Shown: in pieces, positions 1 through 64,000 of the stretch
Layout of the letters: the number at the start of each line of letters is the position of its first letter
Numbering within the stretch: position 1 is the stretch's first letter
Assembly: GCA_902762795.1 (NCBI GenBank)
Contig: CACWPM010000018.1
Coordinates: forward strand, 62,001 to 126,000
From: Fibrobacter succinogenes
GTDB taxonomy: Bacteria > Fibrobacterota > Fibrobacteria > Fibrobacterales > Fibrobacteraceae
DNA: 64,000 bases
Direction of reading: 5' to 3'
Made by a program: the position numbers and the translations under genes
The notes under the pieces: generated by a model
Databases searched by the model: none
Told to the model about the DNA's origin: nothing
Seen by the model: the letters and a program-made list of their open reading frames with translations, nothing else

Positions 1-132
1 GGAACAATCGACAATCTAGATTCTAATCAAGATTTAAAGACGAGCAACTCTACGCAGTGCCCTCATTCATGGTACGTTGATTTTGATAATTTATCCAACA
101 AACCTCAACTCGACATAAAAATGGCACAGTAA
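1..132 (+). CDS. 3' end of an unidentified gene (partial)
   Basis: A reading frame is open from the first base to a TAA at 130-132, giving 43 residues that end in DIKMAQ. It stops 14 bases before the next start and lies on the same strand, so it is probably the tail of the gene before the U32-like protein. The tail is polar (PHSWYVDFDNLSNKPQ) and has no membrane segment. I do not recognise a family. A chance open frame of this length is possible. Confidence 0.4.
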   Translation, partial: GTIDNLDSNQDLKTSNSTQCPHSWYVDFDNLSNKPQLDIKMAQ

Positions 133-146
133 AATCGAGAAGCGAA

Positions 147-1118
147 ATGAAAATCTACTACCACCTTCCCGGGCTATTTGAATTTTACGACTTGTACAAG
201 GCGTTTTTGCCGCTATTCCGCGAGCACCGGGAATATTTTTACGACTGGTGCGAAATCGGTTCTATTTACGGAGCGCCAAACGACTGCATCTGGGGCGGAG
301 GCCGCGTAGGCTTCGGGGATGCAGAGTCGCGGAAAGTTGCGGAACTCATGAAGGAATATGGAATTTCAGCGAGGCTCACATTCAGCAATTCATTGATCCG
401 CAAAGAACATCTTGATGATAAAAAGTGCAATAAACTGTGCGAAATGTTCGAAAGCGGCGCTGTTTCCAATGCAGGCAAGATGCACGCAATTCAAGATGCC
501 GACAAGAGTCGCGAGAATCCCGACACAAAGGAAATGTACACGGTTCAAAACGGCGTCATCGTTCATTCCGACCTGTTGCTGAATTACATCAAAACAAAAT
601 ACCCCGGTTATTACTTCGTCTCTTCAACAACGAAAGTCATCACAGATTTTGAGCAGTTCAAAGCAGAGCTGGACCGCGATGAATTCCGCTATGTCGTTCC
701 CGATTTCAGACTCAACAAGCAATTCGACAAATTGAACGCACTCTCGAGCGCACAAAAGCAAAAGGTCGAATTCCTGTGCAATGAATGTTGTTGGTTCGGC
801 TGCTACGATCGCAAAAAATGCTACGAGAACGTAAGCCAGAAAAGCCTTGGCGAGAACAGCGAAGACCACATCTGCGTCTCGCCCATGGCCCAAAGGGGTT
901 ACCGCTTTTCCGACGCGATGAAAAACCCCGGCTTTATAGGAATTGAGGACATTCAAGACATCTACACCCCCGCAGGATTCCGCCATTTCAAAATCGAAGG
1001 CCGCAGCCTCGGCAGTGCCCTCATTTTAGAATTTCTACTTTATTACATGACCAAGCCCGAGCACCAGATTAAAATCCGTGAGGAAATTTATCTGGACAGC
1101 TCATTAGATTTATTTTAA
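147..1118 (+). CDS. U32-peptidase-like Fe-S protein of unknown function
   Basis: 323 residues, soluble, no signal peptide. The C-terminal FKIEGR motif (residues 281-286) is typical of the U32 peptidase-like family (UbiU/UbiV, RlhA, TrhP, YegQ). A cysteine cluster at C211, C214, C215, C219, C225 with a further C243 resembles the four-Cys [4Fe-4S] site that U32 members carry in the middle to C-terminal part. U32 members act in O2-independent hydroxylations of RNA or ubiquinone precursors; the substrate here cannot be read from the sequence. It is followed after 11 bases by a small membrane protein, and after a terminator-like region by two radical SAM genes. The family placement rests on motifs only and the N-terminal part is not familiar. 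Confidence 0.6.
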   Translation: MKIYYHLPGLFEFYDLYKAFLPLFREHREYFYDWCEIGSIYGAPNDCIWGGGRVGFGDAESRKVAELMKEYGISARLTFSNSLIRKEHLDDKKCNKLCEMFESGAVSNAGKMHAIQDADKSRENPDTKEMYTVQNGVIVHSDLLLNYIKTKYPGYYFVSSTTKVITDFEQFKAELDRDEFRYVVPDFRLNKQFDKLNALSSAQKQKVEFLCNECCWFGCYDRKKCYENVSQKSLGENSEDHICVSPMAQRGYRFSDAMKNPGFIGIEDIQDIYTPAGFRHFKIEGRSLGSALILEFLLYYMTKPEHQIKIREEIYLDSSLDLF

Positions 1119-1129
1119 ACGGAGAACTT

Positions 1130-1429
1130 ATGAATTCTACTTTAATGGCAGCAATCATAATAATCACGTTATCTTCGTTTATCATAGCCAAGATTCTAAA
1201 AAAATTTGCAAAGAAAGCGTCTCCCTATTTGCTGTTTGCCATCGCAGATATCATCATCGGGCTTTTAATCTTAGGCTTCTCCATCTACGATTTCAATACC
1301 GCCGAAGGAGAATTCGCAGGAATCTTAGGCGAATTGGCTTTGCTGATTGGAGAGCCGATTGTCATTGTCCTTTTAATTATAGATGCCATTGCATGGTACA
1401 CATCACGAAAAGAAACAAAGAACCGTTAA
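1130..1429 (+). CDS. Small integral membrane protein, unknown
   Basis: 99 residues with about three hydrophobic segments (residues 4-22, 33-53 and 70-90) and a basic C-terminus (SRKETKNR). A GGAG ribosome binding site sits 7 bases before the ATG and the gene begins 11 bases after the U32-like gene, so the two are very likely cotranscribed. No family is recognised. By context it may anchor or partner the Fe-S protein, but that is only inference. Confidence 0.7.
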   Translation: MNSTLMAAIIIITLSSFIIAKILKKFAKKASPYLLFAIADIIIGLLILGFSIYDFNTAEGEFAGILGELALLIGEPIVIVLLIIDAIAWYTSRKETKNR

Positions 1430-1451
1430 AAGTTTCAAGCAAACAAACATT

Positions 1452-1535
1452 TTAAGATAAAAATTGAGCTTATCTTAACAGTAATACGCAGAAAACGATC
1501 TTACAGGACATGTTTTTCTCCTGTAAAATTTTATA
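1452..1535 (+). terminator. Two consecutive hairpins ending the U32-like operon
   Basis: A perfect 9-bp stem (1452-1460 with 1470-1478) is followed by an 8-bp stem (1501-1508 with 1519-1526) and then AAATTTTAT. Together they probably end transcription of 147-1429 before the radical SAM genes. The promoter of the radical SAM unit must lie in or just after this region. Confidence 0.55.
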
Positions 1536-1565
1536 TAATATGACATATAACAAAAATTGAGAATC

Positions 1566-2468
1566 ATGAAAACGTCGTCCTTTTTATACCTTGCCAAATT
1601 CTGGCTAAAAACAGTTCTTTTCAAGAAAAAAGATCCCATCCTTGGTTCAGTAATCATAACAGACCGATGCAATTTGAAATGCAAGCACTGTTCCGTAAAT
1701 AACATTACCTCTATAATGCATCCATATTCCCAAATTCAAAAAGAAATGCAGACTTTATACGATATGGGTGCAAGAATACTTTTTATTTATGGAGGAGAGC
1801 CGTTCTTATGGAAAGACGGCAATTTGACAATTAGGGATTTGGTCATTGAAGCCAAAAGAATGGGCTTCATTCTTGTAAACATCGTTACGAACGGAACTTT
1901 TCCCATTAATTTGCCAGAAGCCGACTTGATTTTAGTCAGCCTTGACGGCGATAGGGAACGACATAACGCCATCAGAGGCAATACGTTCGACACCATCATG
2001 GAAAACGTCAACAAAGCCACATCCGACAACATTTGTTTTTACATGGCAATTAATCAAATCAACAAAGATGCCGTGAGTGAAGTGTGCAAAATTACAAAGG
2101 AGACGAATCACGTTAAAGCGGTTTCATTCAATTTCCATACGCCCTACCCCGACACAAGGAAACTTCTTCTAACAAGCGAAGAGAAAAAATCCGTTTGTGC
2201 TACAATCTCGAAATTGATGGATGAAGGGGCTCCAATATTGAATCTCAAAAGTGCGTTTCCTTACCTCGTCAACAACAGCTTCCCCACACCTTGCTACCAG
2301 AGTGTGATAATTGAAAATGGCAAAATTTCAGTATGCGGAAGGTGCATTGACGAACCGGGCCTTTGCGACGAATGCGGTTATTTCTTTGTCGCAGAATATA
2401 CGCTCCTTTTCAAAGGGAATTTAAAGATTACCTTTGAAACATTAAAGACCTATTTAAAGTTTATATAA
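1566..2468 (+). CDS. Radical SAM protein with C-terminal extra cysteines
   Basis: 300 residues from the ATG at 1566; an upstream TTG at 1557 is possible but less likely. The CNLKCKHC motif (C35, C39, C42) binds the SAM [4Fe-4S] cluster, and IYGGEPF matches the GGEP motif of the superfamily. Five more cysteines near the C-terminus (C243, C257, C260, C267, C270) could bind an auxiliary cluster, as in SPASM/Twitch enzymes that modify peptides or proteins. A HemN-like radical SAM gene follows after 18 bases, so they form one unit. No precursor peptide gene was recognised nearby. The reaction is unknown. Confidence 0.85.
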   Translation: MKTSSFLYLAKFWLKTVLFKKKDPILGSVIITDRCNLKCKHCSVNNITSIMHPYSQIQKEMQTLYDMGARILFIYGGEPFLWKDGNLTIRDLVIEAKRMGFILVNIVTNGTFPINLPEADLILVSLDGDRERHNAIRGNTFDTIMENVNKATSDNICFYMAINQINKDAVSEVCKITKETNHVKAVSFNFHTPYPDTRKLLLTSEEKKSVCATISKLMDEGAPILNLKSAFPYLVNNSFPTPCYQSVIIENGKISVCGRCIDEPGLCDECGYFFVAEYTLLFKGNLKITFETLKTYLKFI

Positions 2469-2486
2469 AATAGAGAGTTCCATTAG

Positions 2487-3740
2487 ATGAGTTTAATTAC
2501 CACTTTTACAAGGTCGTGGCTTACCCGTTCCATCAAGCCGTTTTTATTCCAGAACAAATACGACAATATCCTTCCGTTTGCGGAATGCGAAAATCTAGGG
2601 CTCTACGTCCACATTCCTTTTTGCAAAAGCATTTGCAATTTTTGTCCATACTGCAAAACAGTTTACAACAAAGAAAAATGCGACAACTACATCGAAGCAC
2701 TCATAAAAGAAATCCATAAAGTCGGCGCTCAATACAATGGAAAAAAAGAAACGACCAGCTTGTATTTTGGAGGCGGTACACCTGCTTTAATAGCAAATAG
2801 AATCGGCGAAATCATCGAAGCGATCAATGAGCATTTCATCATCACAGAAGGAATCGGCGTTGAACTACATCCGGACAACGTGAACGTGGAAACGCTACAA
2901 ATGCTCAAAACGGCAGGCATTACAAAAATCAGCATCGGCATTCAATCTTTTCAAGAGAAATACCAAACCATACTCGGGCGAAAGCTTGTTGACGTAAACA
3001 AATTAAAAGAGGCATTACAGGCTATCGAATTCGAAACCGTTTCCATGGATTTTATATTCGCCCTCCCCAACCAGACCTACGAAGACATCAAAGCAGACAT
3101 AGATACAGCATTTGCAAGCGGAGCAAACCATGTAGCCATTTATCCGTTCATCGATTTTTCATTCACCAAAAGCAAAGTGAAGGCAATGAGCAAAAAGCAA
3201 AAAAAAGAATTGCTAGACCAAGTAACCGCATACTTTAAACAAAAAGGCTATCATCGTAGTTCCATATGGACTTTTTCGAACAAAGCAGATGCAAAATATT
3301 CCTCCATGACACGCGACAATTTCCTCGGCTTCGGATGTTCCGCCACCTCGCTGTTTAAAAAACAATTCAAGATAAACACGTTCTCTGTCGAAGAATACTG
3401 CAAGCGGATGGAACACGATGAATTGCCGACATCTCTGACTATCAGGTTTACGCCACGGCAGCGGATGGTGTATTACCTATTCTGGACTCTTTACAGCATG
3501 AATCTGGACGAAAAGAAATTCGAAAAATTCTTTGGAGTATCGCTAAGGAAAATGTACGGCTTTGAATTTTGGCTAGCTCAAAAACTAGGATTCTTGACAA
3601 AGGAAAACGGAATTTACTCCGTCACAACGAAAGGTGCATTTTATTACCATTACTACGAACAGTTCTATACTCTTTCGTACATCGACAAGATGTGGGGCAT
3701 CATGCGGAAAGAAGCGTTTCCCAAACGTATCGAATTTTGA
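2487..3740 (+). CDS. HemN/HemW-like radical SAM enzyme
   Basis: 417 residues. YVHIPFCKSICNFC is the hallmark of the coproporphyrinogen III oxidase-like branch; cysteines at 46, 50 and 53 form the cluster site and C56 may take part. GGGTP (95-99) and SIGIQSF follow in the expected order, and a HemN_C-like region fills the last third. Members include HemN (anaerobic heme synthesis), HemW (heme chaperone), radical methyltransferases and the heme-opening ChuW/HutW. The pairing with another radical SAM gene and no heme genes argues against a plain housekeeping HemN. The substrate is undetermined. Confidence 0.85.
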   Translation: MSLITTFTRSWLTRSIKPFLFQNKYDNILPFAECENLGLYVHIPFCKSICNFCPYCKTVYNKEKCDNYIEALIKEIHKVGAQYNGKKETTSLYFGGGTPALIANRIGEIIEAINEHFIITEGIGVELHPDNVNVETLQMLKTAGITKISIGIQSFQEKYQTILGRKLVDVNKLKEALQAIEFETVSMDFIFALPNQTYEDIKADIDTAFASGANHVAIYPFIDFSFTKSKVKAMSKKQKKELLDQVTAYFKQKGYHRSSIWTFSNKADAKYSSMTRDNFLGFGCSATSLFKKQFKINTFSVEEYCKRMEHDELPTSLTIRFTPRQRMVYYLFWTLYSMNLDEKKFEKFFGVSLRKMYGFEFWLAQKLGFLTKENGIYSVTTKGAFYYHYYEQFYTLSYIDKMWGIMRKEAFPKRIEF

Positions 3741-3887
3741 GCGGGAATACGAACGTAGTCCATAAGCTGAAAACAGCTTCGTGCATTCGCCAAATAATAT
3801 ATCCATCAAGGCATTTTTATTTTTTTCAATAAAACGATACACTTTCGTTTAAATTAAGTATATTGTTCATATAAAGGAAAGATATTT

Positions 3888-4574
3888 ATGTGCGATTGCA
3901 AAGAGACTTTATATGAAGAAGAAATAAAAATAACAAAAAAATGTGCAGAAGCATGGTTAAAAAGGATTCGTAATTTTGCAGGTTTCTTGGGAATGATACT
4001 TCCTTGGATTGCACTAGTCGGTGTCACAATCGTAGCAAAAGCCAATCCGGATTCCATTCCGAGCGATTTTTGGGAAACGCTTTCTATTTCGGCGACATAT
4101 TATTTAACACCTGTATTACCAGGCATTTTAACAACAGCAGCGGTTGTTTTAATCTGTTATAAGGGCTACGACAAAAAAGATGAAATCATAACAACCTTAT
4201 CGGGTATATTCGGATTGATGATTGTTATTTTCCCTTGTGAATGCTCACTCGCATCAGGTTCTGTTGGATTTTTCCAGTTGCCGGTAAGTATTTCAGACAA
4301 AATCCACTGTACCGTAGCTGTTCTATTTTTTTTACTTTTAGCATTCAATAGCATGTTCCTATTCACACTTGGCGAGAGCAATACCAAGCAGAAAAAGATT
4401 AGAAACGTTATTTACAAAGTATGTGGAATAGGAATGTTTTCAACTTTACCTCTATTAATTTTACCCATCAATTTTCCAGCAAAAATATTCGTCATCGAAG
4501 CAATTGCACTTTCATTTTTCGGTGTAAGTTGGCTCGTAAAAGGTCAATTTTTCGGATTACTGTCAGATAAATAG
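3888..4574 (+). CDS. Polytopic membrane protein, unknown
   Basis: 228 residues with about six hydrophobic segments after a charged, Cys-containing N-terminus (MCDCKE). AAAGGAAAG upstream of the ATG at 3888 is a good ribosome binding site. It is separated from the radical SAM pair by about 150 bases that hold an A+T-rich promoter-like stretch, so it may have its own promoter. No family is recognised. It precedes an ICMT-like methyltransferase by 74 bases on the same strand. Confidence 0.7.
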   Translation: MCDCKETLYEEEIKITKKCAEAWLKRIRNFAGFLGMILPWIALVGVTIVAKANPDSIPSDFWETLSISATYYLTPVLPGILTTAAVVLICYKGYDKKDEIITTLSGIFGLMIVIFPCECSLASGSVGFFQLPVSISDKIHCTVAVLFFLLLAFNSMFLFTLGESNTKQKKIRNVIYKVCGIGMFSTLPLLILPINFPAKIFVIEAIALSFFGVSWLVKGQFFGLLSDK

Positions 4575-4647
4575 ATTTTATCGCAAAAAGGTATCAACCT
4601 TGTCGTTAATGCAATTATTTTTTAAATTAAAAGTATTGGAGGTTTAA

Positions 4648-5139
4648 ATGAAGGGATTTAATTTATTCGGTTATCTTTTAGGCTTACTTGTTTTCGTCAT
4701 CGGCATACCAGCATTGATGTGGCTAGCATCTGGGCGGCCATGGACTTACATTCAGGAATCCACAACTTTGTGCTTGATTGCAATTCTACTTGCAGTCATC
4801 GGGCTCACCCTCAGCATCTACACCATTATCTATATGCGCATTGTCGGCAAAGGAAACCCGTTTGACGCTTACAACCACGAAGTGGCTCCGCGCACCAAGC
4901 ACTTGATGACGGGCGGTCCATATCAATTATGCCGCAACCCGATGCTCATGGGCATCTACATTTTTGATGTGGGTGTTTTAATTTGGTTGTGGTCTGCAGC
5001 AGCGATAATAGTTGCACTCATCGAAGTTGTCCTGCTTACCTTACAAGTCCGCAGTGAAGAACAACGCCTAGAACGCGATTTCGGTCAGGAATATCTCGAC
5101 TACAAGAAAAAAGTCGGAAGATACATTCGGTTCTTCTAA
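4648..5139 (+). CDS. Isoprenylcysteine carboxyl methyltransferase (ICMT/PEMT) family protein
   Basis: 163 residues with four to five membrane segments. The C-terminal half has the ICMT/PEMT signature: LMTGGPYQLCRNPMLMG, then EEQRLERDFGQEYLDYKK and a short basic end. Such enzymes transfer a methyl group from SAM to small membrane-associated acceptors; bacterial substrates are mostly unknown. TTGGAGG precedes the ATG. A strong bidirectional hairpin follows, ending the forward-strand run that began with the radical SAM genes. Confidence 0.85.
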   Translation: MKGFNLFGYLLGLLVFVIGIPALMWLASGRPWTYIQESTTLCLIAILLAVIGLTLSIYTIIYMRIVGKGNPFDAYNHEVAPRTKHLMTGGPYQLCRNPMLMGIYIFDVGVLIWLWSAAAIIVALIEVVLLTLQVRSEEQRLERDFGQEYLDYKKKVGRYIRFF

Positions 5140-5151
5140 AGTTATCTTTAA

Positions 5152-5190
5152 AAACAAAAATCGCCCTGCACCAAAAATGCAGGGCATTTT
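5152..5190. terminator. Bidirectional terminator
   Basis: A perfect 8-bp stem GCCCTGCA/TGCAGGGC (5163-5170 with 5178-5185) has an A run on the left and a T run on the right. It serves both converging genes (4648-5139 and 5213-5794). Confidence 0.85.
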
Positions 5191-5212
5191 CACATTCCGA
5201 TTTTGTCAAAAC

Positions 5213-5794
5213 CTAGAAGGCAAACGCAAGCGCAACGCCACCCTGCGGAGTCGGGACAACCTTCACCTGCAAGCTTGTTTCATAGCCAAGGCTCTTATTG
5301 TAAATTTCGATAGCAGATTCAACATAATTGTTCGAAAAATGCGCAAGCAAGAATGCAATGCCTACAGCACCCAGTCCACCTAAAGTAAGCGGTTGGCCAA
5401 TATTGCTCCGGCCATCGATCCATGCGACAATGCCATAGCCGACGGCAGCGCCGCCTGCAGAGGCAAGCAACAAAGCAGGATAGTAAAAGACCTTCGAAGT
5501 ACTTAATTCGCTAGCGGCCTCTGGATTCGTCTTCAGCAGAGCAAGAGCGGCTTCCGGAGTCGCTTGAGAATCTCCGATATACCATTTTTTTTCAACATGT
5601 GAAACTTTTTTATTGACAGGCTGGGAATACACAGAATTATCGTTAGATTCCAAAGGGCTAGGATTCGCGACATTATCCTCTCTAGGCGCAGTTTCTATAG
5701 GAGTTGCGTCTTTAGGCGGATACTGGTCCCAAACACTTTGAGCAAAAGCCATACCCGTAAGCACAAGCGTTACGGCCAATAAATTTTTAAACAT
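5213..5794 (-). CDS. Exported protein with two C-terminal membrane segments, unknown
   Basis: 193 residues from the ATG at 5794, chosen because AAGGAG lies 6 bases upstream. A signal peptide ends near AFAQS. A Pro/Asn/Ser-rich stretch follows, then two hydrophobic segments (around YYPALLLASAGGAAVGYG and the GQPLTLGGLGAVGIAFLL region) and an Ala/Val-rich end. No family is recognised. It lies 40 bases downstream of priA on the same strand and may be read from the priA transcript as well. Confidence 0.7.
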   Translation of the reverse strand: MFKNLLAVTLVLTGMAFAQSVWDQYPPKDATPIETAPREDNVANPSPLESNDNSVYSQPVNKKVSHVEKKWYIGDSQATPEAALALLKTNPEAASELSTSKVFYYPALLLASAGGAAVGYGIVAWIDGRSNIGQPLTLGGLGAVGIAFLLAHFSNNYVESAIEIYNKSLGYETSLQVKVVPTPQGGVALAFAF

Positions 5795-5834
5795 AAAATC
5801 TCCTTTTTTATTTAGGAGCAATTTTAGAAAAAAA

Positions 5835-7892
5835 TTATTCTAGATCGACTTTAATTTCCACACCAGGAACCCAATTTTTTGCAGAATTTAAAATTGGCGC
5901 AAGCACTTTGCGTACCACCAAAAGATTTTGGGTTTTTACATAAAGTTTCACCCAAAATACATTCTGCACTTTAGGAACAAATGCATCAACAGGTCCAAGA
6001 ACCGTCATCGAAGATTCTTTTCGCAAAATACTTTCAAGGCGATTCACTGTATCGCGAAGCAAGTTTTCATCGCGCGAGCCGCAACTGATTTCGACAAGTT
6101 TGCAAAAAGGCGGGTAAAAAGCCATCTTTCGATTTGAAGTTTCCAGATCGGCAAAGCCTTCAAAATCATGACGAATAGCAAACTGCATCACAGGCTCTGT
6201 CGGATTGAGAGTCTGGATGAACACGCGGCCTCTACTCCCGACGCGGCCCGCACGTCCAGCAGTCTGGCTTAAAAGCTGATACAACCTTTCCGAAGATCGG
6301 AAATCGGGAATGCCGAGACCAGAATCGGCGCCGACAATACCAACAAGCTTTACGCCCGGAAAATCGTGGCCCTTCGCGACCATCTGCGTTCCGAGCAAAA
6401 TATTATATTCGCGATTTCTGAACGATGTCAAAATTTTTTCAACAGCACCCACGTTCTGCGTTGTATCGCGATCCATGCGGATTACTTTGGCATCGGCAAT
6501 CCACTCCAAAATTTCTTCTTCGAGTTTTTCAATCGCGCCGCCGACAAATTCATAAGTTTCAGCACCACACGATGAACATGTCATATCTATAGGATACAAC
6601 GTCCCACAATAATGGCACATCAATGCATGATACTGTTTATGATACACGAGCGGGATATGGCAATGTTTGCAGTAAAGAGTTTCGCCGCATTTAGAACAAA
6701 CTCTAATCTTCGAGTAACCGCGGCGATTCATGAGAATAATAGCCTGGTCACCGCCAGCAATGCAGTCCGAGAGTGCTTCACGCAAAGAAGGCGACATAAG
6801 CACGCCCTTCTGTTGGCGCACTTTGCCCATATCGACAACCGTCACTTCAGGAAGAGGAGCCGCAGTCGCCCGATTCTTGAGAGTCAGCAGTTTGAGGTTT
6901 CCTGTCTTCGCATTGCGGAATGTTTCGAGGCAGGGCGTTGCAGAACCGAGCACGACAAGAGCCCCATGCTTTTGCGCCAAGTGAAAAGCCAGGTCACGCG
7001 TATGGTAACGCGGAGCCGGATCCTGTTGTTTAAAAGACGAATCATGTTCTTCGTCCAAAATAACGACATCAAATTCAAACGGCGAAAGAATTGCACTGCG
7101 CGTTCCTAGGACAACCTTCGCAGAACCATCAAGCACAGCTAAATAACCCGCACGCTTTTGCGAAGCGGACAAAGCCGAATGCAGCACCACCACAGGAACA
7201 TTCAAGTACTCTTCAAATCGAGACGCTGTCTGCGGAGTAAGCCCAATTTCAGGCACAAGAATAAGCACACGCTTACCCCGTTTGAGCGCTTCACGCACTA
7301 ATTCCTGATAAACTCTCGTTTTTCCGCTGCCGGTCACACCATGCAATAGCGATCCACGAAAGCCAATTTTGTCCAAATCGTCCACAAGACTGGCTAGCGC
7401 CGTCCCCTGTTCGTCTGTCAAGGGGGGCAAGTTCGAACAGACCTCCATTTCGAGTTCATCCGGTAAAGCCTCGCCCCGTGGTTCAGTGTTTTTTTGGGCA
7501 ACCAGCGCATCAAGATACTTATCAAAATCAGCAGGCCAAAATACGTTCAAAGCACGCATAGGCGTGCTTACATAATACTTAGCAACCCATTCCAACGATT
7601 CCATATAACGTTCGGAAAAGACATAACCCGACTCGTGCGGGCACGCATATCGAACATCAAAATCCGGTTTTTCACAATGGACCCGACTCACCAAGGCGAG
7701 CGTTGGCTTACGGTGCGCAAGCTGCACCCAGACGACACTTCCCCGCCCAATATTGACGTTTTCCGGCACCCCGTAAGTAAAAACCGAAGGGGCCAAAGGG
7801 ATATAGACCTCGCAAAATCGTGACAAAAACGCTGCGTTACAGCGTTCCTTGACAATTTCTGGAGCCATAGTCTTGGGAATTCTTTTAGCCAC
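5835..7892 (-). CDS. priA: Primosomal protein N' (replication restart helicase PriA)
   Basis: 685 residues. In order: the N-terminal 3'-DNA-binding domain, Walker A GVTGSGKT (185-192), DEEH box (280-283), GSATP motif, then eight cysteines in CxxC pairs (399-442) that bind two zinc ions, and helicase lobe 2 with QTAGRAGR. PriA recognises stalled forks and reloads the replicative helicase. The start may be GTG 7892 or ATG 7868 (MAPEIVK); neither has a strong ribosome binding site. It is divergent from the DUF349 gene, sharing a 132-base promoter region. Confidence 0.97.
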   Translation of the reverse strand: MAKRIPKTMAPEIVKERCNAAFLSRFCEVYIPLAPSVFTYGVPENVNIGRGSVVWVQLAHRKPTLALVSRVHCEKPDFDVRYACPHESGYVFSERYMESLEWVAKYYVSTPMRALNVFWPADFDKYLDALVAQKNTEPRGEALPDELEMEVCSNLPPLTDEQGTALASLVDDLDKIGFRGSLLHGVTGSGKTRVYQELVREALKRGKRVLILVPEIGLTPQTASRFEEYLNVPVVVLHSALSASQKRAGYLAVLDGSAKVVLGTRSAILSPFEFDVVILDEEHDSSFKQQDPAPRYHTRDLAFHLAQKHGALVVLGSATPCLETFRNAKTGNLKLLTLKNRATAAPLPEVTVVDMGKVRQQKGVLMSPSLREALSDCIAGGDQAIILMNRRGYSKIRVCSKCGETLYCKHCHIPLVYHKQYHALMCHYCGTLYPIDMTCSSCGAETYEFVGGAIEKLEEEILEWIADAKVIRMDRDTTQNVGAVEKILTSFRNREYNILLGTQMVAKGHDFPGVKLVGIVGADSGLGIPDFRSSERLYQLLSQTAGRAGRVGSRGRVFIQTLNPTEPVMQFAIRHDFEGFADLETSNRKMAFYPPFCKLVEISCGSRDENLLRDTVNRLESILRKESSMTVLGPVDAFVPKVQNVFWVKLYVKTQNLLVVRKVLAPILNSAKNWVPGVEIKVDLE

Positions 7893-8024
7893 GGGGGCAA
7901 AGATAGTTATTGATACAACCTTAAATGGGCATAAATTTGCTTAAAATTTCCTGACTGCAAGTTTTTTTTAGTTAGATTATGCTATACGGAGCTGTGAAAG
8001 CCTCGCCTACCTATTGGAGATATT

Positions 8025-10940
8025 ATGAGCTTTTTTGACGCATTTAAACCGAAATGGCAAAATTCCAACCCTGCAAAACGCATCGAAGCGATTGCCGAAT
8101 TGGATGAACTCAATAGTCAAGATATTGTCGAACGAGTCGCCCTTTCCGATGATAATGTCGAAGTGAGAATGGCTGCAATCAAGAAACTTGCACTTATTAA
8201 TACACTTCAAGAAATTTCTAAAAAAGACAGCGATTCCGGAGTACGCCGTTTGGCCGAAACGAAAGCCCTCGAAGAAATCGTCAAAAAGCTGAAAAACTTT
8301 ACCGACTCGAACTTGAACGATGAAGTTCGTGATTACATCAATGCGGTAAAGGACACCCGCTATGCCGAAGACGTTCTCAAGGCCACAAACAACATAACAG
8401 TAAAAAGAGAATTGGTCAAGCTGTGCAGCAAGCAGTCCCTCCTTGCACAAATAGCAACACGCGACGCGAATGAAGAAATCGCGCTGGCCGCCGCAGATCG
8501 CGTAGTCTCGGAATCCTTGCAAAGCGACCTCATCAAGAGTTCCAAGCACAGTTCCGTCCGCAAGAAGATTTCGGACAAAGTCCGTTCAAAGAAAGAAGCC
8601 GAAGACAACGGTAAAAAGGCAGCCGAACTTTTGCAGAGCAAGCGTGAAGCCCTTATCAAGCAAGCGCATTTCCTCGCCGCCCAAAAGGACGCTATTGCGA
8701 CCAAACCGCAATTCGATGACTTGATGACCGAAGCAAACACCCTCGGTATGGGAGACTCTGCCGATACGCTCAACGAAATTTACGCAAGTTTCAATAAATT
8801 CTATGACGAAGCAAACGCCGCCAAGAAGGCAGCCGAGAACGCCGAAGCAGAAAAGCAGGCCAAGATTCAGCATCTGACGGAAACCCTTGCTGAACTCGAA
8901 GGTTTGCTCGAAGCCCACACGACCGAAGAAAATGCCGACCGCGTAAACTCGATTATAGCGGAATGGAACGATAGCAAGTCCGTTATGGACGCAGCCTCAA
9001 TCAAGCGTTTCAACAACGCTTACTTCAAAACGCAAGAAGCAAAGAAAATAGTCATCCCGACAGCTGAATCTGAAAACGCGAGCGAAGAAGAAACTGCCAT
9101 TCGCAAGAGCCTTCTCGAACGCTTACAAGCTCTCTCCGAAACAGAAATTGACGAAAACACGGGCAAGCATTTACACGCTATTGTCCGTGAATGGGAAAAG
9201 CTCGACCTTCTTGAAGGCGACGACCCTATTCTTCAAGCCTACAATGCTCTGCGTACAAAGCTGAACGAGCTCATTACAGAGTACAACGAAAAAGCCCAAA
9301 AAGTTATCGAAGAAAATTCCAAGAAACTCCGCGTGCTCATCGATCGTATCCAGAACATTGACGAGAACCAGGAATTCCGTGAAATCCACAAGATTCTCCG
9401 AGACACTTATCAGGAATGGAAGGAAATCGTCGGCGAGCAGAAGTTCAAATACCACGATCTCTGGCAAGAATACAAGATTGCCACTTCCCGTTTCCAGGAA
9501 ATGCAGCAGTGGGAAAACTGGCACAACGAAAAAGACCGCGACACCATCATCGAAGAAATGGACGCACTTTCCAAGGAAACACCGAGCCAGGCCGTACTTA
9601 CAAAATTCCGCGAACTCTGCAGCAAGTGGCGCGAAATCGGCCCCATCTCCGCCGCCAAGTTCCAGGACTATCGCGACCGCTTCCAGACTCTTGTTGATAA
9701 AATCAAGGAAAACTGTACTCCATTTATCGAAGAACAGAATGCGGAACGTCAAAAGAACTTGACAGAAAAGGAAACTCTCTGCCAGAAAGTCGAAGACCTC
9801 GTCGCCAATGCCGAAATTTTCTGGAAGGACAAATTCAAGGCCGTGCAGGAAATCCAGGAAAACTGGAAGAACATCGGCATGGTCCCGAAAGAAGCCTTCG
9901 CCGCTTTGAACAAGCGTTTCAAGGACGCCGTGAACGCCTTCTACGCCCAGCACAAAGAAAATGTGAAGCACGAAGACGAAAGCCGTGAAGCGAACTACGA
10001 AAAGAAGGTCGCTCTCTGCATCGAAGCCGAAGCCATCAAGGATTCGACCGACTGGAACGCCACATCAACCAAGCTCAAGCAGTTGCAAGACGCCTGGAAG
10101 GCTACAGGCCCCGTCCCGAAGAGCAAGTCCGACGAAATCTGGACACGCTTCCGTACCGCTTGCGATTCCTTCTTCGAAAAGAAACGCAACCATTTTGAAG
10201 AAATGGATGCAGCAAAGCAAAAGAACCTCGAACAGAAGCAGGCTATTTGCGAAAAGCTCGAAGCACTCGACATTGATAACATTTCTGCCGAAACAATCGA
10301 AACCTACAAGGCTATTGATGTCGAATGGAAAGCTATCGGCATGGTCCCAAAAGAATCCGTCGAGGGCATCAACGAACGCTACAATGCCATCGTAAATAAG
10401 ATTGTCGCGAAAATGGCGGAATCCGATCCGGAGCTCCAGGCAAAGATCGCAGAAATCAAGAAGAAAAAACAGGACTCCATCGAGAAGGTTCGCCAATTTG
10501 CCGAAAGCGCTGGTTCCAACCAGCTCGCCGATGCAGTCCGCGACCTCCAGAAGGAATGGGGCACGCTCGGATCCTGCGGTAACGATGACGCCGAACTCCA
10601 AAAGGCGTTCCGTGAAGTCTGCGATGATTTCTTCACCCGTCGCCGCGACCAGCTCGACATTCAGGAACAGGCTCGTCAGAACAACTTGCAGAAGAAGATC
10701 CTCCTCTGCGAACAGGCCGAAGACTTGCTCACGGACTTGAACGATCAGACGGTTGTCGCCTCGATGAACAAGGTGAAACATTTCCGCCGCTTGTGGAAAG
10801 AAGTCGGTGCAGTGCCTCGCGAGCACTCCGAAAAGATCTGGAAGCGCTTCAACACGGCTTGTGACCAGGTGTTTGCCTTTGGCCGCAAGGACGAAAAGAA
10901 GGCCGAGACTCCGGCAGCAGCCGTAGTCAACGAAGCTTAA
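8025..10940 (+). CDS. Giant DUF349 repeat protein
   Basis: 971 residues, highly charged and helical. The first roughly 190 residues look like HEAT-type repeats. The rest holds about seven or eight DUF349 repeats of the form WKxIGxVPKExxxxLxxRF followed by an Asn/Phe and a basic helix (for example around WKNIGMVPKEAFAALNKRF). Repeats are linked by coiled-coil-like segments rich in QKNLxxKxxLC. DUF349 proteins are cytoplasmic and of unsettled function. TTGGAG precedes the ATG at 8025, and a strong terminator follows. Long reverse-strand open frames across it are codon-bias shadows. Confidence 0.93.
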   Translation: MSFFDAFKPKWQNSNPAKRIEAIAELDELNSQDIVERVALSDDNVEVRMAAIKKLALINTLQEISKKDSDSGVRRLAETKALEEIVKKLKNFTDSNLNDEVRDYINAVKDTRYAEDVLKATNNITVKRELVKLCSKQSLLAQIATRDANEEIALAAADRVVSESLQSDLIKSSKHSSVRKKISDKVRSKKEAEDNGKKAAELLQSKREALIKQAHFLAAQKDAIATKPQFDDLMTEANTLGMGDSADTLNEIYASFNKFYDEANAAKKAAENAEAEKQAKIQHLTETLAELEGLLEAHTTEENADRVNSIIAEWNDSKSVMDAASIKRFNNAYFKTQEAKKIVIPTAESENASEEETAIRKSLLERLQALSETEIDENTGKHLHAIVREWEKLDLLEGDDPILQAYNALRTKLNELITEYNEKAQKVIEENSKKLRVLIDRIQNIDENQEFREIHKILRDTYQEWKEIVGEQKFKYHDLWQEYKIATSRFQEMQQWENWHNEKDRDTIIEEMDALSKETPSQAVLTKFRELCSKWREIGPISAAKFQDYRDRFQTLVDKIKENCTPFIEEQNAERQKNLTEKETLCQKVEDLVANAEIFWKDKFKAVQEIQENWKNIGMVPKEAFAALNKRFKDAVNAFYAQHKENVKHEDESREANYEKKVALCIEAEAIKDSTDWNATSTKLKQLQDAWKATGPVPKSKSDEIWTRFRTACDSFFEKKRNHFEEMDAAKQKNLEQKQAICEKLEALDIDNISAETIETYKAIDVEWKAIGMVPKESVEGINERYNAIVNKIVAKMAESDPELQAKIAEIKKKKQDSIEKVRQFAESAGSNQLADAVRDLQKEWGTLGSCGNDDAELQKAFREVCDDFFTRRRDQLDIQEQARQNNLQKKILLCEQAEDLLTDLNDQTVVASMNKVKHFRRLWKEVGAVPREHSEKIWKRFNTACDQVFAFGRKDEKKAETPAAAVVNEA

Positions 10941-11033
10941 TAGAAGTAATCAGTAAACAGTGGTTAGTGGTTAGGACTTTCGTCTTAACGAAAGCTACCA
11001 CGACCTTGCCAAGTTCACATACAAGACCTTGTC

Positions 11034-11065
11034 ATGCCCACCATCGAGTGGGCATTTCTTTTTAT
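11034..11065 (+). terminator. Terminator of the DUF349 gene
   Basis: An 8-bp stem ATGCCCAC/GTGGGCAT (11034-11041 with 11048-11055) is followed by TTCTTTTTAT. Confidence 0.85.
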
Positions 11066-11075
11066 GCAGTAGAGA

Positions 11076-11106
11076 ATGGAGATTCCCGGTCAAGCCTGGA
11101 ATGACA
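11076..11106. repeat. REP-like palindrome
   Basis: GGAGATTCCCGG ... CCTGGAATGACA is an imperfect palindrome of the same kind as the ones at 40978-41004 and 53112-53141 and the one inside hrpA at 45550-45587. Confidence 0.6.
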
Positions 11107-11144
11107 AATAGACTAAATCCTTCTGCATTTTCTATTTTGGGGTC

Positions 11145-12107
11145 ATGAAATTTCCGCCCTGGACAAGTGTAAGCGAAGCGGCCTGTCTCCTCAAAGATGG
11201 CGAAGTCGTTGCCATCCCGACCGAAACGGTTTACGGACTCGCCGGTAACGCATTCGACCCCAAAGCTCTCGCCAAGATTTTTGCAGCCAAGGAACGCCCG
11301 ACGTTCGACCCGCTGATTGTCCACATAGCAGACATAGCTCAGCTCACCGACATCGCGAAAGATATTCCCGATAGCGCATACAAGCTCGCCGAAGCCTATT
11401 GGCCAGGCCCGATGACGATAATCCTCCCCAAAAAGGATTGCATCCCCGACCTTTGCACAAGCGCTCTTCCCTCTGTCGCCGTACGCTTCCCGAGCCATCC
11501 GGTTGCACAAGCAATTATCAAGGAAGCTGGCATCCCGCTAGCCGCCCCGAGCGCGAACCTATTCAAGCACGTAAGCCCGACAACGGCAGAACACGTTGCG
11601 GCACAGCTCGCCGACCGCATAGCAGGAATTGTCGATGGCGGCCCCTGCTCCGTGGGCGTGGAAAGTTCAATCATCTCGCTCACGGGCGAAAAACCGACGG
11701 TCCTCCGCCCAGGCGCCATTACGCCCGAGATGTTTGCCAAGGTTCTCGGCGATGTCGCCATCAAGGAATCGACGTCAAAGCCGGGCCAGCCGATGCTCGC
11801 CCCAGGCCAGTGCGACACGCATTACCGCCCGCAAGTTCCACTTTACTACGGAGAAGTCCCGGCAGGATACACGCTTCCAGAGCATACCGTACGCATTGCG
11901 TTCGGATTACAAGCAGGTCCAATTCCTGCCACAGTAAACTTGTCCGCAACCGGAGACATGGTCGAAGCCACCTCCAAGCTTTATGCCTTCATGCACGACC
12001 TCGACAAGCCCGATTACGACCTTATCCTTGTCGATCCAATCCCGAACGTGGGAGTTGGCATGGCACTGAACGACCGCTTGAAACGAGCAAGCATTAAGAA
12101 GTTATAG
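11145..12107 (+). CDS. L-threonylcarbamoyladenylate synthase (TsaC/Sua5)
   Basis: 320 residues. The N-terminal YrdC domain has IPTETVYGLAGNA, the KER residues (AAKERP) and APSANLF; a C-terminal Sua5-type domain follows from about residue 205 (APGQCDTHYRPQVP). It makes threonylcarbamoyl-AMP from threonine, bicarbonate and ATP, for t6A37 in tRNAs that read ANN codons. The presence of the C-terminal domain makes it a long Sua5 type rather than a short TsaC. A GGGG ribosome binding site precedes the ATG. It is probably a single-gene unit. Confidence 0.95.
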   Translation: MKFPPWTSVSEAACLLKDGEVVAIPTETVYGLAGNAFDPKALAKIFAAKERPTFDPLIVHIADIAQLTDIAKDIPDSAYKLAEAYWPGPMTIILPKKDCIPDLCTSALPSVAVRFPSHPVAQAIIKEAGIPLAAPSANLFKHVSPTTAEHVAAQLADRIAGIVDGGPCSVGVESSIISLTGEKPTVLRPGAITPEMFAKVLGDVAIKESTSKPGQPMLAPGQCDTHYRPQVPLYYGEVPAGYTLPEHTVRIAFGLQAGPIPATVNLSATGDMVEATSKLYAFMHDLDKPDYDLILVDPIPNVGVGMALNDRLKRASIKKL

Positions 12108-12196
12108 GCAATAGGTTGTATGTACTAGTAGAAATTAGGCATCAGTGCATGATTATTACAAATCAACCCCTGTAACCTAAAACCTAGCACCTACTA
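12100..12196. repeat. Degenerate paired-arm TTAGG repeat
   Basis: Left arm words (ATAGGCAATAGG) begin at the end of the TsaC/Sua5 gene; the right arm (12167-12196) reads on the reverse strand as TAGTAGGTGCTAGG followed by TTTTAGGTTACAGG. The first TAG of this arm is the stop codon of the reverse-strand dipeptidase gene. The core is too diverged to show clear hairpins. Confidence 0.55.
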
Positions 12197-12976
12197 CATC
12201 GGAAACAGCGGGTAGTGTTCCTTGGTATAGGCACGCGTGAAAGCATTGAAGTGCCACCATTCGCTAGGAAGCATCACCCAGCCGGCGCGCTTCATGATTT
12301 TGCGGAGCAAGTTGCGATTGTCGATTTGCAGCCGCGTGAGACGCCCGGACTTTAATGCATCGGCTTCACCCACAATTCCGGCACACCGTTCAAAGGAATC
12401 GAAATCTGTACCCATATCAAGCAGGACTCCAAGACTATCAGCAAGTCCAAGATCCAGAGCCAGGCCGTAATTATGAAGCCCTCCTGTTTTGCCGGACGAT
12501 ACAAAATGACTGTAAGGTGTCCCGGCGACAGCGCTTTTCAAAACAGCCTGCGCATACATCGGGCGCGCTGCATCAAAAATGACAAGCGAATATCCGGGCA
12601 ATTCCTTCTCGATAATCGAGAGCGCACGCTTTAGCTTAACCAGCGCATCTTTGTGGATAAACGCTCGCTGAATGCCACAGTACATGTCATGACCGGTTAC
12701 GTTATTAAACGTTGCATAGCGCAAGTCCATGCGGATACCTTCCATATCCGTGATTTCCACAAGCTTGGGATTGTTTGCTGCGTATTCAATCCACTTTTCC
12801 GCAGACGAGCAATAACGCAAAGGCTTTTCCGGCTTCGGCGGCACGAACAAAGAATCGGTCACATGCGCATACGAGAGAACTGAAAGAAAAGCAATTATCA
12901 AAAGAATAGATTGCTTCCGCCACGCTCTGCTCGCGGCAGGCTCTACTTTCGTTCCTCGCAATGGCAACTGGCGCAA
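12194..12976 (-). CDS. D-alanyl-D-alanine dipeptidase (VanX/DdpX family, M15D)
   Basis: About 260 residues. Motifs of the zinc dipeptidase are present: DLRYATFNNVTG near the start of the domain, FDAARP, GGLHNYGLALDLGL and EWWHF, covering the zinc ligands and catalytic acid. It cleaves D-Ala-D-Ala, and here is probably exported (hydrophobic SILLIIAFLSVLSYA near residues 23-37), which suits cell-wall turnover rather than vancomycin resistance. The start is uncertain: no ATG lies near the N-terminus, TTG 12976 is the longest choice, and its upstream sequence is made entirely of a dispersed repeat. The stop codon lies in another repeat arm. Confidence 0.88.
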   Translation of the reverse strand: MRQLPLRGTKVEPAASRAWRKQSILLIIAFLSVLSYAHVTDSLFVPPKPEKPLRYCSSAEKWIEYAANNPKLVEITDMEGIRMDLRYATFNNVTGHDMYCGIQRAFIHKDALVKLKRALSIIEKELPGYSLVIFDAARPMYAQAVLKSAVAGTPYSHFVSSGKTGGLHNYGLALDLGLADSLGVLLDMGTDFDSFERCAGIVGEADALKSGRLTRLQIDNRNLLRKIMKRAGWVMLPSEWWHFNAFTRAYTKEHYPLFPM

Positions 12977-13010
12977 CTTCCTACTGTCTGCTTACTACCG
13001 TCTACTAACT
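12976..13010. repeat. GTCTACTG-type repeat filling an intergenic gap
   Basis: The whole gap between the TonB-dependent receptor stop and the dipeptidase start is this repeat. On the reverse strand the receptor's TAG stop (13009-13011) is directly followed by TTAGTAGACGGTAG and related words. The same arrangement occurs at 60787-60818. Confidence 0.7.
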
Positions 13011-15357
13011 ATATTCCCAATTGAACTTCTACACCGAAGTCAATGTTGAGTCCCATACCTTTTGCAATGAACGGCACCAAGTCATAGCCATTAGCTGTAT
13101 TCTTGTCCTTATCCTTCGCCACCCAGGAACGTTCACGCCAGTTTTGTGAACCAAGGAATCTGAGCGCTTCTACATCAAGTTTTGCAAAGATGTTATCGAC
13201 TTCGAGATAGAACCTTGCATGTTTGAAGAAGAACCTGGACTTAGTCAAATCCAGATTGACGCGCAAATCCGTTCTGTACAGGTTCGTAAACTTGTTGTAA
13301 TCCTTGAGTTCGCGAGTACCACTCTTGCCATCAAACGCAGGCGTAATCGTGTAATAGTAAATCGGCCTGTGCCATGCAGCATGATGCGTCAAGATAATCG
13401 ACACAATCGAATCCTTGCGCGGATAAAATCTAAAGTGCGAAACAATATCCAAGCGGGAATTTGCTTCCCACGGCAATGAGGATCCGTCCTTGAGTTCATA
13501 TTCACCGTACACGGAACTTGCGTTCATAGCCATCGAGAAGTGGTGCGAAGTTTTCCATTCCAGTGAACCCGAGGCACCGGAAACCCAGGCATAATCGACT
13601 GGCGTTACATCGTTGTAATTAGCAAACACCTTAGGCAGGGGAAGCAGCGGATCAAAGTAGAAGCGTCCAAAGCCAGCCACCTGAGCGACCAAGTATTTTG
13701 AACGGTACCCGACTCCTGCCTTGAAGGACGTCCCCGATTCCAAACGACCCGTCAAGTCGCCGTCGTCAAAGTAATGTTTCCAGTCTGCACGATAAGCCGC
13801 ATTCGTAAAGAGTCTCCAATAAGCGGAATCCTTCTTGGACAAATTACGATCCATGTCGAAAGAAACGGTCGGAAGGGCTTTATGGTCAGCTGCATCGGCA
13901 ACTGCCCCCACGGAAAGCATGTGTTCCGAGAAATCATTTTTCCAGTCAAGCGTTGCAGCACCCGACAGAATGCTCGTCTGGTAATCGCGGCTTTCTTTTC
14001 CGCCTGGAACAGGGAAACTGCGTTCAACAATGTGATGTTCGTAGAGAATTGCGCCACGCAAGTCCGCCCCAAAAATGTCGGCATTGAAATTTTTGTCGGC
14101 ACCGGCACTGAGCGTAATATGCGTCTGGCGGTAACCGTCAATGAACGTTTTTGCAGAAGGTTCAAGATTGCCCGAACGGAATCCAGTCGTATCGCGAATA
14201 GTATCGCTCAAACACTCGCGGACAAACCCAGCATGGAAACTCGTCCCGAACTTCGATGCATATTCACCGCCAACGACCAAATAACTTTGGCTGCCTTCGG
14301 CAATATCAATCGAATTGACGCTGCTATAGAGCTTCGACGTATCCTGACGAATTCTGTATTCATCAGAGCTGAACAACGTACGCAAAGCCCAAGTTGCATT
14401 ACCAAGCGAATCGGAACCATTCAACTGCGCATATATATCGAAAGCCGATAAATCAAAAGGATCCGACGACTTCACCTTATCTTCACCAGATGATTTGTCA
14501 TCGCGCTTACGGAGTTCCGTAAAGAACTTTTCGCCCAAGATCTTGAGAATTCCATCGTCAAGCGTACGGAAAGCAAAGCGGAAACTATCCCAAATGAAGA
14601 ACGGAGCATCGAGCAAAACTTCACGTTGAGCTACAGTGGCGGAACCTCTCAAGCCCCATTCACCGTGAGTCTGTTCAGGAACGAACTGGATCGATGTCGC
14701 AAGCCCCTGCCCAAGCGGCCCCTGCCCGTAATGGTCGTGAACTTCGATACCGCTCAACGTATGCGGGTTAATGACAGACAAGTTTCCCGGAAAACCCAAA
14801 TCCAAATGGCGCATGTTCGGAACACGGAGACGACCCAAATGATAAGCGACATCCCCTGCACGCGATCCGTCATAATATAGCGCGCTGCTAAAATCTTTCT
14901 GTCCCGAAATACCGGGCATCTGGCTCAAATGATCCGTCAGGTCAAAACGCATACCCGCAGCATCTTCAAGTTTTTCGAGCCGAACCGTGCGCTCGACTTC
15001 CCACTTGATCGGTTCCCCGTCGCCGATAATCGTACTTGCACCGAGATTAGTGACGTTCGTGCTGAGCGTAACCACCATGTCCATCAAGTCGGCAAAATCC
15101 TGCAATTCCACAAAGACGCTATCAAAGCCATCCTTCTTGAACACGAGCGTTGCATTCCTGGAATTCACCGAAAGTTCAAAACGACCGCGGGCATCCGTCT
15201 CCCCGATCCGCTTGCCGGACTTATAAGATATCAAAACATCCTTGACGGGCAGGTCAGAATCCGCTTCGAGGACAACTCCAATAATCGTCGTCGGGGACGC
15301 TGCAAGCCCCCCAACAACAAGAAATAAAACGAAAAAAAATATAAGGCGAAACTTCAT
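13009..15357 (-). CDS. TonB-dependent receptor-like outer-membrane protein
   Basis: 782 residues. A signal peptide (residues 1-20) is followed by a carboxypeptidase-regulatory-like Ig domain (TTIIGVVLEADSDLPVKDV), then a plug-like domain with DHLSQMPGISGQKDF, and a long C-terminal region of alternating beta-strands expected of a barrel, ending in VEVQLGI. Such receptors import oligosaccharides, siderophores or cobalamin with TonB energy. No SusD-like partner or substrate gene is adjacent. It is divergent from the nitrilase-family gene with a 68-base gap. Confidence 0.85.
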   Translation of the reverse strand: MKFRLIFFFVLFLVVGGLAASPTTIIGVVLEADSDLPVKDVLISYKSGKRIGETDARGRFELSVNSRNATLVFKKDGFDSVFVELQDFADLMDMVVTLSTNVTNLGASTIIGDGEPIKWEVERTVRLEKLEDAAGMRFDLTDHLSQMPGISGQKDFSSALYYDGSRAGDVAYHLGRLRVPNMRHLDLGFPGNLSVINPHTLSGIEVHDHYGQGPLGQGLATSIQFVPEQTHGEWGLRGSATVAQREVLLDAPFFIWDSFRFAFRTLDDGILKILGEKFFTELRKRDDKSSGEDKVKSSDPFDLSAFDIYAQLNGSDSLGNATWALRTLFSSDEYRIRQDTSKLYSSVNSIDIAEGSQSYLVVGGEYASKFGTSFHAGFVRECLSDTIRDTTGFRSGNLEPSAKTFIDGYRQTHITLSAGADKNFNADIFGADLRGAILYEHHIVERSFPVPGGKESRDYQTSILSGAATLDWKNDFSEHMLSVGAVADAADHKALPTVSFDMDRNLSKKDSAYWRLFTNAAYRADWKHYFDDGDLTGRLESGTSFKAGVGYRSKYLVAQVAGFGRFYFDPLLPLPKVFANYNDVTPVDYAWVSGASGSLEWKTSHHFSMAMNASSVYGEYELKDGSSLPWEANSRLDIVSHFRFYPRKDSIVSIILTHHAAWHRPIYYYTITPAFDGKSGTRELKDYNKFTNLYRTDLRVNLDLTKSRFFFKHARFYLEVDNIFAKLDVEALRFLGSQNWRERSWVAKDKDKNTANGYDLVPFIAKGMGLNIDFGVEVQLGI

Positions 15358-15425
15358 GCCTTCAAAATAGATAATTTACGCAAAAAAAATTTCGAGAAGT
15401 CGCCAACAACGGTTATATTATATGC

Positions 15426-16310
15426 ATGATTAAAGTTTATTTAGTCCAAATAGATAGCGCCAAAGGCAACAAGTCCGAAAATATTGCAAGAGCGAAGAAG
15501 CTTATCCTTGACGCAAGCCCCGCCGAAGGAAGCCTCGTCATACTTCCCGAAATGTTTGCCACAGGTTACCTCCCCGAAAATCTCGAAACATCCGCCGAGG
15601 ATTTCAGTTCAAGCAGTGCAGGCGAAACGGCCCGAATGCTATCCGAAGTCAGCTCGGCAACCGGATGCACTGTCATGGGAGCTGGCATCACAAGTATAAA
15701 TGGCTTTTTTTACAACCATGCGAGCATCTATGAACCGCAGAAATCCAAAGAATCCTGCGGTTACAACAAAATAAACTTATTCTTCCCGGAAAAGGAAAAT
15801 TTTAAAGCAGGGGAAAAAATTAATTTATTTAACAAGAAGGAAACGCTTGCCGGAACCGCCACCGAACAGGGAGCCAAAACCTGCATGACAGGTCCAACAG
15901 ACAGCGAGAACTCCCGTGAAAACTGTTCTTGGAAAATAGCCTCATTTATCTGCTACGACCTCAGGTTCCCCGAAATATTTCGCGAGGCCACCAAGCAAGG
16001 AGCAAACCTCATCACAATCCAAGCGGCCTGGCCCGCCATGAGGCTCAGTCACTGGGAGACGCTCCTGAAAGCTCGTGCCATCGAAAACCAGGTCTATATC
16101 GCCGCAGTCAACGCCGTAAGCACACGCCCCGACCAGAAGGCTCCGCTCGCAGGCTCATCCCTAATCCTATCGCCCACCGGGGATATTCTCGCCCAGGGCC
16201 CCACCCATAGCGAAACCGTCATTTCGGCCGAACTGGACCTCCAAGCCGAAAAAGATTACCGCAAAATCTTTCCCGTTCTCGACGGCATAGTCCCGAGAGA
16301 ATTGATCTAG
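15426..16310 (+). CDS. Carbon-nitrogen hydrolase, omega-amidase-like (nitrilase superfamily)
   Basis: 294 residues. The catalytic triad is visible: E42 (PEMFATGY), K115 (YNKINLFFPE) and C176 (ICYDLRFPE). The arrangement ICYDLRFPE is typical of the Nit2/YafV omega-amidase branch, which hydrolyses 2-oxoglutaramate or 2-oxosuccinamate. Residues about 142-168, between the lysine and the cysteine, are longer than usual and Cys/Asn/Thr-rich, which looks like an insertion. No ribosome binding site is obvious at ATG 15426. The upstream gap is shared with the divergent receptor gene. Confidence 0.9.
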   Translation: MIKVYLVQIDSAKGNKSENIARAKKLILDASPAEGSLVILPEMFATGYLPENLETSAEDFSSSSAGETARMLSEVSSATGCTVMGAGITSINGFFYNHASIYEPQKSKESCGYNKINLFFPEKENFKAGEKINLFNKKETLAGTATEQGAKTCMTGPTDSENSRENCSWKIASFICYDLRFPEIFREATKQGANLITIQAAWPAMRLSHWETLLKARAIENQVYIAAVNAVSTRPDQKAPLAGSSLILSPTGDILAQGPTHSETVISAELDLQAEKDYRKIFPVLDGIVPRELI

Positions 16311-16360
16311 AACACACCCAAGGCTCAAAATCATAAATAGCCATGGACATCCAATCAATC

Positions 16361-16387
16361 CTAATTCATTGAGTATCAATGAATTAG
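16361..16387. promoter_or_regulatory. Perfect 11-bp inverted repeat
   Basis: CTAATTCATTG and CAATGAATTAG are exactly complementary around a 5-base loop. It lies about 50 bases after the amidase gene and 108 bases before the next start, with no T run behind it, so it could be an operator for the small gene at 16495 or a factor-dependent end. Confidence 0.4.
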
Positions 16388-16494
16388 CGTTCACGTTATT
16401 ATATATTTGTCGAAAAATTTTCTTTTACCATGTTACAGTGGACCGCAAAAAGATTATTTTTTTCTTACAGGTTTAAAATCAACGAGGTTTTAAT

Positions 16495-16629
16495 ATGGCG
16501 AGGACAAGTAAAATCGATTACGCAAAAGAGCTAATCAAGGCAGGGCTCAAGCGCGAGCTGATTTTAAAAATGACCTCTATTTCCGAATACGAGTACAGCC
16601 TCATCCAACGTGAACTCGCTACGGTATAG
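16495..16629 (+). CDS. Small protein of 44 residues, HTH-like, unknown
   Basis: An ATG at 16495 with ACGAGG upstream begins 44 codons ending at TAG 16627-16629. The sequence has two amphipathic helices: KELIKAGLKRELILKMTSI then SEYEYSLIQREL, a spacing like a short helix-turn-helix. The next gene overlaps its last 20 bases in another frame, so the two look translationally coupled or joined by a +1 shift. No family is recognised. Confidence 0.6.
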   Translation: MARTSKIDYAKELIKAGLKRELILKMTSISEYEYSLIQRELATV

Positions 16630-16999
16630 GTCATCATTGCAACTCAATCTTGAAATTCCCGCACAGAAAGCGACAAACAACGAAAGGCGCAAAGCCGCCG
16701 TTCTTGCTTGTTACAAAGACGGAAGTCTTTTGCTCGAAGCGAGGGACAACCTCAAGCCGGCGAGGTTCACCATGCATCCGGCCGATAAATTCCCATGGAC
16801 GGAATTTATCGAGAAACTGCTTGCCGCCTGGAAACTCTCCGATTATAGCGATGTCCCCAAAGCATTCAAACCCGTCAAGCAAATACCTCAATTCGTCATT
16901 GAAGGTTTGCCCAACGAACCAGTCCCCCAGCAACTCAAGATTTTGGCAGCCCTGCGTTCACAGGGGTACTTCGCGCCGCTCGTAAATCCCGGTAAATAA
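16610..16999 (+). CDS. Hypothetical protein coupled to the 44-residue gene
   Basis: Up to 129 residues if started at GTG 16610; TTG 16637 is an alternative and no ATG lies before residue 54. There is no ribosome binding site, so it probably depends on translation of the upstream small gene, whose end it overlaps. The protein is soluble, with a basic N-terminal part and a Pro-rich middle (KPVKQIPQFVIEGLPNEPVP). No family is recognised. A large structured region with terminator features follows. Confidence 0.6.
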   Translation: MNSLRYRSSLQLNLEIPAQKATNNERRKAAVLACYKDGSLLLEARDNLKPARFTMHPADKFPWTEFIEKLLAAWKLSDYSDVPKAFKPVKQIPQFVIEGLPNEPVPQQLKILAALRSQGYFAPLVNPGK

Positions 17000-17004
17000 A
17001 ATCA

Positions 17005-17124
17005 CAAGGGCAAAAAAAAGAAAGTGCCCTCTCCTAAACCCGCTCGATTCTAGTAATTAGCTAGTCGAAACAAAATCGAAGACACTTTCTTTATTTTTCC
17101 AAGGAGAATCACCCTTCCATCTCC
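17005..17124 (+). terminator. Nested hairpin region, probable terminator or attenuator
   Basis: AGGGCA/TGCCCT forms one hairpin near 17007-17030. An alternative longer stem pairs AAAGAAAGTG (about 17016-17025) with CACTTTCTTT (17083-17092), followed by ATTTTTCC. Inside lie TCGATT/AATCGA (17044-17049 with 17074-17079) and CTAG/CTAG. The shared strand makes the first and second structures mutually exclusive. A GGAGA/TCTCC pair follows at 17103-17124. Confidence 0.5.
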
Positions 17125-17207
17125 TATAGGTAATATTATACATTATTTGTTTTAGAAAAATTGTTATTTAAAAAATATTTTCTAATCGGAAAATATATAT
17201 TCGAAAC

Positions 17208-18392
17208 ATGAACCTTATCAAATATTTTAGCAGACAACGTTGGTTCATGGGCAAGAACAGGACCATCTCTCGCATAGAAACACTTGATTCCACGGAAGCA
17301 GGCGGCACGCGAATCAGGTTGTTCAAGGTTTCGTTTGACGATGGCGAAAGCGATATTTACACATTCATCGACGATGAAAACGCGGTCGGAAAAATCCTCG
17401 AAGACGCATTCCTCGACGGCGCACAGCAATCCATATTTTCGGGCGACAAAGGTTTTTTCTCATTCCGGATTACAGCCCCCCTCCCCAAGACGCCCCTTGC
17501 AATCATCAAACCCGTTTCTAAGGAACAAAGCAATTCCGCTTTCTGCGCGCCCGGCAAATTTTTCTTCAAGCTTTACCGCAGGCTAGAACCGGGCATTCAC
17601 CCCGAAGCCGAGATCCTGGAGGCGATGAACAAGGCAAACAGCAGCCGCGTTCCAAGGCTCTACGCAATCTGCAATTACAAGACCAAAGGCGGGGAAATTT
17701 ACACGTGGGGCATTCTCGAAGAACATTTTCCGAATGCGCTCGACGCCTGGAATGAATTTTGCGGCAAAATGGACAGCACGGACGCGTTCCAGCTCGGGAT
17801 GTCCACCGCACAGATGCACGAATGTCTAAAACCGCTTAGCGGTCCCAAATATAGCAGCGTAGAGCCCCCCTTCGACAAGCTGGAAAAACTGCTCCAAGCA
17901 TCGAAGGATGAAGAATACTCCCCCAAAATACGCGAAAAGCTCTCGGAGCTACGCATCCGATACAGCGACTTGCTTCGCGAAACGTTTAGCGACAAGACTA
18001 TTAAAAAGCAACGCATCCATGGAGATTTCCACCTCGGACAAGTGCTGATTACACAAAGCGCAAACGGCACCAAGCATTTCGAGATGATTGATTTTGAGGG
18101 AGAGCCCACACGCAGTCTCGATTACAGGCGCACCATCCGCTCCCCGGCAGTCGATATCGCAGGGATGTTGCGCAGTTTCGACTACGCAGGCGCCGTCGCA
18201 AAGACTAGCCCGGACGAGGCAAAACAGGCCTTTATCACGGGATATTCCAAGGTTTCCGGAATTTCCTCCGAAACCATCGAAAAAGAAACCAAACCATACA
18301 TTCTGGCTAAAGCGATTTATGAAGCGTGCTACGAACTGGAATTCCGCCCGGACTGGTTCTGGATTCCCGCCAAAGCGCTACTAGAACTGTAA
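17208..18392 (+). CDS. Maltokinase (phosphotransferase of the Pep2/Mak1 type)
   Basis: 394 residues. The N-terminal WFMGKNRTI matches the maltokinase cap domain, and the C-terminal lobe has IHGDFHLGQVL (catalytic Asp and Mg ligand), MIDFEGEPTR, and SPAVDIAGMLRSFDYA, a set diagnostic of the family also found fused to trehalose synthase. The enzyme phosphorylates maltose to maltose-1-phosphate with ATP, feeding the GlgE alpha-glucan route. At 394 residues it is shorter than the usual roughly 450. No glgE or treS is in the window. The promoter region is very A+T-rich. Confidence 0.9.
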   Translation: MNLIKYFSRQRWFMGKNRTISRIETLDSTEAGGTRIRLFKVSFDDGESDIYTFIDDENAVGKILEDAFLDGAQQSIFSGDKGFFSFRITAPLPKTPLAIIKPVSKEQSNSAFCAPGKFFFKLYRRLEPGIHPEAEILEAMNKANSSRVPRLYAICNYKTKGGEIYTWGILEEHFPNALDAWNEFCGKMDSTDAFQLGMSTAQMHECLKPLSGPKYSSVEPPFDKLEKLLQASKDEEYSPKIREKLSELRIRYSDLLRETFSDKTIKKQRIHGDFHLGQVLITQSANGTKHFEMIDFEGEPTRSLDYRRTIRSPAVDIAGMLRSFDYAGAVAKTSPDEAKQAFITGYSKVSGISSETIEKETKPYILAKAIYEACYELEFRPDWFWIPAKALLEL

Positions 18393-18416
18393 TCCCAAGC
18401 ACGCTCCCACCTGATT

Positions 18417-18446
18417 GCAAAAAGAGCCCCGTGTAAAACACGGAGC
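18417..18446 (-). terminator. Terminator of the first CE6 esterase gene
   Basis: On the reverse strand a 9-bp stem (18438-18446 with 18426-18434) with loop TTT is followed by TCTTTTTGC. A related hairpin ends the paralogous gene at 19812-19845. Confidence 0.8.
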
Positions 18447-18469
18447 CCCTAGCATTGAGGAGAACTTAT

Positions 18470-19681
18470 TTATTTCAAATCGATACTTTGAATAATTTTA
18501 GAACCGCCTGTCACCACGCTCATCATATAGATGCCCGGCGGAACATTTTTCCTTGAAATCAAAACATTACTCGACCCCGCATTCACCAAGCGTAGAACTT
18601 TCAAGACCTCCGAGCCGAGCACGGAATAAAGACGTATATCGACAACACCTGCACGAACAACAGAAAGCGGGACCTGAAGGAACTCGCCATCCAGCGAGAC
18701 CTTGCCGACATTCACCGCACGCATGGCATTCGTGATGACAATGCCACCCAACGTAGAACTACTGGAGCCCAATTCCTGGCTACTACTGGAAACAGACGAA
18801 CTCGATGGAGTTTCGCTGCTGCTCGATTTCGCGGAAGCGACCGGTTTGAGCTTGTCTCCAAGGACATCGATCATCTTTTCGGCATAACGTTTGCCAAAAT
18901 CACGATACTCCTGGGATGTAAAATGCACATTCAGACCATCGCCAAGCGGTTGAGTCAACCCTTCAGACGAAATGACATAGAAGTTCTTGGACTGCTGAGG
19001 AAGCTTCGCGATATTGTTGTTGGCTCCCTGGCTGGAACCGCCTCGCAAGACTTCACCCGCCAGGAAAGGAATATCATTGCCAAGCCCCAAGTCCTTGATT
19101 ATCTTGTCATAGACACCCTTGACCTTGGTAGGCCACTGGCCATCACCAGCATCCGTTTCACCTTGATGGAATATAATACCCTTGATGAAGCCATCTTCCT
19201 GCGCTTTTTTAGCCATTTCAATCAAGCGTTCGTATGGAGTTCCGCCGTAAGCCTCAACTTTCTTTTTAAACCAGCCGGCCTGCTGATTCATATAGCTTTG
19301 GCTTAACGGTGTTTCAAACAACTGGATACTGCACCCGCCTACGGCGATTGCAATAATGCCCACCTTGATTTGCGGATCCGTCTTTTCGACCATTGTACGG
19401 CCAAAATAATCCGCAGGACCAAGTTTCGCGGTGCAACTAGCAAGCGGCGGGGTCGCATCGAACCACTGTCCCAGCTTTCGACCGCAATCCGTTTCGTTAG
19501 TGGCCCAAAGCACCTGAAAACGGCTATCGACTTTTTTATCCTGGCTTTCAATATTGCCTTGACCTTCCATATTGGATTGGCCAAAAGCAAGATAGACGTG
19601 GAAATTCGGATCTGGAGCCGCATTAGCCCAAACGGCAAGCCCCAAACCAAAAAGCAAGCTCACGAAACGCGAGACTTCCAT
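18470..19681 (-). CDS. Secreted CE6-type acetyl-xylan esterase with C-terminal sorting-like domain
   Basis: 403 residues from ATG 19681 (AAGGAG 6 bases upstream); an in-frame ATG at 19702 would put the ribosome binding site inside the gene. A signal peptide ends near ANAAPDP. The SASA/CE6 catalytic domain follows with GQSNMEG (nucleophile Ser36), GGCSIQLF, FHQGETDAGDG and HFTSQEY (catalytic His). A Ser-rich linker with SSSS runs leads to a C-terminal beta domain (LYSVLGSE ... PPGIYMMSV) of the kind used as a type IX secretion signal. It removes acetyl groups from xylan. It is a close paralogue of the next gene. Confidence 0.92.
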   Translation of the reverse strand: MEVSRFVSLLFGLGLAVWANAAPDPNFHVYLAFGQSNMEGQGNIESQDKKVDSRFQVLWATNETDCGRKLGQWFDATPPLASCTAKLGPADYFGRTMVEKTDPQIKVGIIAIAVGGCSIQLFETPLSQSYMNQQAGWFKKKVEAYGGTPYERLIEMAKKAQEDGFIKGIIFHQGETDAGDGQWPTKVKGVYDKIIKDLGLGNDIPFLAGEVLRGGSSQGANNNIAKLPQQSKNFYVISSEGLTQPLGDGLNVHFTSQEYRDFGKRYAEKMIDVLGDKLKPVASAKSSSSETPSSSSVSSSSQELGSSSSTLGGIVITNAMRAVNVGKVSLDGEFLQVPLSVVRAGVVDIRLYSVLGSEVLKVLRLVNAGSSNVLISRKNVPPGIYMMSVVTGGSKIIQSIDLK

Positions 19682-19811
19682 CGAATACTCCTTGGGGCAC
19701 ACAAAAAGCGCCCAACAACAACCTTTTCTAATATATTTCCAATTTGTGAGCTTTTTTTAAGTCTATGGAAAAACGCGTTGTAGTCTTCTGCAACATTCAT
19801 TTTTTGGCACA

Positions 19812-19845
19812 TATAAAATAAGCCCCGTACGATTGGCACGGAGCT
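19812..19845 (-). terminator. Terminator of the second CE6 esterase gene
   Basis: On the reverse strand AGCTCCGT pairs with ACGGGGCT, followed by TATTTTA. It matches the terminator of the paralogue in sequence of the stem, as expected if the whole unit was duplicated. Confidence 0.75.
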
Positions 19846-19869
19846 CAAAAGCGATCTAAACGGCTTGGA

Positions 19870-21147
19870 CTATCGGCCCAATTCTACACGCTTGGTGATA
19901 TTGGCCGATCCGATCTGTACACTCAGCATATAAATTCCAGGCGGGACATTTTTTCCGGAAAGAAGCACTATATTCGATCCCGTCTTTACCGTTTCGCTGA
20001 CATTTGCTATTTCGCTGCCAAGCACCGAATAAAGACTAACGTTCACCCTACCCGAACGGGCCACAGAAACCGGCACTTGAAGGAAGCCGCCCTCTAATGA
20101 GACCTTGCCAACATTCACCGAATGAACGGCATTCGGAGTGACGATGATGCCCGTCATGGAACTGCTAGAACCAACTTCGCGGCTACTGCTGCTCCGGTGG
20201 TGAGCTCTTGAAGAACTGGAGAGAGCCTTCGAAGAACTAGACCGAGAATCACTGGACAAGGCCTCACTGCTGCTCGATTCCACAGCAGCAACAGGCTTGA
20301 GCTTATCTCCGAGAACTTCAATCATCTTTTCAGCATAGCGCTTTCCAAAATCACGATATTCCTGAGCTGTAAAGTGAACGTTCTGCCCATCGCCAAGCGC
20401 CTGGTTAAAGCCTTCGGACGAGACGACATAAAAATTCTTGGACTGCTGCGGGAGCTTTGCGATATTATTGTTTGCCCCCTTGCTCGAACCGGAACGCAAC
20501 ACTTCGCCCGCAAGGAACGGGATATCGCTACCGAGCCCTAAATCCTTGATGATGTTGTCATAGACGCGTTTCACTTTGGAAGGCCATTGACCGTCACCGG
20601 CATCCGTTTCGCCCTGGTGGAAAATGATACCCTTGATGACGCCACTTTCTTGTGCTTTCTTCGCAATTTCGATCAGACGACCATAAGGGTTTCCGCCATA
20701 CTGATTGATGTAACCCGTCATCCAGCTTTGAGTATTCCTGACGGAATTGATATAGCTCTGATAGCCCGTCTTATCGAACAACTGTATGCTACAGCCGGCA
20801 ACGGCTACTATGACAACGCCCACCTTAATCTTGGGATCGGTCTTTTCGACCATCGTACGGCCAAAGTAGTCCGTAGGGCCGAGTTTTGCATTATTGCAAT
20901 GGGCAAGCGGGGGTGTAGCCTTGGCCCACTGCCCTTTCGTCTTGCCGGAACAAGAACCATTGTCCGCCGACCAAAGAATCTGGAATCGGTCGTCGACACT
21001 CTTGTCCTGGTTCTCGATATTGCCTTGGCCTTCCATATTGGATTGCCCAAAAGCAAGATATATGTGGAAATTTGGATCTGGGGCTGCAAAAGTAGATGCA
21101 GCAAAACCCAAACCGAAAAACAAGTTCACAAAACGTGATACTTTCAT
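19870..21147 (-). CDS. Secreted CE6-type acetyl-xylan esterase, tandem paralogue
   Basis: 425 residues from ATG 21147 with AAGGAG upstream. Architecture equals that of its downstream paralogue: signal peptide (to TFAAPDP), CE6/SASA domain with GQSNMEG, FHQGETDAGDG and HFTAQEY, a longer Ser-rich linker (with SSSSRAHHRSSSS), and the C-terminal sorting-like domain ending in a basic GR. Most differences are in the linker and in an insertion around the GYQSYINSVRNTQSW region. Each copy has its own ribosome binding site and terminator, so they are a tandem duplication rather than one operon unit. Confidence 0.92.
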   Translation of the reverse strand: MKVSRFVNLFFGLGFAASTFAAPDPNFHIYLAFGQSNMEGQGNIENQDKSVDDRFQILWSADNGSCSGKTKGQWAKATPPLAHCNNAKLGPTDYFGRTMVEKTDPKIKVGVVIVAVAGCSIQLFDKTGYQSYINSVRNTQSWMTGYINQYGGNPYGRLIEIAKKAQESGVIKGIIFHQGETDAGDGQWPSKVKRVYDNIIKDLGLGSDIPFLAGEVLRSGSSKGANNNIAKLPQQSKNFYVVSSEGFNQALGDGQNVHFTAQEYRDFGKRYAEKMIEVLGDKLKPVAAVESSSSEALSSDSRSSSSKALSSSSRAHHRSSSSREVGSSSSMTGIIVTPNAVHSVNVGKVSLEGGFLQVPVSVARSGRVNVSLYSVLGSEIANVSETVKTGSNIVLLSGKNVPPGIYMLSVQIGSANITKRVELGR

Positions 21148-21299
21148 CTAGCACTCCTTGGGACCCCAAGCCCCGAACAACTATGCACAAATATATAACT
21201 TTCTTTACAAAATCTATGTTAAATCTTTGGAAAATCGCATGGTAAAAGGCTGCATCAATGGATTTTTTTATATATATTCCCACTAAAAAGAGGACTTCT

Positions 21300-21860
21300 A
21301 TGACTATCAAATTTTTGGCAACAATTGCAATGGCGGCAACATTATTCTCAGCCTGCGGCGATTCGTCATCAACATCCGCACCCTCCAAGGCCGAGCAGTG
21401 CGCCACAGGGCTTTCTGCAGATTGTCTCATGGGCACATGGAGCATCAACGGACCGACCATTCCTATTTTTGTCGGCAACGATATCGTCTACGACATTGAC
21501 CCGAGCCATAACTTCAAGGCTTCTCCAGCAACGCTCAGGTTCTATTATGATAAACAGACCAAAAGGAACACTTTTGAGTTCATAAACTCCCCTTTAAGCA
21601 CTGCTGAATGCCAACCGTCCTCCGAACAGATGTATGGCACGTGGGAAATCGTTGGCAGCTCGCTCCATCTTTTTGCAAGAATCGGCAACGAATGCATGGA
21701 GAAAAACGATGCGACATTAACTCCGGTCATAGCCGTCTCCGGATCGAGTGTCACGATGACGCTCAGCCCGATTTTCTTCATGGAAAATGAACTGAAAAAA
21801 TCCGACCTCCGGGAAAGGCAAAGCGCTTCTGAAATTTACACATTCATCAAGGGAAATTAA
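21300..21860 (+). CDS. Lipoprotein, unknown
   Basis: 186 residues from the ATG at 21300, preceded by AGAGG; an upstream in-frame ATG at 21258 would bury the signal sequence. The signal peptide ends with the lipobox LFSAC, followed by a Ser/Thr linker. The rest is a compact beta-rich domain (GTWSINGPTIP, then YGTWEIVGSSLHLFA), reminiscent of lipocalin-like small-domain lipoproteins, but this is weak. Its stop codon overlaps the stop of the converging transglutaminase gene. Confidence 0.8.
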   Translation: MTIKFLATIAMAATLFSACGDSSSTSAPSKAEQCATGLSADCLMGTWSINGPTIPIFVGNDIVYDIDPSHNFKASPATLRFYYDKQTKRNTFEFINSPLSTAECQPSSEQMYGTWEIVGSSLHLFARIGNECMEKNDATLTPVIAVSGSSVTMTLSPIFFMENELKKSDLRERQSASEIYTFIKGN

Positions 21861-23833
21861 TTTTTCCGCCAACGATTATTTTCGTACTCATAAAGCTGCT
21901 TTAAAGCAAGAGTCCATTCCGTTTCATAGAGCGAGTCCTTGAGGCTCGCTTTTTTTGACGCCTCTTTCGCTCGTTTTGCAAACGCAGAAACCGTTTCACC
22001 GGGAGACCGCACAAAACCCAAACGAGCAAGGCGTTTTTCAGTGTTCTCAAGAAGGGCAATCCAGCGAGCCGCTTCTTTCGAGACCGTTTGCCGTTTCGTA
22101 TGCCGCCACTGTCCACGGAATCTGAATATGGCGAGAAGAACAAGCAACGCAGCAAGGCAAGCGTAAAGCACAGGGCTAGAAGCCAGGCGTTCCGAAGAAG
22201 CCTGCCATCCATCGACAACACGGCGCCATTCACCATCCTTGAGCAAATGCAAAACATAGGAGAAGCGGCCTTTAAGCCCTTCCAACTTTATCGCAAACCA
22301 AGACGTTTTTGCAAAAGAAATTCCAGCAGCAGGCGGAGTCGGATCAAAAATATACCACTTGCGATCAATATAAACTTCTACCCACGCATGGCTATGGCGA
22401 CGACGGAACGTCACGTAAGGCCTGCCCACGACGCGCTCCGGATGCACAAACCCGGTTACATAACGCGCAGGAATTCCCTGATGGCGCAAGAGAAGTGCCG
22501 CAAGCGTTGCATAGTACTCGCAATAGCCTTCTTTAGTATTCCAAAACAACTCCAGCCGATTTATCGAAGCCGTACCAACACCAGGTACGATATAGGAATA
22601 TTTAAATTTTTGAATAAAATAATTTTCAATCTTTTTTAAATTTTGAACAGCAAATTGAACCGCATCAAAATTTGAGCAATCCGGGACACACCGCCGCGGA
22701 AGCGCCATGGCAACCGAAACAGAATCTAAAAGTTTCCGTTCCTTGTTCGGAATTTGCAAAAACGATGTATCGCTTTCTCCCGCAATCGCAAGAGTTTCCG
22801 CAGAATCCGGAACGTAATAGTACCAATCGCTGCGTTTCCCGTTTGCACCCGCAAAAACATTCGTCGAATAATAATCAAGCGAGTCCGCATTCTTGCTTGC
22901 GACACCCACCACATTCGCCGGAGCAAACATAAAACCAAAATTATCAAGCGTAGCCTGCACCCAAACGGATTTTACGTTCGGAACCGCTACCGCAGAATCT
23001 TCACTTTCAAAAACAGCATAGTCCACACGGTAACGCGCCGGGTAAAGTTTCTTTTCTGCATTTGCCGGGAGTTTCCAGATGCCCGCCACATATTTTTCGT
23101 AAGCGGCAGCGCGCAGGTATGTGGGAGCAAGCGTATCCCAAATTCGGAGTACGATTTCGTTATTGTACCTTGAATTGTAATTGCTCGAAAACGAACCCAA
23201 GGCCGCCACGGGATCAAATCCCATCATGCGATTTTTCACATAGTAATCTTCAGCCCAACGGCCACCGTAATGACGGTTGCTTTTCCAATATTTAAACCCG
23301 ATATAAGAGGAACCGCAAAGGCTCGCATAAAGTAAAACAAAGAGCAAATATTTATAAAAAGCAACGCGGGGGCGTCCATACGCATACACGGCAAGCAACA
23401 ATGCAACTGCGCCACTCACAATACACGCGCGGGGAGCATGAAAAAGCCCCATAAAAAGAGCCGCTATTCCATTAAACACGACAAAGACTTCGTAACCGCC
23501 ATTACCGAGACTCCGCTTTTGCAACCAGGCCAAGTAAAGCAAATACCACGCCGGAATAAAAACCAAATAAGGCGAAACGCCCGTTTCGACGCTAGGGGTC
23601 AACACCCACCACAAAGCACATGGAACAATGGCACCGTATGCGAAAATTTTCCTGTAACGTGGAATTTTACTTTGGTTCGTCGCAAACTTCGAAAGCACAA
23701 ATTGTTTGACATGAATTGCGATAAACAAAGCCGCAAAAATATAGCCGAGAATTTCAAGCCCGCTAGAAGCACCCAAATTAACAGAGACGATGCAAAAGAA
23801 TACCGTCTTGCAAATTTCACGGAAGTTCATCAT
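21857..23833 (-). CDS. Transglutaminase-like membrane protein (TgpA/DUF3488 type)
   Basis: 658 residues. About six N-terminal membrane helices (to about residue 185) precede a large periplasmic part with the transglutaminase-like core: Cys in KEGYCEYYATLAALLL, His in HSHAWVEVY, Asp in FDPTPP. A further membrane helix (VLYACLAALLVLLAIF) leads to a cytoplasmic DUF4129-like tail. Function in bacteria is unsettled; TgpA of Pseudomonas is essential and periplasmic. It is the last gene of a MoxR-DUF58-transglutaminase operon and starts within 4 bases of the DUF58 stop. Confidence 0.92.
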   Translation of the reverse strand: MMNFREICKTVFFCIVSVNLGASSGLEILGYIFAALFIAIHVKQFVLSKFATNQSKIPRYRKIFAYGAIVPCALWWVLTPSVETGVSPYLVFIPAWYLLYLAWLQKRSLGNGGYEVFVVFNGIAALFMGLFHAPRACIVSGAVALLLAVYAYGRPRVAFYKYLLFVLLYASLCGSSYIGFKYWKSNRHYGGRWAEDYYVKNRMMGFDPVAALGSFSSNYNSRYNNEIVLRIWDTLAPTYLRAAAYEKYVAGIWKLPANAEKKLYPARYRVDYAVFESEDSAVAVPNVKSVWVQATLDNFGFMFAPANVVGVASKNADSLDYYSTNVFAGANGKRSDWYYYVPDSAETLAIAGESDTSFLQIPNKERKLLDSVSVAMALPRRCVPDCSNFDAVQFAVQNLKKIENYFIQKFKYSYIVPGVGTASINRLELFWNTKEGYCEYYATLAALLLRHQGIPARYVTGFVHPERVVGRPYVTFRRRHSHAWVEVYIDRKWYIFDPTPPAAGISFAKTSWFAIKLEGLKGRFSYVLHLLKDGEWRRVVDGWQASSERLASSPVLYACLAALLVLLAIFRFRGQWRHTKRQTVSKEAARWIALLENTEKRLARLGFVRSPGETVSAFAKRAKEASKKASLKDSLYETEWTLALKQLYEYENNRWRKN

Positions 23834-25197
23834 AGATTCACCTCCGCTTCGCGAGATCTTTCAAGCGGAAACTCGGAAAGCGCACGTTCACAAAGCAATC
23901 GTTCGTTAAAAACGTGTTCGAGATGCGCGGCGTTCACAGACAAAATATCGTCAGAAATTGCAGTTTTCGAATCGTCTGTCAATTTAGAACGTACATCCAG
24001 AATCACCTGCTTATGCACAAGCGGATCATCGGTCGCAAAAAGCCCCACGCGAAGTACAGGGCCAAGCGGACGCGCCGCAGGTGACCAAAGTTTCGGAGCA
24101 CTCGCCAGCTTTCGAGAATTTTCCGCATTTCGAGAATTTTTCGCATTTCGAGAATTTTTCGCATTTCGAGATGCGCGCGAACCATTCGAAGTGCGCGCCT
24201 CTAGCCAAGACGCCGCCGGGATTCGCGCAAGCGCTTCCAAAAAGCTCACGCCACCATCACCCTGCACAAGCGCAATTTCGTCATCGCCGATGAAAAAACG
24301 CCCAAGCGCTTTACGTTCCAAGAGCCACAAGCCAATGCCAGCCGCCAAACGGATCAGCATTTCAACGGCCGATTTTTCGCGCAAGCTACGAGCCGTCACA
24401 TCGAGCACAAGGATTGCACCTGCGCCACGTTCCGTTTCAAATTCCTTCGTAAACGGTTTCCCGTAACGAGCAAACGCCTTGTGATGCAAATCGCGCAAGG
24501 AATCGCCCTCGCGGTATTCGCGCACGCCCACAAAATCCATCCCGCGCGTAAGACTCGGCATGAGAAGCGGCGCAAATACAACACCGCTCGCACCCGATGT
24601 CAAAAACGAGAAGGTCGCCACACGCAACGGATGCGGGAATACGAGCAATTCCGCTTTCCCGGCATTTGCAGCATAACGCAAAGCGCCGTTGATTTCAGGC
24701 AAAATAAGCGCAACTTTCGGGATTTCGAATGCACCGCGCTTTTTCGTCTGGATTTTGCAAGTGAGTTTTGCCATTTCGCCAGCAGCAACGGCAACAAGCG
24801 CCGACTCTTCGCACTTGAGCGATGGATCCATACGAAAACAACCAAGCGACACTGCATTTAGTTTGTCTTCTGCAGCAATTTGCAAACCGACCGTCGCCAT
24901 TTCACCCTCGTAAACATTCCGAACAGAAATATAGCCCGCCTTGAACCTGCTCTTGCGAGCGGTCATGAAAAGGCACGGCACGAGCGCAAGGAAATACATG
25001 AAGTCCAAACCGCAAAACACCCACGCCGCCCAAAATCCGGGTACCGCCCCCGCAAACATCGAGAAAATCAGAAGTGCAGCCGCCGCGTGCCCCACTTGCG
25101 TAAAGCCTTCTTGCCAAATGTAGTACAAACGCATCAAAAGCCCTTTGCGCTTGGGACTTCTAGGAATGGCGTTTATAAAGAAATGGAAGAGGGACAT
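23830..25197 (-). CDS. DUF58 protein with an 18-bp tandem repeat
   Basis: 455 residues from ATG 25197; the longer frame to 25278 would run through a dispersed repeat. Two membrane helices near the N-terminus are followed by the DUF58 domain with GMDFVGVREYREGD and the DVTARSLREKSAVE region. DUF58 proteins work with MoxR ATPases in envelope or metal-cofactor assembly. Residues encoded by 24110-24180 are a repeat (RNAKNS units) inside the domain's C-terminal part, an expansion from tandem duplication. Start overlaps none, and the gene lies 88 bases after moxR. Confidence 0.88.
   Translation of the reverse strand: MSLFHFFINAIPRSPKRKGLLMRLYYIWQEGFTQVGHAAAALLIFSMFAGAVPGFWAAWVFCGLDFMYFLALVPCLFMTARKSRFKAGYISVRNVYEGEMATVGLQIAAEDKLNAVSLGCFRMDPSLKCEESALVAVAAGEMAKLTCKIQTKKRGAFEIPKVALILPEINGALRYAANAGKAELLVFPHPLRVATFSFLTSGASGVVFAPLLMPSLTRGMDFVGVREYREGDSLRDLHHKAFARYGKPFTKEFETERGAGAILVLDVTARSLREKSAVEMLIRLAAGIGLWLLERKALGRFFIGDDEIALVQGDGGVSFLEALARIPAASWLEARTSNGSRASRNAKNSRNAKNSRNAENSRKLASAPKLWSPAARPLGPVLRVGLFATDDPLVHKQVILDVRSKLTDDSKTAISDDILSVNAAHLEHVFNERLLCERALSEFPLERSREAEVNL
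24110..24180. repeat. 18-bp tandem repeat inside the DUF58 gene
   Basis: Units of TTTCGAGAATTTTTCGCA occur at 24110-24127 (one mismatch), 24128-24145 and 24146-24163, and then a partial unit TTTCGAGATGCG. The period is six codons, so the reading frame is kept, giving RNAKNS repeats. Confidence 0.9.
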
Positions 25198-25198
25198 G

Positions 25199-25245
25199 AC
25201 GGTAGACTGTAGGAAGTTGGAAGTAGGCAGTAGGATGTAGTTATG
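25199..25245. repeat. GTCTACTG-type dispersed repeat
   Basis: GGTAGACTGTAGGAAG, then GGAAGTAGGCAGTAGG, lies between the MoxR stop and the DUF58 start. It shares words with 12976-13010, 31501-31527, 47890-47925, 53221-53243 and 60787-60818. Confidence 0.65.
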
Positions 25246-25284
25246 GGGTATGGGGTCGCACCCTTGGAGTGCTTTCAAGCCCTT

Positions 25285-26196
25285 TTACTTCGGCACTTTC
25301 ACCTGCTTCAAGATGCCTTCGAGAATTTGTCTGGAAGCGCCGAGCGTATTCGAATCTTTTGCAAACACGCGATGTTCCATCACCGGGAAAAACACATGCT
25401 GGATGTCATCGGGATTCACGAAATCGCGACCCGCAGCATATGCGCATGCTTGCGCCATCTTGATGATGTTGATTCCCGCACGTGGGCTTGCCGCCAAACG
25501 TACCGCCGGATTCGTACGTGTAGCCTGCACCAAAGAGACCACATACATTTCAAGCGCTTCGTCAATATGAATCTTGCGAACATCGTTGCGCATGGCAATA
25601 ACGTCATCCGGAGTTGTCACCGCCGAAAGCGTATCGAGCGGTCGCCCATCGCGATGCGCGCGCAAAATGTTCAGCTCCGTTTCCGCCGTCGGATACCCGA
25701 GCGACAAGCGCACCAAGAAACGGTCCATCTGCGCTTCAGGGAGCGGGAACACGCCATGGAATTCCACGGGATTTTCCGTCGCAAGCACCATGAACAATTT
25801 CGGGAGCGCATGACGTTCCCCTTCGAGCGACACCTGGCGTTCTTCCATTGCTTCCAAGAGAGCACTCTGCGTTCGCGGGGACGCGCGGTTGATTTCATCG
25901 GCCAAGAGCACCTGCGTAAAGACAGGCCCCTTGCGAATTTCGAACTCGCCCGTATTCGCCTTGAACACGGCACCACCCGTCACATCGGCTGGCAGCAAGT
26001 CCGGAGTAAACTGGATGCGCGCAAAATCGGCCCCAACCGCCGTTGCAAGCGCCTTCGCAATCGTCGTCTTGCCCGTTCCCGGCACATCCTCAATGAGCAC
26101 GTGACCATCGGCAAGGAGCGCCATGACCAAAAGTTCAACCGCCTCGGGTTTTCCGAGCAGCACCCCATTTAAAGCATGAATTAAATCTTTAACCAT
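25285..26196 (-). CDS. MoxR-type AAA+ ATPase
   Basis: 303 residues. Walker A EDVPGTGKTT, Walker B LLADEINRA, sensor LATENPVEF and the arginine region RMDRFLVRL-like (QMDRFLVRLSLGYP) are all present and in order. MoxR ATPases act as chaperones for VWA-domain or DUF58 partner proteins. It heads an operon with the DUF58 and transglutaminase genes; no VWA (Bat) gene is present in the window. The start ATG 26196 has a weak upstream GGTT region. Confidence 0.95.
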   Translation of the reverse strand: MVKDLIHALNGVLLGKPEAVELLVMALLADGHVLIEDVPGTGKTTIAKALATAVGADFARIQFTPDLLPADVTGGAVFKANTGEFEIRKGPVFTQVLLADEINRASPRTQSALLEAMEERQVSLEGERHALPKLFMVLATENPVEFHGVFPLPEAQMDRFLVRLSLGYPTAETELNILRAHRDGRPLDTLSAVTTPDDVIAMRNDVRKIHIDEALEMYVVSLVQATRTNPAVRLAASPRAGINIIKMAQACAYAAGRDFVNPDDIQHVFFPVMEHRVFAKDSNTLGASRQILEGILKQVKVPK

Positions 26197-26261
26197 GCTT
26201 ATAATATATGTTTTAGACGAAAGACGATAAATGCGTAAAACAAATATTGAGTCAAAAAGCC

Positions 26262-27131
26262 CTAAAACGCGTAACCTACACCTATACCAATTGATCCAAT
26301 GATAGACAAGGCTATACCCACACCTCGCGCCGGTTGTTCATCATTGATTGCGGCTAGCACAATACCCGTCGTAAGTAACGCGCTACCGCCGATGATGGCC
26401 CCCCAACGAAGCCAAGCCGAAGCAGCTCTGTTTTTCACGGCAGGGACTTCGCCGATAGGCTTGGATGACCGCTGAACCTTTTCCCCTTCTATTTCAGCGG
26501 GAGTTGAATTGAGATTCACTTTACCCACACGAATTTCTTCGGCATCAGATTCTACAGAGGTGGCGTTTAAACTGAGACCATCACCGATGCCACCAGCGCC
26601 CTTATTCACCCGACGTCCCCCAGACTTGGGAGATGACGAAGGATCGTCGCCTTTCACCTTGCGGAAGAATTCAGGAGCGCTCTTCTTTATTTCTTTCAAA
26701 AGTTCTTCCACGTTCGAGCCATGCCCGTTGAAACTTGCAACAAGTTTGTTCCCTGCGGTTTCGTAGATTTCAGCCGAAATCGTGAGCTTAGAACCGAATT
26801 TTCCCACGCGGGCCTGGCAAACGTAATCGGCCGCAATATTCCTCCCTGTTTCCGCAAGACAACTGCCTTCGCAATCTTCGATAGCCTTACCCGGCGGGAG
26901 CATCACGTTGATGTTTTCGCGAGTCATGATGGTAAAGTTCTGCGAAGCAGGGAGTTCCTTCACCGCCTCTTCACGCAGCACATTCGTAAGGTACTGCCGG
27001 TCAGACAAGGACACCTTCTTTTTCAAATCCAAATCAACGCCGGTTTCGAGCACTGCGACATGCGCCGCCATTGCACTCGAAACACAAACCAACAAGAAGA
27101 AAAGAGTATTCAATAGATACTTCATAATCAT
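26262..27131 (-). CDS. Exported protein with CsgG/TolB-like domain and C-terminal membrane helices
   Basis: 289 residues. The signal peptide ends near SSAMAAHV. Residues 25-145 resemble the alpha/beta fold found in CsgG/FlgO/TolB-type proteins: VAVLETGVD, then SDRQYLTNVLREEAV, FTIMTRENI, and the CEGSCLAETGRNIAADYV pattern known from delta-proteobacterial and Fibrobacter proteins. A low-complexity linker precedes two hydrophobic helices at the end (WGAIIGGSALLTTGIVLA and the last 20 residues). ATG 27125 (MKYLL) is also a possible start. The role is unknown. Confidence 0.75.
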   Translation of the reverse strand: MIMKYLLNTLFFLLVCVSSAMAAHVAVLETGVDLDLKKKVSLSDRQYLTNVLREEAVKELPASQNFTIMTRENINVMLPPGKAIEDCEGSCLAETGRNIAADYVCQARVGKFGSKLTISAEIYETAGNKLVASFNGHGSNVEELLKEIKKSAPEFFRKVKGDDPSSSPKSGGRRVNKGAGGIGDGLSLNATSVESDAEEIRVGKVNLNSTPAEIEGEKVQRSSKPIGEVPAVKNRAASAWLRWGAIIGGSALLTTGIVLAAINDEQPARGVGIALSIIGSIGIGVGYAF

Positions 27132-27168
27132 CTGCTTCTATAAATTTGACGAATATTGAACAGACAAA

Positions 27169-27912
27169 CTATTCGGAGAACGTAAACGGAATAGTCACGG
27201 TCGTATTGCCCTTAGCCACCTTTCCAAATGTCCACGTGCTCACAGCCATCTTGATGATTTCGTCAAATCCACTGTCGCCCGTATTCGAATCCACGACAGA
27301 AATTTCACTGATATCGCCATTAGGCGTGATGGTGAACTTCAATGTAACCTTACCCTGCAATTTTTTGTTTTTCTTGCGATACTGGTCGTAAATTTTTTGA
27401 AGATCCGGAGTACGCTGCTTGACAACTTGATCTATGTCGCCGCTTGTGCGTACGGAGGTTTCGTCCTCGCTATCGAAGTTGCTTTCGAAGCCTCCGAACA
27501 AAGGAGCCCAGTAAGCGGAGTAAATATCATCAACCTTGACATAAGGCACTTCATTACCGCCTTTCCAAGCTTTGTACTTCGTCACCTTGATGGTACAATT
27601 ATTATCATCTCCCGTCACATCGATGTAATAGCGGTGCGATATCGAACCGACCACACCATATCCCGCATAAATGGCGACCAAATGTTTTTCCGTAACAATC
27701 TTACCTTCTACAGGATCAGCCTTGGTGAGTTCCACACCTCTATCCCTGAAAGTCACCTGAACCGCATTGTAACAAACATTGCGAGGTTGATTATAGCTCC
27801 TTGTAAGATACTGGTCGTAGAGGGCTGGATCGTTCAACTGCATGGTCTTTGCACACCCAGAAAGAAGGGCTAGTATGGATACAAATCCTGCAATAAAAAG
27901 TGTCTTTTTCAT
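27169..27912 (-). CDS. Lipoprotein with TonB/AgmX C-terminal-like domain
   Basis: 247 residues with AAGGAG before ATG 27912. Lipobox LLSGC. Residues about 35-130 form an unknown domain; the last 65 residues (KVTLKFTITPNGDISEISVV ... WTFGKVAKG) match the AgmX/PglI or TonB C-terminal pattern, where this domain contacts periplasmic or outer-membrane partners. Unlike TonB it has a lipid anchor and no Pro-rich spanning region. It is followed on the same strand by the CsgG-like gene 37 bases later, so they may be one unit. Confidence 0.8.
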   Translation of the reverse strand: MKKTLFIAGFVSILALLSGCAKTMQLNDPALYDQYLTRSYNQPRNVCYNAVQVTFRDRGVELTKADPVEGKIVTEKHLVAIYAGYGVVGSISHRYYIDVTGDDNNCTIKVTKYKAWKGGNEVPYVKVDDIYSAYWAPLFGGFESNFDSEDETSVRTSGDIDQVVKQRTPDLQKIYDQYRKKNKKLQGKVTLKFTITPNGDISEISVVDSNTGDSGFDEIIKMAVSTWTFGKVAKGNTTVTIPFTFSE

Positions 27913-28063
27913 ATGGTCTCCTTTTTTGATCTTCTGTAATATAAAAAAAAAGAAACGAGATTTTTCCCCGACAGATACGCAAACTTATTTTGCGCATAAA
28001 AACACAACTGAATTAGACGCTTGTAAAAAAATATTAACTAGAAATTTCAATTGTCCGTAAATA

Positions 28064-28819
28064 TTATCTCTTTCGCATACAAAATCGACGAACAACCTGA
28101 CGCAAAACGCGCAAGCCATATGTGACCACGTTGAGGTTCGATTTTTCGCCATCATACCGCGTAGGAATCGGAAGCTCCGCTATAGCAAAATTGCGCGCAT
28201 CAGCAATAGAAATAAGTTCCAAATCAACGTCAAACGACGGGCTCAAGCGATTCATATCGACGGTTTTCAAGAAACGCGAAGAATAAACGATAAAACCGCT
28301 ATGGCGGTCCGTAAGCTTTACACGAAACACTTTGTTTTCAATAGCGGTGAGAAGAGCTCCGCCAAGTCGCTTGTACAAAGGCATGCCCCCGCGCTTTGCC
28401 TCCCCCGCAACAGCATGGCGCGAACCCTGCAGCAAATCGAGATTACGATTTTCCATTTCGGCAAAGAACTCACCCAACTTTTCGGCAGGATATTGGCTAT
28501 CGCCGTGCAAGCACGCAATAAAAGCAGCCCCAGAAGCCAAGCCTTCGGCAATTCCTTTTTTGACAACTGTTCCATAACCGCTATTTTGTTCAAACTTTAA
28601 ATATTCAAATTGCGATTTGAGGTCGGACGCATTTTCTGAATGACGAGCATTTTCGGAAACAAAGCGTTCAAACGCCTGTGCTGTTCCGTCACGCGAGCCA
28701 TCGTCAATGACAAGCACATGCGAACGAGCCAAAACAGAATCATCAATTTTCGCAAGGACTTCGCCAAGAGTCTTTTCTACGTTATACGCAGGAACGAAGA
28801 TGAAATAATCATTGGTCAT
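28064..28819 (-). CDS. Family 2 glycosyltransferase (dolichol-phosphate-mannose-synthase-like)
   Basis: About 251 residues from ATG 28819 (MTNDYF); a TTG at 28831 is possible. The GT-A fold is clear: FVPAYNVEKTLGEVL, VIDDGSRDGT and HGDSQYPAEKL, and a RHSGFIVYSSRFL region. Such enzymes move a sugar from NDP-sugar to polyprenyl phosphate or a lipid-linked glycan. Residues around NARHSENASDLKSQ, in the loop after the first helix, look like a short insertion with the same kind of words as seen in the DUF58 repeat. It follows the epimerase gene by 29 bases, so they form one unit. Confidence 0.92.
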   Translation of the reverse strand: MTNDYFIFVPAYNVEKTLGEVLAKIDDSVLARSHVLVIDDGSRDGTAQAFERFVSENARHSENASDLKSQFEYLKFEQNSGYGTVVKKGIAEGLASGAAFIACLHGDSQYPAEKLGEFFAEMENRNLDLLQGSRHAVAGEAKRGGMPLYKRLGGALLTAIENKVFRVKLTDRHSGFIVYSSRFLKTVDMNRLSPSFDVDLELISIADARNFAIAELPIPTRYDGEKSNLNVVTYGLRVLRQVVRRFCMRKR

Positions 28820-28848
28820 ATTGATAGGCAAAATGCAGTAGACAAAGA

Positions 28849-29994
28849 TTATCTTTCGTCTCTAGTCTCTCGTCTTTCGTCTAAACTACTATAATGTCCA
28901 ACAAACCACGTCAACGACTCGCGCAGCACCACATCAATCGGGGTCTTCGCCTTAAAGCCAAGCAAGAGCTCCGCTTTTTCTACCGAGGGCAAGCGACGCA
29001 TGGAATCATCGTACCCCTCGCCATAATAATCAACGCCAGAAACCATTTCCGGCGCAGGGACGGTTTCAATATCCACGTTTTTGATTTCGGCAAAAATCTT
29101 GCGCATTTTGTAGGCAAGCTCAGCAATCGTAACCTCATTGTCAGGATTGCCGACATTGAACGCCTGCGAAAACGGAGACTTCTCCGCAACATTTTCAACA
29201 ACGTTCCCTGAAGCATTCGCAGTATTCGTCACGACTCCGGCCAGATGCCCCGCAAGTCCCGCTTCAAACAAAGCGAACATGAAATCGACAGCATCAAAAA
29301 CACTTGTAAAACTACGCTTCGCCGTTCCGCCGTTCACGAGCTTGAGAGGTTCACCGCGAACAAGCGCCGACGAGAAATTCGCGAGCACGCGCGGAATGCC
29401 AGAGCCGTCAACCCCTGGCATAAAATCCATGTAAGGCCCAACAAAATTGAACGGGCGCACCACTGTCCACTTCAAATTCTTGAGACCCGCTATATAACGC
29501 TCCGTCAAAAGTTTCGCGGTCGCATAACTCCAGCGGCTCGCCGTCACCGGTCCAAACGTTAGTTCAGTCTCATCTTCAACAAGCATGCCCGAATCGGCTG
29601 ACGTACGCCCATAAACCTCGGACGTCGAAAAATGTATCAACCACGAACCCGATTTTGCACAAGCATCCGCAAGCGCAGCCGGATGATCGTAGTTGCTGCG
29701 GATAACTTCAGGAGCTTCCGCCATGTAGCGACTCGGCGTACAAATTGCGGCCAAGTTTACCACTACAGGATATTTTGCAATTCGTTCAACGACACTTTTA
29801 TCGGCAAGGTCTGCGCACATAAACTCGCAGCGTTCATCGTGAAGCCTGTGTTGGATTCTATAAAAATCCAAATCAACACCAAAAACACGCCACCGAGTGC
29901 GTGCTAAAATAGCATCAAGAAGATGACAACCAATAAAACCACCGCAGCCGACAATGGCCACGGTGATACTAGAATCATTGAACTTTAGGTTCAT
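28849..29994 (-). CDS. NAD-dependent sugar epimerase/dehydratase (ArnA decarboxylase-like)
   Basis: 381 residues. The Rossmann motif VGCGGFIGCHLL and the catalytic YATAK (Tyr-x3-Lys), with FSTSEVYG upstream, place it in the extended short-chain family; GPYMDFMPGVDGSGIPRVL recalls the ArnA UDP-glucuronate decarboxylase branch. Residues around NTANASGNVVENVAEK look like an insertion before the AFNVGNPDNEV motif. The last ten residues (DERRETRDER) are encoded by a GTCTTTCGTCTC-type dispersed repeat. The ATG overlaps the stop of the upstream lipoprotein gene as TAATG. Confidence 0.9.
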   Translation of the reverse strand: MNLKFNDSSITVAIVGCGGFIGCHLLDAILARTRWRVFGVDLDFYRIQHRLHDERCEFMCADLADKSVVERIAKYPVVVNLAAICTPSRYMAEAPEVIRSNYDHPAALADACAKSGSWLIHFSTSEVYGRTSADSGMLVEDETELTFGPVTASRWSYATAKLLTERYIAGLKNLKWTVVRPFNFVGPYMDFMPGVDGSGIPRVLANFSSALVRGEPLKLVNGGTAKRSFTSVFDAVDFMFALFEAGLAGHLAGVVTNTANASGNVVENVAEKSPFSQAFNVGNPDNEVTIAELAYKMRKIFAEIKNVDIETVPAPEMVSGVDYYGEGYDDSMRRLPSVEKAELLLGFKAKTPIDVVLRESLTWFVGHYSSLDERRETRDER

Positions 29995-30419
29995 TACTTG
30001 ACAATGAAGAGTTCGGAGTTGGCACCCTTATTCTGCTTGTTGTACGGAATAACGCGAATAGCGCCAAACTGAGTCGGTTCTACACCATGATCCGCAGCAA
30101 GAGTAACCTTCACCGTATGGCAAGTTTTGCCATCGGCCGGGCCAGTCAAGTCAAAGGATTCATCGAGCAAATCCGTGCCGGCATCACCAGCACTTTTCTT
30201 GAATACAACTCGATAACCATCATCAATCGTCGTACCGAAAACAACGTCAATCGTTTGACCAACAGAGAACGTTTCACTGACAGTCGGGTAAACGACCTTA
30301 ACGCCATCCGACACCGTGCAGTCGTAAGACTGAGTGGACGGGCCCGTGGAAGAATCGTCATCTCCGCAAGCAAGGAATGCCAGGGAACCGGTCAAAAGCA
30401 ATGCATGGAAAAACTTCAT
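29994..30419 (-). CDS. Small lipoprotein, unknown
   Basis: 141 residues with AGAGGA before ATG 30419. Signal peptide with lipobox LAFLAC, followed by an acidic DDDSSTGPS linker. The rest is a beta-rich domain (TVSETFSVGQTIDVVFG, then YRVVFKKSAGD, HTVKVTLAADHG). No family is recognised. Its TAA overlaps the ATG of the epimerase, which suggests translational coupling of an exported protein with a glycan enzyme. Confidence 0.8.
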   Translation of the reverse strand: MKFFHALLLTGSLAFLACGDDDSSTGPSTQSYDCTVSDGVKVVYPTVSETFSVGQTIDVVFGTTIDDGYRVVFKKSAGDAGTDLLDESFDLTGPADGKTCHTVKVTLAADHGVEPTQFGAIRVIPYNKQNKGANSELFIVK

Positions 30420-30787
30420 AAAATCCTCTTCTCAGGTTTTGAGTTTAACGGTAACAATATACAATAATTGATACGTCCTATACTATTAATTTAAATCACA
30501 TAAGCAAAAAAAATGCACAAGATCCTTCGACAAGAGTTTTTCGAGAAATAAAGGAAGAGGCAAGCCCCAGCCTCTTAGGCTCGGTAAAAAGAAACAAGAG
30601 CGATTAGAACTGTATGGATGGGGCAAAGCCCCTCCCAATTGGCTCAGTCATATCCATACGAGTATGGCTGCGACGTTCGCCTTAAAGGGAGTCTCCTAGC
30701 GCGGAGGATGACCGTGGCTGCGACACTCACCTTTTGAGGTTGTCCCTACGCTTCGCTTCGAGGATGACAGGGGCCAGGATGACAGGC
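30420..30787. repeat. Gene-free 368-base region with hairpins and REP-like repeats
   Basis: No plausible gene is seen. It holds a hairpin AGAGGC/GCCTCT (about 30556-30575), a hairpin GGGGC AAA GCCCC (30619-30632), a palindrome CCATACGAGTATGG, and two copies of a GGATGAC-type repeat ending CGCGGAGGATGAC and CTTCGAGGATGACAGG. Related words occur at 53170-53190 and 60708-60722. Confidence 0.6.
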
Positions 30788-31498
30788 CTAATCCTTTAGC
30801 AATTCCGGATGTTTTTCTGAAATCCGTCGCGCAAGATAGACGAACGGGGTATCCATCAGCGATGTCACGATAAAGATGCCGTAACCGAACACGAGAATTT
30901 CGACGATGGTATTCCACGGGAAGACGCCCGCGAACGCAAGCAAGTTGAACACGACCACGTTAATCAACTGGCTTACAAGCGTGGAGCCGTTATTGCGGAG
31001 CCACAAATAACCTTTCTTGTCGCCGAACTTCTTTTCGGACCATTTCCACCAGGCATGGTAGGCCCACACGTCGAACATTTCACAGACGGCGTATGCAAAC
31101 AAACTCGCAAGCATCACGCGCGGCGTGTTCGAGAACACGGTACGGATGGGTTCAGCCATCGTATCGCCTGCCGCCGGGATGTACAGGAACCAGCTCTGCG
31201 AAATCAGAATGAACGTGACGTTCGCAAGAATGCCAATCTTGACGCAGCGGCTCGCTTCTTTTTTGCCGAAGATTTCACTCATGATGTCGGTCGCGAGGAA
31301 TGTCGAAGCGAAGATGACGTTGCCGAGCGTGGTATCGAGCCCGAAGGCGTGTACCAGAATAAGCACTTCGATGTTTGCGGCAATCGTGCAAATGACGGTC
31401 CAGGCAAAAATGCCCTGCTTGCCGAAGAAGCGGAAGAAGGCGACGAGGCCCCCGAAGAAGGCGAAGATAGAGGCGATGAGGATAAGTTCGTTTTGCAT
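30788..31498 (-). CDS. Queuosine precursor transporter (YhhQ/VUT family)
   Basis: 236 residues with six to seven membrane segments. TDIMSEIFGKKEA, a VWAYHAWWKWSEKKFG region and WLRNNGSTLVSQLINVVVF are the marks of the YhhQ family, which imports queuosine precursors such as preQ0 or preQ1. It lies downstream of queF on the same strand with about 117 bases between, and that gap is filled by dispersed repeats. Together they point to salvage of a 7-deazaguanine precursor plus its reduction. Confidence 0.92.
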   Translation of the reverse strand: MQNELILIASIFAFFGGLVAFFRFFGKQGIFAWTVICTIAANIEVLILVHAFGLDTTLGNVIFASTFLATDIMSEIFGKKEASRCVKIGILANVTFILISQSWFLYIPAAGDTMAEPIRTVFSNTPRVMLASLFAYAVCEMFDVWAYHAWWKWSEKKFGDKKGYLWLRNNGSTLVSQLINVVVFNLLAFAGVFPWNTIVEILVFGYGIFIVTSLMDTPFVYLARRISEKHPELLKD

Positions 31499-31500
31499 AA

Positions 31501-31632
31501 GTAGTAGGAAGTTAGAAGTAGGAAGTGGTTAGGGTTTAGGGGTTGGGAAAGTAAGGCGGCATCGCCGCATTTTTTAATGATCTTGGTACTTAAGATATAA
31601 CCTATTTCCTGTTACCTAACACCTATTACCTC
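31501..31632. repeat. Paired-arm TTAGG repeat, copy between queF and yhhQ
   Basis: A GTAGTAGGAAG-type segment (31501-31527) is followed by a left arm (GGTTAGGGTTTAGGGGTTGGG), a core with hairpins GCGGC ATC GCCGC (31556-31568) and ATCTT/AAGAT (31580-31596), and a right arm CCTATTTCCTGTTACC then TAACACCTATTACC (31601-31630). The right arm runs into queF and encodes its last residues and stop. Confidence 0.65.
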
Positions 31633-32101
31633 TTCTATCTATCGCAGCAAACAGGCGGGTCTTTGCGATGGCCTCGAATTCGGTCCCCGGCTTGCCATAG
31701 TTCGCGAACGGGTAAAGCGAAATGCCTCCACGCGGCATAAAGATGCCTTCGACTTCAATGTACTTCGGGTCAAGAAGCTTCACCAAGTCCTTCATGATGA
31801 TGTTCACGCAGTCTTCGTGGAAATCCCCGTGATTGCGGAACGAGAACATGTAAAGCTTGAGCGACTTGGATTCCACCAAGAACTGGTCGGGAATGTAATT
31901 GATCTTGATTTCGGCAAAGTCCGGCTGGCCCGTTTTCGGGCAAAGGCTCGTGAATTCCGGGCAGTTGAAGGTGACCATGTAGTCGTTACCCGGATGCTTG
32001 TTCGGGAACTTTTCGAGCACTTCGGGGCTATAGGTCGTCTTGTACTGCGTCTTGTTGTTGCCCAAGAGCGTAACGCCTTCGAGTTCAGCTTCTGAACGCA
32101 T
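31616..32101 (-). CDS. queF: NADPH-dependent 7-cyano-7-deazaguanine (preQ0) reductase QueF
   Basis: 161 residues, unimodular type I QueF. The catalytic Cys54 is in [12 protein letters not shown]; the family motif [14 protein letters not shown] with E77 and S78 and the HEDCVN motif follow. It reduces preQ0 to preQ1 for queuosine in tRNA. AGGAGAC precedes the ATG. The last residues (RRGNRC) and the stop codon are encoded by the arm of a dispersed repeat, so the native tail was probably replaced. Upstream leader hairpins are described separately. Confidence 0.96.
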
Positions 32102-32190
32102 AATGTCTCCTAGTTTTGGTTTATAGACTCGCGGACTTTTTTTTGAGAAGCCCGCCGCCTAAGGTCAGGATGGTTTTCGAACTGACCGAT
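32102..32190 (-). promoter_or_regulatory. Structured leader of queF
   Basis: On the reverse strand GGTCAG/CTGACC (32163-32187, loop TTCGAAAACCATC) is followed by GCGGGCTT/AAGTCCGC (32131-32155), about 20 bases before the ribosome binding site. A preQ1-responsive leader would be logical here, but the usual preQ1-I loop and A-rich tail are not evident. Confidence 0.35.
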
Positions 32191-32288
32191 TTACAAGCGC
32201 AAAGATAGAATTTTTCCACGCCGTTTCAAAATTATTTGATTCATACCTTCAATTTAAATGTATAATAGGTAAAAAGACGGAGATTTTT

Positions 32289-33659
32289 ATGGCTCTCATG
32301 ATTATTCAGCTTTTAATTGTGCTCCTAGCACTGTACGTGGGTTCGCGTTACGGGAGTCTTGCTCTCGGCGCCATCTCGGGAATCGGCCTAGCCATTTTGG
32401 TACTCGGCTTTGGCTTGAAACCCGGAACACCCCCTACAGATGTCATTTACATCATCATCGCGGCGGTAACATGCGCGGGCATCATGCAGGCATCGGGCGG
32501 TATGGATTGGCTCATCCAGATTGCGGAAAGACTATTGCGCAAGCACCCAAACCACATCACAATTCTTGCACCGCTTTGCACATTCTTCTTGACGGTGCTC
32601 GTAGGCACGGGCCACGTGGTCTATACGTTGATGCCCATCATCTGCGACATTTCGCTCAAGAAAGGGATACGCCCCGAACGTCCTTGCGCTGTTGCCTCAG
32701 TCGCTTCACAGGTTGGCATTACGTGTTCACCGATTGCCGCAGCAGTCGCTTCATTTGTCATCATTTCGAACAAGAACGGATTTGCCATCAACAATCTGCA
32801 AGTTATCGCCATTACGATTCCCGCATGTTTGTGCGGACTTATGGCCGCAGCAGCTGTTTCTTACAAACGCGGCCTCGACCTTGACAAAGACCCCGCTTTC
32901 CAGGCTCGTCTCAAAGACCCGCAAATGAAAGAGTATATGTACGGAAGCAAAGCCTCCGTTTTGGACAAGGAAGTTTCCAAGGATGCAAAACGCGCCGTCT
33001 ATATTTTCCTTGGCGCTCTCGCCGTCATCGTTTTATTTTCCATATTCCAGATGACCGGTCACGACATCCGTCCGCAGTTCCCCACAGGTAAAGTCATCAA
33101 CGGTATTGCGGAGATAAAACCGCTCGCCATGAACATCATCATCCAAATCGTGATGATTTCTGCGGCAGCGTTTATGATTATCTGTTGCAAGGCCAGCCCG
33201 AAAAAAGCTGTAGCAGGTGCAGTATGGCAAAGCGGCATGGTCGCCGTCGTCGCCATTTACGGAATCGCCTGGCTCGCCGATACGTATTTTGCAAACTACA
33301 TGGACGTGATGCAAGGAGGCCTCAAAGATATCGTACAACATTATCCGTGGACCATCGCGATTGCGTTCTTCGCCGTAAGCGTACTCATCAACTCGCAAGG
33401 AGCCGTCGTGGCCGCGATGCTCCCGTTAGCCTATAGCCTAGGCATCGAAGGCCCTGTGCTTCTAGGAGTTCTCCCGAGCGTTTACGGATACTTCTTTATC
33501 CCGAATTACCCCTCGGATATCGCGACCGTGAACTTCGACCGTTCGGGCACCACCGTCATCGGCAAGTACTTGCTGAACCACAGCTTTATGCGCCCCGGTT
33601 TGGTGAGCGTCATTGTTTCGACGATTGTAGGCTCGCTAATCGTTAAAATATTCTATTAA
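32289..33659 (+). CDS. Anaerobic C4-dicarboxylate transporter (DcuA/DcuB family)
   Basis: 456 residues with about 11-12 membrane segments. LLALYVGSRYGSLALGAISG, GTGHVVYTLMPIICDISLKKGIRPERPCAVASVASQ-type conserved stretches and SPIAAAVASFV are characteristic. The family exchanges fumarate, succinate, malate or aspartate across the inner membrane. In a succinate-forming fermenter it would export succinate. CGGAG precedes the ATG and the gene seems to be a single-gene unit; it converges with the small membrane protein gene at 33669. Confidence 0.95.
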   Translation: MALMIIQLLIVLLALYVGSRYGSLALGAISGIGLAILVLGFGLKPGTPPTDVIYIIIAAVTCAGIMQASGGMDWLIQIAERLLRKHPNHITILAPLCTFFLTVLVGTGHVVYTLMPIICDISLKKGIRPERPCAVASVASQVGITCSPIAAAVASFVIISNKNGFAINNLQVIAITIPACLCGLMAAAAVSYKRGLDLDKDPAFQARLKDPQMKEYMYGSKASVLDKEVSKDAKRAVYIFLGALAVIVLFSIFQMTGHDIRPQFPTGKVINGIAEIKPLAMNIIIQIVMISAAAFMIICCKASPKKAVAGAVWQSGMVAVVAIYGIAWLADTYFANYMDVMQGGLKDIVQHYPWTIAIAFFAVSVLINSQGAVVAAMLPLAYSLGIEGPVLLGVLPSVYGYFFIPNYPSDIATVNFDRSGTTVIGKYLLNHSFMRPGLVSVIVSTIVGSLIVKIFY

Positions 33660-33668
33660 AAAATCGAA

Positions 33669-34043
33669 CTAATAAGCGAGCGCGTTCAACCAGTAGCAAA
33701 CGGCTACGACAACCGAAAGCAAAGCCAAAACGATTTGCCCTTTCTTGCCTTTCGACAGAAATCCCGGAAGGCAATTCAAGGTTAAATAAACCGCAACGAC
33801 AATACCAACGATTTTAGTTACGTTGTGAGAAAACCATGGACCCATTTTATGGCCAAGTTGCAACAGAAGAATGGCAAAGAAAACCTGCAATAGCAGATGA
33901 ACCACAAAAATGGCACGCCCTTTTGCAGTGGCAAGTTTGAACATTCCCCCTGAAGCAAGAGACTTTAGCGGAGATTTGAAAATCATAACAACGCTCATCA
34001 CGACAACGATGATTAGCAAAGCGGCACCGATTATTGCAGTCAT
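33669..34043 (-). CDS. Small membrane protein with four helices, unknown
   Basis: 124 residues with four hydrophobic segments and basic loops. AGGAG precedes ATG 34043. No family is recognised. Its stop is 9 bases from the end of the converging Dcu gene and no terminator hairpin is seen between. Confidence 0.75.
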   Translation of the reverse strand: MTAIIGAALLIIVVVMSVVMIFKSPLKSLASGGMFKLATAKGRAIFVVHLLLQVFFAILLLQLGHKMGPWFSHNVTKIVGIVVAVYLTLNCLPGFLSKGKKGQIVLALLSVVVAVCYWLNALAY

Positions 34044-34134
34044 TATTTTCTCCTGATAAATTTAATGTTCATCCAAAAGCTATCAAACGCAAATTGGATT
34101 GCTTTAAATATAAGTCTAAAAAAAGCAAAAACAC

Positions 34135-35405
34135 ATGTGGTTGGTCAATAAACCATCCAAAATTCAGCAACCAGACAATCATAGATGTTTTGTCAATGAA
34201 AAGATGTTCTTCGACCATCAATATCTTTATAGTTTTAGGGTAGTTTTATTATTGCATGCTATAACCAGAAAAAGCCGGGACCGCAATGAGTGGGATTTCA
34301 AATTTTCGGACTGCGACCGCATTTACGGTTGGTCAATAAGTAAAAATGTGAAATTTTTATTCCGCAACTTGCTTTGGGGAACGCATACTCCCCAATGGCT
34401 GTACAATCTCGATATCGACGAAACCAAGAAAGCTATTGAAAATTGGTTTGACGAAGTCGCCAAACGCTACCCCAAACTCAGCATGATCGAAGTGATGTAC
34501 GGGGGTTCACGCGACAGCTACGGCCACTACCATTCCGGATTCGGAAGCGGCAATAAAATTATCGAGGCTCTCGGCGGCGACAACAACGACTACAAATTTG
34601 TGGCTACGGCTTTCAAAATGGCACGAAAACGTTGGCCTAATGCCGTCTTGATTTTCAATGACTACGATGATTACGGCTGGAAAAACAATCAAGGAGCAGC
34701 CCTTATCCAAAAGATTCAGGAACAGGGCGCACCCGTCGATGCGTACGGAATAATTCCCGCACCTCTCGTCCAAGGCTCCGGCCCTGCAGCGCAATGTTTT
34801 AGCACCGAACGCATCCAAAACGGCATTCAGGAAATCTACGACAAAATAAAAATCCCGTTGCTTATTACTGAATATAGCGTCGGCACAAGCAACGACAGCC
34901 TTCAAAAAGCATGCTACTCCGAACATATTCCGCTTTTTATGGAATCGGAATACATTGCAGGCGTCAACCTTTGGGGTTACCTCTACGAAACCGGAGCAAG
35001 CGTATGGGCAGACGAATCTAACCCAGGCCTTATCAAAAACGGTGTAGACCGCCCGGCAATGACATGGCTCAAGGAATATTTCAGCGAACACTTCTACGAT
35101 AGCAAGAACATATCGTACGACAGAGGCATCCGCTGGATTCGTTGGATTCAATCGCTTTGGAAGGGACGATTGCGATTGATGATAATGGTGGCAGGTTCAG
35201 CGGCAAGATTCGCTTAGAACAGAACACGCTCCAGAATTACGACATATTTGATGTGCAAGGCGTACGCTTAGGCAAGCTTTCGGCCTACGCCTTTAGCGAT
35301 GCATCAGCAAAACTCAAGTCTGCCAACACCGCAAAAACCTCGGGCATCTACTTCTTGTGGAGCCAAGCCTCCGGAAAGATGAAGAGCGTGAGAGTCGCAA
35401 GGTAG
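34135..35405 (+). pseudogene. Decayed GH10 endo-xylanase
   Basis: The frame from about 34285 to 35130 is clearly a GH10 TIM barrel: RIYGWS, NLLWGTHTPQWL, FKMARKRWPNAVLIFNDYDDYGW, GAPVDAYG, LLITEYSVGT (nucleophile Glu kept), and GVNLWGYLYE. Key parts are lost. The acid/base NE motif is replaced by EVMYGG, the conserved His before LLWG is Arg, and the AHD-like motif after DAYG is IPAP. The N-terminal part with the signal peptide is absent. After about 35140 the frame turns into basic junk ending at 35217 while a C-terminal sorting-like domain (NYDIFDVQGVRLGKL ... MKSVRVAR) continues in another frame to 35405. I infer a frameshifted, inactive relic. Confidence 0.82.
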
Positions 35406-35429
35406 AAAGGCGAGTTTTTCATCCCACCC

Positions 35430-35723
35430 CTATTTCTTGTAAAGGTCGGAATGCGTCCCGGTATCTACAAGCTCAAGAATTAGGATGTTTTCTTCAATTT
35501 TGTAGATGAGCAACCAGTCTGGCTCTATATGCAACTCCCTATGTCCAGCCCAATTCCCGATAAGGGGATGGTCTTTATAAGCATCTGCAAGAGAATCGCC
35601 TTTAGCGAGTTTTTCAACAACATCCTTTAATTTTTGAGCGTCTTTTCCGCGTTTCGCCATTCGCTTAGCGGCCTTTTTAAAGCGACTAGTCGCCCGAACA
35701 ATGTATTTGTACGAATTTTTCAT
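35430..35723 (-). CDS. yafQ: YafQ-family mRNA interferase toxin
   Basis: 97 residues from ATG 35723. Conserved catalytic residues of the RelE/YafQ fold are visible: His in KDHPL, GHRELHIEPDWLLIYK, and His in TGTHSDLY. YafQ cuts mRNA on the ribosome. Its ATG overlaps the antitoxin stop as ATGA, the usual coupling of this type II pair. It is downstream of the antitoxin gene. Confidence 0.9.
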   Translation of the reverse strand: MKNSYKYIVRATSRFKKAAKRMAKRGKDAQKLKDVVEKLAKGDSLADAYKDHPLIGNWAGHRELHIEPDWLLIYKIEENILILELVDTGTHSDLYKK

Positions 35724-35989
35724 ATACCCAACTCGTCCCATAGCTCCTGCGGTGTTGCATACGTCTTGGCGTTAGGATCGTGAGCGAGTTCTTCGCCTTC
35801 CTTTATTGCTTCGAGGAGTTCTTTGGACGGAGGTCTGGTAACGGCAAACGGCAATCCATGGTGCAAAATGGCCTGTTTCAGAAAAACAGTAAACGCCTGG
35901 GAAAGAGTCAGTCCCAAGTCGTTGAATAGTTCTGTTGCTTGAGCCTTAAGCTCTTTATCAATTCGAATATTTGTTACCACGGTGCTCAT
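35720..35989 (-). CDS. dinJ: RelB/DinJ-family antitoxin
   Basis: 89 residues from ATG 35989, preceded by AGAGGT; a longer frame to 36067 lacks a ribosome binding site. The N-terminal ribbon-helix-helix is clear (TNIRIDKELKAQATELFNDLGL, then SQAFTVFLKQAI), with the C-terminal PSKELLEAIKEGEEL segment that wraps the toxin. It should repress its own promoter. It encodes the antidote of the YafQ toxin that follows. Confidence 0.9.
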   Translation of the reverse strand: MSTVVTNIRIDKELKAQATELFNDLGLTLSQAFTVFLKQAILHHGLPFAVTRPPSKELLEAIKEGEELAHDPNAKTYATPQELWDELGI

Positions 35990-36256
35990 ACCTCTAAATA
36001 TACCACAAAAAGTTGCATTTGTAAAGCGGTTGTAGTATTTACGTTGCAAAACCATCGATTTAGTCATTTTTCCAATTCCTCGAATTTTATCAAAGATAAA
36101 ACAGGAATGAGCAGTAGCGTGCAGTCAGTTGGTTGCAAAATTTCTCTATCGCTATACAGGGGCGATCCCGAAAAGCTTGAATGCGTTTACATTTTCAAGA
36201 TGAAAAATTATATTATGGACAAAACTTGCAAAACAAAGGTTGAAAGAGGTATAACA

Positions 36257-36544
36257 ATGCAGTATGTATATGTCAAAGATGCCGAAGGTTATGTATCCAA
36301 GAAACTAAAATCAGAAGTTTGCAAGGGTGAAAAAATCATCTCGGAAAAGGCTTACCTAAAAGCGTCAGGACTCGCTTATTACGAAAAAGAATTTGGCCAT
36401 GGTGGAGCAAGGGAAAATGCCGGACGAAAGCCAAAATATTCCCAGCCCTTAAAAATCCAGATGCGGGTCACGAAAGAAGAAAAGGATTTCATCTCTTACG
36501 CACGCAAAAAAGGCTTGATTCTCGCTAATTTAATGAAAGTTTAA
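36257..36544 (+). CDS. Small basic protein with GGARENAGRKP motif, unknown
   Basis: 95 residues from ATG 36257 with AGAGG upstream. The C-terminal half carries HGGARENAGRKPKY followed by a helix-like region (QMRVTKEEKDFISYARKKG) similar to ribbon-helix-helix type DNA-binding segments. The N-terminal half (QYVYVKDAEGYVSKKLKSEV) is unrecognised. Such proteins are common near mobile genes and toxin-antitoxin loci, but the function is unknown. Confidence 0.6.
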   Translation: MQYVYVKDAEGYVSKKLKSEVCKGEKIISEKAYLKASGLAYYEKEFGHGGARENAGRKPKYSQPLKIQMRVTKEEKDFISYARKKGLILANLMKV

Positions 36545-36611
36545 GAGATGTCTTATCAATTCGAATTCTACAGATCTAGCAACCTATAGAACATCATAAA
36601 CAACTTCCTTC

Positions 36612-36914
36612 CTAAAAGTGAATAACCGCTAATGTGATCAAGCCAACACCTCCCAATACAAGGCCAACTGATTCACCCGTAGAATTGCCAACACCTGCAC
36701 CAGCAGCAGCCAAAAGACCAATACCACCCATAAAAAGAGGAAGCGATAATATAAAAGCCAAACCATCGCTTAGATAGTCTTTTTTAGGTTCATCTAAATT
36801 AGAAGCCATTAAACGTTCCTCTTTGACCGCGTAAACCTGAGGTGCCTTAAGAGACACCGCAAAAGAATTTGTTATCAATAAAAAACACAATATCAAAATC
36901 GATAAAAATTTCAT
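36612..36914 (-). CDS. Exported or membrane protein, unknown
   Basis: About 100 residues from ATG 36914. A signal peptide (to NSFAVS) is followed by a charged stretch and two hydrophobic, Gly-rich segments (FILSLPLFMGGIGLLAAAGA and GESVGLVLGGVGLITLAVI). No family is recognised. Confidence 0.6.
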   Translation of the reverse strand: MKFLSILILCFLLITNSFAVSLKAPQVYAVKEERLMASNLDEPKKDYLSDGLAFILSLPLFMGGIGLLAAAGAGVGNSTGESVGLVLGGVGLITLAVIHF

Positions 36915-36947
36915 ATACACAATATAACATTTTTAGTTTATTTACGT

Positions 36948-37075
36948 TAGGGATGGAAGCCCGCAAGGGTTAGGACTCGCGTAGCGAGGCTTAACGAACA
37001 GCGAGCAAGCGAGCTGATAGCGCGACAGCCCGACCCGGCGTAAGCCGGGGAACGCCCTGTTTTGCCCTAATGAGC
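36948..37075. other. GC-rich structured intergenic element
   Basis: In an otherwise A+T-rich gap this segment holds CTCGC/GCGAG, an AGCGAGCAAGCGAGCT near-palindrome, and CCCGGC GTAA GCCGGG (37034-37049). Its words GGATGGAAGCCCG, GCGACAGCCCGACC and GGGGAACGCCC look like a shared motif of FCB-group genomes I have seen, but I cannot name it. It lies just before parC and may be its leader or an end structure. Confidence 0.4.
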
Positions 37076-37119
37076 ACTAGAATTTTTCTTTGCGGAAAAA
37101 TTTTACTACATTTCGAGCC

Positions 37120-39663
37120 ATGAATCAAGAAACACCCGATACTACTCTAGGTTTATCTAACGTCAATCACCTAGAACGACTTTATGACGGCTGGTTCCTC
37201 GATTACGCCAGCTATGTGATTTTGGACCGTGCGGTCCCGTATTTTGAAGATGGCCTGAAGCCTGTCCAGCGCCGTATTTTGCATTCCATGTTCGAAAACC
37301 ACGATGGCCGTTACCAGAAGGTAGCAACAATTGTCGGTCGAACGATGGCTTACCACCCGCATGGTGACGCCTCCATCGGCGATGCGCTTGTGGGCCTCGG
37401 TCAGAAGAATTTGCTCATCGACACCCAGGGTAACTGGGGCAACCCCTACACGGGCGACCGCGCTGCAGCCCCCCGTTATATCGAAGGCCGCCTTACGCCG
37501 TTCGCTGTCGATGTCGTGTTCAACCCCGAAACGACGGAATGGATCCCGAGTTACGATGGCCGTAGCGAAGAACCGGTCACGCTCCCGGTCAAGTTCCCGT
37601 TGCTTTTGGCTCAGGGTGTCGACGGTATTGCAGTCGGTCTCTCGACTTCCATCCTCCCCCACAACTTCCGCGAGCTCTGCGAGGCTAGCATCGCCTGCCT
37701 GCGCGGCAAGAAGTTCACGCTTTACCCGGACTTTTTCACGGGCGGCATCATCGATGTGACCGACTACAACGACGGTCAACGCGGGGGCAAGGTCAAGGTC
37801 CGCGCAAAGATCGAGAAGGTCGACAACAAGACGCTCGCCATCCGCGAAATCCCGTACGGCACCACGACCGTGAGCTTGATTGAAAGCATTGTCAAGGCAA
37901 ACGACAAGGGCAAAATCAAGATCAAGCACGTGGACGACAACACGAGCCAGGGCGTCGAAATTCTCGTGCACTTGCAGCCGGGGACGGACCCGCAAGTCGC
38001 CATCGATGCTCTCTACGCCTTTACGGACTGCGAAAAGTCGCTCTCTCCGTGCACATGCGTCATTATCGACAAGCACCCGAAATTCGTGGGCGTCTCGGAC
38101 ATTCTGAAACTCAACACGGAACACACCGTGAAGCTTTTGGAATGGGAACTCGCCAACGAGCTCAAGCACCTCGAAGACAAGTGGCACATGACCACGCTCG
38201 AAAAAATCTTTATCGAGAAGGAAGTCTATGAGGTCATCAAGAAGGCGAAGGACCGTGAACAAATTATCAATCTCGTCCGTGAAGGGCTCACGCCTTACCT
38301 CAAGCGCTTGCACCGCAAAGAGGTTACAGACGAAGAAATCGGCAAGCTCATTGAAATCCCGATCCGCCGTATAAGCCATTACGACCGCGAAAAGGCCGAC
38401 CAGCTCTTGAAGGAACTCGAAGAAAGCATTGCGACCTGCAAGTACAACCAGGAACACATTATCGATTACGCCGTGAACCACTTCAAGAACATCTTGAAGA
38501 AGTACGGCGAAGGCAAGGAACGCCGCACGCAGATTGCCGAATTCGGTAAGGTGAACGCCGTGCACGTGGCTCTTGCAAACCAGAAACTTTACGTGAACCG
38601 CAAGGAAGGTTTCGTAGGCACGGGCATGAAGAAGGAAGAATACCTCTTCGACGTGTCGGAATACGATGACTTGATCGTGTTCAAGGCCGACGGCAGCTTC
38701 AAGGTCGTGAAGGTCAGCGACAAGGACTTTGTCGGTAAGGATATCATTCTCGTCGAAAAGTTCAACAAGGACGACGAACGCCATATCTATAACGTTATCC
38801 ACCAGGATGGCAAGGACGGCTACGCTTACATCAAGCGCTTCAACGTCGGCGGCGTGACTCGCGACAAGGATTACTACATGGGCAAGAACAAGCCCGGTAG
38901 CAAGATCCTTTACATGTCGAGCAACATGAACGGCGAAGCCGAAGTGGTCGAAGTCATCTTGAAGCCGCGTCCACGCATCAAGCTGAACTTTGAAGTGGAC
39001 TTTAGCGAAGTCGAAGTCAAGGGCCGTGGCGCCATTGGCAATATCGTTTCAAAGTACCCGATCAAGACGGTCAAGAGACTCCGCAAGGGCGTTTCGACGC
39101 TTGGCGCAAGAGTGCTTTACTTCGATGCTCCGAGCGGTATCGTCTCGACGCAGAAGAAGGGCGATTGTCTCGGAGAATTCGGCGAAAACGACAAGTTGCT
39201 CATCATCAAGCAAGATGGTAGCGCACGCGTGCACAACATGGCAGACCCGATTCTCGTGGGTTCGAACATCAAGTATCTGCACAAGTACGACCCCGCACAG
39301 GTCTTTACGGTGCTCTACTTCGAAGGCTCGAATTTCAACTACATGGTCAAGCGCTTCAACCTCGAAGGCTGCCCCATGACAACGGAATTCAGCGTGGTCT
39401 CCGATCACAAGGACACGAAGCTCATCGAGCTCTTCGCTACAGATGACGCCCGTGAACTGATGGAATACCAGGTGGGTCGCGAAGTCCAAAAGGAAGAACT
39501 TGACTTGACGGAAATTGCGGAAGTCAAGGGCTACAAGGCTCTCGGCAGCAAGTTCACTGCCAAGAAGATCAAGCGCGTGAGCCGCATTTCGCCGGCAGAC
39601 CCGTTTAGCGACGGAAGCGGCGAAGGTTCGGACAGCACGAGCGAAGATCCGAGCTTGTTCTAA
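37120..39663 (+). CDS. parC: DNA topoisomerase IV subunit A (ParC)
   Basis: 847 residues from ATG 37120. The winged-helix and tower regions are conserved, with YHPHGDASIGDAL and the catalytic Tyr at residue 120 in AAPRYIEGRLT, the position seen in E. coli ParC. The C-terminal part keeps beta-propeller-like repeats (RLRKGVSTLGARVLYF) and an acidic tail. ParC with ParE decatenates sister chromosomes. No parE gene is in the window. A 543-residue reverse-strand open frame within it is a shadow of its codon bias. Confidence 0.93.
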   Translation: MNQETPDTTLGLSNVNHLERLYDGWFLDYASYVILDRAVPYFEDGLKPVQRRILHSMFENHDGRYQKVATIVGRTMAYHPHGDASIGDALVGLGQKNLLIDTQGNWGNPYTGDRAAAPRYIEGRLTPFAVDVVFNPETTEWIPSYDGRSEEPVTLPVKFPLLLAQGVDGIAVGLSTSILPHNFRELCEASIACLRGKKFTLYPDFFTGGIIDVTDYNDGQRGGKVKVRAKIEKVDNKTLAIREIPYGTTTVSLIESIVKANDKGKIKIKHVDDNTSQGVEILVHLQPGTDPQVAIDALYAFTDCEKSLSPCTCVIIDKHPKFVGVSDILKLNTEHTVKLLEWELANELKHLEDKWHMTTLEKIFIEKEVYEVIKKAKDREQIINLVREGLTPYLKRLHRKEVTDEEIGKLIEIPIRRISHYDREKADQLLKELEESIATCKYNQEHIIDYAVNHFKNILKKYGEGKERRTQIAEFGKVNAVHVALANQKLYVNRKEGFVGTGMKKEEYLFDVSEYDDLIVFKADGSFKVVKVSDKDFVGKDIILVEKFNKDDERHIYNVIHQDGKDGYAYIKRFNVGGVTRDKDYYMGKNKPGSKILYMSSNMNGEAEVVEVILKPRPRIKLNFEVDFSEVEVKGRGAIGNIVSKYPIKTVKRLRKGVSTLGARVLYFDAPSGIVSTQKKGDCLGEFGENDKLLIIKQDGSARVHNMADPILVGSNIKYLHKYDPAQVFTVLYFEGSNFNYMVKRFNLEGCPMTTEFSVVSDHKDTKLIELFATDDARELMEYQVGREVQKEELDLTEIAEVKGYKALGSKFTAKKIKRVSRISPADPFSDGSGEGSDSTSEDPSLF

Positions 39664-39667
39664 GTTC

Positions 39668-39706
39668 TAGGATTGCCGCGCCCCTTACGGGGGTCGCAAT
39701 GACGTA
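39668..39706. repeat. GATTGC...CGCAATGACG repeat
   Basis: GATTGCCGCG, then CCCCTTACGGGGG, then TCGCAATGACG. It is the same repeat family as the one at 52975-53010 that encodes a signal peptide. The palindrome CCCC TTAC GGGG is inside. Confidence 0.55.
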
Positions 39707-39720
39707 ATTAATGAGTTATG

Positions 39721-39748
39721 CCCCGCGGAAGCGGGGCATTTCTTTTAA
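39721..39748 (+). terminator. Terminator of parC
   Basis: CCCCGC GGAA GCGGGG is followed by CATTTCTTTT. A further palindrome TGCCGGA/TCCGGCA lies at about 39756-39776. Confidence 0.8.
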
Positions 39749-39783
39749 GATGTCATGCCGGACACCGTTCCGGCATCACCATT

Positions 39784-40614
39784 TTAATTCATTAAAGCAT
39801 TAAAAACAGAAAAAATGTTATTTGAAATATTTTCCATTCCATAATCACCAGGATGTAATCCCACCCCCTTATGGCTATATTTTATTTCGGAAGCGGCATA
39901 ATTTCTATAATCATGATTTTCCGCTCCCAAATGAGACAAATCTACAATAAAAGCATTCGTTTTTAGAGCAGCTTCAGTTATTGCTGAAACTTTATTTATT
40001 TCATACCAAAAAGGGAGACAAACTATTTTTTTCGATTCATTAAATTCACTTATAAATTCCACATATTTACCCACAAATAAATCATACTCATTTTCGTTCT
40101 TTAACTTAGCACTTGAAACATTTTCACCCAATTGAAAAATCACATAATCCGGTTTAAAATTCTTTATTTTTTCAAGCCTATTTTTGTCAAAACTTTCAAA
40201 ATTTCGTTCAAAACTTGCAGCGTTAATAACAGCATATTCAACAGAAATATTTTTTTGCATTGCTATTTTTTTCACCAATTTATGCACATAATCATTATCA
40301 AGAGTTGATGCGGCCATACCTGATTTATGCGTCCAACCAATGTTTTCAGCAACGCCATGAAGTGTTATAGAATTTCCAACAAAAGCAATCTTTAACACAC
40401 TATCACCATTTGCAACTTTTCCAAATTCAGGACTAAAGACTTCCTGATTCATAGACTTTGCAAGATTTTCTACGTTTTTTGTTGATGTAAAAAAACTACT
40501 AAGTTTATTTTTGACCACATCTTGTTTAATATACAGTATTCCACAAAAAACGAAAAATGCTATAAAATTAAGGGAAAGAGATGCTATAAAAATAAATTTC
40601 TTTTTTCCACACAT
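39784..40614 (-). CDS. Membrane-anchored SGNH/GDSL-type hydrolase
   Basis: 276 residues. An N-terminal signal anchor (FIFIASLSLNFIAFFVFCGI) precedes an SGNH domain with block I FVGNSITLHG, an Asn/Gly motif region near QLGENV and block V HPGDYGM (catalytic Asp and His). The gene is markedly A+T-rich compared with neighbours and ends 6 bases before the ParC terminal palindrome. The upstream GAAGGAG is a good ribosome binding site. It may deacetylate envelope glycans, which is inference. Confidence 0.8.
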   Translation of the reverse strand: MCGKKKFIFIASLSLNFIAFFVFCGILYIKQDVVKNKLSSFFTSTKNVENLAKSMNQEVFSPEFGKVANGDSVLKIAFVGNSITLHGVAENIGWTHKSGMAASTLDNDYVHKLVKKIAMQKNISVEYAVINAASFERNFESFDKNRLEKIKNFKPDYVIFQLGENVSSAKLKNENEYDLFVGKYVEFISEFNESKKIVCLPFWYEINKVSAITEAALKTNAFIVDLSHLGAENHDYRNYAASEIKYSHKGVGLHPGDYGMENISNNIFSVFNALMN

Positions 40615-41065
40615 AGATTAACTCCTTCAAAACGTTGTTTAACATTGTTTCAGTAAACTCCTGAATCATTTGACAACGTTCTTTTTTGTGGAAAAAAGAC
40701 GTGGAATCGCACGATTTACCAAAGTGAGGCTCTGCAATGCTCGTACAAGATAAACGCGAGCGCCCCACGTCCCAAAAGGGCAACAGAATACACAACCAAT
40801 CATTGGTCGCAATTCGTCGAAACACGCCAAAACACATCGCAATCAAGCGACGATATAAACGCGTTTACGTGAGTGTTCGCCTTGTTCTCCTGTACTAGAA
40901 ATTTGCAGATTTCACTTTGAGAACAAGGGCAAAAAACCTCAATCAATGTCTACAGCAATTATAGCATTTTTTCTTATCGGAGATTCCCGATTAAATCGGG
41001 AATGACAACGCAACGGGAATGACAATGTTAAGCAAGATTCGCGGCATCTCGCCGCATTTCAGCAT
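40615..41065. other. Gene-free 451-base region with hairpins and REP-like palindromes
   Basis: A hairpin AACGTTGT/ACAACGTT (about 40631-40680) lies in the leader of the SGNH gene. A long-loop stem CTTGTTCTC/GAGAACAAG spans about 40880-40927. REP-like GGAGATTCCCGATTAAATC...GGGAATGACA is at 40978-41004, and GCGGC/GCCGC with an AGATT preceding at about 41036-41055, near the ftsE end. I see no gene; a 92-residue reverse frame (40568-40846) has no supporting features. Confidence 0.6.
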
Positions 41066-41755
41066 TTAAAGAATATCTCTATTAAGCAATTCGCCGTGGC
41101 TGAGTTCCAGGCGGCGGAACGGGCTGTTCAGATAAAAGTCCGGGTTATGCGTTGCCATGAGGATGGTCGTACCGCGGGCATTGATTTCCTTGAAAATGCA
41201 AAAAACTTCTTCAGCGTTTTTCGGGTCCAAGTTACCGGTCGGTTCGTCCGCCAAAAGCAAATACGGGTTATGCACCATCGCACGGGCAATCGCCACACGC
41301 TGCTGTTCACCGCCCGAGAGCGTGTAAGGCATCGCAAAGCGTTTTTGGCTGATGCCCACGAGCGCAAGCGCGTCAAAAACAGCCGCATTAATCTTGTTGC
41401 TCGGCGTCCCCACAATACGGAGCGCAAGCGCCACATTCTCAAAAACATTGCGGTCCGGCAACAGTTTAAAATCCTGGAAAATAATCCCCATCTTGCGGCG
41501 GAGCGCCTGTATCTTATCGTCCGGAGTGTTCTTGCTATCGTACAAGACGTTGTCCGAGAATTTGACCATCACCTGGCCACCACGTTCCTCGTCCGGACGT
41601 TCGTCCATATAAATCAAGCGTAGAAGTGTCGATTTTCCAGCGCCGGAATGCCCCGTCAAGAAAACAAACTCGCCCTTGTTAATGCGGAACGTGACGTTGT
41701 TCAACGCCTTCCAGTTGGCTTCGTAAGATTTCGTGACATGGGTAAAATGAATCAT
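41066..41755 (-). CDS. ftsE: FtsE-like ABC transporter ATP-binding protein
   Basis: 229 residues. Walker [10 protein letters not shown] (35-43), signature [15 protein letters not shown] and Walker [13 protein letters not shown] are typical of the LolD/FtsE/MacB branch; the FIXED spacing and ending in [10 protein letters not shown] fit FtsE. FtsEX controls peptidoglycan hydrolases at division. ftsX does not follow: the gene after it is on the same strand only after a 450-base gap. It starts one base after the SurA-like stop, so it is in that operon. Confidence 0.85.
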
Positions 41756-41756
41756 A

Positions 41757-43040
41757 TTATTCCGTCATTCTGATTTCGACGAGAACTTCCTTGCGCCACT
41801 TCTTGATAAGTTTCTCGAGTTTTTCGTTTTCCAAATGCGTTGCCGCCATCATTTCGATCTTGCCATAATCTTCTTCAAGCGTGAGTTCGCGCACCTGGCG
41901 GGAATCGTCGAGGCGGAACAAATGATACGCCCCATCGATCATGACCGGTTCAGAAATTTCACCGACACTCAAATTCGAAACCGGATTGACATAAGCGGGT
42001 TCCATTTCATTTTTCTGGAACCAACCCAGCAAACCACCTTGGAAGTTGCTAGACTTGTCTTCACTGAACTTCTTTGCGGCATTTGCAAATTCTTCCTTTG
42101 TCTTAATTGTCTTGCGGAGAGAATCGGCAAGCGCTACTACCGCTGCGGTATCCTTAGCCGTTGGAATCGTACGCAAAAGAATTTGTGCAGAACGGACACC
42201 ATCTTCTTTACGGCCAAGCACGCGCGCAATGTGCCAACCCAAGTCCGTCTTGACCGGGGTCGAAGCGTAATGGCCGTTCTTCAAACGTTCAATAGCCTTT
42301 TCAAAAGCCGGATCCAAAAGGCCACGTTTGAAATATCCAAGGTCGCCACCCTTTGCTGCAGAACTGTCCTGCGAATGGCGCTGAGCCAAAAGCTCAAATT
42401 TGATGCCAAGATTCAAACTGTCGATCAAAGTTTCAGCCACATGCTTCACGGAATCGACAATCGCGACATCCGGCTTGACCGGGATCTGAATGTGACTCAA
42501 CAAAACACAGTTAAATTGGCGCGGAAGCGAATCTTTGTAATCCTTGTAGAACAAGTCCACTTCTTTCTTTGTCGGGTGTATGGAGCCCACATGGAGCTGG
42601 CGCACTCGTGAAATTTCCATGTGGCTGCGGATTTGCTTGCCAAGCTGTTCCCGGTACTGGACCATGGAAACTCCAAGTTGGGCACGCACAGCCTTCTCAA
42701 GAGTTGCCATATCAATCTTCTGGCTTGCAGCAATCGACTGGAGATGAGCCGTCACGCGCTGTTCCACTTCGGCATCCGTAATCACAATCGAGTCGCGATC
42801 AATACGGCTAAGCAAAACCTTTTCTTCAATCAGACGGTTCAGCACAGCCTCTTTCTGTTGCTGTTCCGTCATGTTCGCAGCTTCGGGCGTATCCTGGAAC
42901 CTGTAAAGGTTGTTCATAAACTCCGAACGCATAATCGGCTTGCCATCGACGACAGCGGCAATACCTTCCATCAATACGGGTTCGGCAAAGCAGGCGACAG
43001 ACAGAGCAAAAACAAAAGAGGCAATTCGATTACAAATCAT
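41757..43040 (-). CDS. SurA-like periplasmic peptidyl-prolyl isomerase chaperone
   Basis: 427 residues. A signal peptide (to CFAEP) precedes the SurA N-terminal domain (MRSEFMNNLYRF), then two parvulin-type domains. The first (around GGDLGYFKRGLLDPAFEKAI) is followed by a second (GGLLGWFQKNEMEPAYV). It would fold outer-membrane proteins such as the many TonB-type receptors. It begins TAATG-overlapped with the stop of the upstream lipoprotein gene and is followed immediately by ftsE. Confidence 0.92.
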   Translation of the reverse strand: MICNRIASFVFALSVACFAEPVLMEGIAAVVDGKPIMRSEFMNNLYRFQDTPEAANMTEQQQKEAVLNRLIEEKVLLSRIDRDSIVITDAEVEQRVTAHLQSIAASQKIDMATLEKAVRAQLGVSMVQYREQLGKQIRSHMEISRVRQLHVGSIHPTKKEVDLFYKDYKDSLPRQFNCVLLSHIQIPVKPDVAIVDSVKHVAETLIDSLNLGIKFELLAQRHSQDSSAAKGGDLGYFKRGLLDPAFEKAIERLKNGHYASTPVKTDLGWHIARVLGRKEDGVRSAQILLRTIPTAKDTAAVVALADSLRKTIKTKEEFANAAKKFSEDKSSNFQGGLLGWFQKNEMEPAYVNPVSNLSVGEISEPVMIDGAYHLFRLDDSRQVRELTLEEDYGKIEMMAATHLENEKLEKLIKKWRKEVLVEIRMTE

Positions 43041-43843
43041 TATTTTTCCTTTTCACTAAGTACATTCATCTTCGTAATTATGGGAATTCCCGTTTTCCAT
43101 TCGTCCTTCAGGCGCTTCAAGACAACATTTTGGTGTTCCATCCACGCTTGCATAGAAACATCTTCGATAACTTCATCAAGCGGACGCGCATCGGCAGAGT
43201 CTAGACGATTTGTCACAACGGCAATCTTTGCGGCGCCGTCACAAACCTTCATAGGAGTAATGCGCCCGACCACCGCGCGTCTAATCGAAGGAATCATGCA
43301 CGGATCCGGAGTCACATCGACACCATCAAATTCTCGCATACGCTTCACCAAGCGATGGTTGGGCGGAATAGATTCAAACTTGGTATTCTTGAATTCCTTG
43401 TAATAGATTACCGCAGACTTCCAGTCGGCAAACGAAAGAATGGCCCCCGAAACCGAAGTTTTACCATTCAAGTACAAATTTTTGTTCTTATGGTAAAAAT
43501 CTATTTTTTCGCCATCGCTCACCATCATCGTATCGAGGAAGGTCTGCATGTAGTAATCCGCCACAATTTTACGCTTGGTTCGTTCCAACATGCGAATTAG
43601 AGCGGAATCGTTCAACGCCCCATTTTTCACAGCCTGTTGATAGACGAGTTCTTCATCAATCCAATGTTGCAAAAAGAGAATACGTTCATTATCGCCCCAA
43701 GAATCCCAATCAGGAGCATACGTGTATATCTCCGATTGATGTAACTTGGAATCGCCCACAGTCACTATGACTGGATCTTCGGACTCGCAAGCGACCAAAA
43801 TTACCAAACAGAAAGCAAACAATATTCGGACAATAAATTTCAT
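43040..43843 (-). CDS. PrsA/SurA-like lipoprotein
   Basis: 267 residues. The lipobox ILVAC is followed by a domain that recalls SurA/PrsA N-terminal chaperone regions (VGDSKLHQSEIY, WIDEELVYQQAVKNGAL). No parvulin motif is seen, so it may be a chaperone without isomerase activity. It leads the three-gene unit with the SurA-like and FtsE proteins. Confidence 0.7.
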   Translation of the reverse strand: MKFIVRILFAFCLVILVACESEDPVIVTVGDSKLHQSEIYTYAPDWDSWGDNERILFLQHWIDEELVYQQAVKNGALNDSALIRMLERTKRKIVADYYMQTFLDTMMVSDGEKIDFYHKNKNLYLNGKTSVSGAILSFADWKSAVIYYKEFKNTKFESIPPNHRLVKRMREFDGVDVTPDPCMIPSIRRAVVGRITPMKVCDGAAKIAVVTNRLDSADARPLDEVIEDVSMQAWMEHQNVVLKRLKDEWKTGIPIITKMNVLSEKEK

Positions 43844-43891
43844 TGCAACAAATTTAGCAAATTCACGACCAAGAAAGTAGTTAAAAACCCT

Positions 43892-46800
43892 CTAGAGCCG
43901 TCCAAAACGGCCTTTTAACCTCGCTAAAGCGTCTTCTTCCACAACCTCTTCGGCATCGACTCCCTTCCGTTTATATTTAAGGATTTCAAAGTCTTCAAGT
44001 AAAGCCTTCGCCTGCAAGTAAAGGTCGGCAAATTTAGGATCATCCGTTGGCATGCGGTCGATTTTTCCAAGGAGTTCACGCGCATTTTTCAGTTCATGAT
44101 CCTTGAGGTAACGCGCCTTGAGGTATGGGCGAAAATATTCGCGGAGGGTATTGGCCGAAAGCTCCGTATTTTCGTTGGATGTGCTGAAATTGCGAGATGC
44201 ACTAGATTCGCAAGATGCACTAGAATCGCGAGATGCGCCGAGCTCGCCACACACAAGATTTATTCCGAGGAGCTCCGAGACCGCACACAGTCGTTCAAAC
44301 AAAGTAAGTTCTTTTTGGTACGCAGTATGGATCGCTATTATTATTTTATTTTGAGCTAAAGTTTTTTCAGCAGAATTACGCATGTTCACGCTGAAATCTT
44401 TAAGGATATTCCAACATTTCACGAACGCATCAGCACTGACAAGTCCCGATTCATACGTAGCACGTACAAGCGAAAGGCGGATTTCTTCATCTTCGCTGCG
44501 CGTGTTCGCGGCAAGACTCTTGAAGTCGCGAATCTTTTTTCCTCGCGAGAACTCAAGCCCCGTGAAACGCACACAGCGATTGGCATCAAGAAGGTCGGCA
44601 ATGAGAGATTTCGCCACCCAAATTTTGAGCACAGTTTCAAAGTTATCCGCAAAGACTCCGCCTGTTTCGAGCAAATTCAAACGATCGGCAATGAGTTGCT
44701 TTTTTTCTTCGGAGAGAGGGGTTTTCTGTTGAGCAGAACGCGACGCAGTTTCGAGATGCGATGCAGATTCGAGACGTCCGCCCTCCACACGTTTGCGGAA
44801 AGCTTGCCAAAAACGGGATTCATCCGACATCATCAAAGCGGATTCGCCAAGCCGCCAGCCAAAACGCATATTTTCAAGCGGAAAATCAATGCCAAACGTC
44901 ACAATCGCTGGTCGAACAGCAAGGAACATGCGGTAAGAACCCCATTCGGGTGACACTTCTATAGCGACCGTTCGCGCCCCTGTATCAGAAACCGCCGTCA
45001 GGCGCTCACTCTCGCCTACACCGCCAGCTTCCGCTTGGCGGCTTCGGCTCACATTAAAAGGTTCCGGGAAACCAGGCTTCGAAACGACCAAATGCAAGCG
45101 CAAATGATTTTCTTTGTCCGGATTCACCGTCGGAACGTCGATGCTAGCGCCGTTTGCACCCGAGCGGATTTCCTTTGTATTCGAAAATACTTCGTAAAGG
45201 AGCTGCAGCGGAGCCTTATGCGGAAAGTTCTCAAGCGCCGCAAAGAATTCATCATCAATCGCAGTGCGCTTGGCTTCGAGCGATTTTTTGACGCTTTTCG
45301 GCATCTCGCGAATCACGGATTCAATCATCCATTCGCGCCATTGCTGGATGCTCATCGCAAATTTTGCCGGAGAAATTTCAGTCAGCAAGTCATAAGGCAA
45401 ATGAAGCGTAATGCCATCGCAATCGCGAGTCGCATCAAAAACCATTTCGCCCGTAACCACACGCTCACCAATACGGAAATGCTCGATGGAACCGCCATTA
45501 ACAGGTTTTAGGTCATAGGTTTTAGGTGTTAGGTTTTTCTTATTCCAACGAGAAGGCGATTCCGGGACGGAGCCCGGAATGACAATGCGATTGAAGCCCC
45601 TCTCGTCTTTCGTCTGTAGGGCAACGCCCGTTCTCTCGTCCAATAAATCCAGCCAATACTTTTCGTCAAATTTGAGGAATTGGTCGGTGTGCTCGCGGAT
45701 GTAGTCTTTAAGCGTCTTGATGGAATTGACTTTACCTGCAATTCGCGTGTAGTATTCCACAAGCGCATCTTCGCTCGGAGCAATCCCGAACTGGCGTTTA
45801 CGCGCTTCGAGAGCGTGGAGATTTTCAACAACACGGTCGTTGTGCGTCATGAAATCGAAAGGCCTTGCCACCTCGCCCATCACCACCGCGTCGCGCCAGA
45901 AAATCTGGGCGCAGTCTTCGGGATTCACGCGAGCATAATCGATACGATGGCCTCGGCTAATCACAAGACCGCGGAAGCTCACTTCTTCGACAGCTTCGAC
46001 AAAGCCGCGTTCCTTGTTCCACGTCGGTTCAAACCAGCGACGCGTACAGAACGGTTCGGCCACTTGCAAAATCCATTCCGGCTTGATTTCGGCAGCCTTC
46101 GTGAGAAACGTACGACTCGTTTCGCGCACTTCGGCACTGAAAAGCCATTCCACGCTTTTCGCGTACAAATCGCTGCCCGGGAACACATGCGTTTCGCGGC
46201 CGTTCACCAAGCGGTAACAGCCGTTTTCGATATCGCGGTGCGCAATCCCGCCCAGGAATCCGGAGAGGAGCGCAATGTGCAAATTGTCGCGATGGAATGA
46301 ATCGAACGGACAAACTTTATTTTCAATTTTTACTTCGAGAATGCGGCTGAACTGTTCGTACAAATCGACCCATTCACGCAAGCGCAAAAAATGCATACTA
46401 TTCTTGTCACAGAACTTGCGGAGTTTGTTCCAAGTTTTGCCGTCCCAGTCCGTGCAGAAAGCATTCCACATCGAAACGTAAACGAGGAAATCGCTCTTGT
46501 GACCGCAGAATTTGCGATGCAGCTGACGGATGCGGGTGCGTTCCGGTTCATCGTTAGGCACCACACGCGGATCCTGGATGCTAAGCGCCGAGCACACGAT
46601 AAGCGCAGGCTGCAAAACGCCCATATCACGAGCGCGCAAAAGCACAGCCGAAAGCGACACGTCCATCGGGAGGCGCGTCATATCGCGGCCAAGCTTGGTC
46701 ACGTGACCGCTAGAATTGTCTGCCGTGAGTGCGCCCAGTTCAAACAACGTCTTGTAAGCGCCACGGAACGCCGAATGCGGAGGCGACTGCAAGAACGGGA

Positions 46801-48091
46801 AGTTTTCGAGTTCTAGTCCGAGGCTGCGGAGTTGCAGCACCACATTCGCCAAATTGCTACGGCGGATTTCCGGTTCCGTGAATTCATCGCGCTTTTCAAA
46901 ATTCTCGGGAGAGTAAAGGCGAATGCACACGCCGGGCTTCACGCGCCCCGCGCGTCCAGTGCGCTGCCGCGCACTGGCCTTCGAAATTTCTTCGACGGGA
47001 AGCCCCTGGATTCTCGCCTGCGCATTGTATCGCGAGATTCGAGCCATACCCGTATCGACAACGTAAGCAATTCCCGGAATCGTCAAGGAAGTTTCAGCAA
47101 TGTTCGTCGCCAAGACCACGCGAGTCTTGCCGGTATGCTTGAAAATGCGGCGCTGTTCGTCAGGACTCATGCGTCCATACAACGGAAGCACATCAAACGT
47201 CGCTGCATCCAGCTCGTGAGCAAGCTCGCCCATCAAGTCCTGAATGTCGCGTTCCGTCGGTAAAAAACAGAGCAAGTGGTCGCGATGCCGCGTTTCCAAA
47301 TCGAGAATCGCATCACGAGCCTCTTCAATCAACCCCGAATCGCCCTTGCCCGAGATATCACGACCGAAACCTCTCTCGTCTCTCGTCTGTAGGGCTCCGC
47401 CCGTTCTCGTATCTGAGAAATAATACTCGACATCCACAGGGTACGTGCGGCCTTCGGCCTCCATCACGCAACTGTTGTCGTAAAACTCTTCGAATAGTTT
47501 TGCATCTAAAGTTGCAGACGCGACAATCAACTTGAAGTCTGGACGCTTTGCAAGAACCGTCTTGAAAATGCCGAGCAAGATATCGATGTTCAACGAGCGT
47601 TCATGCGCTTCGTCAATCATGATGGCGTTGTACTGCCGGAACAAGCGGTCCTTGCGGAACTCCTGCAACAAGATACCATCCGTCATCACCTTGATGGGAG
47701 CTTCATTCGTGCCTTGTTCCCAAAAACGAATTTTCGTCGAGACTAGCTCTTCGTCCTTGAGTTCTTCGCGCAAGCGGTCGGCAATGGAGATTGCCGCCAA
47801 ACGCCGAGGTTCCGTCACGCCGATTTTAAAGGAACAGGTATTAGGTTTTAGGTTACAGGTTTTAGGAGTCTCCGAATGACACTCCCCATCACTTCCTACT
47901 TCCGACTTCCTACTGTCTACTTTTTCTAAAAACCATTCCAGCAAAAACTTCGGTAATTGCGTAGATTTGCCGGAACCCGTATCGGCCTTGACAATAATGA
48001 CTTGATGTTTTTCTAAAAGCTCAAAAAACTCCTCCCGATGTTCAACAACGGGAAGCTCAGGATATTCAATCTTCAAATCAGACAAAAACAT
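43892..48091 (-). CDS. hrpA: ATP-dependent RNA helicase HrpA with repeat-derived insertions
   Basis: 1399 residues, DEAH-box type. Walker A GSGKST (39-44), DEAH (160-163), then ATNIAETSLTIPGI and QRTGRAGRVKPG. The C-terminal OB-like and DUF3418 regions follow. Residues about 57-89 (VDSRKSEVGSD to NTCSFK) between motifs I and Ia, about 224-245 (TRTGGALQTRDERGF) and about 823-864 (ERTGVALQTKDERGF, then VIPGSVPESPSRW) are encoded by dispersed repeats (see repeat features). A further tandem-repeat insertion lies at about 1277-1300. Length exceeds the roughly 1300 of E. coli HrpA. The helicase rescues stalled ribosomes on mRNA. Confidence 0.92.
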   Translation of the reverse strand: MFLSDLKIEYPELPVVEHREEFFELLEKHQVIIVKADTGSGKSTQLPKFLLEWFLEKVDSRKSEVGSDGECHSETPKTCNLKPNTCSFKIGVTEPRRLAAISIADRLREELKDEELVSTKIRFWEQGTNEAPIKVMTDGILLQEFRKDRLFRQYNAIMIDEAHERSLNIDILLGIFKTVLAKRPDFKLIVASATLDAKLFEEFYDNSCVMEAEGRTYPVDVEYYFSDTRTGGALQTRDERGFGRDISGKGDSGLIEEARDAILDLETRHRDHLLCFLPTERDIQDLMGELAHELDAATFDVLPLYGRMSPDEQRRIFKHTGKTRVVLATNIAETSLTIPGIAYVVDTGMARISRYNAQARIQGLPVEEISKASARQRTGRAGRVKPGVCIRLYSPENFEKRDEFTEPEIRRSNLANVVLQLRSLGLELENFPFLQSPPHSAFRGAYKTLFELGALTADNSSGHVTKLGRDMTRLPMDVSLSAVLLRARDMGVLQPALIVCSALSIQDPRVVPNDEPERTRIRQLHRKFCGHKSDFLVYVSMWNAFCTDWDGKTWNKLRKFCDKNSMHFLRLREWVDLYEQFSRILEVKIENKVCPFDSFHRDNLHIALLSGFLGGIAHRDIENGCYRLVNGRETHVFPGSDLYAKSVEWLFSAEVRETSRTFLTKAAEIKPEWILQVAEPFCTRRWFEPTWNKERGFVEAVEEVSFRGLVISRGHRIDYARVNPEDCAQIFWRDAVVMGEVARPFDFMTHNDRVVENLHALEARKRQFGIAPSEDALVEYYTRIAGKVNSIKTLKDYIREHTDQFLKFDEKYWLDLLDERTGVALQTKDERGFNRIVIPGSVPESPSRWNKKNLTPKTYDLKPVNGGSIEHFRIGERVVTGEMVFDATRDCDGITLHLPYDLLTEISPAKFAMSIQQWREWMIESVIREMPKSVKKSLEAKRTAIDDEFFAALENFPHKAPLQLLYEVFSNTKEIRSGANGASIDVPTVNPDKENHLRLHLVVSKPGFPEPFNVSRSRQAEAGGVGESERLTAVSDTGARTVAIEVSPEWGSYRMFLAVRPAIVTFGIDFPLENMRFGWRLGESALMMSDESRFWQAFRKRVEGGRLESASHLETASRSAQQKTPLSEEKKQLIADRLNLLETGGVFADNFETVLKIWVAKSLIADLLDANRCVRFTGLEFSRGKKIRDFKSLAANTRSEDEEIRLSLVRATYESGLVSADAFVKCWNILKDFSVNMRNSAEKTLAQNKIIIAIHTAYQKELTLFERLCAVSELLGINLVCGELGASRDSSASCESSASRNFSTSNENTELSANTLREYFRPYLKARYLKDHELKNARELLGKIDRMPTDDPKFADLYLQAKALLEDFEILKYKRKGVDAEEVVEEDALARLKGRFGRL
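44192..44245. repeat. 18-bp tandem repeat inside hrpA
   Basis: Units GCGAGATGCACTAGATTC, GCAAGATGCACTAGAATC and GCGAGATGCGCCGAGCTC occur in order. The period is again six codons, and it shares the GCGAGATGC word with the DUF58 gene repeat. Confidence 0.85.
45498..45628. repeat. Composite dispersed-repeat insertion in hrpA (third)
   Basis: Contains TTAGG-arm words (ACAGGTTTTAGG, then ATAGGTTTTAGGTGTTAGG), a REP-like palindrome ATTCCGGGACGGAGCCCGGAATGACA... and a GTCTTTCGTCTG word, all kept in frame. It encodes the stretch after LDERTGV. Confidence 0.8.
47355..47418. repeat. GTCTCGTCTGTAGGGC insertion in hrpA (second)
   Basis: CCTCTCGTCTCTCGTCTG, then TAGGGCTCCGCCCG, encodes GALQTRDERGF; the same words in the third insertion encode VALQTKDERGF. 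It belongs to the family at 28853-28885 and 49308-49342. Confidence 0.8.
47836..47928. repeat. Composite dispersed-repeat insertion in hrpA (first)
   Basis: The TTAGG words (ACAGGTATTAGGTTTTAGG, then GTTACAGGTTTTAGG) are followed by AGTCTCCGAATGACAC (REP-like) and CTTCCTACTTCCGACTTCC, then TACTGTCTAC. It is inserted in frame between helicase motifs I and Ia. Confidence 0.85.
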
Positions 48092-48093
48092 TC

Positions 48094-48222
48094 TATAGGT
48101 TTCAGGTTACAGGTTTTAGGTATTAGGTTAATTTCATGCACTTCGTGCATCTATAAAACGGGCGACGGAGTCGCGATAATAAATCCTATTACCTAACTCC
48201 TAAAACCTAATTCCTACTCTTT
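48094..48222. repeat. Paired-arm TTAGG repeat with two hairpins (copy at hrpA start)
   Basis: Left arm TAGGTTTCAGGTTACAGG then TTTTAGGTATTAGG (48096-48129). Core: ATGCAC TTC GTGCAT (48136-48150), CTATAAAACGG, GCGAC GGA GTCGC (48162-48174). Right arm CCTATTACCTAACTCC then TAAAACCTAATTCCTA (48185-48216). The right arm provides the TAG stop of the reverse-strand zinc-ribbon gene. Confidence 0.8.
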
Positions 48223-48354
48223 AATATGCCCGCATTTGTCGCAGGTGAGCTTGTAGCTGTTATCGGGGTCAACCACCATCACGCCGTCGCATTCCGGAAC
48301 TTCGCAGGGGAGTTCCCCCGGCATCACATCTCTGTAAGTCTTTTTTTCTTCCAT
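48214..48354 (-). CDS. Small zinc-ribbon protein
   Basis: 46 residues from ATG 48354 (MEEKKTYRDV); an upstream in-frame start at 48399 is less likely. Cysteines in PCEVPEC and CDKCGH make a short zinc ribbon. The stop codon is inside the repeat arm. No family is named. It is divergent from the thioesterase gene. Confidence 0.65.
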   Translation of the reverse strand: MEEKKTYRDVMPGELPCEVPECDGVMVVDPDNSYKLTCDKCGHIKE

Positions 48355-48415
48355 AATGCACTGAATATAGAAATTCGTGCCCCCGCACCGCCAATACATT
48401 ACTTATTTTTTCAGC

Positions 48416-48901
48416 ATGGAAAACGCAAAAACAGTCAAGCAATCTCAAGTCGAAACCCGCGACATCGTTCACCCTTCCGACGTCAACGCCTACAATTTCG
48501 TATTCGGCGGACACATGATGTCGCTCCTCGACAAAGCCGCCTGCATCGCCGCCTATACGCACGCAAGGCGCAGAGTCACAACGATTTCCATCGACAATGT
48601 ACGCTTTTTCAAGCCGGCAACCATCGGCACGATTCTCACGATTAAAGCCTCCGTGAACCGCGTGTTCAACACTTCATTAGAAGTCGGTCTCAAAGTCGTG
48701 GGAGTCCACCCGCAAATTTCGTGGCAGCCCGAAGTCATTTGCCACGCGTACATGACATTTGTCGCTCTGGACGAAAGCGGCAAGCCTACCCCCATTCCCT
48801 CCATCATCCCCGAAACCGAAGACGAAATCCGCCGTTTCGAAGAAGCCGAAATCCGTCGCGAAGCACGAAAAAAACTCGCAGAACAGCTTTCAAACAAGTA
48901 G
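48416..48901 (+). CDS. Acyl-CoA thioesterase (hotdog fold, YciA/YkhA-like)
   Basis: 161 residues from ATG 48416 (MENAKTV); an upstream in-frame ATG at 48377 is less likely. The domain has VHPSDVNAYNFVFGGHMMS with the catalytic Asp/Asn region, LDKAACIAAYTHA and TISIDNVRFFKPA. These enzymes hydrolyse medium to long acyl-CoA. The last 30 residues are charged and helical. No clear ribosome binding site precedes it. Confidence 0.9.
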   Translation: MENAKTVKQSQVETRDIVHPSDVNAYNFVFGGHMMSLLDKAACIAAYTHARRRVTTISIDNVRFFKPATIGTILTIKASVNRVFNTSLEVGLKVVGVHPQISWQPEVICHAYMTFVALDESGKPTPIPSIIPETEDEIRRFEEAEIRREARKKLAEQLSNK

Positions 48902-48934
48902 AACTCGAATTTTCAACCCGATTTTAGCCATCTA

Positions 48935-48972
48935 TACCTATAAAAATGGCGATAGCCCACATTTTATAGGTA
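48935..48972. repeat. Long inverted repeat, copy 1
   Basis: TACCTATAAAAAT ... ATTTTATAGGTA form a stem of about 11-12 bp around a 12-14-base loop. The arms are the same as in copies 2 and 3. Confidence 0.85.
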
Positions 48973-49102
48973 CGATTCGAAGAAAAAAAGCTCTCCTGCT
49001 TTAGTTTAAAACAAAACAAGACGCATACAAAACAAAAAAAATTAAAATACATGCTTTTTTCACTAAACTTTAGCATTTTTCAGTACAAATAAACTAACAA
49101 AG

Positions 49103-49139
49103 TACCTATAAAAAAGACTTTATCGCAATTTTATAGGTA
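49103..49139. repeat. Long inverted repeat, copy 2
   Basis: TACCTATAAAA (49103-49113) pairs with TTTTATAGGTA (49129-49139); the loop is AAAGACTTTATCGCAA. The 3' half AATTTTATAGGTA is shared exactly with copy 3. Confidence 0.88.
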
Positions 49140-49166
49140 GCCAACCCCAAGAGCGAGGGAAACAAG

Positions 49167-49203
49167 ACCTATAAAAAAATACATTATCTCAATTTTATAG
49201 GTA
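49167..49203. repeat. Long inverted repeat, copy 3
   Basis: ACCTATAAAA pairs with TTTTATAGGT; the loop AAATACATTATCTCAA resembles that of copy 2 beyond the arms, which supports duplication. Confidence 0.88.
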
Positions 49204-49307
49204 CCCCGCACGAAAAAAGCACCACAGCGAGCGGCCTCAAAGCTCATTTCGAATAAATTTCATCCTTCCACTCTAGTCCTGAAACGAGTCCAACGACATT
49301 TTTTCCT

Positions 49308-49342
49308 CTCTCGTCTTTCGTTTGGATTCTCTCGTCTAATTA
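49308..49342. repeat. GTCTTTCGTC-type dispersed repeat
   Basis: CTCTCGTCTTTCGTTTGG, then ATTCTCTCGTCTAATT. It shares the words found in the hrpA insertions and at the epimerase end (28853-28885). Confidence 0.6.
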
Positions 49343-49420
49343 AAACACTGGATACAGTCGAAAACATTTTATTAAAAACGACCCTTTGACGCGCCGTCTT
49401 TCGTTTCTAGATTTTTACAC

Positions 49421-50755
49421 ATGAAAAAGATCGACGTCAAGGACCGTTCGCTCATTAGCCTTTCGTGGCCGCTAATTCTCACGTTCGCCGTGAGCATGAT
49501 TCAGCCCATGATGGATAGCTGGTTCTTGTCGCGCACTTCCGAAACCGCAGCAGCCGGCGTCGGAGCCATGCTCCCGATTCTCGGGGCTCTTTTCACCGCA
49601 CTTCACGCATTTGCGCAGTCCGGCGCAAGCATCGTCTCGCAGTACATCGGCGCGAAGCAAAAAAGCCACGCAAGCAGCACGCAGACAATGGTCCTCTTCG
49701 GGAGCATCCTTCTTGGCGTCGCGCTCACGCTCATCATCTACCCGCTTTCCGGGAACATTCCACAATGGATGGGACTCACCGATGAGCCCGCCAAATATGC
49801 CACGCAATTTTTAAGCGTCGTTTCGTTCGGGTTCGCCTTCCGCGCTCTGCAAACCATCCTCACCGCCCTCATCGCGACACACGGCCTTACCATTTGGAAC
49901 TTTGTCGGTAACACGCTCACAATCGCCACAAACGCAGCCTTGAATGTCGTATTCCTCGAAGGATATTTTGGGCTCCCCAAGATGGGCGTTTACGGCGTGG
50001 CCCTCGCCACCGCACTCTCGTGGCTCATTTCTTCGGGCATTCTTTGGCTTGTGCTCAAGTTCAAAGTGCACCACCACAGCAAAACCCGCGACTGGAAGCG
50101 CACCCGAGTTCTTTTGCCCGACTGGATCCGCATCGGGCTTCCCGCCGCCGCAGAACCCATCAGCTTCCAGCTTTTCCAGGTATTCATCACGGCGATGGTC
50201 GTCTACATCGGCACAACCGCAATGACCGCCCGTGTGTTCGCCGGTAACTTTGCCGCTTTGTCTATAATTCTCGGAGTCGGCCTTGGCAGCGGAAACCAGA
50301 TTCTCGTGGCACACCTCGTCGGTGCGCATGACTACATAAAAGCAAACCACCGCGTTCACCAAACACTCGCCGTAGGCATCACCAGTGGTTTTTTGCTATC
50401 CGTCGCAGTAGCCCTCCTCGGCGAGCACCTGCTCAGGCTTTACACCGACAATCCAGAAGTTCTCCGCCTCGGCAAAATCTGCCTCTGGTGCGACGTTGCC
50501 GTGCAACCCTTCAAAGCCGTAAACTTTATCGTCACCACATCGCTCCGTGCCGCAGGCGATTCCAAATTCCCGGCACTCGTCGGTAGCGGCATGATGTGGA
50601 CACTCGGCCTTGCAACCTCGCTTATCCTCGCATTTGTCGTTGGGCTTGGGCTCCCCGGCCTTTGGCTTGGCATGGCCGCCGACGAATTCTACCGCTCGTT
50701 TGCCAACATTTGGCGCTGGCATAGCGGCCGCTGGAAAAGCAAGGCGGTGGTATAA
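49421..50755 (+). CDS. MATE-family multidrug/metabolite efflux transporter
   Basis: 444 residues with about 12 membrane helices. LISLSWPLILTFAVSMIQPMMDSWFLS, the QSGASIVSQYIGAK motif and VGLGSGNQILVAHLVGA in the second half are typical of MATE proteins. It exports cationic compounds by Na+ or H+ antiport. It is preceded by the three inverted repeats and followed by a strong bidirectional terminator. Confidence 0.95.
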   Translation: MKKIDVKDRSLISLSWPLILTFAVSMIQPMMDSWFLSRTSETAAAGVGAMLPILGALFTALHAFAQSGASIVSQYIGAKQKSHASSTQTMVLFGSILLGVALTLIIYPLSGNIPQWMGLTDEPAKYATQFLSVVSFGFAFRALQTILTALIATHGLTIWNFVGNTLTIATNAALNVVFLEGYFGLPKMGVYGVALATALSWLISSGILWLVLKFKVHHHSKTRDWKRTRVLLPDWIRIGLPAAAEPISFQLFQVFITAMVVYIGTTAMTARVFAGNFAALSIILGVGLGSGNQILVAHLVGAHDYIKANHRVHQTLAVGITSGFLLSVAVALLGEHLLRLYTDNPEVLRLGKICLWCDVAVQPFKAVNFIVTTSLRAAGDSKFPALVGSGMMWTLGLATSLILAFVVGLGLPGLWLGMAADEFYRSFANIWRWHSGRWKSKAVV

Positions 50756-50806
50756 ATAGAACTTAGTTGGCAGAACTTAGAGCTTAGATATTTAAAGTGA
50801 TTATGC

Positions 50807-50836
50807 AAAAAGTCCGGCGGGAAAGCCGGACTTTTT
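50807..50836. terminator. Bidirectional terminator
   Basis: A 12-bp stem AAAAAGTCCGGC/GCCGGACTTTTT serves the MATE gene and the converging Rpn gene. A nearly identical hairpin is at 52004-52033. Confidence 0.9.
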
Positions 50837-50856
50837 AACTAAAGAACTTCGTCAAT

Positions 50857-51858
50857 TTACGATTTGCCAAGTGCAGCCTTGATGGCGATAACATCAACTT
50901 CAGAAAGCTCAGTGAAATCAGTAATTTCTTCAACAGGCTTGTTTTTCAACAGCATTTTCTTTGCTATTTCGCGAGCTTTTTGATTGGCGCCCTTTGCGAG
51001 ACCTTTTGCGAGACCCTTTGCGAGACCTTCTTTGAGACCTTCTTTGTGACCTTGACGCAAGCCGCTATCAATAGCCGCTTTATGGATTGCGTATTCATCC
51101 CACTTGGCTTTCTGTGCTTCGTCAATCATCTTCTGTTCCTCTTTCGATAATTTAGCCAATTTCGCTGTCGAAAACAAGAGTTCGAACACCGTATTCGCAT
51201 ACTGCTTGGGCATCAGCGTCATGTTTTTCATGTTCTTGAGTGCGTAAAGTGCCTTATCGAGCGTCGTTTCCAGCTCGTCCAAAGGCTTGTTGAACTTCGG
51301 AAGTTCTACAAATGCAAAATTGAGCGTTTCACAGATACTAGCTCCGTTCATTTCTCGAAGCTTTGCTCGTCGAATGTAGCGGTCATCGGCAAAGACATTA
51401 AATTCCATAAATACAACCGTAACGACAGGGCTCAATTCGTAATTGTATTTTTGTCCGCGTTCGCCCTGCGCTACAATCGTTTGCGAGGCATAATAAATCG
51501 CACGATTGACGATGTTTTCCTGAAAAAGAATCTGCACCTCGATGATAAACCGTCGCCACTCAGAATCGATGCAATGTAAGTCAAATACAGAAGTCCGATT
51601 TTCATTCGAGCCATCGCTGTATTCTTTGTTGCGGGACTGCACATCGACAATCGGCGACGCGATTTCTCCTTCAAGTACAGCGTTCAAAAGCGCAATCAGA
51701 CAGACTTTGTTCTGCGTGTCAGGATTGAAGGCTTTCTTGAATGTTCTGTCAAGAAGAAGATCCGCGAAAACTCCTGCCCCTTTGTATTCTTCGAAAGTCT
51801 TTGCCTCGCCAATCATTTCGCCGTGGCCATTTTTTATTTCGATGCTATTATTTTTCAT
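50857..51858 (-). CDS. Rpn-family PD-(D/E)XK nuclease (recombination-promoting nuclease / putative transposase)
   Basis: 333 residues. The N-terminal region (LDRTFKKAFN ... LIALLNAVLEG) and the nuclease core (VFDLHCIDSEWRRFIIEVQ, with D, E and Q) fit the TIGR01784/PDDEXK_2 Rpn family. Near the C-terminus a GLAKGLAKGLAKG segment is encoded by a 12-bp tandem repeat (about 50994-51035). Rpn proteins promote RecA-independent recombination and are often multi-copy. It is probably monocistronic. Confidence 0.9.
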   Translation of the reverse strand: MKNNSIEIKNGHGEMIGEAKTFEEYKGAGVFADLLLDRTFKKAFNPDTQNKVCLIALLNAVLEGEIASPIVDVQSRNKEYSDGSNENRTSVFDLHCIDSEWRRFIIEVQILFQENIVNRAIYYASQTIVAQGERGQKYNYELSPVVTVVFMEFNVFADDRYIRRAKLREMNGASICETLNFAFVELPKFNKPLDELETTLDKALYALKNMKNMTLMPKQYANTVFELLFSTAKLAKLSKEEQKMIDEAQKAKWDEYAIHKAAIDSGLRQGHKEGLKEGLAKGLAKGLAKGANQKAREIAKKMLLKNKPVEEITDFTELSEVDVIAIKAALGKS

Positions 51859-52003
51859 ATTTTTACGTTGTTAAACGCCCGAAAATGCCGGGTTCATAAA
51901 CAGGAAATCGCTCCCCGTCCTTTATACTAACACGCAATTTTAAGCGATTCGTCTTGTAAAATTTTCAGTAAACCAATTTTTTTACAATAGACAATACTAT
52001 ACG

Positions 52004-52033
52004 AAAAAGTCCGGCGGGAAAGCCGGACGATTT
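52004..52033 (-). terminator. Terminator of the paralogous-domain lipoprotein gene
   Basis: GTCCGGC/GCCGGAC with A and T runs on both sides; on the reverse strand it ends in CTTTTTCG. Confidence 0.8.
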
Positions 52034-52075
52034 TTCTATTGACTAAAGACCATTGACCAATAACAAAAACTAAAA

Positions 52076-53026
52076 TCAGTTTTTGAGGCAACGGACTGAG
52101 TATCCACTCGTTTTATGGCTACCACTATTACTAATGTGCATAGCGTCACCAACGGCAAATAAACCCACTGAGTAAGCTTTGTCTTGTTCGTCTTCTGTCG
52201 CACTCCAAAAGCCACTCATAGTGGTTGCAAACGTGACAATATTAGGCTGCTTATAGCCGGCCGGCAGAGCAGAAAATCCAACAGCATCAATGCCGTTCGC
52301 TCCAGTCTCAGGCGTCCAGCCCGTCTGAGACTTAAGAATCTTTCCAGCAACATCCTCACCTCCGACCAGGTTAAGCAAAACAGACCATTCGTCATTATTA
52401 GGTAAATGCCAGCCATCCGGGCAAACTTTGATTGCTGTTTTCCATACATACAAACGTCCTATTCTAACGCTATCTACAGCCTTATTGATAGAAGTCCAAA
52501 TTGGGCCAGAGTAAGAATCAGGTTCACTGCCATCGGTATAATCCAGATTCTGGGCCATCCACCACTGGTCACCGATCTTTACCGTTTTGTATTTTTTACC
52601 ATCGCGGTCGTCCACCAACTCGCCGTATTCGCAGTTGTCTTCCGTTTCTGTTTTGCACAGAGTCGCCAACGTGACCGAACTCGATGAAGACTTCGCCGAA
52701 CTGCTGCTCGACTTGGCAGCCTCAGAGCCGCCATCTCCCTGCTTTTTACTAGATGAGGATTTCGGCTGGTTATAGGATTCAAACCAATGGTCGCCATCGC
52801 ATTCGTAATTTTTTTGTTTGTCCTTCACATACACGATTTCACCGATTAAAGACATATTGCACTTGTATTCTTCAAGTTCGTCCATATCGGCAACTTCATC
52901 AGGCAACTCGTTGGGAGAAGAACCCTTATCATCACCACAAGCGACAAGAGCCATAGACAGGAAAATCGCAGGCAGAGATTGCTTCGCAATGCTCGCAATG
53001 ACGTTATTCATTCCAAATTTTTTCAC
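52076..53026 (-). CDS. Lipoprotein with Fibrobacter major paralogous domain
   Basis: 316 residues from GTG 53026, chosen because AAGGAG lies upstream; a longer frame to 53143 would be all hydrophobic and lacks a site, and ATG 53011 is another option. Lipobox ALVAC. A Ser-rich linker (SSSSAKSSSSSV) precedes the paralogous domain (TVKIGDQWWMAQNLDYT, PDGWHLPNNDEWSVLLN, GFWSATEDEQDKAYSV). The domain is abundant in Fibrobacter surface proteins; the function is unknown. The signal peptide (NNVIASIAKQSLPAIF) is encoded by a repeat of the TCATTGCGAGCATTGCGAAG type. Confidence 0.92.
   Translation of the reverse strand: MKKFGMNNVIASIAKQSLPAIFLSMALVACGDDKGSSPNELPDEVADMDELEEYKCNMSLIGEIVYVKDKQKNYECDGDHWFESYNQPKSSSSKKQGDGGSEAAKSSSSSAKSSSSSVTLATLCKTETEDNCEYGELVDDRDGKKYKTVKIGDQWWMAQNLDYTDGSEPDSYSGPIWTSINKAVDSVRIGRLYVWKTAIKVCPDGWHLPNNDEWSVLLNLVGGEDVAGKILKSQTGWTPETGANGIDAVGFSALPAGYKQPNIVTFATTMSGFWSATEDEQDKAYSVGLFAVGDAMHISNSGSHKTSGYSVRCLKN
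52975..53010. repeat. GATTGC...GCAATGACG repeat serving as signal peptide code
   Basis: GATTGCTTCGCAATGCTC, then GCAATGACGTTATTC. The same family as at 39668-39706. Here it is in frame and encodes part of the signal peptide of the paralogous-domain lipoprotein. Confidence 0.65.
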
Positions 53027-53444
53027 TTGCACTCCTTTTTGTATAAATAAAATAAAAAAATATATCAAATAAATTTTTGTAATAGAAAAAAATATAGACA
53101 GTAAAACGATATAGGAGATTCCGGCATAAAGCTGGAATGACATCGCAAGGATAAAACTTTACTAGATCTTTCGCCCTGCTCAGGATGACAAGTCCAAGAA
53201 TACAAAGCGTCCGCGTCTCTTTCTACCGCCTACTGTCTACTTATACTCTCGCTTCGCTCAAGTATCAAATGCTAGCCTCGGTCATGCCGACACTCGACTT
53301 ACGCATTTGTCATACTGTCAACGGCATTCCGCTTGCTTATTCCTAATCACTAACCACCCACCTAAAGGTGGCCATGCCCACATAAGTACTGAAGTACTAA
53401 GTGGTCAAAGGTAACCACCAACCACTATTTACTACATTTGGCGC
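53027..53444. repeat. Gene-free repeat-rich region before dnaG
   Basis: REP-like GGAGATTCCGGCATAAAG, then CTGGAATGACA (53112-53141), a CTTTCGCCCTGCTCAGG, then ATGACA repeat (about 53167-53190), a CTACCGCCTACTGTCTAC repeat (53224-53243), and CACTTAGTACTTCAGTACTTA-like words on the reverse strand near 53380-53402, as direct inverted repeat TAAGTACTGAAGTACTAAG. No gene is seen. The dnaG promoter should be at the right end. Confidence 0.6.
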
Positions 53445-55613
53445 ATGGCGTTTTACTCCGACGAAATCATCCAAGAACTCAAGAACCAAGCGGATATCGC
53501 GTTGGTCATTCAGCAGTTCTTGCCGCTCAAAAAAAGCGGTGTCAATCGATACGTCGGCGTGTGCCCATTCCACGATGACCACTCGCCCTCCATGACAGTG
53601 AATTCGACGCTCGGCATTTACAAGTGCTTTGCGTGCGGTGCCGGTGGTGACGTTTTTAAGTTCATCCAGGAACATGAAAAATTGGACTTCAAGGGTGCCG
53701 TAGAATGGGTTGCCAACTTTGTGGGCTATGCGCTCCCGAACCTCGGCAACAACGTCAACACAGAAGCACTTGAAGAGCGCACGATGGTCCGCAAGTTGAA
53801 TGAACTTGCCTGCGCCTGGTTCGAAGAACAGCTCACATTAAGCCCCAAGGCTTTGGAGTATTTGAACAAGCGACGAGTCTCGTCCGAGACTCGCAAGCAG
53901 TTCCACATCGGTTATGCTCCGACGGGGCGCGAAGGTTTTATCGGCTACGCCGCACGCAACGGATTTTCGCCTCGCGACTGCGTCAAGGCTGGGCTTGCCG
54001 TCGAGAAAGAAAACGGCGGCATCGCAGACAAGTTCCGCGATCGCTTGATGATTGCCATCCAGAACCTCTCGGGAGTCGTCGTCGCGTTTGGCGGTCGCGA
54101 CTTGAGTGATCCCGCATCGCACAACGGAATAAAGCTTGCCAAGTACATGAACAGCCCGGAAACCGCGCTTTACAGCAAGCGCGATATTCTCTTCGGGTTG
54201 AACCACAGCCGAAACGCCATCATGAAGGAGAATGCGGTCATTATCGTCGAAGGATATTTTGACCTCATCAGCCTTTATCAAAGCGGCGTGCAGAACGTCG
54301 TGGCAGCCTCGGGTACCGCACTCACCGAGAATCACGCAAGCATTCTCGCCCGCTACGCAAAGACCGCTTACCTTGTATTTGATGGAGACGCCGCCGGGCA
54401 AAACGCCACGCGCCGCAGTCTCGAAATCGTGCTGCCCAAAGGCCTTTCGCCAAAAGTTTTTGCGCTTTCGCGACCGGACGGTACCAAAATTGACCCGGAC
54501 AACTTTGTAAACGAGCAAGGCCCGGACGCCTTCAGAAGAGCGCTCCGCACCGCCGAAGACTGGCTCAGCTATCTCGGACGAACAATGCCGAACAACAGCC
54601 CCGAAGACCGTGCTGCATTCATCACGCAGGCTAAAACGCTCATCAAGAGTATCGAGAATCCGGAACTGCGCAATCAATATTTGAAACTTGTTTCGGAGCG
54701 TTACAGCACAACGCGTTCCCTCGCGGGCATCAAGGTGGCACACCCGAAACGCGAAAAAGCGCCCACTGCCGAACAGCCCGCAGCACCGCAAGTAAGCGTT
54801 CCGTGGGAACTTTTATCGCCGATTGAAGTACGCTTTGCAAATTTGCTTTACCGCAACCCCACGCTTCTCGACCGCGCCGCAGAATATTTCGACATGGACT
54901 TTGCCGCAAGCGGAATCCAAATTTTCGATTCTCCACTGATTGATGAATTTATCCAGTCGATTCTCGCGCAATATGCAGAAACGGGCACATTCTCGCCGAG
55001 AACATTGTACGAATCGCTTTCGCCGCAGTTGCAGCTTTTCTTGGAACAGCTCCCCGACGAGACGTGGAAAACGCCGAACGAAATTCTGGAATTTTACGAC
55101 ACGTTAGCCGTACTCACACTCAACCTGTGCGACCGCTACAAAAAGCTCATCCCGCTCGACTCCGAAGCGGGCATGCGTCTCCGCATGCAGTTGAACAAGT
55201 TCACACAAGGCATCCAGATTATCTCGAAGAAGCGCAAGATTTCGGCCATTACGCCGGACGTTTTCGCCGAGCAAATCATCCAGAGTAAAGCGCCACTCAT
55301 CGACCTTTATACGTCAATTAACGATTTGTCGTCGGGCTCCGCGCAGTCCAATACCGCGCAGTTCGCAATTCCGCAAGCACCGGCCGCCGCGCAGTTTAAT
55401 GCAACGCAGTTCATGGCACAACCCGCGCAATTTTCGCAACCCGAAATGCCCCCGGAGATGGAAGCCCCGCCTCCGTTCGATGGCGACGAGCAGTACGCTT
55501 CAAGCGAACCACCCGAAGAAGCTCCGTACGACCCGAACGAAGAACCTTACGTCCCTGACGATGAGCCCTACGTTCCCGACGATGACTTTGGAGCCATGGA
55601 CGATTTCGGCTAA
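53445..55613 (+). CDS. dnaG: DNA primase DnaG with long acidic tail
   Basis: 722 residues. The zinc finger is CHC2 type (C40, H43, C61, C64), the TOPRIM core has EGYFD (269-273) and DGDAAG (313-318), and the helicase-binding region follows to about residue 620. Residues about 640-722 form an unusual tail: Gln/Ala-rich, then Pro/Glu/Asp-rich repeats (EEPYVPDDEPYVPDDD) ending DDFGAMDDFG, recalling the acidic tip of SSB proteins. DnaG makes RNA primers at forks. ATG 53445 lies after GCGC without a strong ribosome binding site. Confidence 0.95.
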   Translation: MAFYSDEIIQELKNQADIALVIQQFLPLKKSGVNRYVGVCPFHDDHSPSMTVNSTLGIYKCFACGAGGDVFKFIQEHEKLDFKGAVEWVANFVGYALPNLGNNVNTEALEERTMVRKLNELACAWFEEQLTLSPKALEYLNKRRVSSETRKQFHIGYAPTGREGFIGYAARNGFSPRDCVKAGLAVEKENGGIADKFRDRLMIAIQNLSGVVVAFGGRDLSDPASHNGIKLAKYMNSPETALYSKRDILFGLNHSRNAIMKENAVIIVEGYFDLISLYQSGVQNVVAASGTALTENHASILARYAKTAYLVFDGDAAGQNATRRSLEIVLPKGLSPKVFALSRPDGTKIDPDNFVNEQGPDAFRRALRTAEDWLSYLGRTMPNNSPEDRAAFITQAKTLIKSIENPELRNQYLKLVSERYSTTRSLAGIKVAHPKREKAPTAEQPAAPQVSVPWELLSPIEVRFANLLYRNPTLLDRAAEYFDMDFAASGIQIFDSPLIDEFIQSILAQYAETGTFSPRTLYESLSPQLQLFLEQLPDETWKTPNEILEFYDTLAVLTLNLCDRYKKLIPLDSEAGMRLRMQLNKFTQGIQIISKKRKISAITPDVFAEQIIQSKAPLIDLYTSINDLSSGSAQSNTAQFAIPQAPAAAQFNATQFMAQPAQFSQPEMPPEMEAPPPFDGDEQYASSEPPEEAPYDPNEEPYVPDDEPYVPDDDFGAMDDFG

Positions 55614-55644
55614 GCCCACAAGATTTTAAAATTAAAGAGGAAAT

Positions 55645-56394
55645 ATGTTATCCATCAAGAACCTTAAAGCAAGTATCGAAGACGGCACCCAAATCCTGAA
55701 AGGGATCAATCTCGAGGTCAAGCCGGGAGAAGTCCACGCCATCATGGGCCCGAACGGCTCCGGCAAAAGCACGCTTTCTAAAGTGATTGCAGGCCACCCC
55801 GCTTACCATGTCGATGGCGGTTCTGTGGAACTGGACGGCAAGAACTTGCTCGAAATGGAAATCAACGAACGCGCCAATTCCGGCCTCTTTATCAGCACGC
55901 AGTACCCGACCGAAATTCCGGGCGTGAACAACGTGGAATTCTTGAAGATGGCACTCAACAGCAAGCGTGCGTTCCTCGGCCAGCCCGAAATGAGCGACGA
56001 AGATTTCAAAAAGCTCTGCGAAGAAAAGATGAGCTTACTCGAAATGGACGAACGCTATCGTGAACGCGGCGTAAACGACGGCATGAGCGGTGGAGAAAAG
56101 AAGCGTAACGAAATTCTCCAGATGGCTATTCTCGATCCGAAGGTGAGCTTCCTCGACGAAACAGACTCCGGCCTCGACATTGACGCCCTCCGCATCGTGG
56201 CAAACGGAATCAACCACATCATGAGCCCCGAAAAGGCTGTGATTCTCGTGACGCATTACCAGCGCTTGCTGGACTACATCAAGCCCACTTACGTCCATGT
56301 GCTCCGTCACGGCAAAATCATCTTGAGTGGAGGCCCGGAACTCGCCCTCAAGCTCGAAGATCAAGGCTACGACTGGATCGAAGAAGCCAAGTAA
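55645..56394 (+). CDS. sufC: Fe-S cluster assembly ATPase SufC
   Basis: 249 residues. Walker A GPNGSGKST, signature GMSGGEKKRNEILQMA and Walker B KVSFLDETDSGLD with the SufC-specific TDSGLDIDALR. AGAGG precedes the ATG. It powers the SufBCD scaffold. It starts 32 bases after the dnaG stop and is followed by sufD after 16 bases, but sufB and sufS are not here. Confidence 0.97.
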   Translation: MLSIKNLKASIEDGTQILKGINLEVKPGEVHAIMGPNGSGKSTLSKVIAGHPAYHVDGGSVELDGKNLLEMEINERANSGLFISTQYPTEIPGVNNVEFLKMALNSKRAFLGQPEMSDEDFKKLCEEKMSLLEMDERYRERGVNDGMSGGEKKRNEILQMAILDPKVSFLDETDSGLDIDALRIVANGINHIMSPEKAVILVTHYQRLLDYIKPTYVHVLRHGKIILSGGPELALKLEDQGYDWIEEAK

Positions 56395-56409
56395 AGTCGA
56401 GGACGCATA

Positions 56410-57468
56410 ATGAACGCTGAATTTATACAGAACTTGCCCACCGCGGAACAAGCGATAGCACGCCTCCGCGAACTCGGCATGCCCCGTCGCAATAACGAAC
56501 TTTGGTCGTTTTTCCCGGTCGCCAAAATCCCGACTCCGGAATTTATGGGCACGGATTTTGCAACAGCCCCAACGACTACCCCGGCAGCAGCCCCGGCGCA
56601 TTCCTCAAGCGATGAAGCAGTCCAAAAAGAATCCGACTTTGCGGCCCTCCTCCCGATTGCAAACCAGGCCCGCCCCATGATTCGCGAAATCGTGGCAGGT
56701 GCCGCCGAAATGGCCATGCTCAAGTGCAACAACGACTTTGGTCACACCGTTCTTGACATCGGCAAAGGCGCCAAGGTGAGCCTCGAAATTCTCGACAACA
56801 AGGTCACGCACGACATTGCCGCCGAACGCTTCGACATCAACGTCGGCGAAAATGCAGATGTCGAAATTTTCTTTGCAAATCCGGCTTGCGATTTGCCGCT
56901 CCGCTTCAGGCACTTCAACATCAACCAGGCCGCAGGCGCCAACGTCCGATTCTCCAGCATCTGCAAGGATACCGCAATCGGCCGCGTGAGCGTCGAATGT
57001 CACCTCAAAGGAGAAGGCGCCAACTTCGACTACCGCAGCCTCCATATTCTCGATGGCGAAGCCTCGCAGCACAGCCGCCTCACGATTTACCACGAAGCCC
57101 CGCGCACGGTGAGCACCCAGCTTGCCCGCAACTTGCTTTCCGGTTCTGCACGCGTGAGCTATGACGGAAGCGTCATCGTCGGTTACGACTGCACTGGAGT
57201 CAACTCCAGCCAGCTCGTGAACACCATCCTCATGAGCGAAGATGCTAGTGTCTCCGTGAAGCCCGTCCTCAAGATTTATCACGATGACGTGGAATGCACG
57301 CACGGCAACACCGTCGGCGAACTCGATGCAGAACAGATGTTCTACCTCGTGAGCCGCGGCATCCCGAAAAAGTCCGCCCAGGAAATGCTCATGCGCTCGT
57401 TTGCACAAGAAACATTCCTGCCACTCCCCGACAGCCCTGCGAAAAAGCGGTTGATGAGCAGTCTTTAG
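56410..57468 (+). CDS. sufD: Fe-S cluster assembly protein SufD
   Basis: 352 residues. The N-terminal part differs, but the SufBD core (SRLTIYHEAPRTVSTQLARNLLSGSARVSYDG) and the C-terminal ECTHGNTVGELDAEQMFYLVSRGIPKKSAQEMLM are typical of SufD, including the conserved His and the AQ helix. SufD with SufB and SufC accepts sulfur and builds clusters. The absence of sufB next to it is unusual. Confidence 0.93.
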   Translation: MNAEFIQNLPTAEQAIARLRELGMPRRNNELWSFFPVAKIPTPEFMGTDFATAPTTTPAAAPAHSSSDEAVQKESDFAALLPIANQARPMIREIVAGAAEMAMLKCNNDFGHTVLDIGKGAKVSLEILDNKVTHDIAAERFDINVGENADVEIFFANPACDLPLRFRHFNINQAAGANVRFSSICKDTAIGRVSVECHLKGEGANFDYRSLHILDGEASQHSRLTIYHEAPRTVSTQLARNLLSGSARVSYDGSVIVGYDCTGVNSSQLVNTILMSEDASVSVKPVLKIYHDDVECTHGNTVGELDAEQMFYLVSRGIPKKSAQEMLMRSFAQETFLPLPDSPAKKRLMSSL

Positions 57469-57574
57469 ACGACAAATGCGTAAGGCGAATGAAGCAGGAT
57501 TGCTTGCAAGCCTATTTCTGAGCCTAGCATTTGGTACTTGTACAAAGAACGCTCGCAAACTCCAACTAAACAAT

Positions 57575-57612
57575 AAAAAAGGCGGCTTCGGTCGCCATTT
57601 TCTATTTTAGTA
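57575..57612 (+). terminator. Terminator of the dnaG-sufC-sufD run
   Basis: GGCGGC TTCG GTCGCC (57581-57596) with a cUUCGg tetraloop, followed by ATTTTCTATTTT. The preceding A run makes it possibly bidirectional. Confidence 0.85.
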
Positions 57613-57705
57613 TTCCCCACACAAAAACGTAAATTATTTATAGCAAAATGATATGTTTTGGGCAAAAAATCTATATTAGAGCAAAACTTTAAAACAGGAG
57701 TCTGT

Positions 57706-58191
57706 ATGCATCCAACCAAATTAGGTATAGCTATCGTCTTTTTTTTGAGCTTTATTCTTACTTCATGCTGGCCAACCGATTCCGGTTCGAACAACTGTAG
57801 TTTTGCCGAAACAGACAACGAATGGATTTATACAACGTCCAGTCATTACGAAGACGGTTACACTGAATCCGATGTAAAAGTCACAGTAACGGATACTGGA
57901 GCCGTAGAACATTACAAATCAGTTAAGCACGGCGCAACAATTTATACAGGGTGCGATAGCTACATGCCATCGGTAACGGGTACTGAAGAAAATCCCCAAA
58001 CAACAACTAATGACAAATTCACCAGTACATTTTACTGCAAAAATGGTGCATACTATTCTGAATCTGATTTCTACTACAATTTTAAAGATGAAAATAGCCA
58101 ATACAAGTCACGCAAGCAATTGTTCGACGAGCATATGAAATCTTGCAAGGCTGCCGGCAAATATTACAGCGGCGGTCCTTTCCCCTGGTAG
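57706..58191 (+). CDS. Lipoprotein, unknown
   Basis: 161 residues from ATG 57706 with CAGGAG upstream. Lipobox LTSC. The mature part is rich in Tyr, Asp, Ser and Thr with Cys residues at intervals that could form disulfides (NNCSF, GCDSY, FYCKNG, SCKAAG). No family is recognised. Confidence 0.8.
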   Translation: MHPTKLGIAIVFFLSFILTSCWPTDSGSNNCSFAETDNEWIYTTSSHYEDGYTESDVKVTVTDTGAVEHYKSVKHGATIYTGCDSYMPSVTGTEENPQTTTNDKFTSTFYCKNGAYYSESDFYYNFKDENSQYKSRKQLFDEHMKSCKAAGKYYSGGPFPW

Positions 58192-58228
58192 CGTTTGTAC
58201 GCAATAGCGGTATACGTCCCTCAAACAT

Positions 58229-58257
58229 AAACAAGGCGGTTCAAAACCGCCTTGTTT
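58229..58257. terminator. Bidirectional terminator
   Basis: A perfect 12-bp stem AAACAAGGCGGT/ACCGCCTTGTTT with loop TCAAA. It ends the lipoprotein gene and, on the reverse strand, sits 6 bases after the stop of the predicted small gene at 58264-58392. Confidence 0.92.
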
Positions 58258-58263
58258 GCATCT

Positions 58264-58392
58264 TTAAATCCAGTTTTTTAAAATCAACAAAATAGAGCCA
58301 CAAAAAGCGACGATGAAATTCACTACGAACTCCTCAAATGGAGTTCGTTTCGGTTTTTCTTCCGAAATACGGTCGTCCTCTAAGTATCCCAT
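58264..58392 (-). CDS. Probable 42-residue single-pass membrane protein
   Basis: An ATG at 58392 starts 42 codons ending in TAA 58264-58266. The N-terminal half is charged (EDDRISEEKPKRTPFEEF), and the C-terminal half is a membrane helix (VVNFIVAFCGSILLILKN). The bidirectional terminator begins directly after its stop, which favours a real gene. The upstream AGGAACGAGACGAG is a weak ribosome binding site. An internal hairpin at 58325-58348 is part of the coding sequence. Confidence 0.5.
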   Translation of the reverse strand: MGYLEDDRISEEKPKRTPFEEFVVNFIVAFCGSILLILKNWI

Positions 58393-58532
58393 TCTCGTCT
58401 CGTTCCTGTAGATTTATTTCTACGCCGTATAATTTAACTTTTTTTCTTAAAATCCCAAAGACTTTTTCAATTCCTTTTTTTTAGAAATACAAATAATATG
58501 ATGCACCGCACAGTTTAACACAACGATAGTCA

Positions 58533-58560
58533 AAAGCGAGCACTTCTAAGTGCCCGCTTT
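58533..58560 (-). terminator. Terminator of the SulP gene
   Basis: AAAGCGAGCACTT/AAGTGCCCGCTTT (58533-58545 with 58548-58560) with one mismatch, directly after the SulP stop and followed on the reverse strand by CTTTTG. Confidence 0.75.
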
Positions 58561-58566
58561 GCTTGT

Positions 58567-60477
58567 TTACACTTTCTGACTTTCTTCGATCTTCTTGATG
58601 GGTTCGTCCATCATGCGTTCTGCGATAACTTCCGGCGTTTCTTCAGCCACTGCGGCATTCGATTCTTCCGGCATCCACGGTCTGTCGAGACTCTTTTCCC
58701 AGGACACCGTCGGGGCTTGAACATCTTCATGAGAAGCATCTACAATCGGAAGGCCGAGAAGTTCACGAGCACGGTTGAGAGCGGCATCAATGTTACCGAG
58801 AGCGTTCTCTTCGCCAAGTTGAGCAAGTACACCGGCACGCGTCAAAGCCACCACCGGCTGGGCATGCACGCCACTCAAGAGGAGCTGCGTACCTTCGCTC
58901 TTGCAACGCTTGAGCAAGTCTTCAATCATGTTGATACCGGCAGCGTCAATGCTAGAGACGCTACGCATACGCAAAATCAAGATCTTCGGCTTTTCGGAAA
59001 TGCGGTTCATCGTTTCCTTGAACTTATCGACAGCGCCAAAGAAGAGCGAACCGGCAAGTTCGTACACAAGCACGCCCTTCGGCACCTGGCGACCGAGACT
59101 GTTGCGGGCTGCTTCGTCATCGTCATCCTTCAAGGCAGAAGAAACTGCTTCGACTTCGGCAACATCGCTCATGCGCTTGATGAAGAGCACTGCGGCAAGG
59201 AGCACGCCCACTTCGATAGCGACCGTAAGGTCGATAATCACCGTGAGGAAGAATGCGACGAGCATCACAGTCACATCACTCTTGGGAGCCTTGAACATCT
59301 TGATTACGCTGCGGTAACCGCACATGTTGAAGGCGACCTGGAAAAGCACAGCGGCAAGGGCTGCCATCGGGATCATTTCGGCATACTTGCCAAGCACGAG
59401 CATAATCAAAAGCAAAACGACAGCGTGAACAAGGCCAGAAATCGGGCTCACGGCACCGTTACGGATGTTCGTTGCGGTACGGGCAATAGCACCCGTCGCC
59501 GGGATACCGCCAAAAATCGGGCTCAAGATGTTAGCGACACCCTGACCGAAAAGTTCCGTATTGGAGCGATGCTTTGTACTCGTCATACCGTCAGCAACCA
59601 CTGCAGAAAGAAGCGATTCGATAGCGCCGAGCATAGCAATCGTAAGTGCCGGCTGGAACACCTTTTGCATCATTTCGAGGCTGATATTCGGGAGGTGCGG
59701 CACCGGGAATCCGCTAGGGATGTGGTTCTTCATGCCAATCGTCACCACGCCGTGACCGTTCACCGGATCGTCCCAGCCAAGGACCTTCACCATCACCGTT
59801 GCAACGATAATCGCAATGAGGGAACCCGGAACCTTCGTCGTAATCTTCGGCCACAAAATACAGACCGCAAGAGCGACAACGCCCACAATCACGGAATAAA
59901 CGTTCATGGAACCGAAAGAAGAAACGTAAAGCTTGATTTTGCCCACGGCGTCAGCCGGGTCAGCCCCCGCAAACGTGAGACCGAAAAAGTTAGGCACCTG
60001 ACCAAGCGCAATGATAATAGCGATACCCGCCGTAAACCCGACCGTCACCGGATACGGAATGAACTTGATAATCGCACCGAACTTTGCAAGACCGAAAATG
60101 ACGAGGAAAATACCGGCCAAGAGCGTTGCCGAAGCAAGGCCATCGTAGCCGTACTGGCTCACGATGCCGTAGACAATCACGATGAAAGCGCCCGTGGGGC
60201 CGCCAATCTGGAAGCGTGAACCGCCCAACAGAGAAATGATGAAACCCGCGATAATGGCCGTGTAGAGGCCCTGTTCAGGACCCACTCCAGACGCTATAGC
60301 GAACGCAATCGCCAAGGGGAGAGCCAAAATGCCGACAATCAAGCCCGACATCAAGTCGCTCGTAAAATCCTTGCGCGTGTAGCCGCGCTTCAGCGAACGG
60401 GCGATTTCCGGAGTGATCGTCGAAACGATGCCTGCCAAATACTGTTTGACGGATTCCTTGGCGTGAATATCGGACAT
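58567..60477 (-). CDS. SulP-family anion transporter with STAS domain
   Basis: 636 residues with about 12-14 membrane segments. The signature GILALPLAIAFAIASGVGPEQGLYTAIIAGF and GGPTGAFIVIVYGIV are typical of SulP. Residues about 460-570 form the STAS domain (ILRMRSVSSIDAAGINMIEDLL). The C-terminal tail is charged. Substrates in the family include sulfate, bicarbonate, fumarate and others; no neighbour tells which. The ATG is preceded by GGAGACC. Confidence 0.94.
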   Translation of the reverse strand: MSDIHAKESVKQYLAGIVSTITPEIARSLKRGYTRKDFTSDLMSGLIVGILALPLAIAFAIASGVGPEQGLYTAIIAGFIISLLGGSRFQIGGPTGAFIVIVYGIVSQYGYDGLASATLLAGIFLVIFGLAKFGAIIKFIPYPVTVGFTAGIAIIIALGQVPNFFGLTFAGADPADAVGKIKLYVSSFGSMNVYSVIVGVVALAVCILWPKITTKVPGSLIAIIVATVMVKVLGWDDPVNGHGVVTIGMKNHIPSGFPVPHLPNISLEMMQKVFQPALTIAMLGAIESLLSAVVADGMTSTKHRSNTELFGQGVANILSPIFGGIPATGAIARTATNIRNGAVSPISGLVHAVVLLLIMLVLGKYAEMIPMAALAAVLFQVAFNMCGYRSVIKMFKAPKSDVTVMLVAFFLTVIIDLTVAIEVGVLLAAVLFIKRMSDVAEVEAVSSALKDDDDEAARNSLGRQVPKGVLVYELAGSLFFGAVDKFKETMNRISEKPKILILRMRSVSSIDAAGINMIEDLLKRCKSEGTQLLLSGVHAQPVVALTRAGVLAQLGEENALGNIDAALNRARELLGLPIVDASHEDVQAPTVSWEKSLDRPWMPEESNAAVAEETPEVIAERMMDEPIKKIEESQKV

Positions 60478-60817
60478 TAAAGGTCTCCCTATATAAAATC
60501 GAGACCCAAATTTAGGAATTTACTTCAATTTCGTTAAGGGGGGTAAGATTTTTTTATAAAATATTGTTTACGCGAATTAGGTTTTAGGTTACAGGTTATA
60601 GGTATTAGGATAAATATCACGAGCTTCGCTCGTCTTTAAAAGGTGGCGTAGCCAGATTATAAAAACCTAGCCCCTAATACCTAACACCTACAGTACTGTC
60701 TGGATCCTCTTCGAGGATGACGCATTAACCTCTAAAGTAATCCCGCCGTGGCAAACCACGCATCTACTTTGAGCAACAAGTTTTTCTGTCTACCGTCTAC
60801 TGCCTACTGTCTACTAA
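60478..60817. repeat. Gene-free repeat region with a paired-arm element
   Basis: Holds a paired-arm TTAGG repeat (next entry), a GGATCCTCTTCGAGGATGACG word (about 60702-60722), and CTACCGTCTACTGCCTACTG, then TCTACTAATTA (60790-60818), which directly follows the stop of the zinc-ribbon gene on the reverse strand. No gene is seen. Confidence 0.7.
60577..60691. repeat. Paired-arm TTAGG repeat with two hairpins (copy by the SulP gene)
   Basis: Left arm TTAGGTTTTAGGTTACAGG, then TTATAGGTATTAGGA. Core: ACGAGC TTC GCTCGT (60619-60633), CTTTAAAAGG, TGGC GTA GCCA (60644-60654). Right arm AACCTAGCCCCTAATACC, then TAACACCTAC. The hairpins pair where the copy at 48094-48222 pairs, with different bases. 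Confidence 0.8.
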
Positions 60818-61159
60818 TTACAACAGTCCTTTCTTTGCAGATCTCATCAAGTTCTTGACCTGCTTTTTATCCATCGGCGGGACGCGCGTGTCTTCGAAGC
60901 GTTTGGAGCGCGGAGCGCAATCTTCGCAGAGATGCTTTACTACCGTCCCAAAACTAGCGGCTCCATCGGACATGGACATTTCCTTGGATCGGTACGAACG
61001 TAATAGAGCTTCCTTGTGGCACTTGTCGCAAATTCCCATCTTAGGAGCGGCAGGCTCACGGACAGAATTACGTTTCTGCTTGTCCTTTTCGGAATCAATG
61101 GAGAAAGCACGGCTCATGGCCGCATTTTTACTAGCAAAACGATTGTCAAAAAGACCCAT
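60818..61159 (-). CDS. Zinc-ribbon protein, unknown
   Basis: 113 residues from ATG 61159 (MGLFDNRF), with AAGGAG upstream. Two CxxC pairs (ICDKC and LCEDC) about 40 residues apart make a zinc ribbon; a basic C-terminal helix (KKQVKNLMRSAKKGLL) follows. It is the last of three genes that read 62322-60818 and overlaps or abuts the next one closely (3 bases). The stop TAA is directly followed by a GTCTACTG-type repeat. Confidence 0.75.
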   Translation of the reverse strand: MGLFDNRFASKNAAMSRAFSIDSEKDKQKRNSVREPAAPKMGICDKCHKEALLRSYRSKEMSMSDGAASFGTVVKHLCEDCAPRSKRFEDTRVPPMDKKQVKNLMRSAKKGLL

Positions 61160-61161
61160 AA

Positions 61162-61752
61162 TTACATCTCCTTTAAATCTTCTACAAGTTTTTCTTGCAA
61201 ATACAGCGCCAAAAGCATGCAACAAAGCGATGTCGCTTCACCATTTTCCATGAACAAGCTGCGTCCAAACTTGCCACGCGCCATCTGTTTTTCCTTGAAC
61301 TCCTCCGCAAATTTCGCAAAATCGAGCAAAACAATGCGATTTTCATTCATTTTAATAATTTCTCGGATAGACGTATTCAAAAACTCGACTTCGTTGACAG
61401 CAATCGGGAACATCTCGCTTGGGATTGTGAGCAAAAACAGGCGCGATTGCGTCTTATTCACAAGTTCATTCACCAAGAGTAGCAAATGATTGGCTACAGA
61501 AGCCCCGTCGGCACCGCCCTGGTTCAGTTCACGCAGCCCAAGCCCCATGATAATGCGCCCGGCATTTTTGCCAATGACATCTGAAGAAAGGCGCGCCTTG
61601 ATTTGCGACAAAGATACCGCCACAGGCACATTCAAGGAAAACTGTATAGGGCGGCTGGGTTCCCGGCAAAGCACAGCTTCCACAAAACGGTTCGCCGCTT
61701 CGCCCTTGGGCCCGAACATTTCATCGCCTATAACTAAAACTCTGTTTTCCAC
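61162..61752 (-). CDS. SGNH-hydrolase-like protein lacking the nucleophile
   Basis: 196 residues. The order VLVIGDEMFG near the N-terminus, GKNAGRIIMGLGLREL in the middle and FLLTIPSEMFP recalls blocks I-III of SGNH hydrolases, but the GDS serine is replaced by Glu (GDE), so it is probably not a normal esterase. No catalytic DxxH motif is clear at the end. It may be a binding protein. It lies between the TusA-like and zinc-ribbon genes, all within 10 bases of each other. Confidence 0.55.
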   Translation of the reverse strand: MENRVLVIGDEMFGPKGEAANRFVEAVLCREPSRPIQFSLNVPVAVSLSQIKARLSSDVIGKNAGRIIMGLGLRELNQGGADGASVANHLLLLVNELVNKTQSRLFLLTIPSEMFPIAVNEVEFLNTSIREIIKMNENRIVLLDFAKFAEEFKEKQMARGKFGRSLFMENGEATSLCCMLLALYLQEKLVEDLKEM

Positions 61753-61761
61753 ATAAACAAT

Positions 61762-62322
61762 CTATACTTTAGAATTCGTTTTGACCACCGAGATTTCCCA
61801 ATAATTATCTTTTTTTTCACGAGAAAGCACTTTATGGCCATCGGCAATAAGCGATCCGGGTACATTTTCGATGGGAGATCCATCGTCAAGCCATATTTTT
61901 AGCACCCGGTCCGCCGGATAACCCGACATAACGATTCTAGAACGGACTGAATTGAGGGGGCATTTTACGCCACGGAGATCCAGAAGAGAGGGAATTTCGC
62001 CCTGAAGCGCAACAGGCAAAGGTAAAGATTTCACCTTTTCACAAAAATCCGCAATTTCATCCATGAAATTTTCTGGATTTTCGGACCATTCCCCCACCGG
62101 AAATTCAGTAAGTCCGCAACAGACAATTTTCGAAATAGCCTCTTCGGGAGAAAAAAGCGCCGATGTTCCTCGACGAATCCATTCCACGCAAGCATACATG
62201 AGCAATTTACGTAAAGATTCTGTAAAACCTTCAGTTCCACGGTTCGTTTTGATCCACCGGACTATTGGAGATGTTGAGAAAGATGTTAAATTTTTATTGC
62301 GTTCATCTGCGTTTTTTAGCAT
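61762..62322 (-). CDS. Protein with C-terminal TusA/SirA-like domain
   Basis: 186 residues. The last 75 residues match the TusA fold (LDLRGVKCPLNSV, DDGSPIENVPG, DGHKVLSREKKDNYWEISVVK). The usual CPxP is here CPLN: the Cys that carries sulfur is kept, but the second Pro is lost. The N-terminal 110 residues (RWIKTNRGTEGFTE ... FCEKVK) are unrecognised. TusA-like domains relay sulfur to tRNA thiolation or to cofactors. It heads the three-gene unit. Confidence 0.75.
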   Translation of the reverse strand: MLKNADERNKNLTSFSTSPIVRWIKTNRGTEGFTESLRKLLMYACVEWIRRGTSALFSPEEAISKIVCCGLTEFPVGEWSENPENFMDEIADFCEKVKSLPLPVALQGEIPSLLDLRGVKCPLNSVRSRIVMSGYPADRVLKIWLDDGSPIENVPGSLIADGHKVLSREKKDNYWEISVVKTNSKV

Positions 62323-62477
62323 AAATCGCCATTGTAAAAAAGTCTAATCATACCTATGTAAAAATACACTTTCCAAAGCAAAAAATGGGCCAAAATTCCT
62401 AAAAAATGTAGCAAAGGTCACATCGCGTTTCTATATTTGGCCCCAAGCATTCAATAAGTGCAAAGGTATACAGTAGA

Positions 62478-64000
62478 ATGAGTACAATACTACTATACGC
62501 AATGTTCGTCGTCTACGTTATCGCAGGCGTGGGATTGGTGATTTACGGGTTTAGCTGCTACTATAGCATCTACCTATTCCTCAAAAATAGTCGCACGACT
62601 CGCCTTTCGGACCGAAAGGCTATCGTGAAGTACTACCGCGAACATTCCATGGCCGACTTACCCCAAGTCACGACCCAGCTCCCGGTTTTTAACGAAGCCA
62701 ACTGCGTAGAACGTCTCCTCGAAGCGGTCTGCGCCATCGATTACCCCAAGGACAAGCACGAAATCCAGGTTCTAGACGACTCCACGGATGAATGTTACGA
62801 AGTCACGAAGAAAAAAGTTGCAGAACTCGCCGCCCGCGGTTACGACATCAAGCTCATCCACCGCACGAACCGCAAGGACTTCAAGGCAGGAGCCCTGAAG
62901 GAAGGCATGGCCGTTGCAAAAGGCGAATTCCTAGCCATCTTCGATGCAGACTTTGTTCCCGAGAAAGACTTCCTCCTGAAGACGGTTCCTTACCTCGTCT
63001 TGGACCCGCAAGTAGGACTTGTTCAAGGCCGCTGGGGTCACTTGAACCGCACTGAATCCGGTCTGACGCTTGCGCAGTCTATCGGCATCGACGGACACTT
63101 CGTCATAGAGCAGTCCGCACGCAGCTGGGGCAAGCTATTCATGAACTTCAACGGTACCGCTGGAGTGTGGCGCAAGGAAGCTATTTACGGCGGTGGCGGC
63201 TGGGAAGGCGATACGCTGACCGAAGACATGGACCTTTCTTACCGTTCCCAGCTAGCCGGTTGGAAGATGAAATTTGTATTCGATGTGATCGTCCCTGCAG
63301 AACTCCCGAACGACATCAACGCGTTCAAGGCTCAACAGTTCCGCTGGGCAAAAGGCTCCATTCAGACGGCCATCAAGATTTTGCCGAAGGTGCTCCGCTC
63401 CAAGGTTCCGTTCCGCGTGAAGATTGGCGCCATCCTTCATACAACGCACTACTCGATCCACCCCTGCATGTTGTTCACCGCGCTCTGCGCCTGGCCGCTG
63501 CTCGCGTTCTTTGAACCGGTCGGACATCTCCCCACTTGGGCTTACACAGTCGGATTTGCCTTTATCTTCCTCGCGGCAATCGCCCCGTCCGTCCTTTACT
63601 TTGTCGCCCAGCGTTGCTCCGGCTACACCGGTTGGAAGATTCGTTTGCTCTCGCTCCCCATTTTGATGGCTCTCGGTGTCGGTATCGCCGTAAGCAACTC
63701 TCGCGCCGTATTCGCCGCTGTTCTTGGAACAAAGGGCAGCTTCGTCCGTACCCCGAAGAGCGGTGGAGCCAAAAAGAAAGCAAAGAGCCATTACGCACAA
63801 AAGTTCCCGTGGATGGCGCTCATCGAACTTCTCGTCGGAGTCTACTGCATTTTTGGTTTGCTCGAATATATCAACGCAAGCAAGTACATTATCGGCCCAT
63901 TCCTTGCACTCTATGCAATCGGTTTCCTCTCGGTGAGCGTACTTTCCTTTATGCACTACATCAACAACCTGATCGAAATCCGCAGAGCCATCAAGCGCTC
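62478..64000 (+). CDS. Processive family 2 glycosyltransferase (cellulose/mannan synthase-like), partial
   Basis: 507 complete codons from ATG 62478, running past the end of the window. An N-terminal membrane helix is followed by the GT2 catalytic domain with DD (100-101), DAD (156-158), TED (248-250) and QQFRW (286-290), then membrane helices. The set D, D, D, QxxRW marks processive beta-glycan synthases such as CelA/CSLA-type enzymes. FNGTAGVWRKEAI and the QGRWGHLNR region are typical of the CSLA/CSLC-like branch. The product (mannan, glucan or other) is not known. No cellulose synthase partner (bcsB) is seen before it. Confidence 0.93.
   Translation, partial: MSTILLYAMFVVYVIAGVGLVIYGFSCYYSIYLFLKNSRTTRLSDRKAIVKYYREHSMADLPQVTTQLPVFNEANCVERLLEAVCAIDYPKDKHEIQVLDDSTDECYEVTKKKVAELAARGYDIKLIHRTNRKDFKAGALKEGMAVAKGEFLAIFDADFVPEKDFLLKTVPYLVLDPQVGLVQGRWGHLNRTESGLTLAQSIGIDGHFVIEQSARSWGKLFMNFNGTAGVWRKEAIYGGGGWEGDTLTEDMDLSYRSQLAGWKMKFVFDVIVPAELPNDINAFKAQQFRWAKGSIQTAIKILPKVLRSKVPFRVKIGAILHTTHYSIHPCMLFTALCAWPLLAFFEPVGHLPTWAYTVGFAFIFLAAIAPSVLYFVAQRCSGYTGWKIRLLSLPILMALGVGIAVSNSRAVFAAVLGTKGSFVRTPKSGGAKKKAKSHYAQKFPWMALIELLVGVYCIFGLLEYINASKYIIGPFLALYAIGFLSVSVLSFMHYINNLIEIRRAIKR

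Follow-up and report, generated by a model that had tools for sequence, protein, structure and literature searches.

Degenerate heptamer arrays adjoin gene edges with a fixed strand polarity in Fibrobacter

Heptamer arrays at gene ends

Several hundred degenerate heptamer arrays lie between genes in rumen-type Fibrobacter, and their orientation is nearly uniform: at either gene edge, the array points outward in the 5' to 3' sense of its AG-rich strand. The analysis concerned a 64-kb window (the whole stretch of DNA presented here) of a 3.93-Mb draft genome, G000, in which a repeat had been predicted to begin exactly at the stop codons of two unrelated genes. Both junctions were found as described. 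The TonB-receptor-like ORF (13009..15357, minus strand) ends with CTA at 13009-13011, the stop TAG, after which the coding strand continues with TTAGTAGACGGTAGTAAGCAGACAGTAGGAAG, also given as TTAGTAGACGGTAGTAAGCAGACAGTAGG. The degenerate heptamer array directly after this stop occupies 12976..13008 (AG strand on minus), and the TAG is in 7-bp phase with the TAGs of the array. The small zinc-ribbon-like ORF with CxxC motifs (60818..61225, minus strand) ends with TTA at 60818-60820, the stop TAA, after which TTAGTAGACAGTAGGCAGTAGACGGTAGACAG comes next in the coding sense, and its stop is abutted by a GTCTACT-type array (60786..60817, AG strand on minus). Pfam gave only a weak, carboxypeptidase-regulatory-like match for the receptor ORF; its closest named relatives come from Fibrobacter genomes, several of them F. 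succinogenes, with 81-90% identity over the whole protein.

The entire gap between the receptor and the neighboring dipeptidase had also been assigned to the repeat. This is correct only if the Peptidase_M15 (D-Ala-D-Ala dipeptidase) ORF (12194..12976, minus strand) starts at the TTG at 12976. The first ~20 N-terminal residues of this ORF are read-through of a CATTGCGAGGAACG-type repeat, so the true start is probably 75-115 bp deeper within it, downstream of 12976, and the array is probably just the receptor-side portion of the gap. A GTCATCC/GTCATTGCGAG-type palindromic repeat at 12895-12965 seems to have intruded into the same ORF at its 5' end; palindromic repeats of this type also start within ~5-20 bp of stops at L232-L261 of G061, a species without arrays there.

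The GTCTACTG element, a 7-bp tandem array of degenerate units, represents one heptamer family among many in G000. In the window the word itself had 3 copies where 0.66 were expected, a weak enrichment only, as 4 of 100 shuffles also gave 3, and the two-unit word CTACYGYCTACY was strongly enriched in the genome, with 143 copies compared to 2 for the reversed control. Within the genus (61 genomes), CTACYGYCTACY counts varied between 0 and 268. A 7-bp tandem period above chance was detected in the noncoding DNA of G000: 48 self-similar segments occurred at lag 7 and none at this lag in shuffles, lags that are not multiples of 7 gave at most 2 segments each, and only lags 7, 14 and 21 were enriched. 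At least 10 unit families occupy the gene gaps (AGTAGRM, AGACGAR, TTAGGTT, TTAGTGG, TTAGARC and others), with AAGTAGG, ACAGTAG, AGGTTTT, AGTGGTT, AACTTAG and ACGAGAG as dominant units. GGG runs are absent from these dominant units, which therefore lack the G-quadruplex feature of the Xanthomonas/Nostoc subtype. Further GTCTACT-type arrays of the window lie between ORFs (25198..25240, AG strand on plus), in a divergent gap (53219..53242, minus strand) and upstream of the ORF 30788..31498 on the minus strand, where the array (31503..31526, AG strand on plus) ends 4 bp before the start codon. Elsewhere, an uninterrupted 377-bp array of TTCTAAG/TTCCAAG heptamers was observed upstream of a start codon (L066:14839-15216). 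G027, a genome from another taxonomic family of the class, carries 124 CTACYGYCTACY matches (GGTAGAC/GGTAGTA units). Rfam at gathering thresholds gave zero matches within the window, and a known RNA element was therefore rejected as explanation.

Polarity and distance to gene edges

Distances between arrays and gene edges were determined with our own gene caller for arrays of any 7-bp unit, the orientation being defined by dinucleotide count as that of the AG-rich strand. The sample comprised 692 kb of G000, partly picked around arrays of a single family, GTCTACT, and 200 kb each from G063, G045, G004, G005, G046 and G010, picked irrespective of arrays. Only the array nearest to each edge was counted, and stretches were pooled. 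Within 15 bp of a stop codon were 58 of the 81 arrays that faced it with the 5' end of the AG strand (median distance 0) and 6 of the 71 that faced it with the 3' end (median 78; Fisher p ~3e-16), in pooled counts from seven species, one genome each, that are related and therefore partly non-independent. The starts of the repeat were thus distributed non-randomly around stop codons in the tested stretches, far above chance and with a strong polarity, which bears out the predicted stop-adjacent placement. Among gaps with a single array, 42 of 87 arrays lay within 15 bp on the AG 5' side, while uniform placement within the gap predicted 16 and reached at most 27 in 5000 trials. The stretches of G046 and G010, picked irrespective of arrays, displayed the same polarity pattern, and an HMM of the GTCTACT family alone gave ~27 stop-abutting arrays in AG sense compared to 3 in the opposite one (counted by eye). 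In gaps with two arrays the order was AG...CT 27 times and CT...AG not once.

Start codons followed the stop-side rule in a weaker form, with 49 of 98 arrays (AG 5' end) within 25 bp compared to 5 of 44. Read in gene sense, many of these arms come within 0-6 bp of the start codon without a Shine-Dalgarno sequence in between, and others stop ~20 bp short of it, adjoining a -10-like box. At L292-L311/L039-L078, many genes lack a Shine-Dalgarno sequence and have their start codon 0-6 bp behind a CT-rich arm; in others a TAnnTTT-like -10 box precedes the ATG by ~10-20 bp. This layout suggests SD-independent or short-leader initiation in Fibrobacter.

From stop-adjacency at the two genes, the original prediction had suggested a site-specific mechanism or a functional 3' element. 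Non-random and strongly polar placement was confirmed, but the rule is not specific to stops: start codons and -10 boxes are faced by this array end as well, numerous unrelated heptamers show the same behavior, and the stop adjacency is in part due to arrays that themselves supply TAG stops. Both a site-specific mechanism and a functional 3' element are possible readings.

Stop codons and turnover between species

In G000, TAG was the stop codon of 23 out of 30 array-adjacent genes, compared to 110 out of 423 (26%) elsewhere. TAG recurs at +7, +14, +21 and +28 from the stop of array-adjacent genes, and the stop codon is therefore usually in phase with the first unit, or is itself that unit. 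When 27 array-adjacent genes were compared with their orthologs in G067 and G061, protein length was mostly unchanged and homology stopped at the stop codon, where the other species had heptamers of another family, a palindrome, or no element. Informative genes with the stop within the array numbered 21, and in 12 of them the length was exactly that in G061 (p 6e-6 against an expectation of 1/7, p 0.02 against 1/3). As the array-free G061 orthologs mostly end in TAA and TAG is enriched at arrays, the TAG came with the array. The sense strand of the AGACGAR family contains no stop codons, yet this family sits directly behind stops; stop donation thus explains some of the pattern, and as sole account it is rejected, also because start codons show polarity.

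The same gene ends differed between species. Behind the receptor stop, other species had the same family, GAGCTRT, GAAGRAT or GAATGCR heptamers, AGACGAR arrays (in eight species), or nothing. At the zinc-ribbon gene the site was empty in four sister species (G004, G061, G019 and G069), with a conserved permease leader directly after the stop. G000 has ~250 bp inserted exactly between stop and leader (60567..60817), bounded by TTAGGTT-type and GTCTACT-type arrays, and three other species carry a different insert with CTCATAC heptamers at the same point. Between G004 on the one hand and G014 and G063 on the other, three gaps measured 17, 9 and 8 bp where empty and 116, 208 and 225 bp where filled by arrays. 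In a convergent gene pair, G061 and G067 have a terminator hairpin in common; arms of different families sit independently between each stop and this terminator, and the family on the side of the first gene differs between the two species. GTCTACT-type matches numbered 195 in G004 and 11 in its sister species G014; a nearly 20-fold difference at ~92% DNA identity indicates that the expansion or loss was recent.

Such turnover of arrays and families between sister species argues against a conserved function. It is unlikely, in our estimate, that the array is kept as a functional 3' element, serving as a fail-safe stop in three frames or tuning translation or mRNA stability in a REP-like manner. 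The sharp anchoring at the stop, the TAGs that recur in step with it and the arms between stop and terminator in the convergent pair would agree with such a role, as would the effect on translation described for E. coli REPs located within 15 nt of stops (PMC12306157). However, AGACGAR arrays abut stops without offering any on the sense strand, the same polarity appears at start codons, sister species have no arrays or unrelated units at the same genes, and the genus contains genomes with anything from 0 to 268 matches.

Paired arrays and mobility

Paired arrays were also present in the window. An AGGTTTT array (AG on plus) and an ACTTCCT array (AG on minus) form an AG...CT pair at 47836..47922. 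A matched foldback at 48097..48216 consists of a TAGGTTT array, two small hairpins and a TAAATCC array, the right arm giving the TAG stop to a small ORF. Within the insert behind the zinc-ribbon gene, a TTAGGTT-family array (60577..60609, AG strand on plus) has an ACCTAAC array (60665..60690, minus strand) as its inverted partner. The foldbacks 48097-48216 and 60577-60690 share the same layout, with TTAGGTT arms around two small hairpins, and a core similar to theirs was seen at L067:10656-10777. Among the AG...CT pairs, ~10 of 25 were matched foldbacks of one family around small GC hairpins; over all pairs, arm pairing was slightly, non-significantly above that of permuted partners (544/5000). 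In G027, most matches belong to AG...CT pairs whose arms are 50-180 bp from each other and flank unrelated cores.

These pairs could belong to a mobile, MITE-like foldback that has heptamer arrays as terminal inverted repeats and inserts into the only free gap between genes. The invariable AG...CT order, with AG...CT pairs also in G027 of another taxonomic family, the same-family arms around hairpins and the 100-250 bp inserts that begin and end at arrays in some sister comparisons are consistent with this. We nevertheless find it an improbable reading, as partner arms are often of different families, most gaps contain a single array, and the arms enclose unrelated or ancestral cores, including the shared terminator. 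Inspection by eye of a few empty/filled junctions revealed no target-site duplication, and the number of Y1 transposases does not follow the number of arrays. One inserted element with paired arms as the sole account is rejected because the arms are often unmatched and independent.

Y1 transposases (IS200/RAYT) numbered 0-3 per genome (two matches in G000) and were not found in G006, G010, G019, G046 and G067, which have 95-268 pattern matches; RAYT/IS200-type (Y1_Tnp) mobilisation is therefore rejected. The search for Y1 across the genomes thus provided no mobile enzyme for the arrays. Some AG...CT pairs fold back, but the units are not self-complementary and form no palindromic 20-40 bp stem-loop of the REP/BIME type, which bears a GTAG or CGTC tag.

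Origin of the arrays

We propose, with a probability of about 0.45, that arrays are copied in a polar manner onto gene edges, slip by 7 bp and are kept where the gene unit remains intact. Arrays of at least 10 unit families would be copied into gene gaps by template switching, or by insertion via 2-4 bp of TAG/AG microhomology at the edge, and would then be altered by 7-bp slippage. The joints would have a fixed polarity, with the AG-rich strand 5' to 3' outward from the gene at either edge. Purifying selection would retain those joints that spare the -10 box or start codon, the reading frame and the stop. They would therefore pile up at the stop, where a unit with TAG can take the place of the original stop without harm and all three frames are closed within 21 bp, and would accumulate on the start side as well. 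Copying, slippage and the selective filter are what we infer from the period, the polarity, the stop registration, the family turnover and the insertion relative to sister species, all of which were observed. Uniform insertion followed by selection predicts no such sharp peak at 0 bp; some targeting, or a selected benefit, may therefore be involved. Ancestral stops are not notably TAG, which bears against the microhomology step, and no donor-recipient copying event was caught in the compared genomes.

Alternatively, slippage arrays might form or land at any place without polarity, and with gaps so small, selection and stop donation would suffice for the pattern. The median tandem gap of array-poor species is ~22 bp, several of the filled gaps measure 8-17 bp where empty, and a TAG-bearing array automatically stops a frame. 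Non-polar formation leaves the polarity at start codons unexplained, however, which already strains it, as well as the polarity of stop-free AGACGAR units at stops and the 27 to 0 ratio in paired gaps, and we regard it as quite improbable. There is a similarly slight chance that in unrelated phyla a dedicated polar process, directed to gene edges, lays heptamers on the AG strand from each gene boundary outward, with an end-extending or template-switching activity as candidate. If so, stops and start regions would be marked at the DNA level, independent of the direction of transcription.

Comparison with known repeats and significance

Heptamers of Xanthomonas (GGGAATC) and Nostoc (GGGGAYT, i.e., GGGGA(C/T)T) resemble the arrays in their 7-bp unit, intergenic position and strand polarity at ORF edges: their G-rich strand is the coding one in the 50 bp after a stop, which the repeat may overlap, and the non-coding one close before starts (PMC4692102). 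While these genomes each have one G4-forming family, a Fibrobacter genome has many AG-rich non-G4 families, and Fibrobacter further differs in that arrays are in exact register with stops and one family replaces another between sister species. Heptamers dominate the long simple repeats of bacteria, for which slippage was proposed (Mrazek 2007, via PMC4679880). Heptanucleotide STRR of heterocystous cyanobacteria likewise comprise several intergenic 7-bp families per genome; the available part of PMC4679880 describes neither gene-edge polarity nor stop registration for cyanobacterial STRR or long simple repeats. TAACTGA direct repeats of marine Beggiatoaceae are also intergenic heptamers, often a few bases before starts; unlike the arrays, they consist of one near-exact unit, mainly at starts, and related heptamers are rare (PMC4679880). 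GTAG-REPs, whose GTAG end often gives a TAG stop to the flanking ORF (PMC3733652), are stop-proximal and intergenic like the arrays, and AGTAGRM units contain GTAG (PMC3733652; PMC12306157). REPs are 20-40 bp palindromes with RAYT transposases, however, whereas the arrays are non-palindromic and occur in several genomes without Y1. The text of the F. succinogenes S85 genome paper does not mention intergenic repeats.

For annotators, the arrays mean that in this genus repeats are the source of many stops and of some C-terminal residues. Array-rich and array-poor sister species of Fibrobacter allow gains and losses to be dated and the mechanism to be tested. That one strand rule applies to unrelated heptamers in Fibrobacter (this study) and in Xanthomonas and Nostoc (literature) suggests a general mode by which bacterial intergenic DNA is built up and renewed.

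Follow-up and report, generated by a model that had tools for sequence, protein, structure and literature searches.

A short two-hairpin repeat between inverted heptad arrays, dispersed in Fibrobacter genomes

Copies in the window and layout of the core

The window analysed here is a stretch of 64,000 nucleotides from a 3.93 Mb genome of the genus Fibrobacter. Near the genes sua5, queF and hrpA, and near a 46-aa zinc-ribbon gene, it holds copies of a repeat unit of about 120 bases, built as an inverted pair of period-7 arrays around a dyad-symmetric core (Table 1). The two full copies, 48096-48216 and 60578-60690, share one layout but have different stems; a first-pass annotation of this DNA had both their sequences and their coordinates right. 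It had also described the copy at 12.1 kb as degraded, and that copy is indeed a decayed one. For the copy at 31.5 kb, the hairpin that it proposed, GCGGC-ATC-GCCGC, stands as hairpin 2, but the pair ATCTT/AAGAT does not stand as hairpin 1 of the family.

Table 1. Positions of the repeat copies and of other heptad arrays in the window
Feature	Positions	Strand	Basis
Left heptad arm TAGGTTTCAGGTTACAGGTTTTAGGTATTAGG, 48.1 kb copy	48096..48127	+	window sequence, lag-7 self-match of arms
Hairpin 1 ATGCAC-TTC-GTGCAT, 48.1 kb copy	48136..48150	+	
Linker CTATAAAACGG (family CTATANAGG), 48.1 kb copy	48151..48161	+	
Hairpin 2 GCGAC-GGA-GTCGC, 48.1 kb copy	48162..48174	+	
Right heptad arm, CCTA heptads, inverted relative to the left arm, 48.1 kb copy	48185..48216	-	
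Left heptad arm, 60.5 kb copy (second full copy)	60578..60609	+	
Hairpin 1 ACGAGC-TTC-GCTCGT, 60.5 kb copy	60619..60633	+	
Hairpin 2 TGGC-GTA-GCCA, 60.5 kb copy	60644..60654	+	
Right heptad arm, 60.5 kb copy	60666..60690	-	
Left heptad arm, TAGGAAG-type then TAGGG, 31.5 kb copy (third)	31502..31549	+	
Hairpin 2 GCGGC-ATC-GCCGC, 31.5 kb copy, without canonical hairpin 1	31556..31568	+	
Right heptad arm, 31.5 kb copy	31601..31632	-	
Decayed fourth copy, arms and one hairpin remnant, between the convergent sua5 and M15 peptidase genes	12105..12193		
Inverted heptad pair without hairpin core, within the hrpA reading frame	47835..47919		
Single heptad array, within the hrpA reading frame	45502..45537	+	
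Single heptad array without core	25203..25245	+	

The window has 11 arrays of four TAGG-like heptads, its shuffles none. The arms carry a TAG every 7 bases, which closes all three frames, and the stop codons of sua5, queF and the zinc-ribbon gene lie inside them (12105-12107, 31616-31618 and 48214-48216). The end of the zinc-ribbon gene is also overlapped, on the minus strand at 48211-48236, by a sub-threshold Rfam match to RF02914, DUF805b RNA (22.9 bits against a gathering score of 35.6).

The core, about 42 bp long, reads TC-hairpin 1-CTATANAGG-hairpin 2-GAT, with a palindromic CTATAG in the linker; its feet in the alignment are TCA.../...CTATA and ...GAT. The triloops fall into two classes. 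Among 65 distinct cores, loop 1 has TNC 51 times and GNA not once, and loop 2 has GNA 35 times and TNC 4 times. Because these classes stand in fixed order, the reverse complement of a core has the same layout as the core itself, and a covariance model matches many copies on both strands. Folded as DNA, the 48.1 kb copy forms its arms and two hairpins on either strand, with z about -4. In DNA, GNA triloops closed by a C-G pair, such as d(GCGAAGC), have an unusual stability, which we take as a lead only.

Pairing in the hairpins and period of the arms

The first-pass annotation proposed that the hairpins co-vary between copies, and they do so far beyond shuffles. For 20 cores of the own genome the covariation reaches 0.327, the mean of the shuffles being 0.177, and for 24 diverse cores from diverse species it is 0.450 against 0.208; none of 500 shuffles reaches the observed value in either set. 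Twelve different perfect stems are found for hairpin 1, and five for hairpin 2.

A sharper view comes from a young amplified family, of which 46 copies were picked by their flanks only, stem quality playing no part. All 11 pairs are Watson-Crick in 39 of the 46 copies, and variable columns are rarer in stems (7/22) than among unpaired positions (13/15, p=0.002), p-values here being indicative, since copies that several genomes inherited from a common ancestor are not independent observations. No single-sided stem change occurs in more than one copy; the sole stem change common to several copies is a compensated one, from a C-G to a T-A pair. This flank-anchored sample replaces an earlier count of variable columns, 0/22 in stems and 11/15 unpaired, which was set aside as biased, its copies having been picked in order of model score.

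Covariation, low stem variation and the privacy of single-sided changes together imply that the hairpin fold matters. The proposal of selection on folded RNA or DNA is partly supported, through the hairpins; the arms are no part of the maintained fold, and the RNA level is disfavoured on the grounds given below. The structural constraint on the hairpins could act on RNA, or could arise mechanically.

The arms obey another rule. Their self-match at lag 7 is 0.48-0.51 on both sides, compared with 0.26 in control pieces, and the heptad type of this genome is TAGGNNT. Within a family, partner arms of one copy match at 0.617, and arms of different copies at 0.616; since partners match no better than arms shuffled between copies, the arms are not a selected stem, and a conserved long stem is ruled out at this level. 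Across diverse copies, both arms nevertheless carry the same heptad type (0/5000 permutations). The type itself changes, with TAGGNNT, TAGAGAC, TTAACAA, GACGAGA and TCAGTNN found across copies and species: the letters are replaced altogether from one species to the next, and at locus L204 even from copy to copy within a genome, while period 7 is kept. Slippage by 7 bases is visible in four near-identical TTAGTGG units in genome G001, at a place where G000 differs.

Every one of the 25 genomes examined has heptad arrays, and these occur without cores too: alone, around other inserts, or as single arrays at orthologous sites. In 356 kb, an array with a partner at most 160 bp downstream has the order TAG-first then CTA in 5 of 6 neighbour pairs. 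The independence of arms and cores, which the first-pass annotation had named as an argument against its reading, exists in one direction: arms occur without a core, whereas cores nearly always come with arms. Arms and core may have separate histories, since arrays also occur without cores. In G003, a species without the core, inverted arms (TAGTTGG/TAGAACT) with a short stretch between them are common (L354-L361). A second hairpin module (CCTTTGACCACTTAGTGC...GGGG, with TTTA loops and variable stems) is cleanly inserted into heptad arrays at L160, L290 (7330-7400) and L360 (about 520-580).

Copy number and empty sites

Genome-wide, a three-heptad pattern has 264 matches, against 4 for the reversed control. 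A covariance model built from the 20 own-genome cores, R1, finds 35-43 core matches in the own genome, 57 in G001, 32 in G006, 46 in G008 and 69 in G013; it finds no core copies in G003, G005, G010 and G014. Copy number is thus patchy across the genus, from 0 to 69, with hundreds of copies in all, and G008 and G013 have identical cores at many sites. When 84,980 species genomes were scanned for an exact pattern, only Fibrobacter records appeared among the matches listed.

Model R2, built from diverse cores with the arms left out, matches most Fibrobacter genomes and a handful of further genera in the family; it also matches G039, which belongs to another family of the same class. Seven of the eight R2 matches in G039, weak ones included, are flanked by inverted period-7 arms built of another heptad, mostly TCAGTNN; because arms are not in the model, these are an independent confirmation. 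A literature search on Fibrobacter repeats found none.

The element is mobile or recently dispersed: near-identical cores stand at many sites, and orthologous sites are empty. The interval 60572-60817, whose 246 bp contain the 60.5 kb copy, is absent at the orthologous place in G019. The 31.5 kb copy has an empty orthologous interval, of about 9 bp, in both G019 and G001. At L181, G001 has an insertion of 145 bp relative to G014, between flanks that are 95% identical. The interval upstream of hrpA contains this element in G000 and G001 and other heptad elements in G004, G019, G008, G009 and G011, and is only 10-14 bp long in G014, G002 and G007. In the comparison of L290 with L205, the 42-bp core is missing and the arms are kept, another hairpin module being inserted in the heptads. 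Presence and absence alone cannot always separate insertion from loss. No consistent target-site duplication was found: TTAC is a possible one at 60.5 kb, and none is clear at L181 and L374.

Two side observations concern the same neighbourhoods. A REP-like GTCTGGATCCTCTTCGAGGATGACG hairpin at 60693-60725 directly adjoins the 60.5 kb copy, within the same 246-bp insertion. The hrpA frame holds heptad and REP DNA (47835-47919 and 45502-45537), as Rickettsia palindromic elements do in genes. Between LLEWF and FKIGVTEPRR, nearly all 23 orthologues of hrpA have a peptide of different length and sequence.

Proposed mode of spread and related elements

It is natural to conjecture that the repeat is a small DNA element dispersed through Fibrobacter genomes, non-autonomous and recognised or copied via its hairpins, and we put the probability of this reading at about 0.55. 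In single-stranded or extruded DNA, either strand would fold into the same two-hairpin fork. The fork would be recognised by the pairing of its stems and by its TNC and GNA loops, and not by the letters of the stems; a putative protein, or the replication machinery, would then copy it to new intergenic sites. Copies with a broken stem would stop spreading, so that only compensated stem changes would spread. The arms, for their part, would contribute sequence in the form of heptads, and not structure, with a quick turnover by 7-base slippage.

No mover was found, since neither RAYT nor reverse transcriptases track copy number. The Y1 transposase (Y1_Tnp, RAYT) is present in G000, G001, G018, G065 and G072, and absent from the high-copy genomes G006, G008, G013, G062, G087, G096 and G110; its absence from most high-copy genomes rules it out as the mover, and reverse transcriptases were rejected because they do not follow copy number. 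A mobile gene between paired copies was also considered, at L125 and L164, where the open reading frames are ordinary-looking or unassigned and no transposase was seen by eye.

The preference for recognition of the fork at the DNA level comes from weighing a function of transcribed hairpins, as terminators, mRNA stabilisers or processing sites. The elements are intergenic, with no placed copy inside a called gene; they fold well as RNA (z of -3.2 to -5.6), and hairpin 2 of the 48.1 kb copy gives a terminator-like match on the minus strand (48162-48174). However, the convergent, co-directional and divergent contexts of the copies, 27/58/21, match the background of 41/92/34, the orientation of cores relative to genes is mixed (24 same, 34 opposite), and the core is strand-symmetric, with the same layout on both strands. 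The stems show no excess of G-U over A-C. With gene context at background and terminator-like matches no more numerous than in shuffles, a terminator or UTR element was rejected, and so was a known RNA family, as no Rfam family scores above the gathering score. A random gene context and the lack of a G-U surplus make an RNA gene or terminator unlikely, and we consider any function at the RNA level highly improbable. Together with mixed orientation and the Rfam result, these same observations are why DNA-level recognition is preferred.

Two further explanations stay with DNA. The hairpins might be kept perfect through quasipalindrome correction, a template switching at replication, and slippage in steps of 7 bases might maintain the heptads, compensated changes then arising in one event and without selection. 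Such a purely mutational origin would account for the scarcity of intermediate mismatches next to numerous compensated stems, for the heptad turnover seen between G001 and G000, and for the agreement in heptad type between the two arms across species, which foldback copying would produce; yet it leaves unexplained the TNC and GNA loop classes in their fixed order, the conserved linker and feet, and the recent spread of one core to many sites, and single-sided stem changes do exist, although they stay private. We regard it as rather unlikely. The heptads might instead be sites for a chromosome-organising or regulatory protein, the hairpins serving as spacer or cruciform: the period of 7 and the inverted symmetry persist where letters differ between species, and the TAGG motif is conserved in the arms where arm-arm pairing is not. 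The wholesale change of heptads between species and copies would be hard to reconcile with a fixed DNA-binding protein, and several closely related genomes have no core, so that binding arrays appear very unlikely. A wider conjecture, which we offer tentatively and think doubtful, extends the dispersed hairpin element to a class-wide mobile DNA family whose invariants would lie in geometry and not in letters: a period of 7, arms that are inverted and agree in heptad type, and a pair of hairpins with TNC and GNA loops. A putative enzyme, or replication-coupled foldback copying, would propagate it in 7-base steps that need pairing and not sequence.

Among known systems, REPINs are REP doublets in inverted order whose movement is attributed to RAYT transposases, and compensatory changes have been reported on their hairpin stems (PMC3116915). 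Like them, the Fibrobacter element has two inverted hairpin units around a spacer and compensated stems, and is intergenic, non-autonomous and of high copy number. Unlike them, it does without RAYT in most high-copy genomes, has no fixed GTAG or CGTC foot (CGTC appearing only in stems whose second pair is C-G), and has a core flanked by inverted period-7 arrays.

Cyanobacterial small dispersed repeats (SDR), whose single unit is 21-27 nt long, are reportedly mobile and of very small size; they are said to lie often within tandem heptamers and to have a secondary structure backed by compensatory mutations. The Fibrobacter core likewise sits in tandem heptamers, with a lag-7 peak in both arms, and has compensatory hairpin changes; contrary to an SDR, it measures about 42 bp and has two hairpins in dyad symmetry between inverted heptad arms. 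The comparison is made by description and not by sequence, with a distant phylum. A paper that cites Elhai et al. 2008 (Genome Res 18:1484) confirms insertion of the cyanobacterial SDR5 into HIP1.

The abundant intergenic TAACTGA direct repeats of Beggiatoaceae and others (PMC4679880) are one fixed heptamer, almost never inverted, whereas the Fibrobacter heptads are degenerate, paired in inverted orientation and provided with a hairpin core. With MITEs and palindromic elements of the Rickettsia type the element shares a small size, inverted ends and intergenic position; it differs in that no autonomous partner was found in the DNA between paired copies (L125, L164), no constant target duplication was seen and the core stems vary in sequence. 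The element works like a REPIN and like a cyanobacterial SDR set in heptamers, and departs from the former in RAYT and foot, and from the latter in size.

To the tiny hairpin elements that are linked with heptad arrays, the Fibrobacter repeat adds a second example, distant from the first and well sampled, which lies outside the RAYT system and offers recent dispersal and empty sites. The movement of such elements, and the cause of a 7-base period that is independent of sequence, are directly testable in culturable rumen bacteria.

Follow-up and report, generated by a model that had tools for sequence, protein, structure and literature searches.

In cooperative operator and centromere arrays, the repeats lie in helical phase and are bound by regulators or by plasmid partition proteins. 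Dispersed short palindromes with an enzyme of their own are described in the REP/RAYT (TnpA-REP) and REPIN systems (PMC2817692, PMC3116915, PMC8266576). There, REP palindromes adjoin their transposase gene and coevolve with it, and their abundance follows the presence of that gene (PMC2817692); dispersed REP units constitute miniature mobile DNA (PMC3116915).

An array of three palindromes upstream of a MATE transporter gene was examined in a 64,000-nucleotide stretch of Fibrobacter succinogenes DNA, referred to here as the window. The reading considered likely is that it is a solo cluster of putative binding sites for a palindrome-specific nuclease family, here called family Y, together with the mechanism proposed below. 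The partner of the array is very probably an undescribed, putative DNA-cutting protein whose gene lies at another place in this genome.

Geometry and helical phasing of the arrays

The features at the locus are the following, in window coordinates:

48377-48901, plus strand: 4HBT thioesterase, upstream neighbour, context only (ORF listed from GTG; the true start may be further downstream)
48902-49339, no strand: approximate extent of the sequence missing in array-free relatives, from the thioesterase stop codon to a conserved AAACACTGGATACAG upstream of MATE
48935-49203, no strand: whole window array, type 1, solo, without an adjoining nuclease gene
48935-48972, no strand: palindrome 1 of the type-1 array, arms TACCTATAAAA / TTTTATAGGTA, loop of 16 bases
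49103-49139, no strand: palindrome 2 of the type-1 array, arms TACCTATAAAA / TTTTATAGGTA, loop of 15 bases
49167-49202, no strand: palindrome 3 of the type-1 array, arms ACCTATAAAA / TTTTATAGGT, loop of 16 bases
49421-50755, plus strand: MATE transporter, downstream neighbour, context only

All three inverted repeats reported in the preliminary description are present in the sequence, and its coordinates for copies 1 (48935-48972) and 2 (49103-49139) were accurate, as were the TTATCKCAA common to copies 2 and 3 and the intergenic gap of 519 bases (48902-49420). The end it gave for copy 3, 49203, lay one base too far: the palindrome is perfect over 49167-49202, and the outermost pair, 49166/49203, is G/A. 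Loops of 15-16 bases separate the arms, and the arm of the array is TACCTATAAA. Six matches to this arm at ≤1 mismatch occur in the window, against 0.64 ± 0.79 (maximum 3) expected from dinucleotide shuffles. The centres of palindromes 1 and 2 are 167.5-168 bp apart, equal to 16 helical turns, and those of palindromes 2 and 3 are 63-64 bp (63.5 bp) apart, equal to 6 turns. No hidden fourth palindrome was found in the 168-bp gap, and a window-wide palindrome search returned no second such array.

Elsewhere in the window, an ORF at 50857-51858 (minus strand) resembles by eye the Rpn/PDDEXK_2 transposase-like nucleases, with no tie to the array seen. A lipoprotein-like ORF at 52076-53143 (minus strand) carries, by eye, a Fib_succ_major domain, typical of a Fibrobacter paralogous family whose relatives adjoin several arrays. 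A sub-threshold Rfam match to DUF805b RNA was recorded at 48211-48236 (minus strand; 22.9 bits, gathering threshold 35.6).

The preliminary description had proposed a whole-genome search for the repeat, and this proved positive, with ~55 palindromes. The census was made by pattern searches: with ACCTATAAA-N17/18-TTTATAGGT at ≤3 mismatches over the whole genome G000 (3.9 Mb, 89 contigs), 40 palindromes were found whose loop is 15 bases long and 16 whose loop is 16 bases long, compared with 1 and 2, respectively, in a reversed control. Nearly all of the ~55 copies sit in 15 intergenic arrays of 3-4 palindromes each. The arrays were strictly intergenic and the palindromes A/T-rich at the centre. 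Across 72 array loci (G000 and relatives), the palindromes were near-fixed in length, and centre spacings were restricted to 53, 61-64, 74, 84-85, 94-97, 126, 135-137, 147-148, 159, 168, and 210 bp. A period scan of a non-redundant set that included other palindrome types peaked at 10.50 bp (vector length R = 0.89, n = 157), and the whole-turn rule also held in arrays without any other common sequence. Because the centre spacings are whole helical turns, they point to a protein on one face of double-stranded DNA. The whole-turn spacing, the ~15 arrays per genome, and the partner gene described below are all additions to the preliminary description. Its exclusion of CRISPR was sound: variable whole-turn spacings, varying loops, 3-4 units, and unrelated neighbours do not form the combination of constant repeats, unique spacers of constant length, and adjoining cas genes that marks CRISPR.

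The same repeats could be taken for an array of RNA hairpins or for the decaying relics of a miniature insertion element without a living partner, given that each unit is foldable as RNA (z -3.4 to -4.4) and that homologous copies are dispersed in the genome. Whole-turn spacing, however, is a property of double-stranded DNA, and since proteins on double-stranded DNA require it while RNA hairpins need no 10.5-bp phasing, the regulatory RNA array considered in the preliminary description is unlikely. With no Rfam match within the array, conserved arms, and an existing partner gene, the hairpin-or-relic explanation as a whole appears scarcely credible.

Other palindromes constitute dispersed families of their own: type 2, TACATACTAAA, in 11/61 genomes, and a third type, AGGACTAAA, in 11/62 genomes, with 28 palindromes in G033. 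An unbiased scan of the DNA collected for the analysis added further palindrome types, GNTACCAAA and GCGGTGAAA, as solo arrays that also keep to whole-turn spacing, at L044:10853 and 17185, L136:7352, L142:12009, and L111:830; the first of these types matches the Y at G000:C13:10237. At G033:C4:115070-115571 and G083:C9:286973-287272, arrays are enlarged by tandem duplication of a 201-bp unit with two palindromes.

Family Y, a putative nuclease linked to the arrays

When all flanking genes were compared, only family Y (~275 aa) turned up repeatedly next to arrays in Fibrobacterota as well as in Clostridia. For the linkage test, family-Y genes were gathered by protein search alone, and their flanks were inspected afterwards. 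A cluster of at least two palindromes was present at 29/30 of the first Y genes inspected, and in the full set 70/78 Y loci had a phased array ≤700 bp upstream. At least three palindromes lay upstream in 62/78 loci and downstream in 9/78; several of the 8 loci without an upstream array have a downstream one. By the same scoring, hits came from 0/250 random windows, 0/130 Clostridia windows, and 5/500 upstream windows of other genes; of those five, three are genuine solo arrays with another palindrome type and two are low complexity. Within Clostridia, an array was found at 17/23 full-length Y genes from a profile search, the weakest of the 17 being uncertain.

Y was present in 15/16 array-bearing genomes (Fibrobacterota and Clostridia), several of which are related and do not represent 16 independent events, versus 0/15 control genomes holding a single chance palindrome each; all of the genomes were reached through palindrome hits. 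The exceptions among the controls were two weak partial Y matches in ~900-aa frames, and the lone array genome without Y, G093, has a weak array. In the genome of the window, the cognate gene was located as follows:

G000:C37:6851-7747: Y gene cognate to the window array; a type-1 array of its own lies 140 bp upstream of it

From the sequence evidence, it is highly likely that the arrays are the cognate binding arrays of family Y. The firm part of this reading is that the sites are type-specific and helically phased and that their partner is family Y. G006 and G019 each carry arrays for which no Y of the matching type turned up in the genome. In G006, where no type-1 Y was found, the type-1 arrays look eroded, with lone palindromes and more mismatches; the type-2 arrays of G019 are no worse than those of G006.

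No Pfam, NCBIfam, or PHROG family and no PDB sequence match of note covers family Y. Three motifs, RSKSE, PDF, and WEH, are near-invariant in 73 proteins, giving the acidic pattern with a PD element seen in PD-(D/E)XK nucleases, with the third motif ending in H instead of the usual K. In profile searches, the last ~110 residues matched PADLOC HEAT_CxxC_PDDEXK (7e-6) and the C-terminal part of PDC-S68 (1e-25). The same domain also forms part of proteins with RecD-like helicase or AAA ATPase annotations. The predicted model (mean pLDDT 80) consists of a helix, a three-strand sheet, and a long helix, followed by elements arranged as in PD-(D/E)XK nucleases. Residues ~150-272, aligned by structure, matched over 88-114 residues VRR_NUC (Z 7.0), TnsA (6.8), Hjc (6.7), and Vsr (6.4), with Bax1 also among the matches; the Z values are modest (6.2-7.0 overall), the profile matches agree with them, and the predicted model contains the alpha-beta core of the PD-(D/E)XK family. 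Foldseek alone gave no match below E 0.001. The C-terminal domain of Y is thus supported as a predicted PD-(D/E)XK nuclease. The N-terminal domain (three strands and a long helix) had no confident fold match; a likeness to AP2 or integrase-arm domains was a mere idea, for which no confident match was returned. No integrase or transposase domain was recognisable in Y, and among its neighbours no TnsB, TnsC, or helicase partner was noticed.

A Y subfamily represented by G000:C9:95153-96058 and its homologues in several species has an insertion of ~42 aa within the nuclease domain. A virus origin was considered and rejected, as IMG/VR held only scattered single palindromes and no family-Y relative. 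One full-length Y relative comes from an unverified scaffold of 4.2 kb labelled "Bacteriophage sp.", where inspection by eye recognised no upstream array, and on plasmids the C-terminal domain of Y is present only as helicase or AAA fusions.

Approximately 30 arm types were distinguished among the Y paralogues, which come from Fibrobacter and gut Clostridia. For 52 non-redundant proteins, arm distance, compared at the best offset and therefore a rough measure, correlated with distance in the LR...AQxDY segment (rho 0.39). Controlling for the nuclease left a partial correlation of 0.34 between arm type and the N-domain; controlling for the N-domain left 0.006 between arm type and the nuclease. 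Two pairs resemble swaps: L300/L303 have nuclease domains 98% identical, segments 50% identical, and arms TACCTATAAA versus TACATACTAA, and L318/L233 have nuclease domains 98% identical, segments 86% identical, and arms GGGCATATAA versus TACCTATAAA. The nuclease domains of the type-1 Y at G000:C37 and the type-2 Y at G006:C83 are 96-98% identical. Palindrome type therefore tracks the N-terminal domain, not the nuclease. The LR...AQxDY segment is encoded near the 5' end of the Y gene, adjoining the array, and with array and N-domain side by side, one crossover within the Y gene could exchange both.

Distribution, conservation, and spread of the arrays

The neighbours of the arrays are unrelated to each other, including polA, UvrD helicase, cellulases, MATE, thioesterase, and others, and the flanking genes are convergent in 22, divergent in 18, and tandem in 31 cases (n = 71), with no promoter bias. 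Because the neighbours are unrelated and all orientations occur, there is no promoter regulon; the sites do not lie at the promoters of regulated genes, as those of an operator system would. At the window site itself, G019 has an orthologous array with the same spacing, G062 and G006 have an array of the type-2 palindrome, and G014, G004, G001, and G027 have the gene pair and no array.

A classical operator array, on which a transcription regulator would control MATE and a regulon, can draw on phased palindromes being typical of cooperative regulators, on the autoregulation suggested by an array immediately in front of each Y gene, and on TIGR02147 genes that start at arrays at three loci. With these neighbours and orientations, and with four close relatives holding the same gene pair without an array, it is nevertheless highly unlikely. 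The operator array offered in the preliminary description is upheld in kind, as a protein-binding array, by the phasing and by the tie between arm type and a protein domain; a specific MATE operator is not.

TIGR02147 (Fsuc_second, DUF4423) genes start directly at arrays of both palindrome types at three independent loci:

L048:8521-9417: TIGR02147 gene at an array
L131:6612-7445: TIGR02147 gene at an array
L143:4938-5759: TIGR02147 gene at an array

As the candidate binder, TIGR02147 was rejected, being beside arrays at three loci and not recurrent in Clostridia. A scan of named genomes found the same phased palindromes in Clostridia, spaced 73-75 and 84 bp apart and numbering up to nine. In the clostridial genome S27M_St_58, palindromes are set exactly 84 bp apart in arrays of 5-9, at ≥10 loci including L280:6015-6722, L232:7414-7953, and L219:27-398, and just one Y gene was found there.

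Six orthologous array pairs were compared between G000 and G019. Changes were found at 12/395 arm positions (3%), 77/380 loop positions (20%), and 238/1,002 spacer positions (24%), values that favour the arms somewhat because the pairs were picked for recognisable palindromes on both sides. In the window array, 0/53 arm positions had changed versus 40/189 others. With regard to movement, the array at the polA site of G000 is an insertion of ~430 bp, absent at that site in the 29 other genomes examined, G019 included, and nine arrays in G000, at sites unrelated to one another, share ~300 bp of homologous sequence. No clear target duplication was seen at the polA insertion, and neither terminal inverted repeats nor a target-site duplication was recognised in the nine homologous arrays, whose ends are diffuse. 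These data document the spread of the arrays as an outcome, not as a mechanism. The preliminary description had also suggested relics of mobile units; "mobile" is partly borne out by the lineage-specific insertion and the dispersed homologous copies, and "relics" is not borne out, given conserved arms amid diverged spacers. Behind polA in G006 (L378), a different insertion occupies the same intergenic site and carries a GACCCGT...ACGGGTC hairpin, which is also found behind polA in other relatives.

Conserved arms and array positions shared over several species would also fit use by the host. Y would then be a domesticated DNA-organising or regulatory protein, with the arrays serving as chromosome-structure or transcription-insulating sites and the nuclease fold being secondary. 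The retention of arms amid diverging spacers is in keeping with this, as are the strictly intergenic location and the fact that the same intergenic regions carry arrays in several species, even with differing palindrome types. It fits poorly with nuclease motifs near-invariant in 73 proteins, with arrays that are patchy among close relatives, one of them missing in every one of the 29 relatives compared at that position, and with ~30 palindrome types that can differ at a single site. Overall, host-serving sites are considered an unlikely alternative.

For the preferred reading, in which the arrays are sites for the family-Y nuclease, we infer binding, cutting, autoregulation, and a route of spread as follows. 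The three-strand N-terminal domain of Y would read one arm, placing a dimer on each palindrome, and whole-turn spacing would set 3-5 Y dimers per array on one DNA face as a single complex. The array before the Y gene probably autoregulates Y too. The PD-(D/E)XK domain would cleave the DNA within the bound array or close to it, the A/T-rich centre of the palindrome being one possible cut site, and the subsequent repair would carry array copies into new intergenic sites. The complete unit would be the array plus the Y gene, with solo arrays such as that of the window as non-autonomous copies, and one crossover inside the Y gene would swap recognition domain and array, creating a new specificity. 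Whether the arrays spread as mobile units through Y is judged to be evenly balanced. The fuller proposal is held more tentatively, with slightly more doubt than confidence: an undescribed selfish or host-shaping system in which a nuclease with an exchangeable palindrome-reading domain and cognate phased arrays would spread by cutting and repair and change specificity by one crossover.

Comparison with known systems

Nothing was found in the open-access literature on Fibrobacter palindrome arrays or on the pairing of Y with arrays, and a description may exist elsewhere. In two phyla, an orphan intergenic repeat is tied to a protein family without a full Pfam, NCBIfam, or PHROG model, and the ~30 protein/palindrome pairs offer a natural recognition code, half-site against a segment of ~50 residues, with swap pairs ready-made.

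The nuclease domains matched by the C-terminal domain of Y, by profile or predicted structure, are those of TnsA, VRR_NUC, Hjc, Vsr, and the candidate defence proteins PDC-S68 and HEAT_CxxC_PDDEXK. Unlike TnsA and these PD-(D/E)XK nucleases, Y is a stand-alone protein of ~275 aa that has an N-terminal domain of its own and is paired with a cognate palindrome array. The arrays resemble MITEs in being short, non-coding, and dispersed, in their lineage-specific insertion, and in having a presumed helper protein encoded elsewhere. They differ in that the constant feature is the internal phased array, and arrays of the same type may share no other sequence. With cooperative operator and centromere arrays they have in common repeats in helical register, predicted here to be bound on one DNA face, whereas the ~15 arrays per chromosome, the lack of a partition or regulator gene, and the nuclease-like partner set them apart.

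The likeness to REP/RAYT lies in short palindromes beside the gene of their own (here putative) DNA-cutting enzyme, dispersed extragenic copies, palindrome-protein coevolution (here the partial correlations of 0.34 versus 0.006), several types per genus, and patchiness among strains. However, RAYT is a Y1/HUH tyrosine transposase related to IS200/IS605, whereas family Y is PD-(D/E)XK-like and had no Y1/HUH family match in Pfam, NCBIfam, or PHROG. In addition, rayt is flanked by two inverted REPs, whereas the Y array lies on one side, upstream; the sites here number 3-5 at whole-turn spacing, with long arms around a 15-20-base loop; and copy numbers are in the tens, compared with hundreds for REP. 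By analogy, the Y system thus appears similar to REP/RAYT in logic and, given the enzyme class and flanking pattern, is not a member of it. It would represent a second instance of the REP/RAYT pattern, built on an unrelated enzyme, and therefore the question of why genomes carry dispersed palindromes together with a cognate nuclease would become independently testable.
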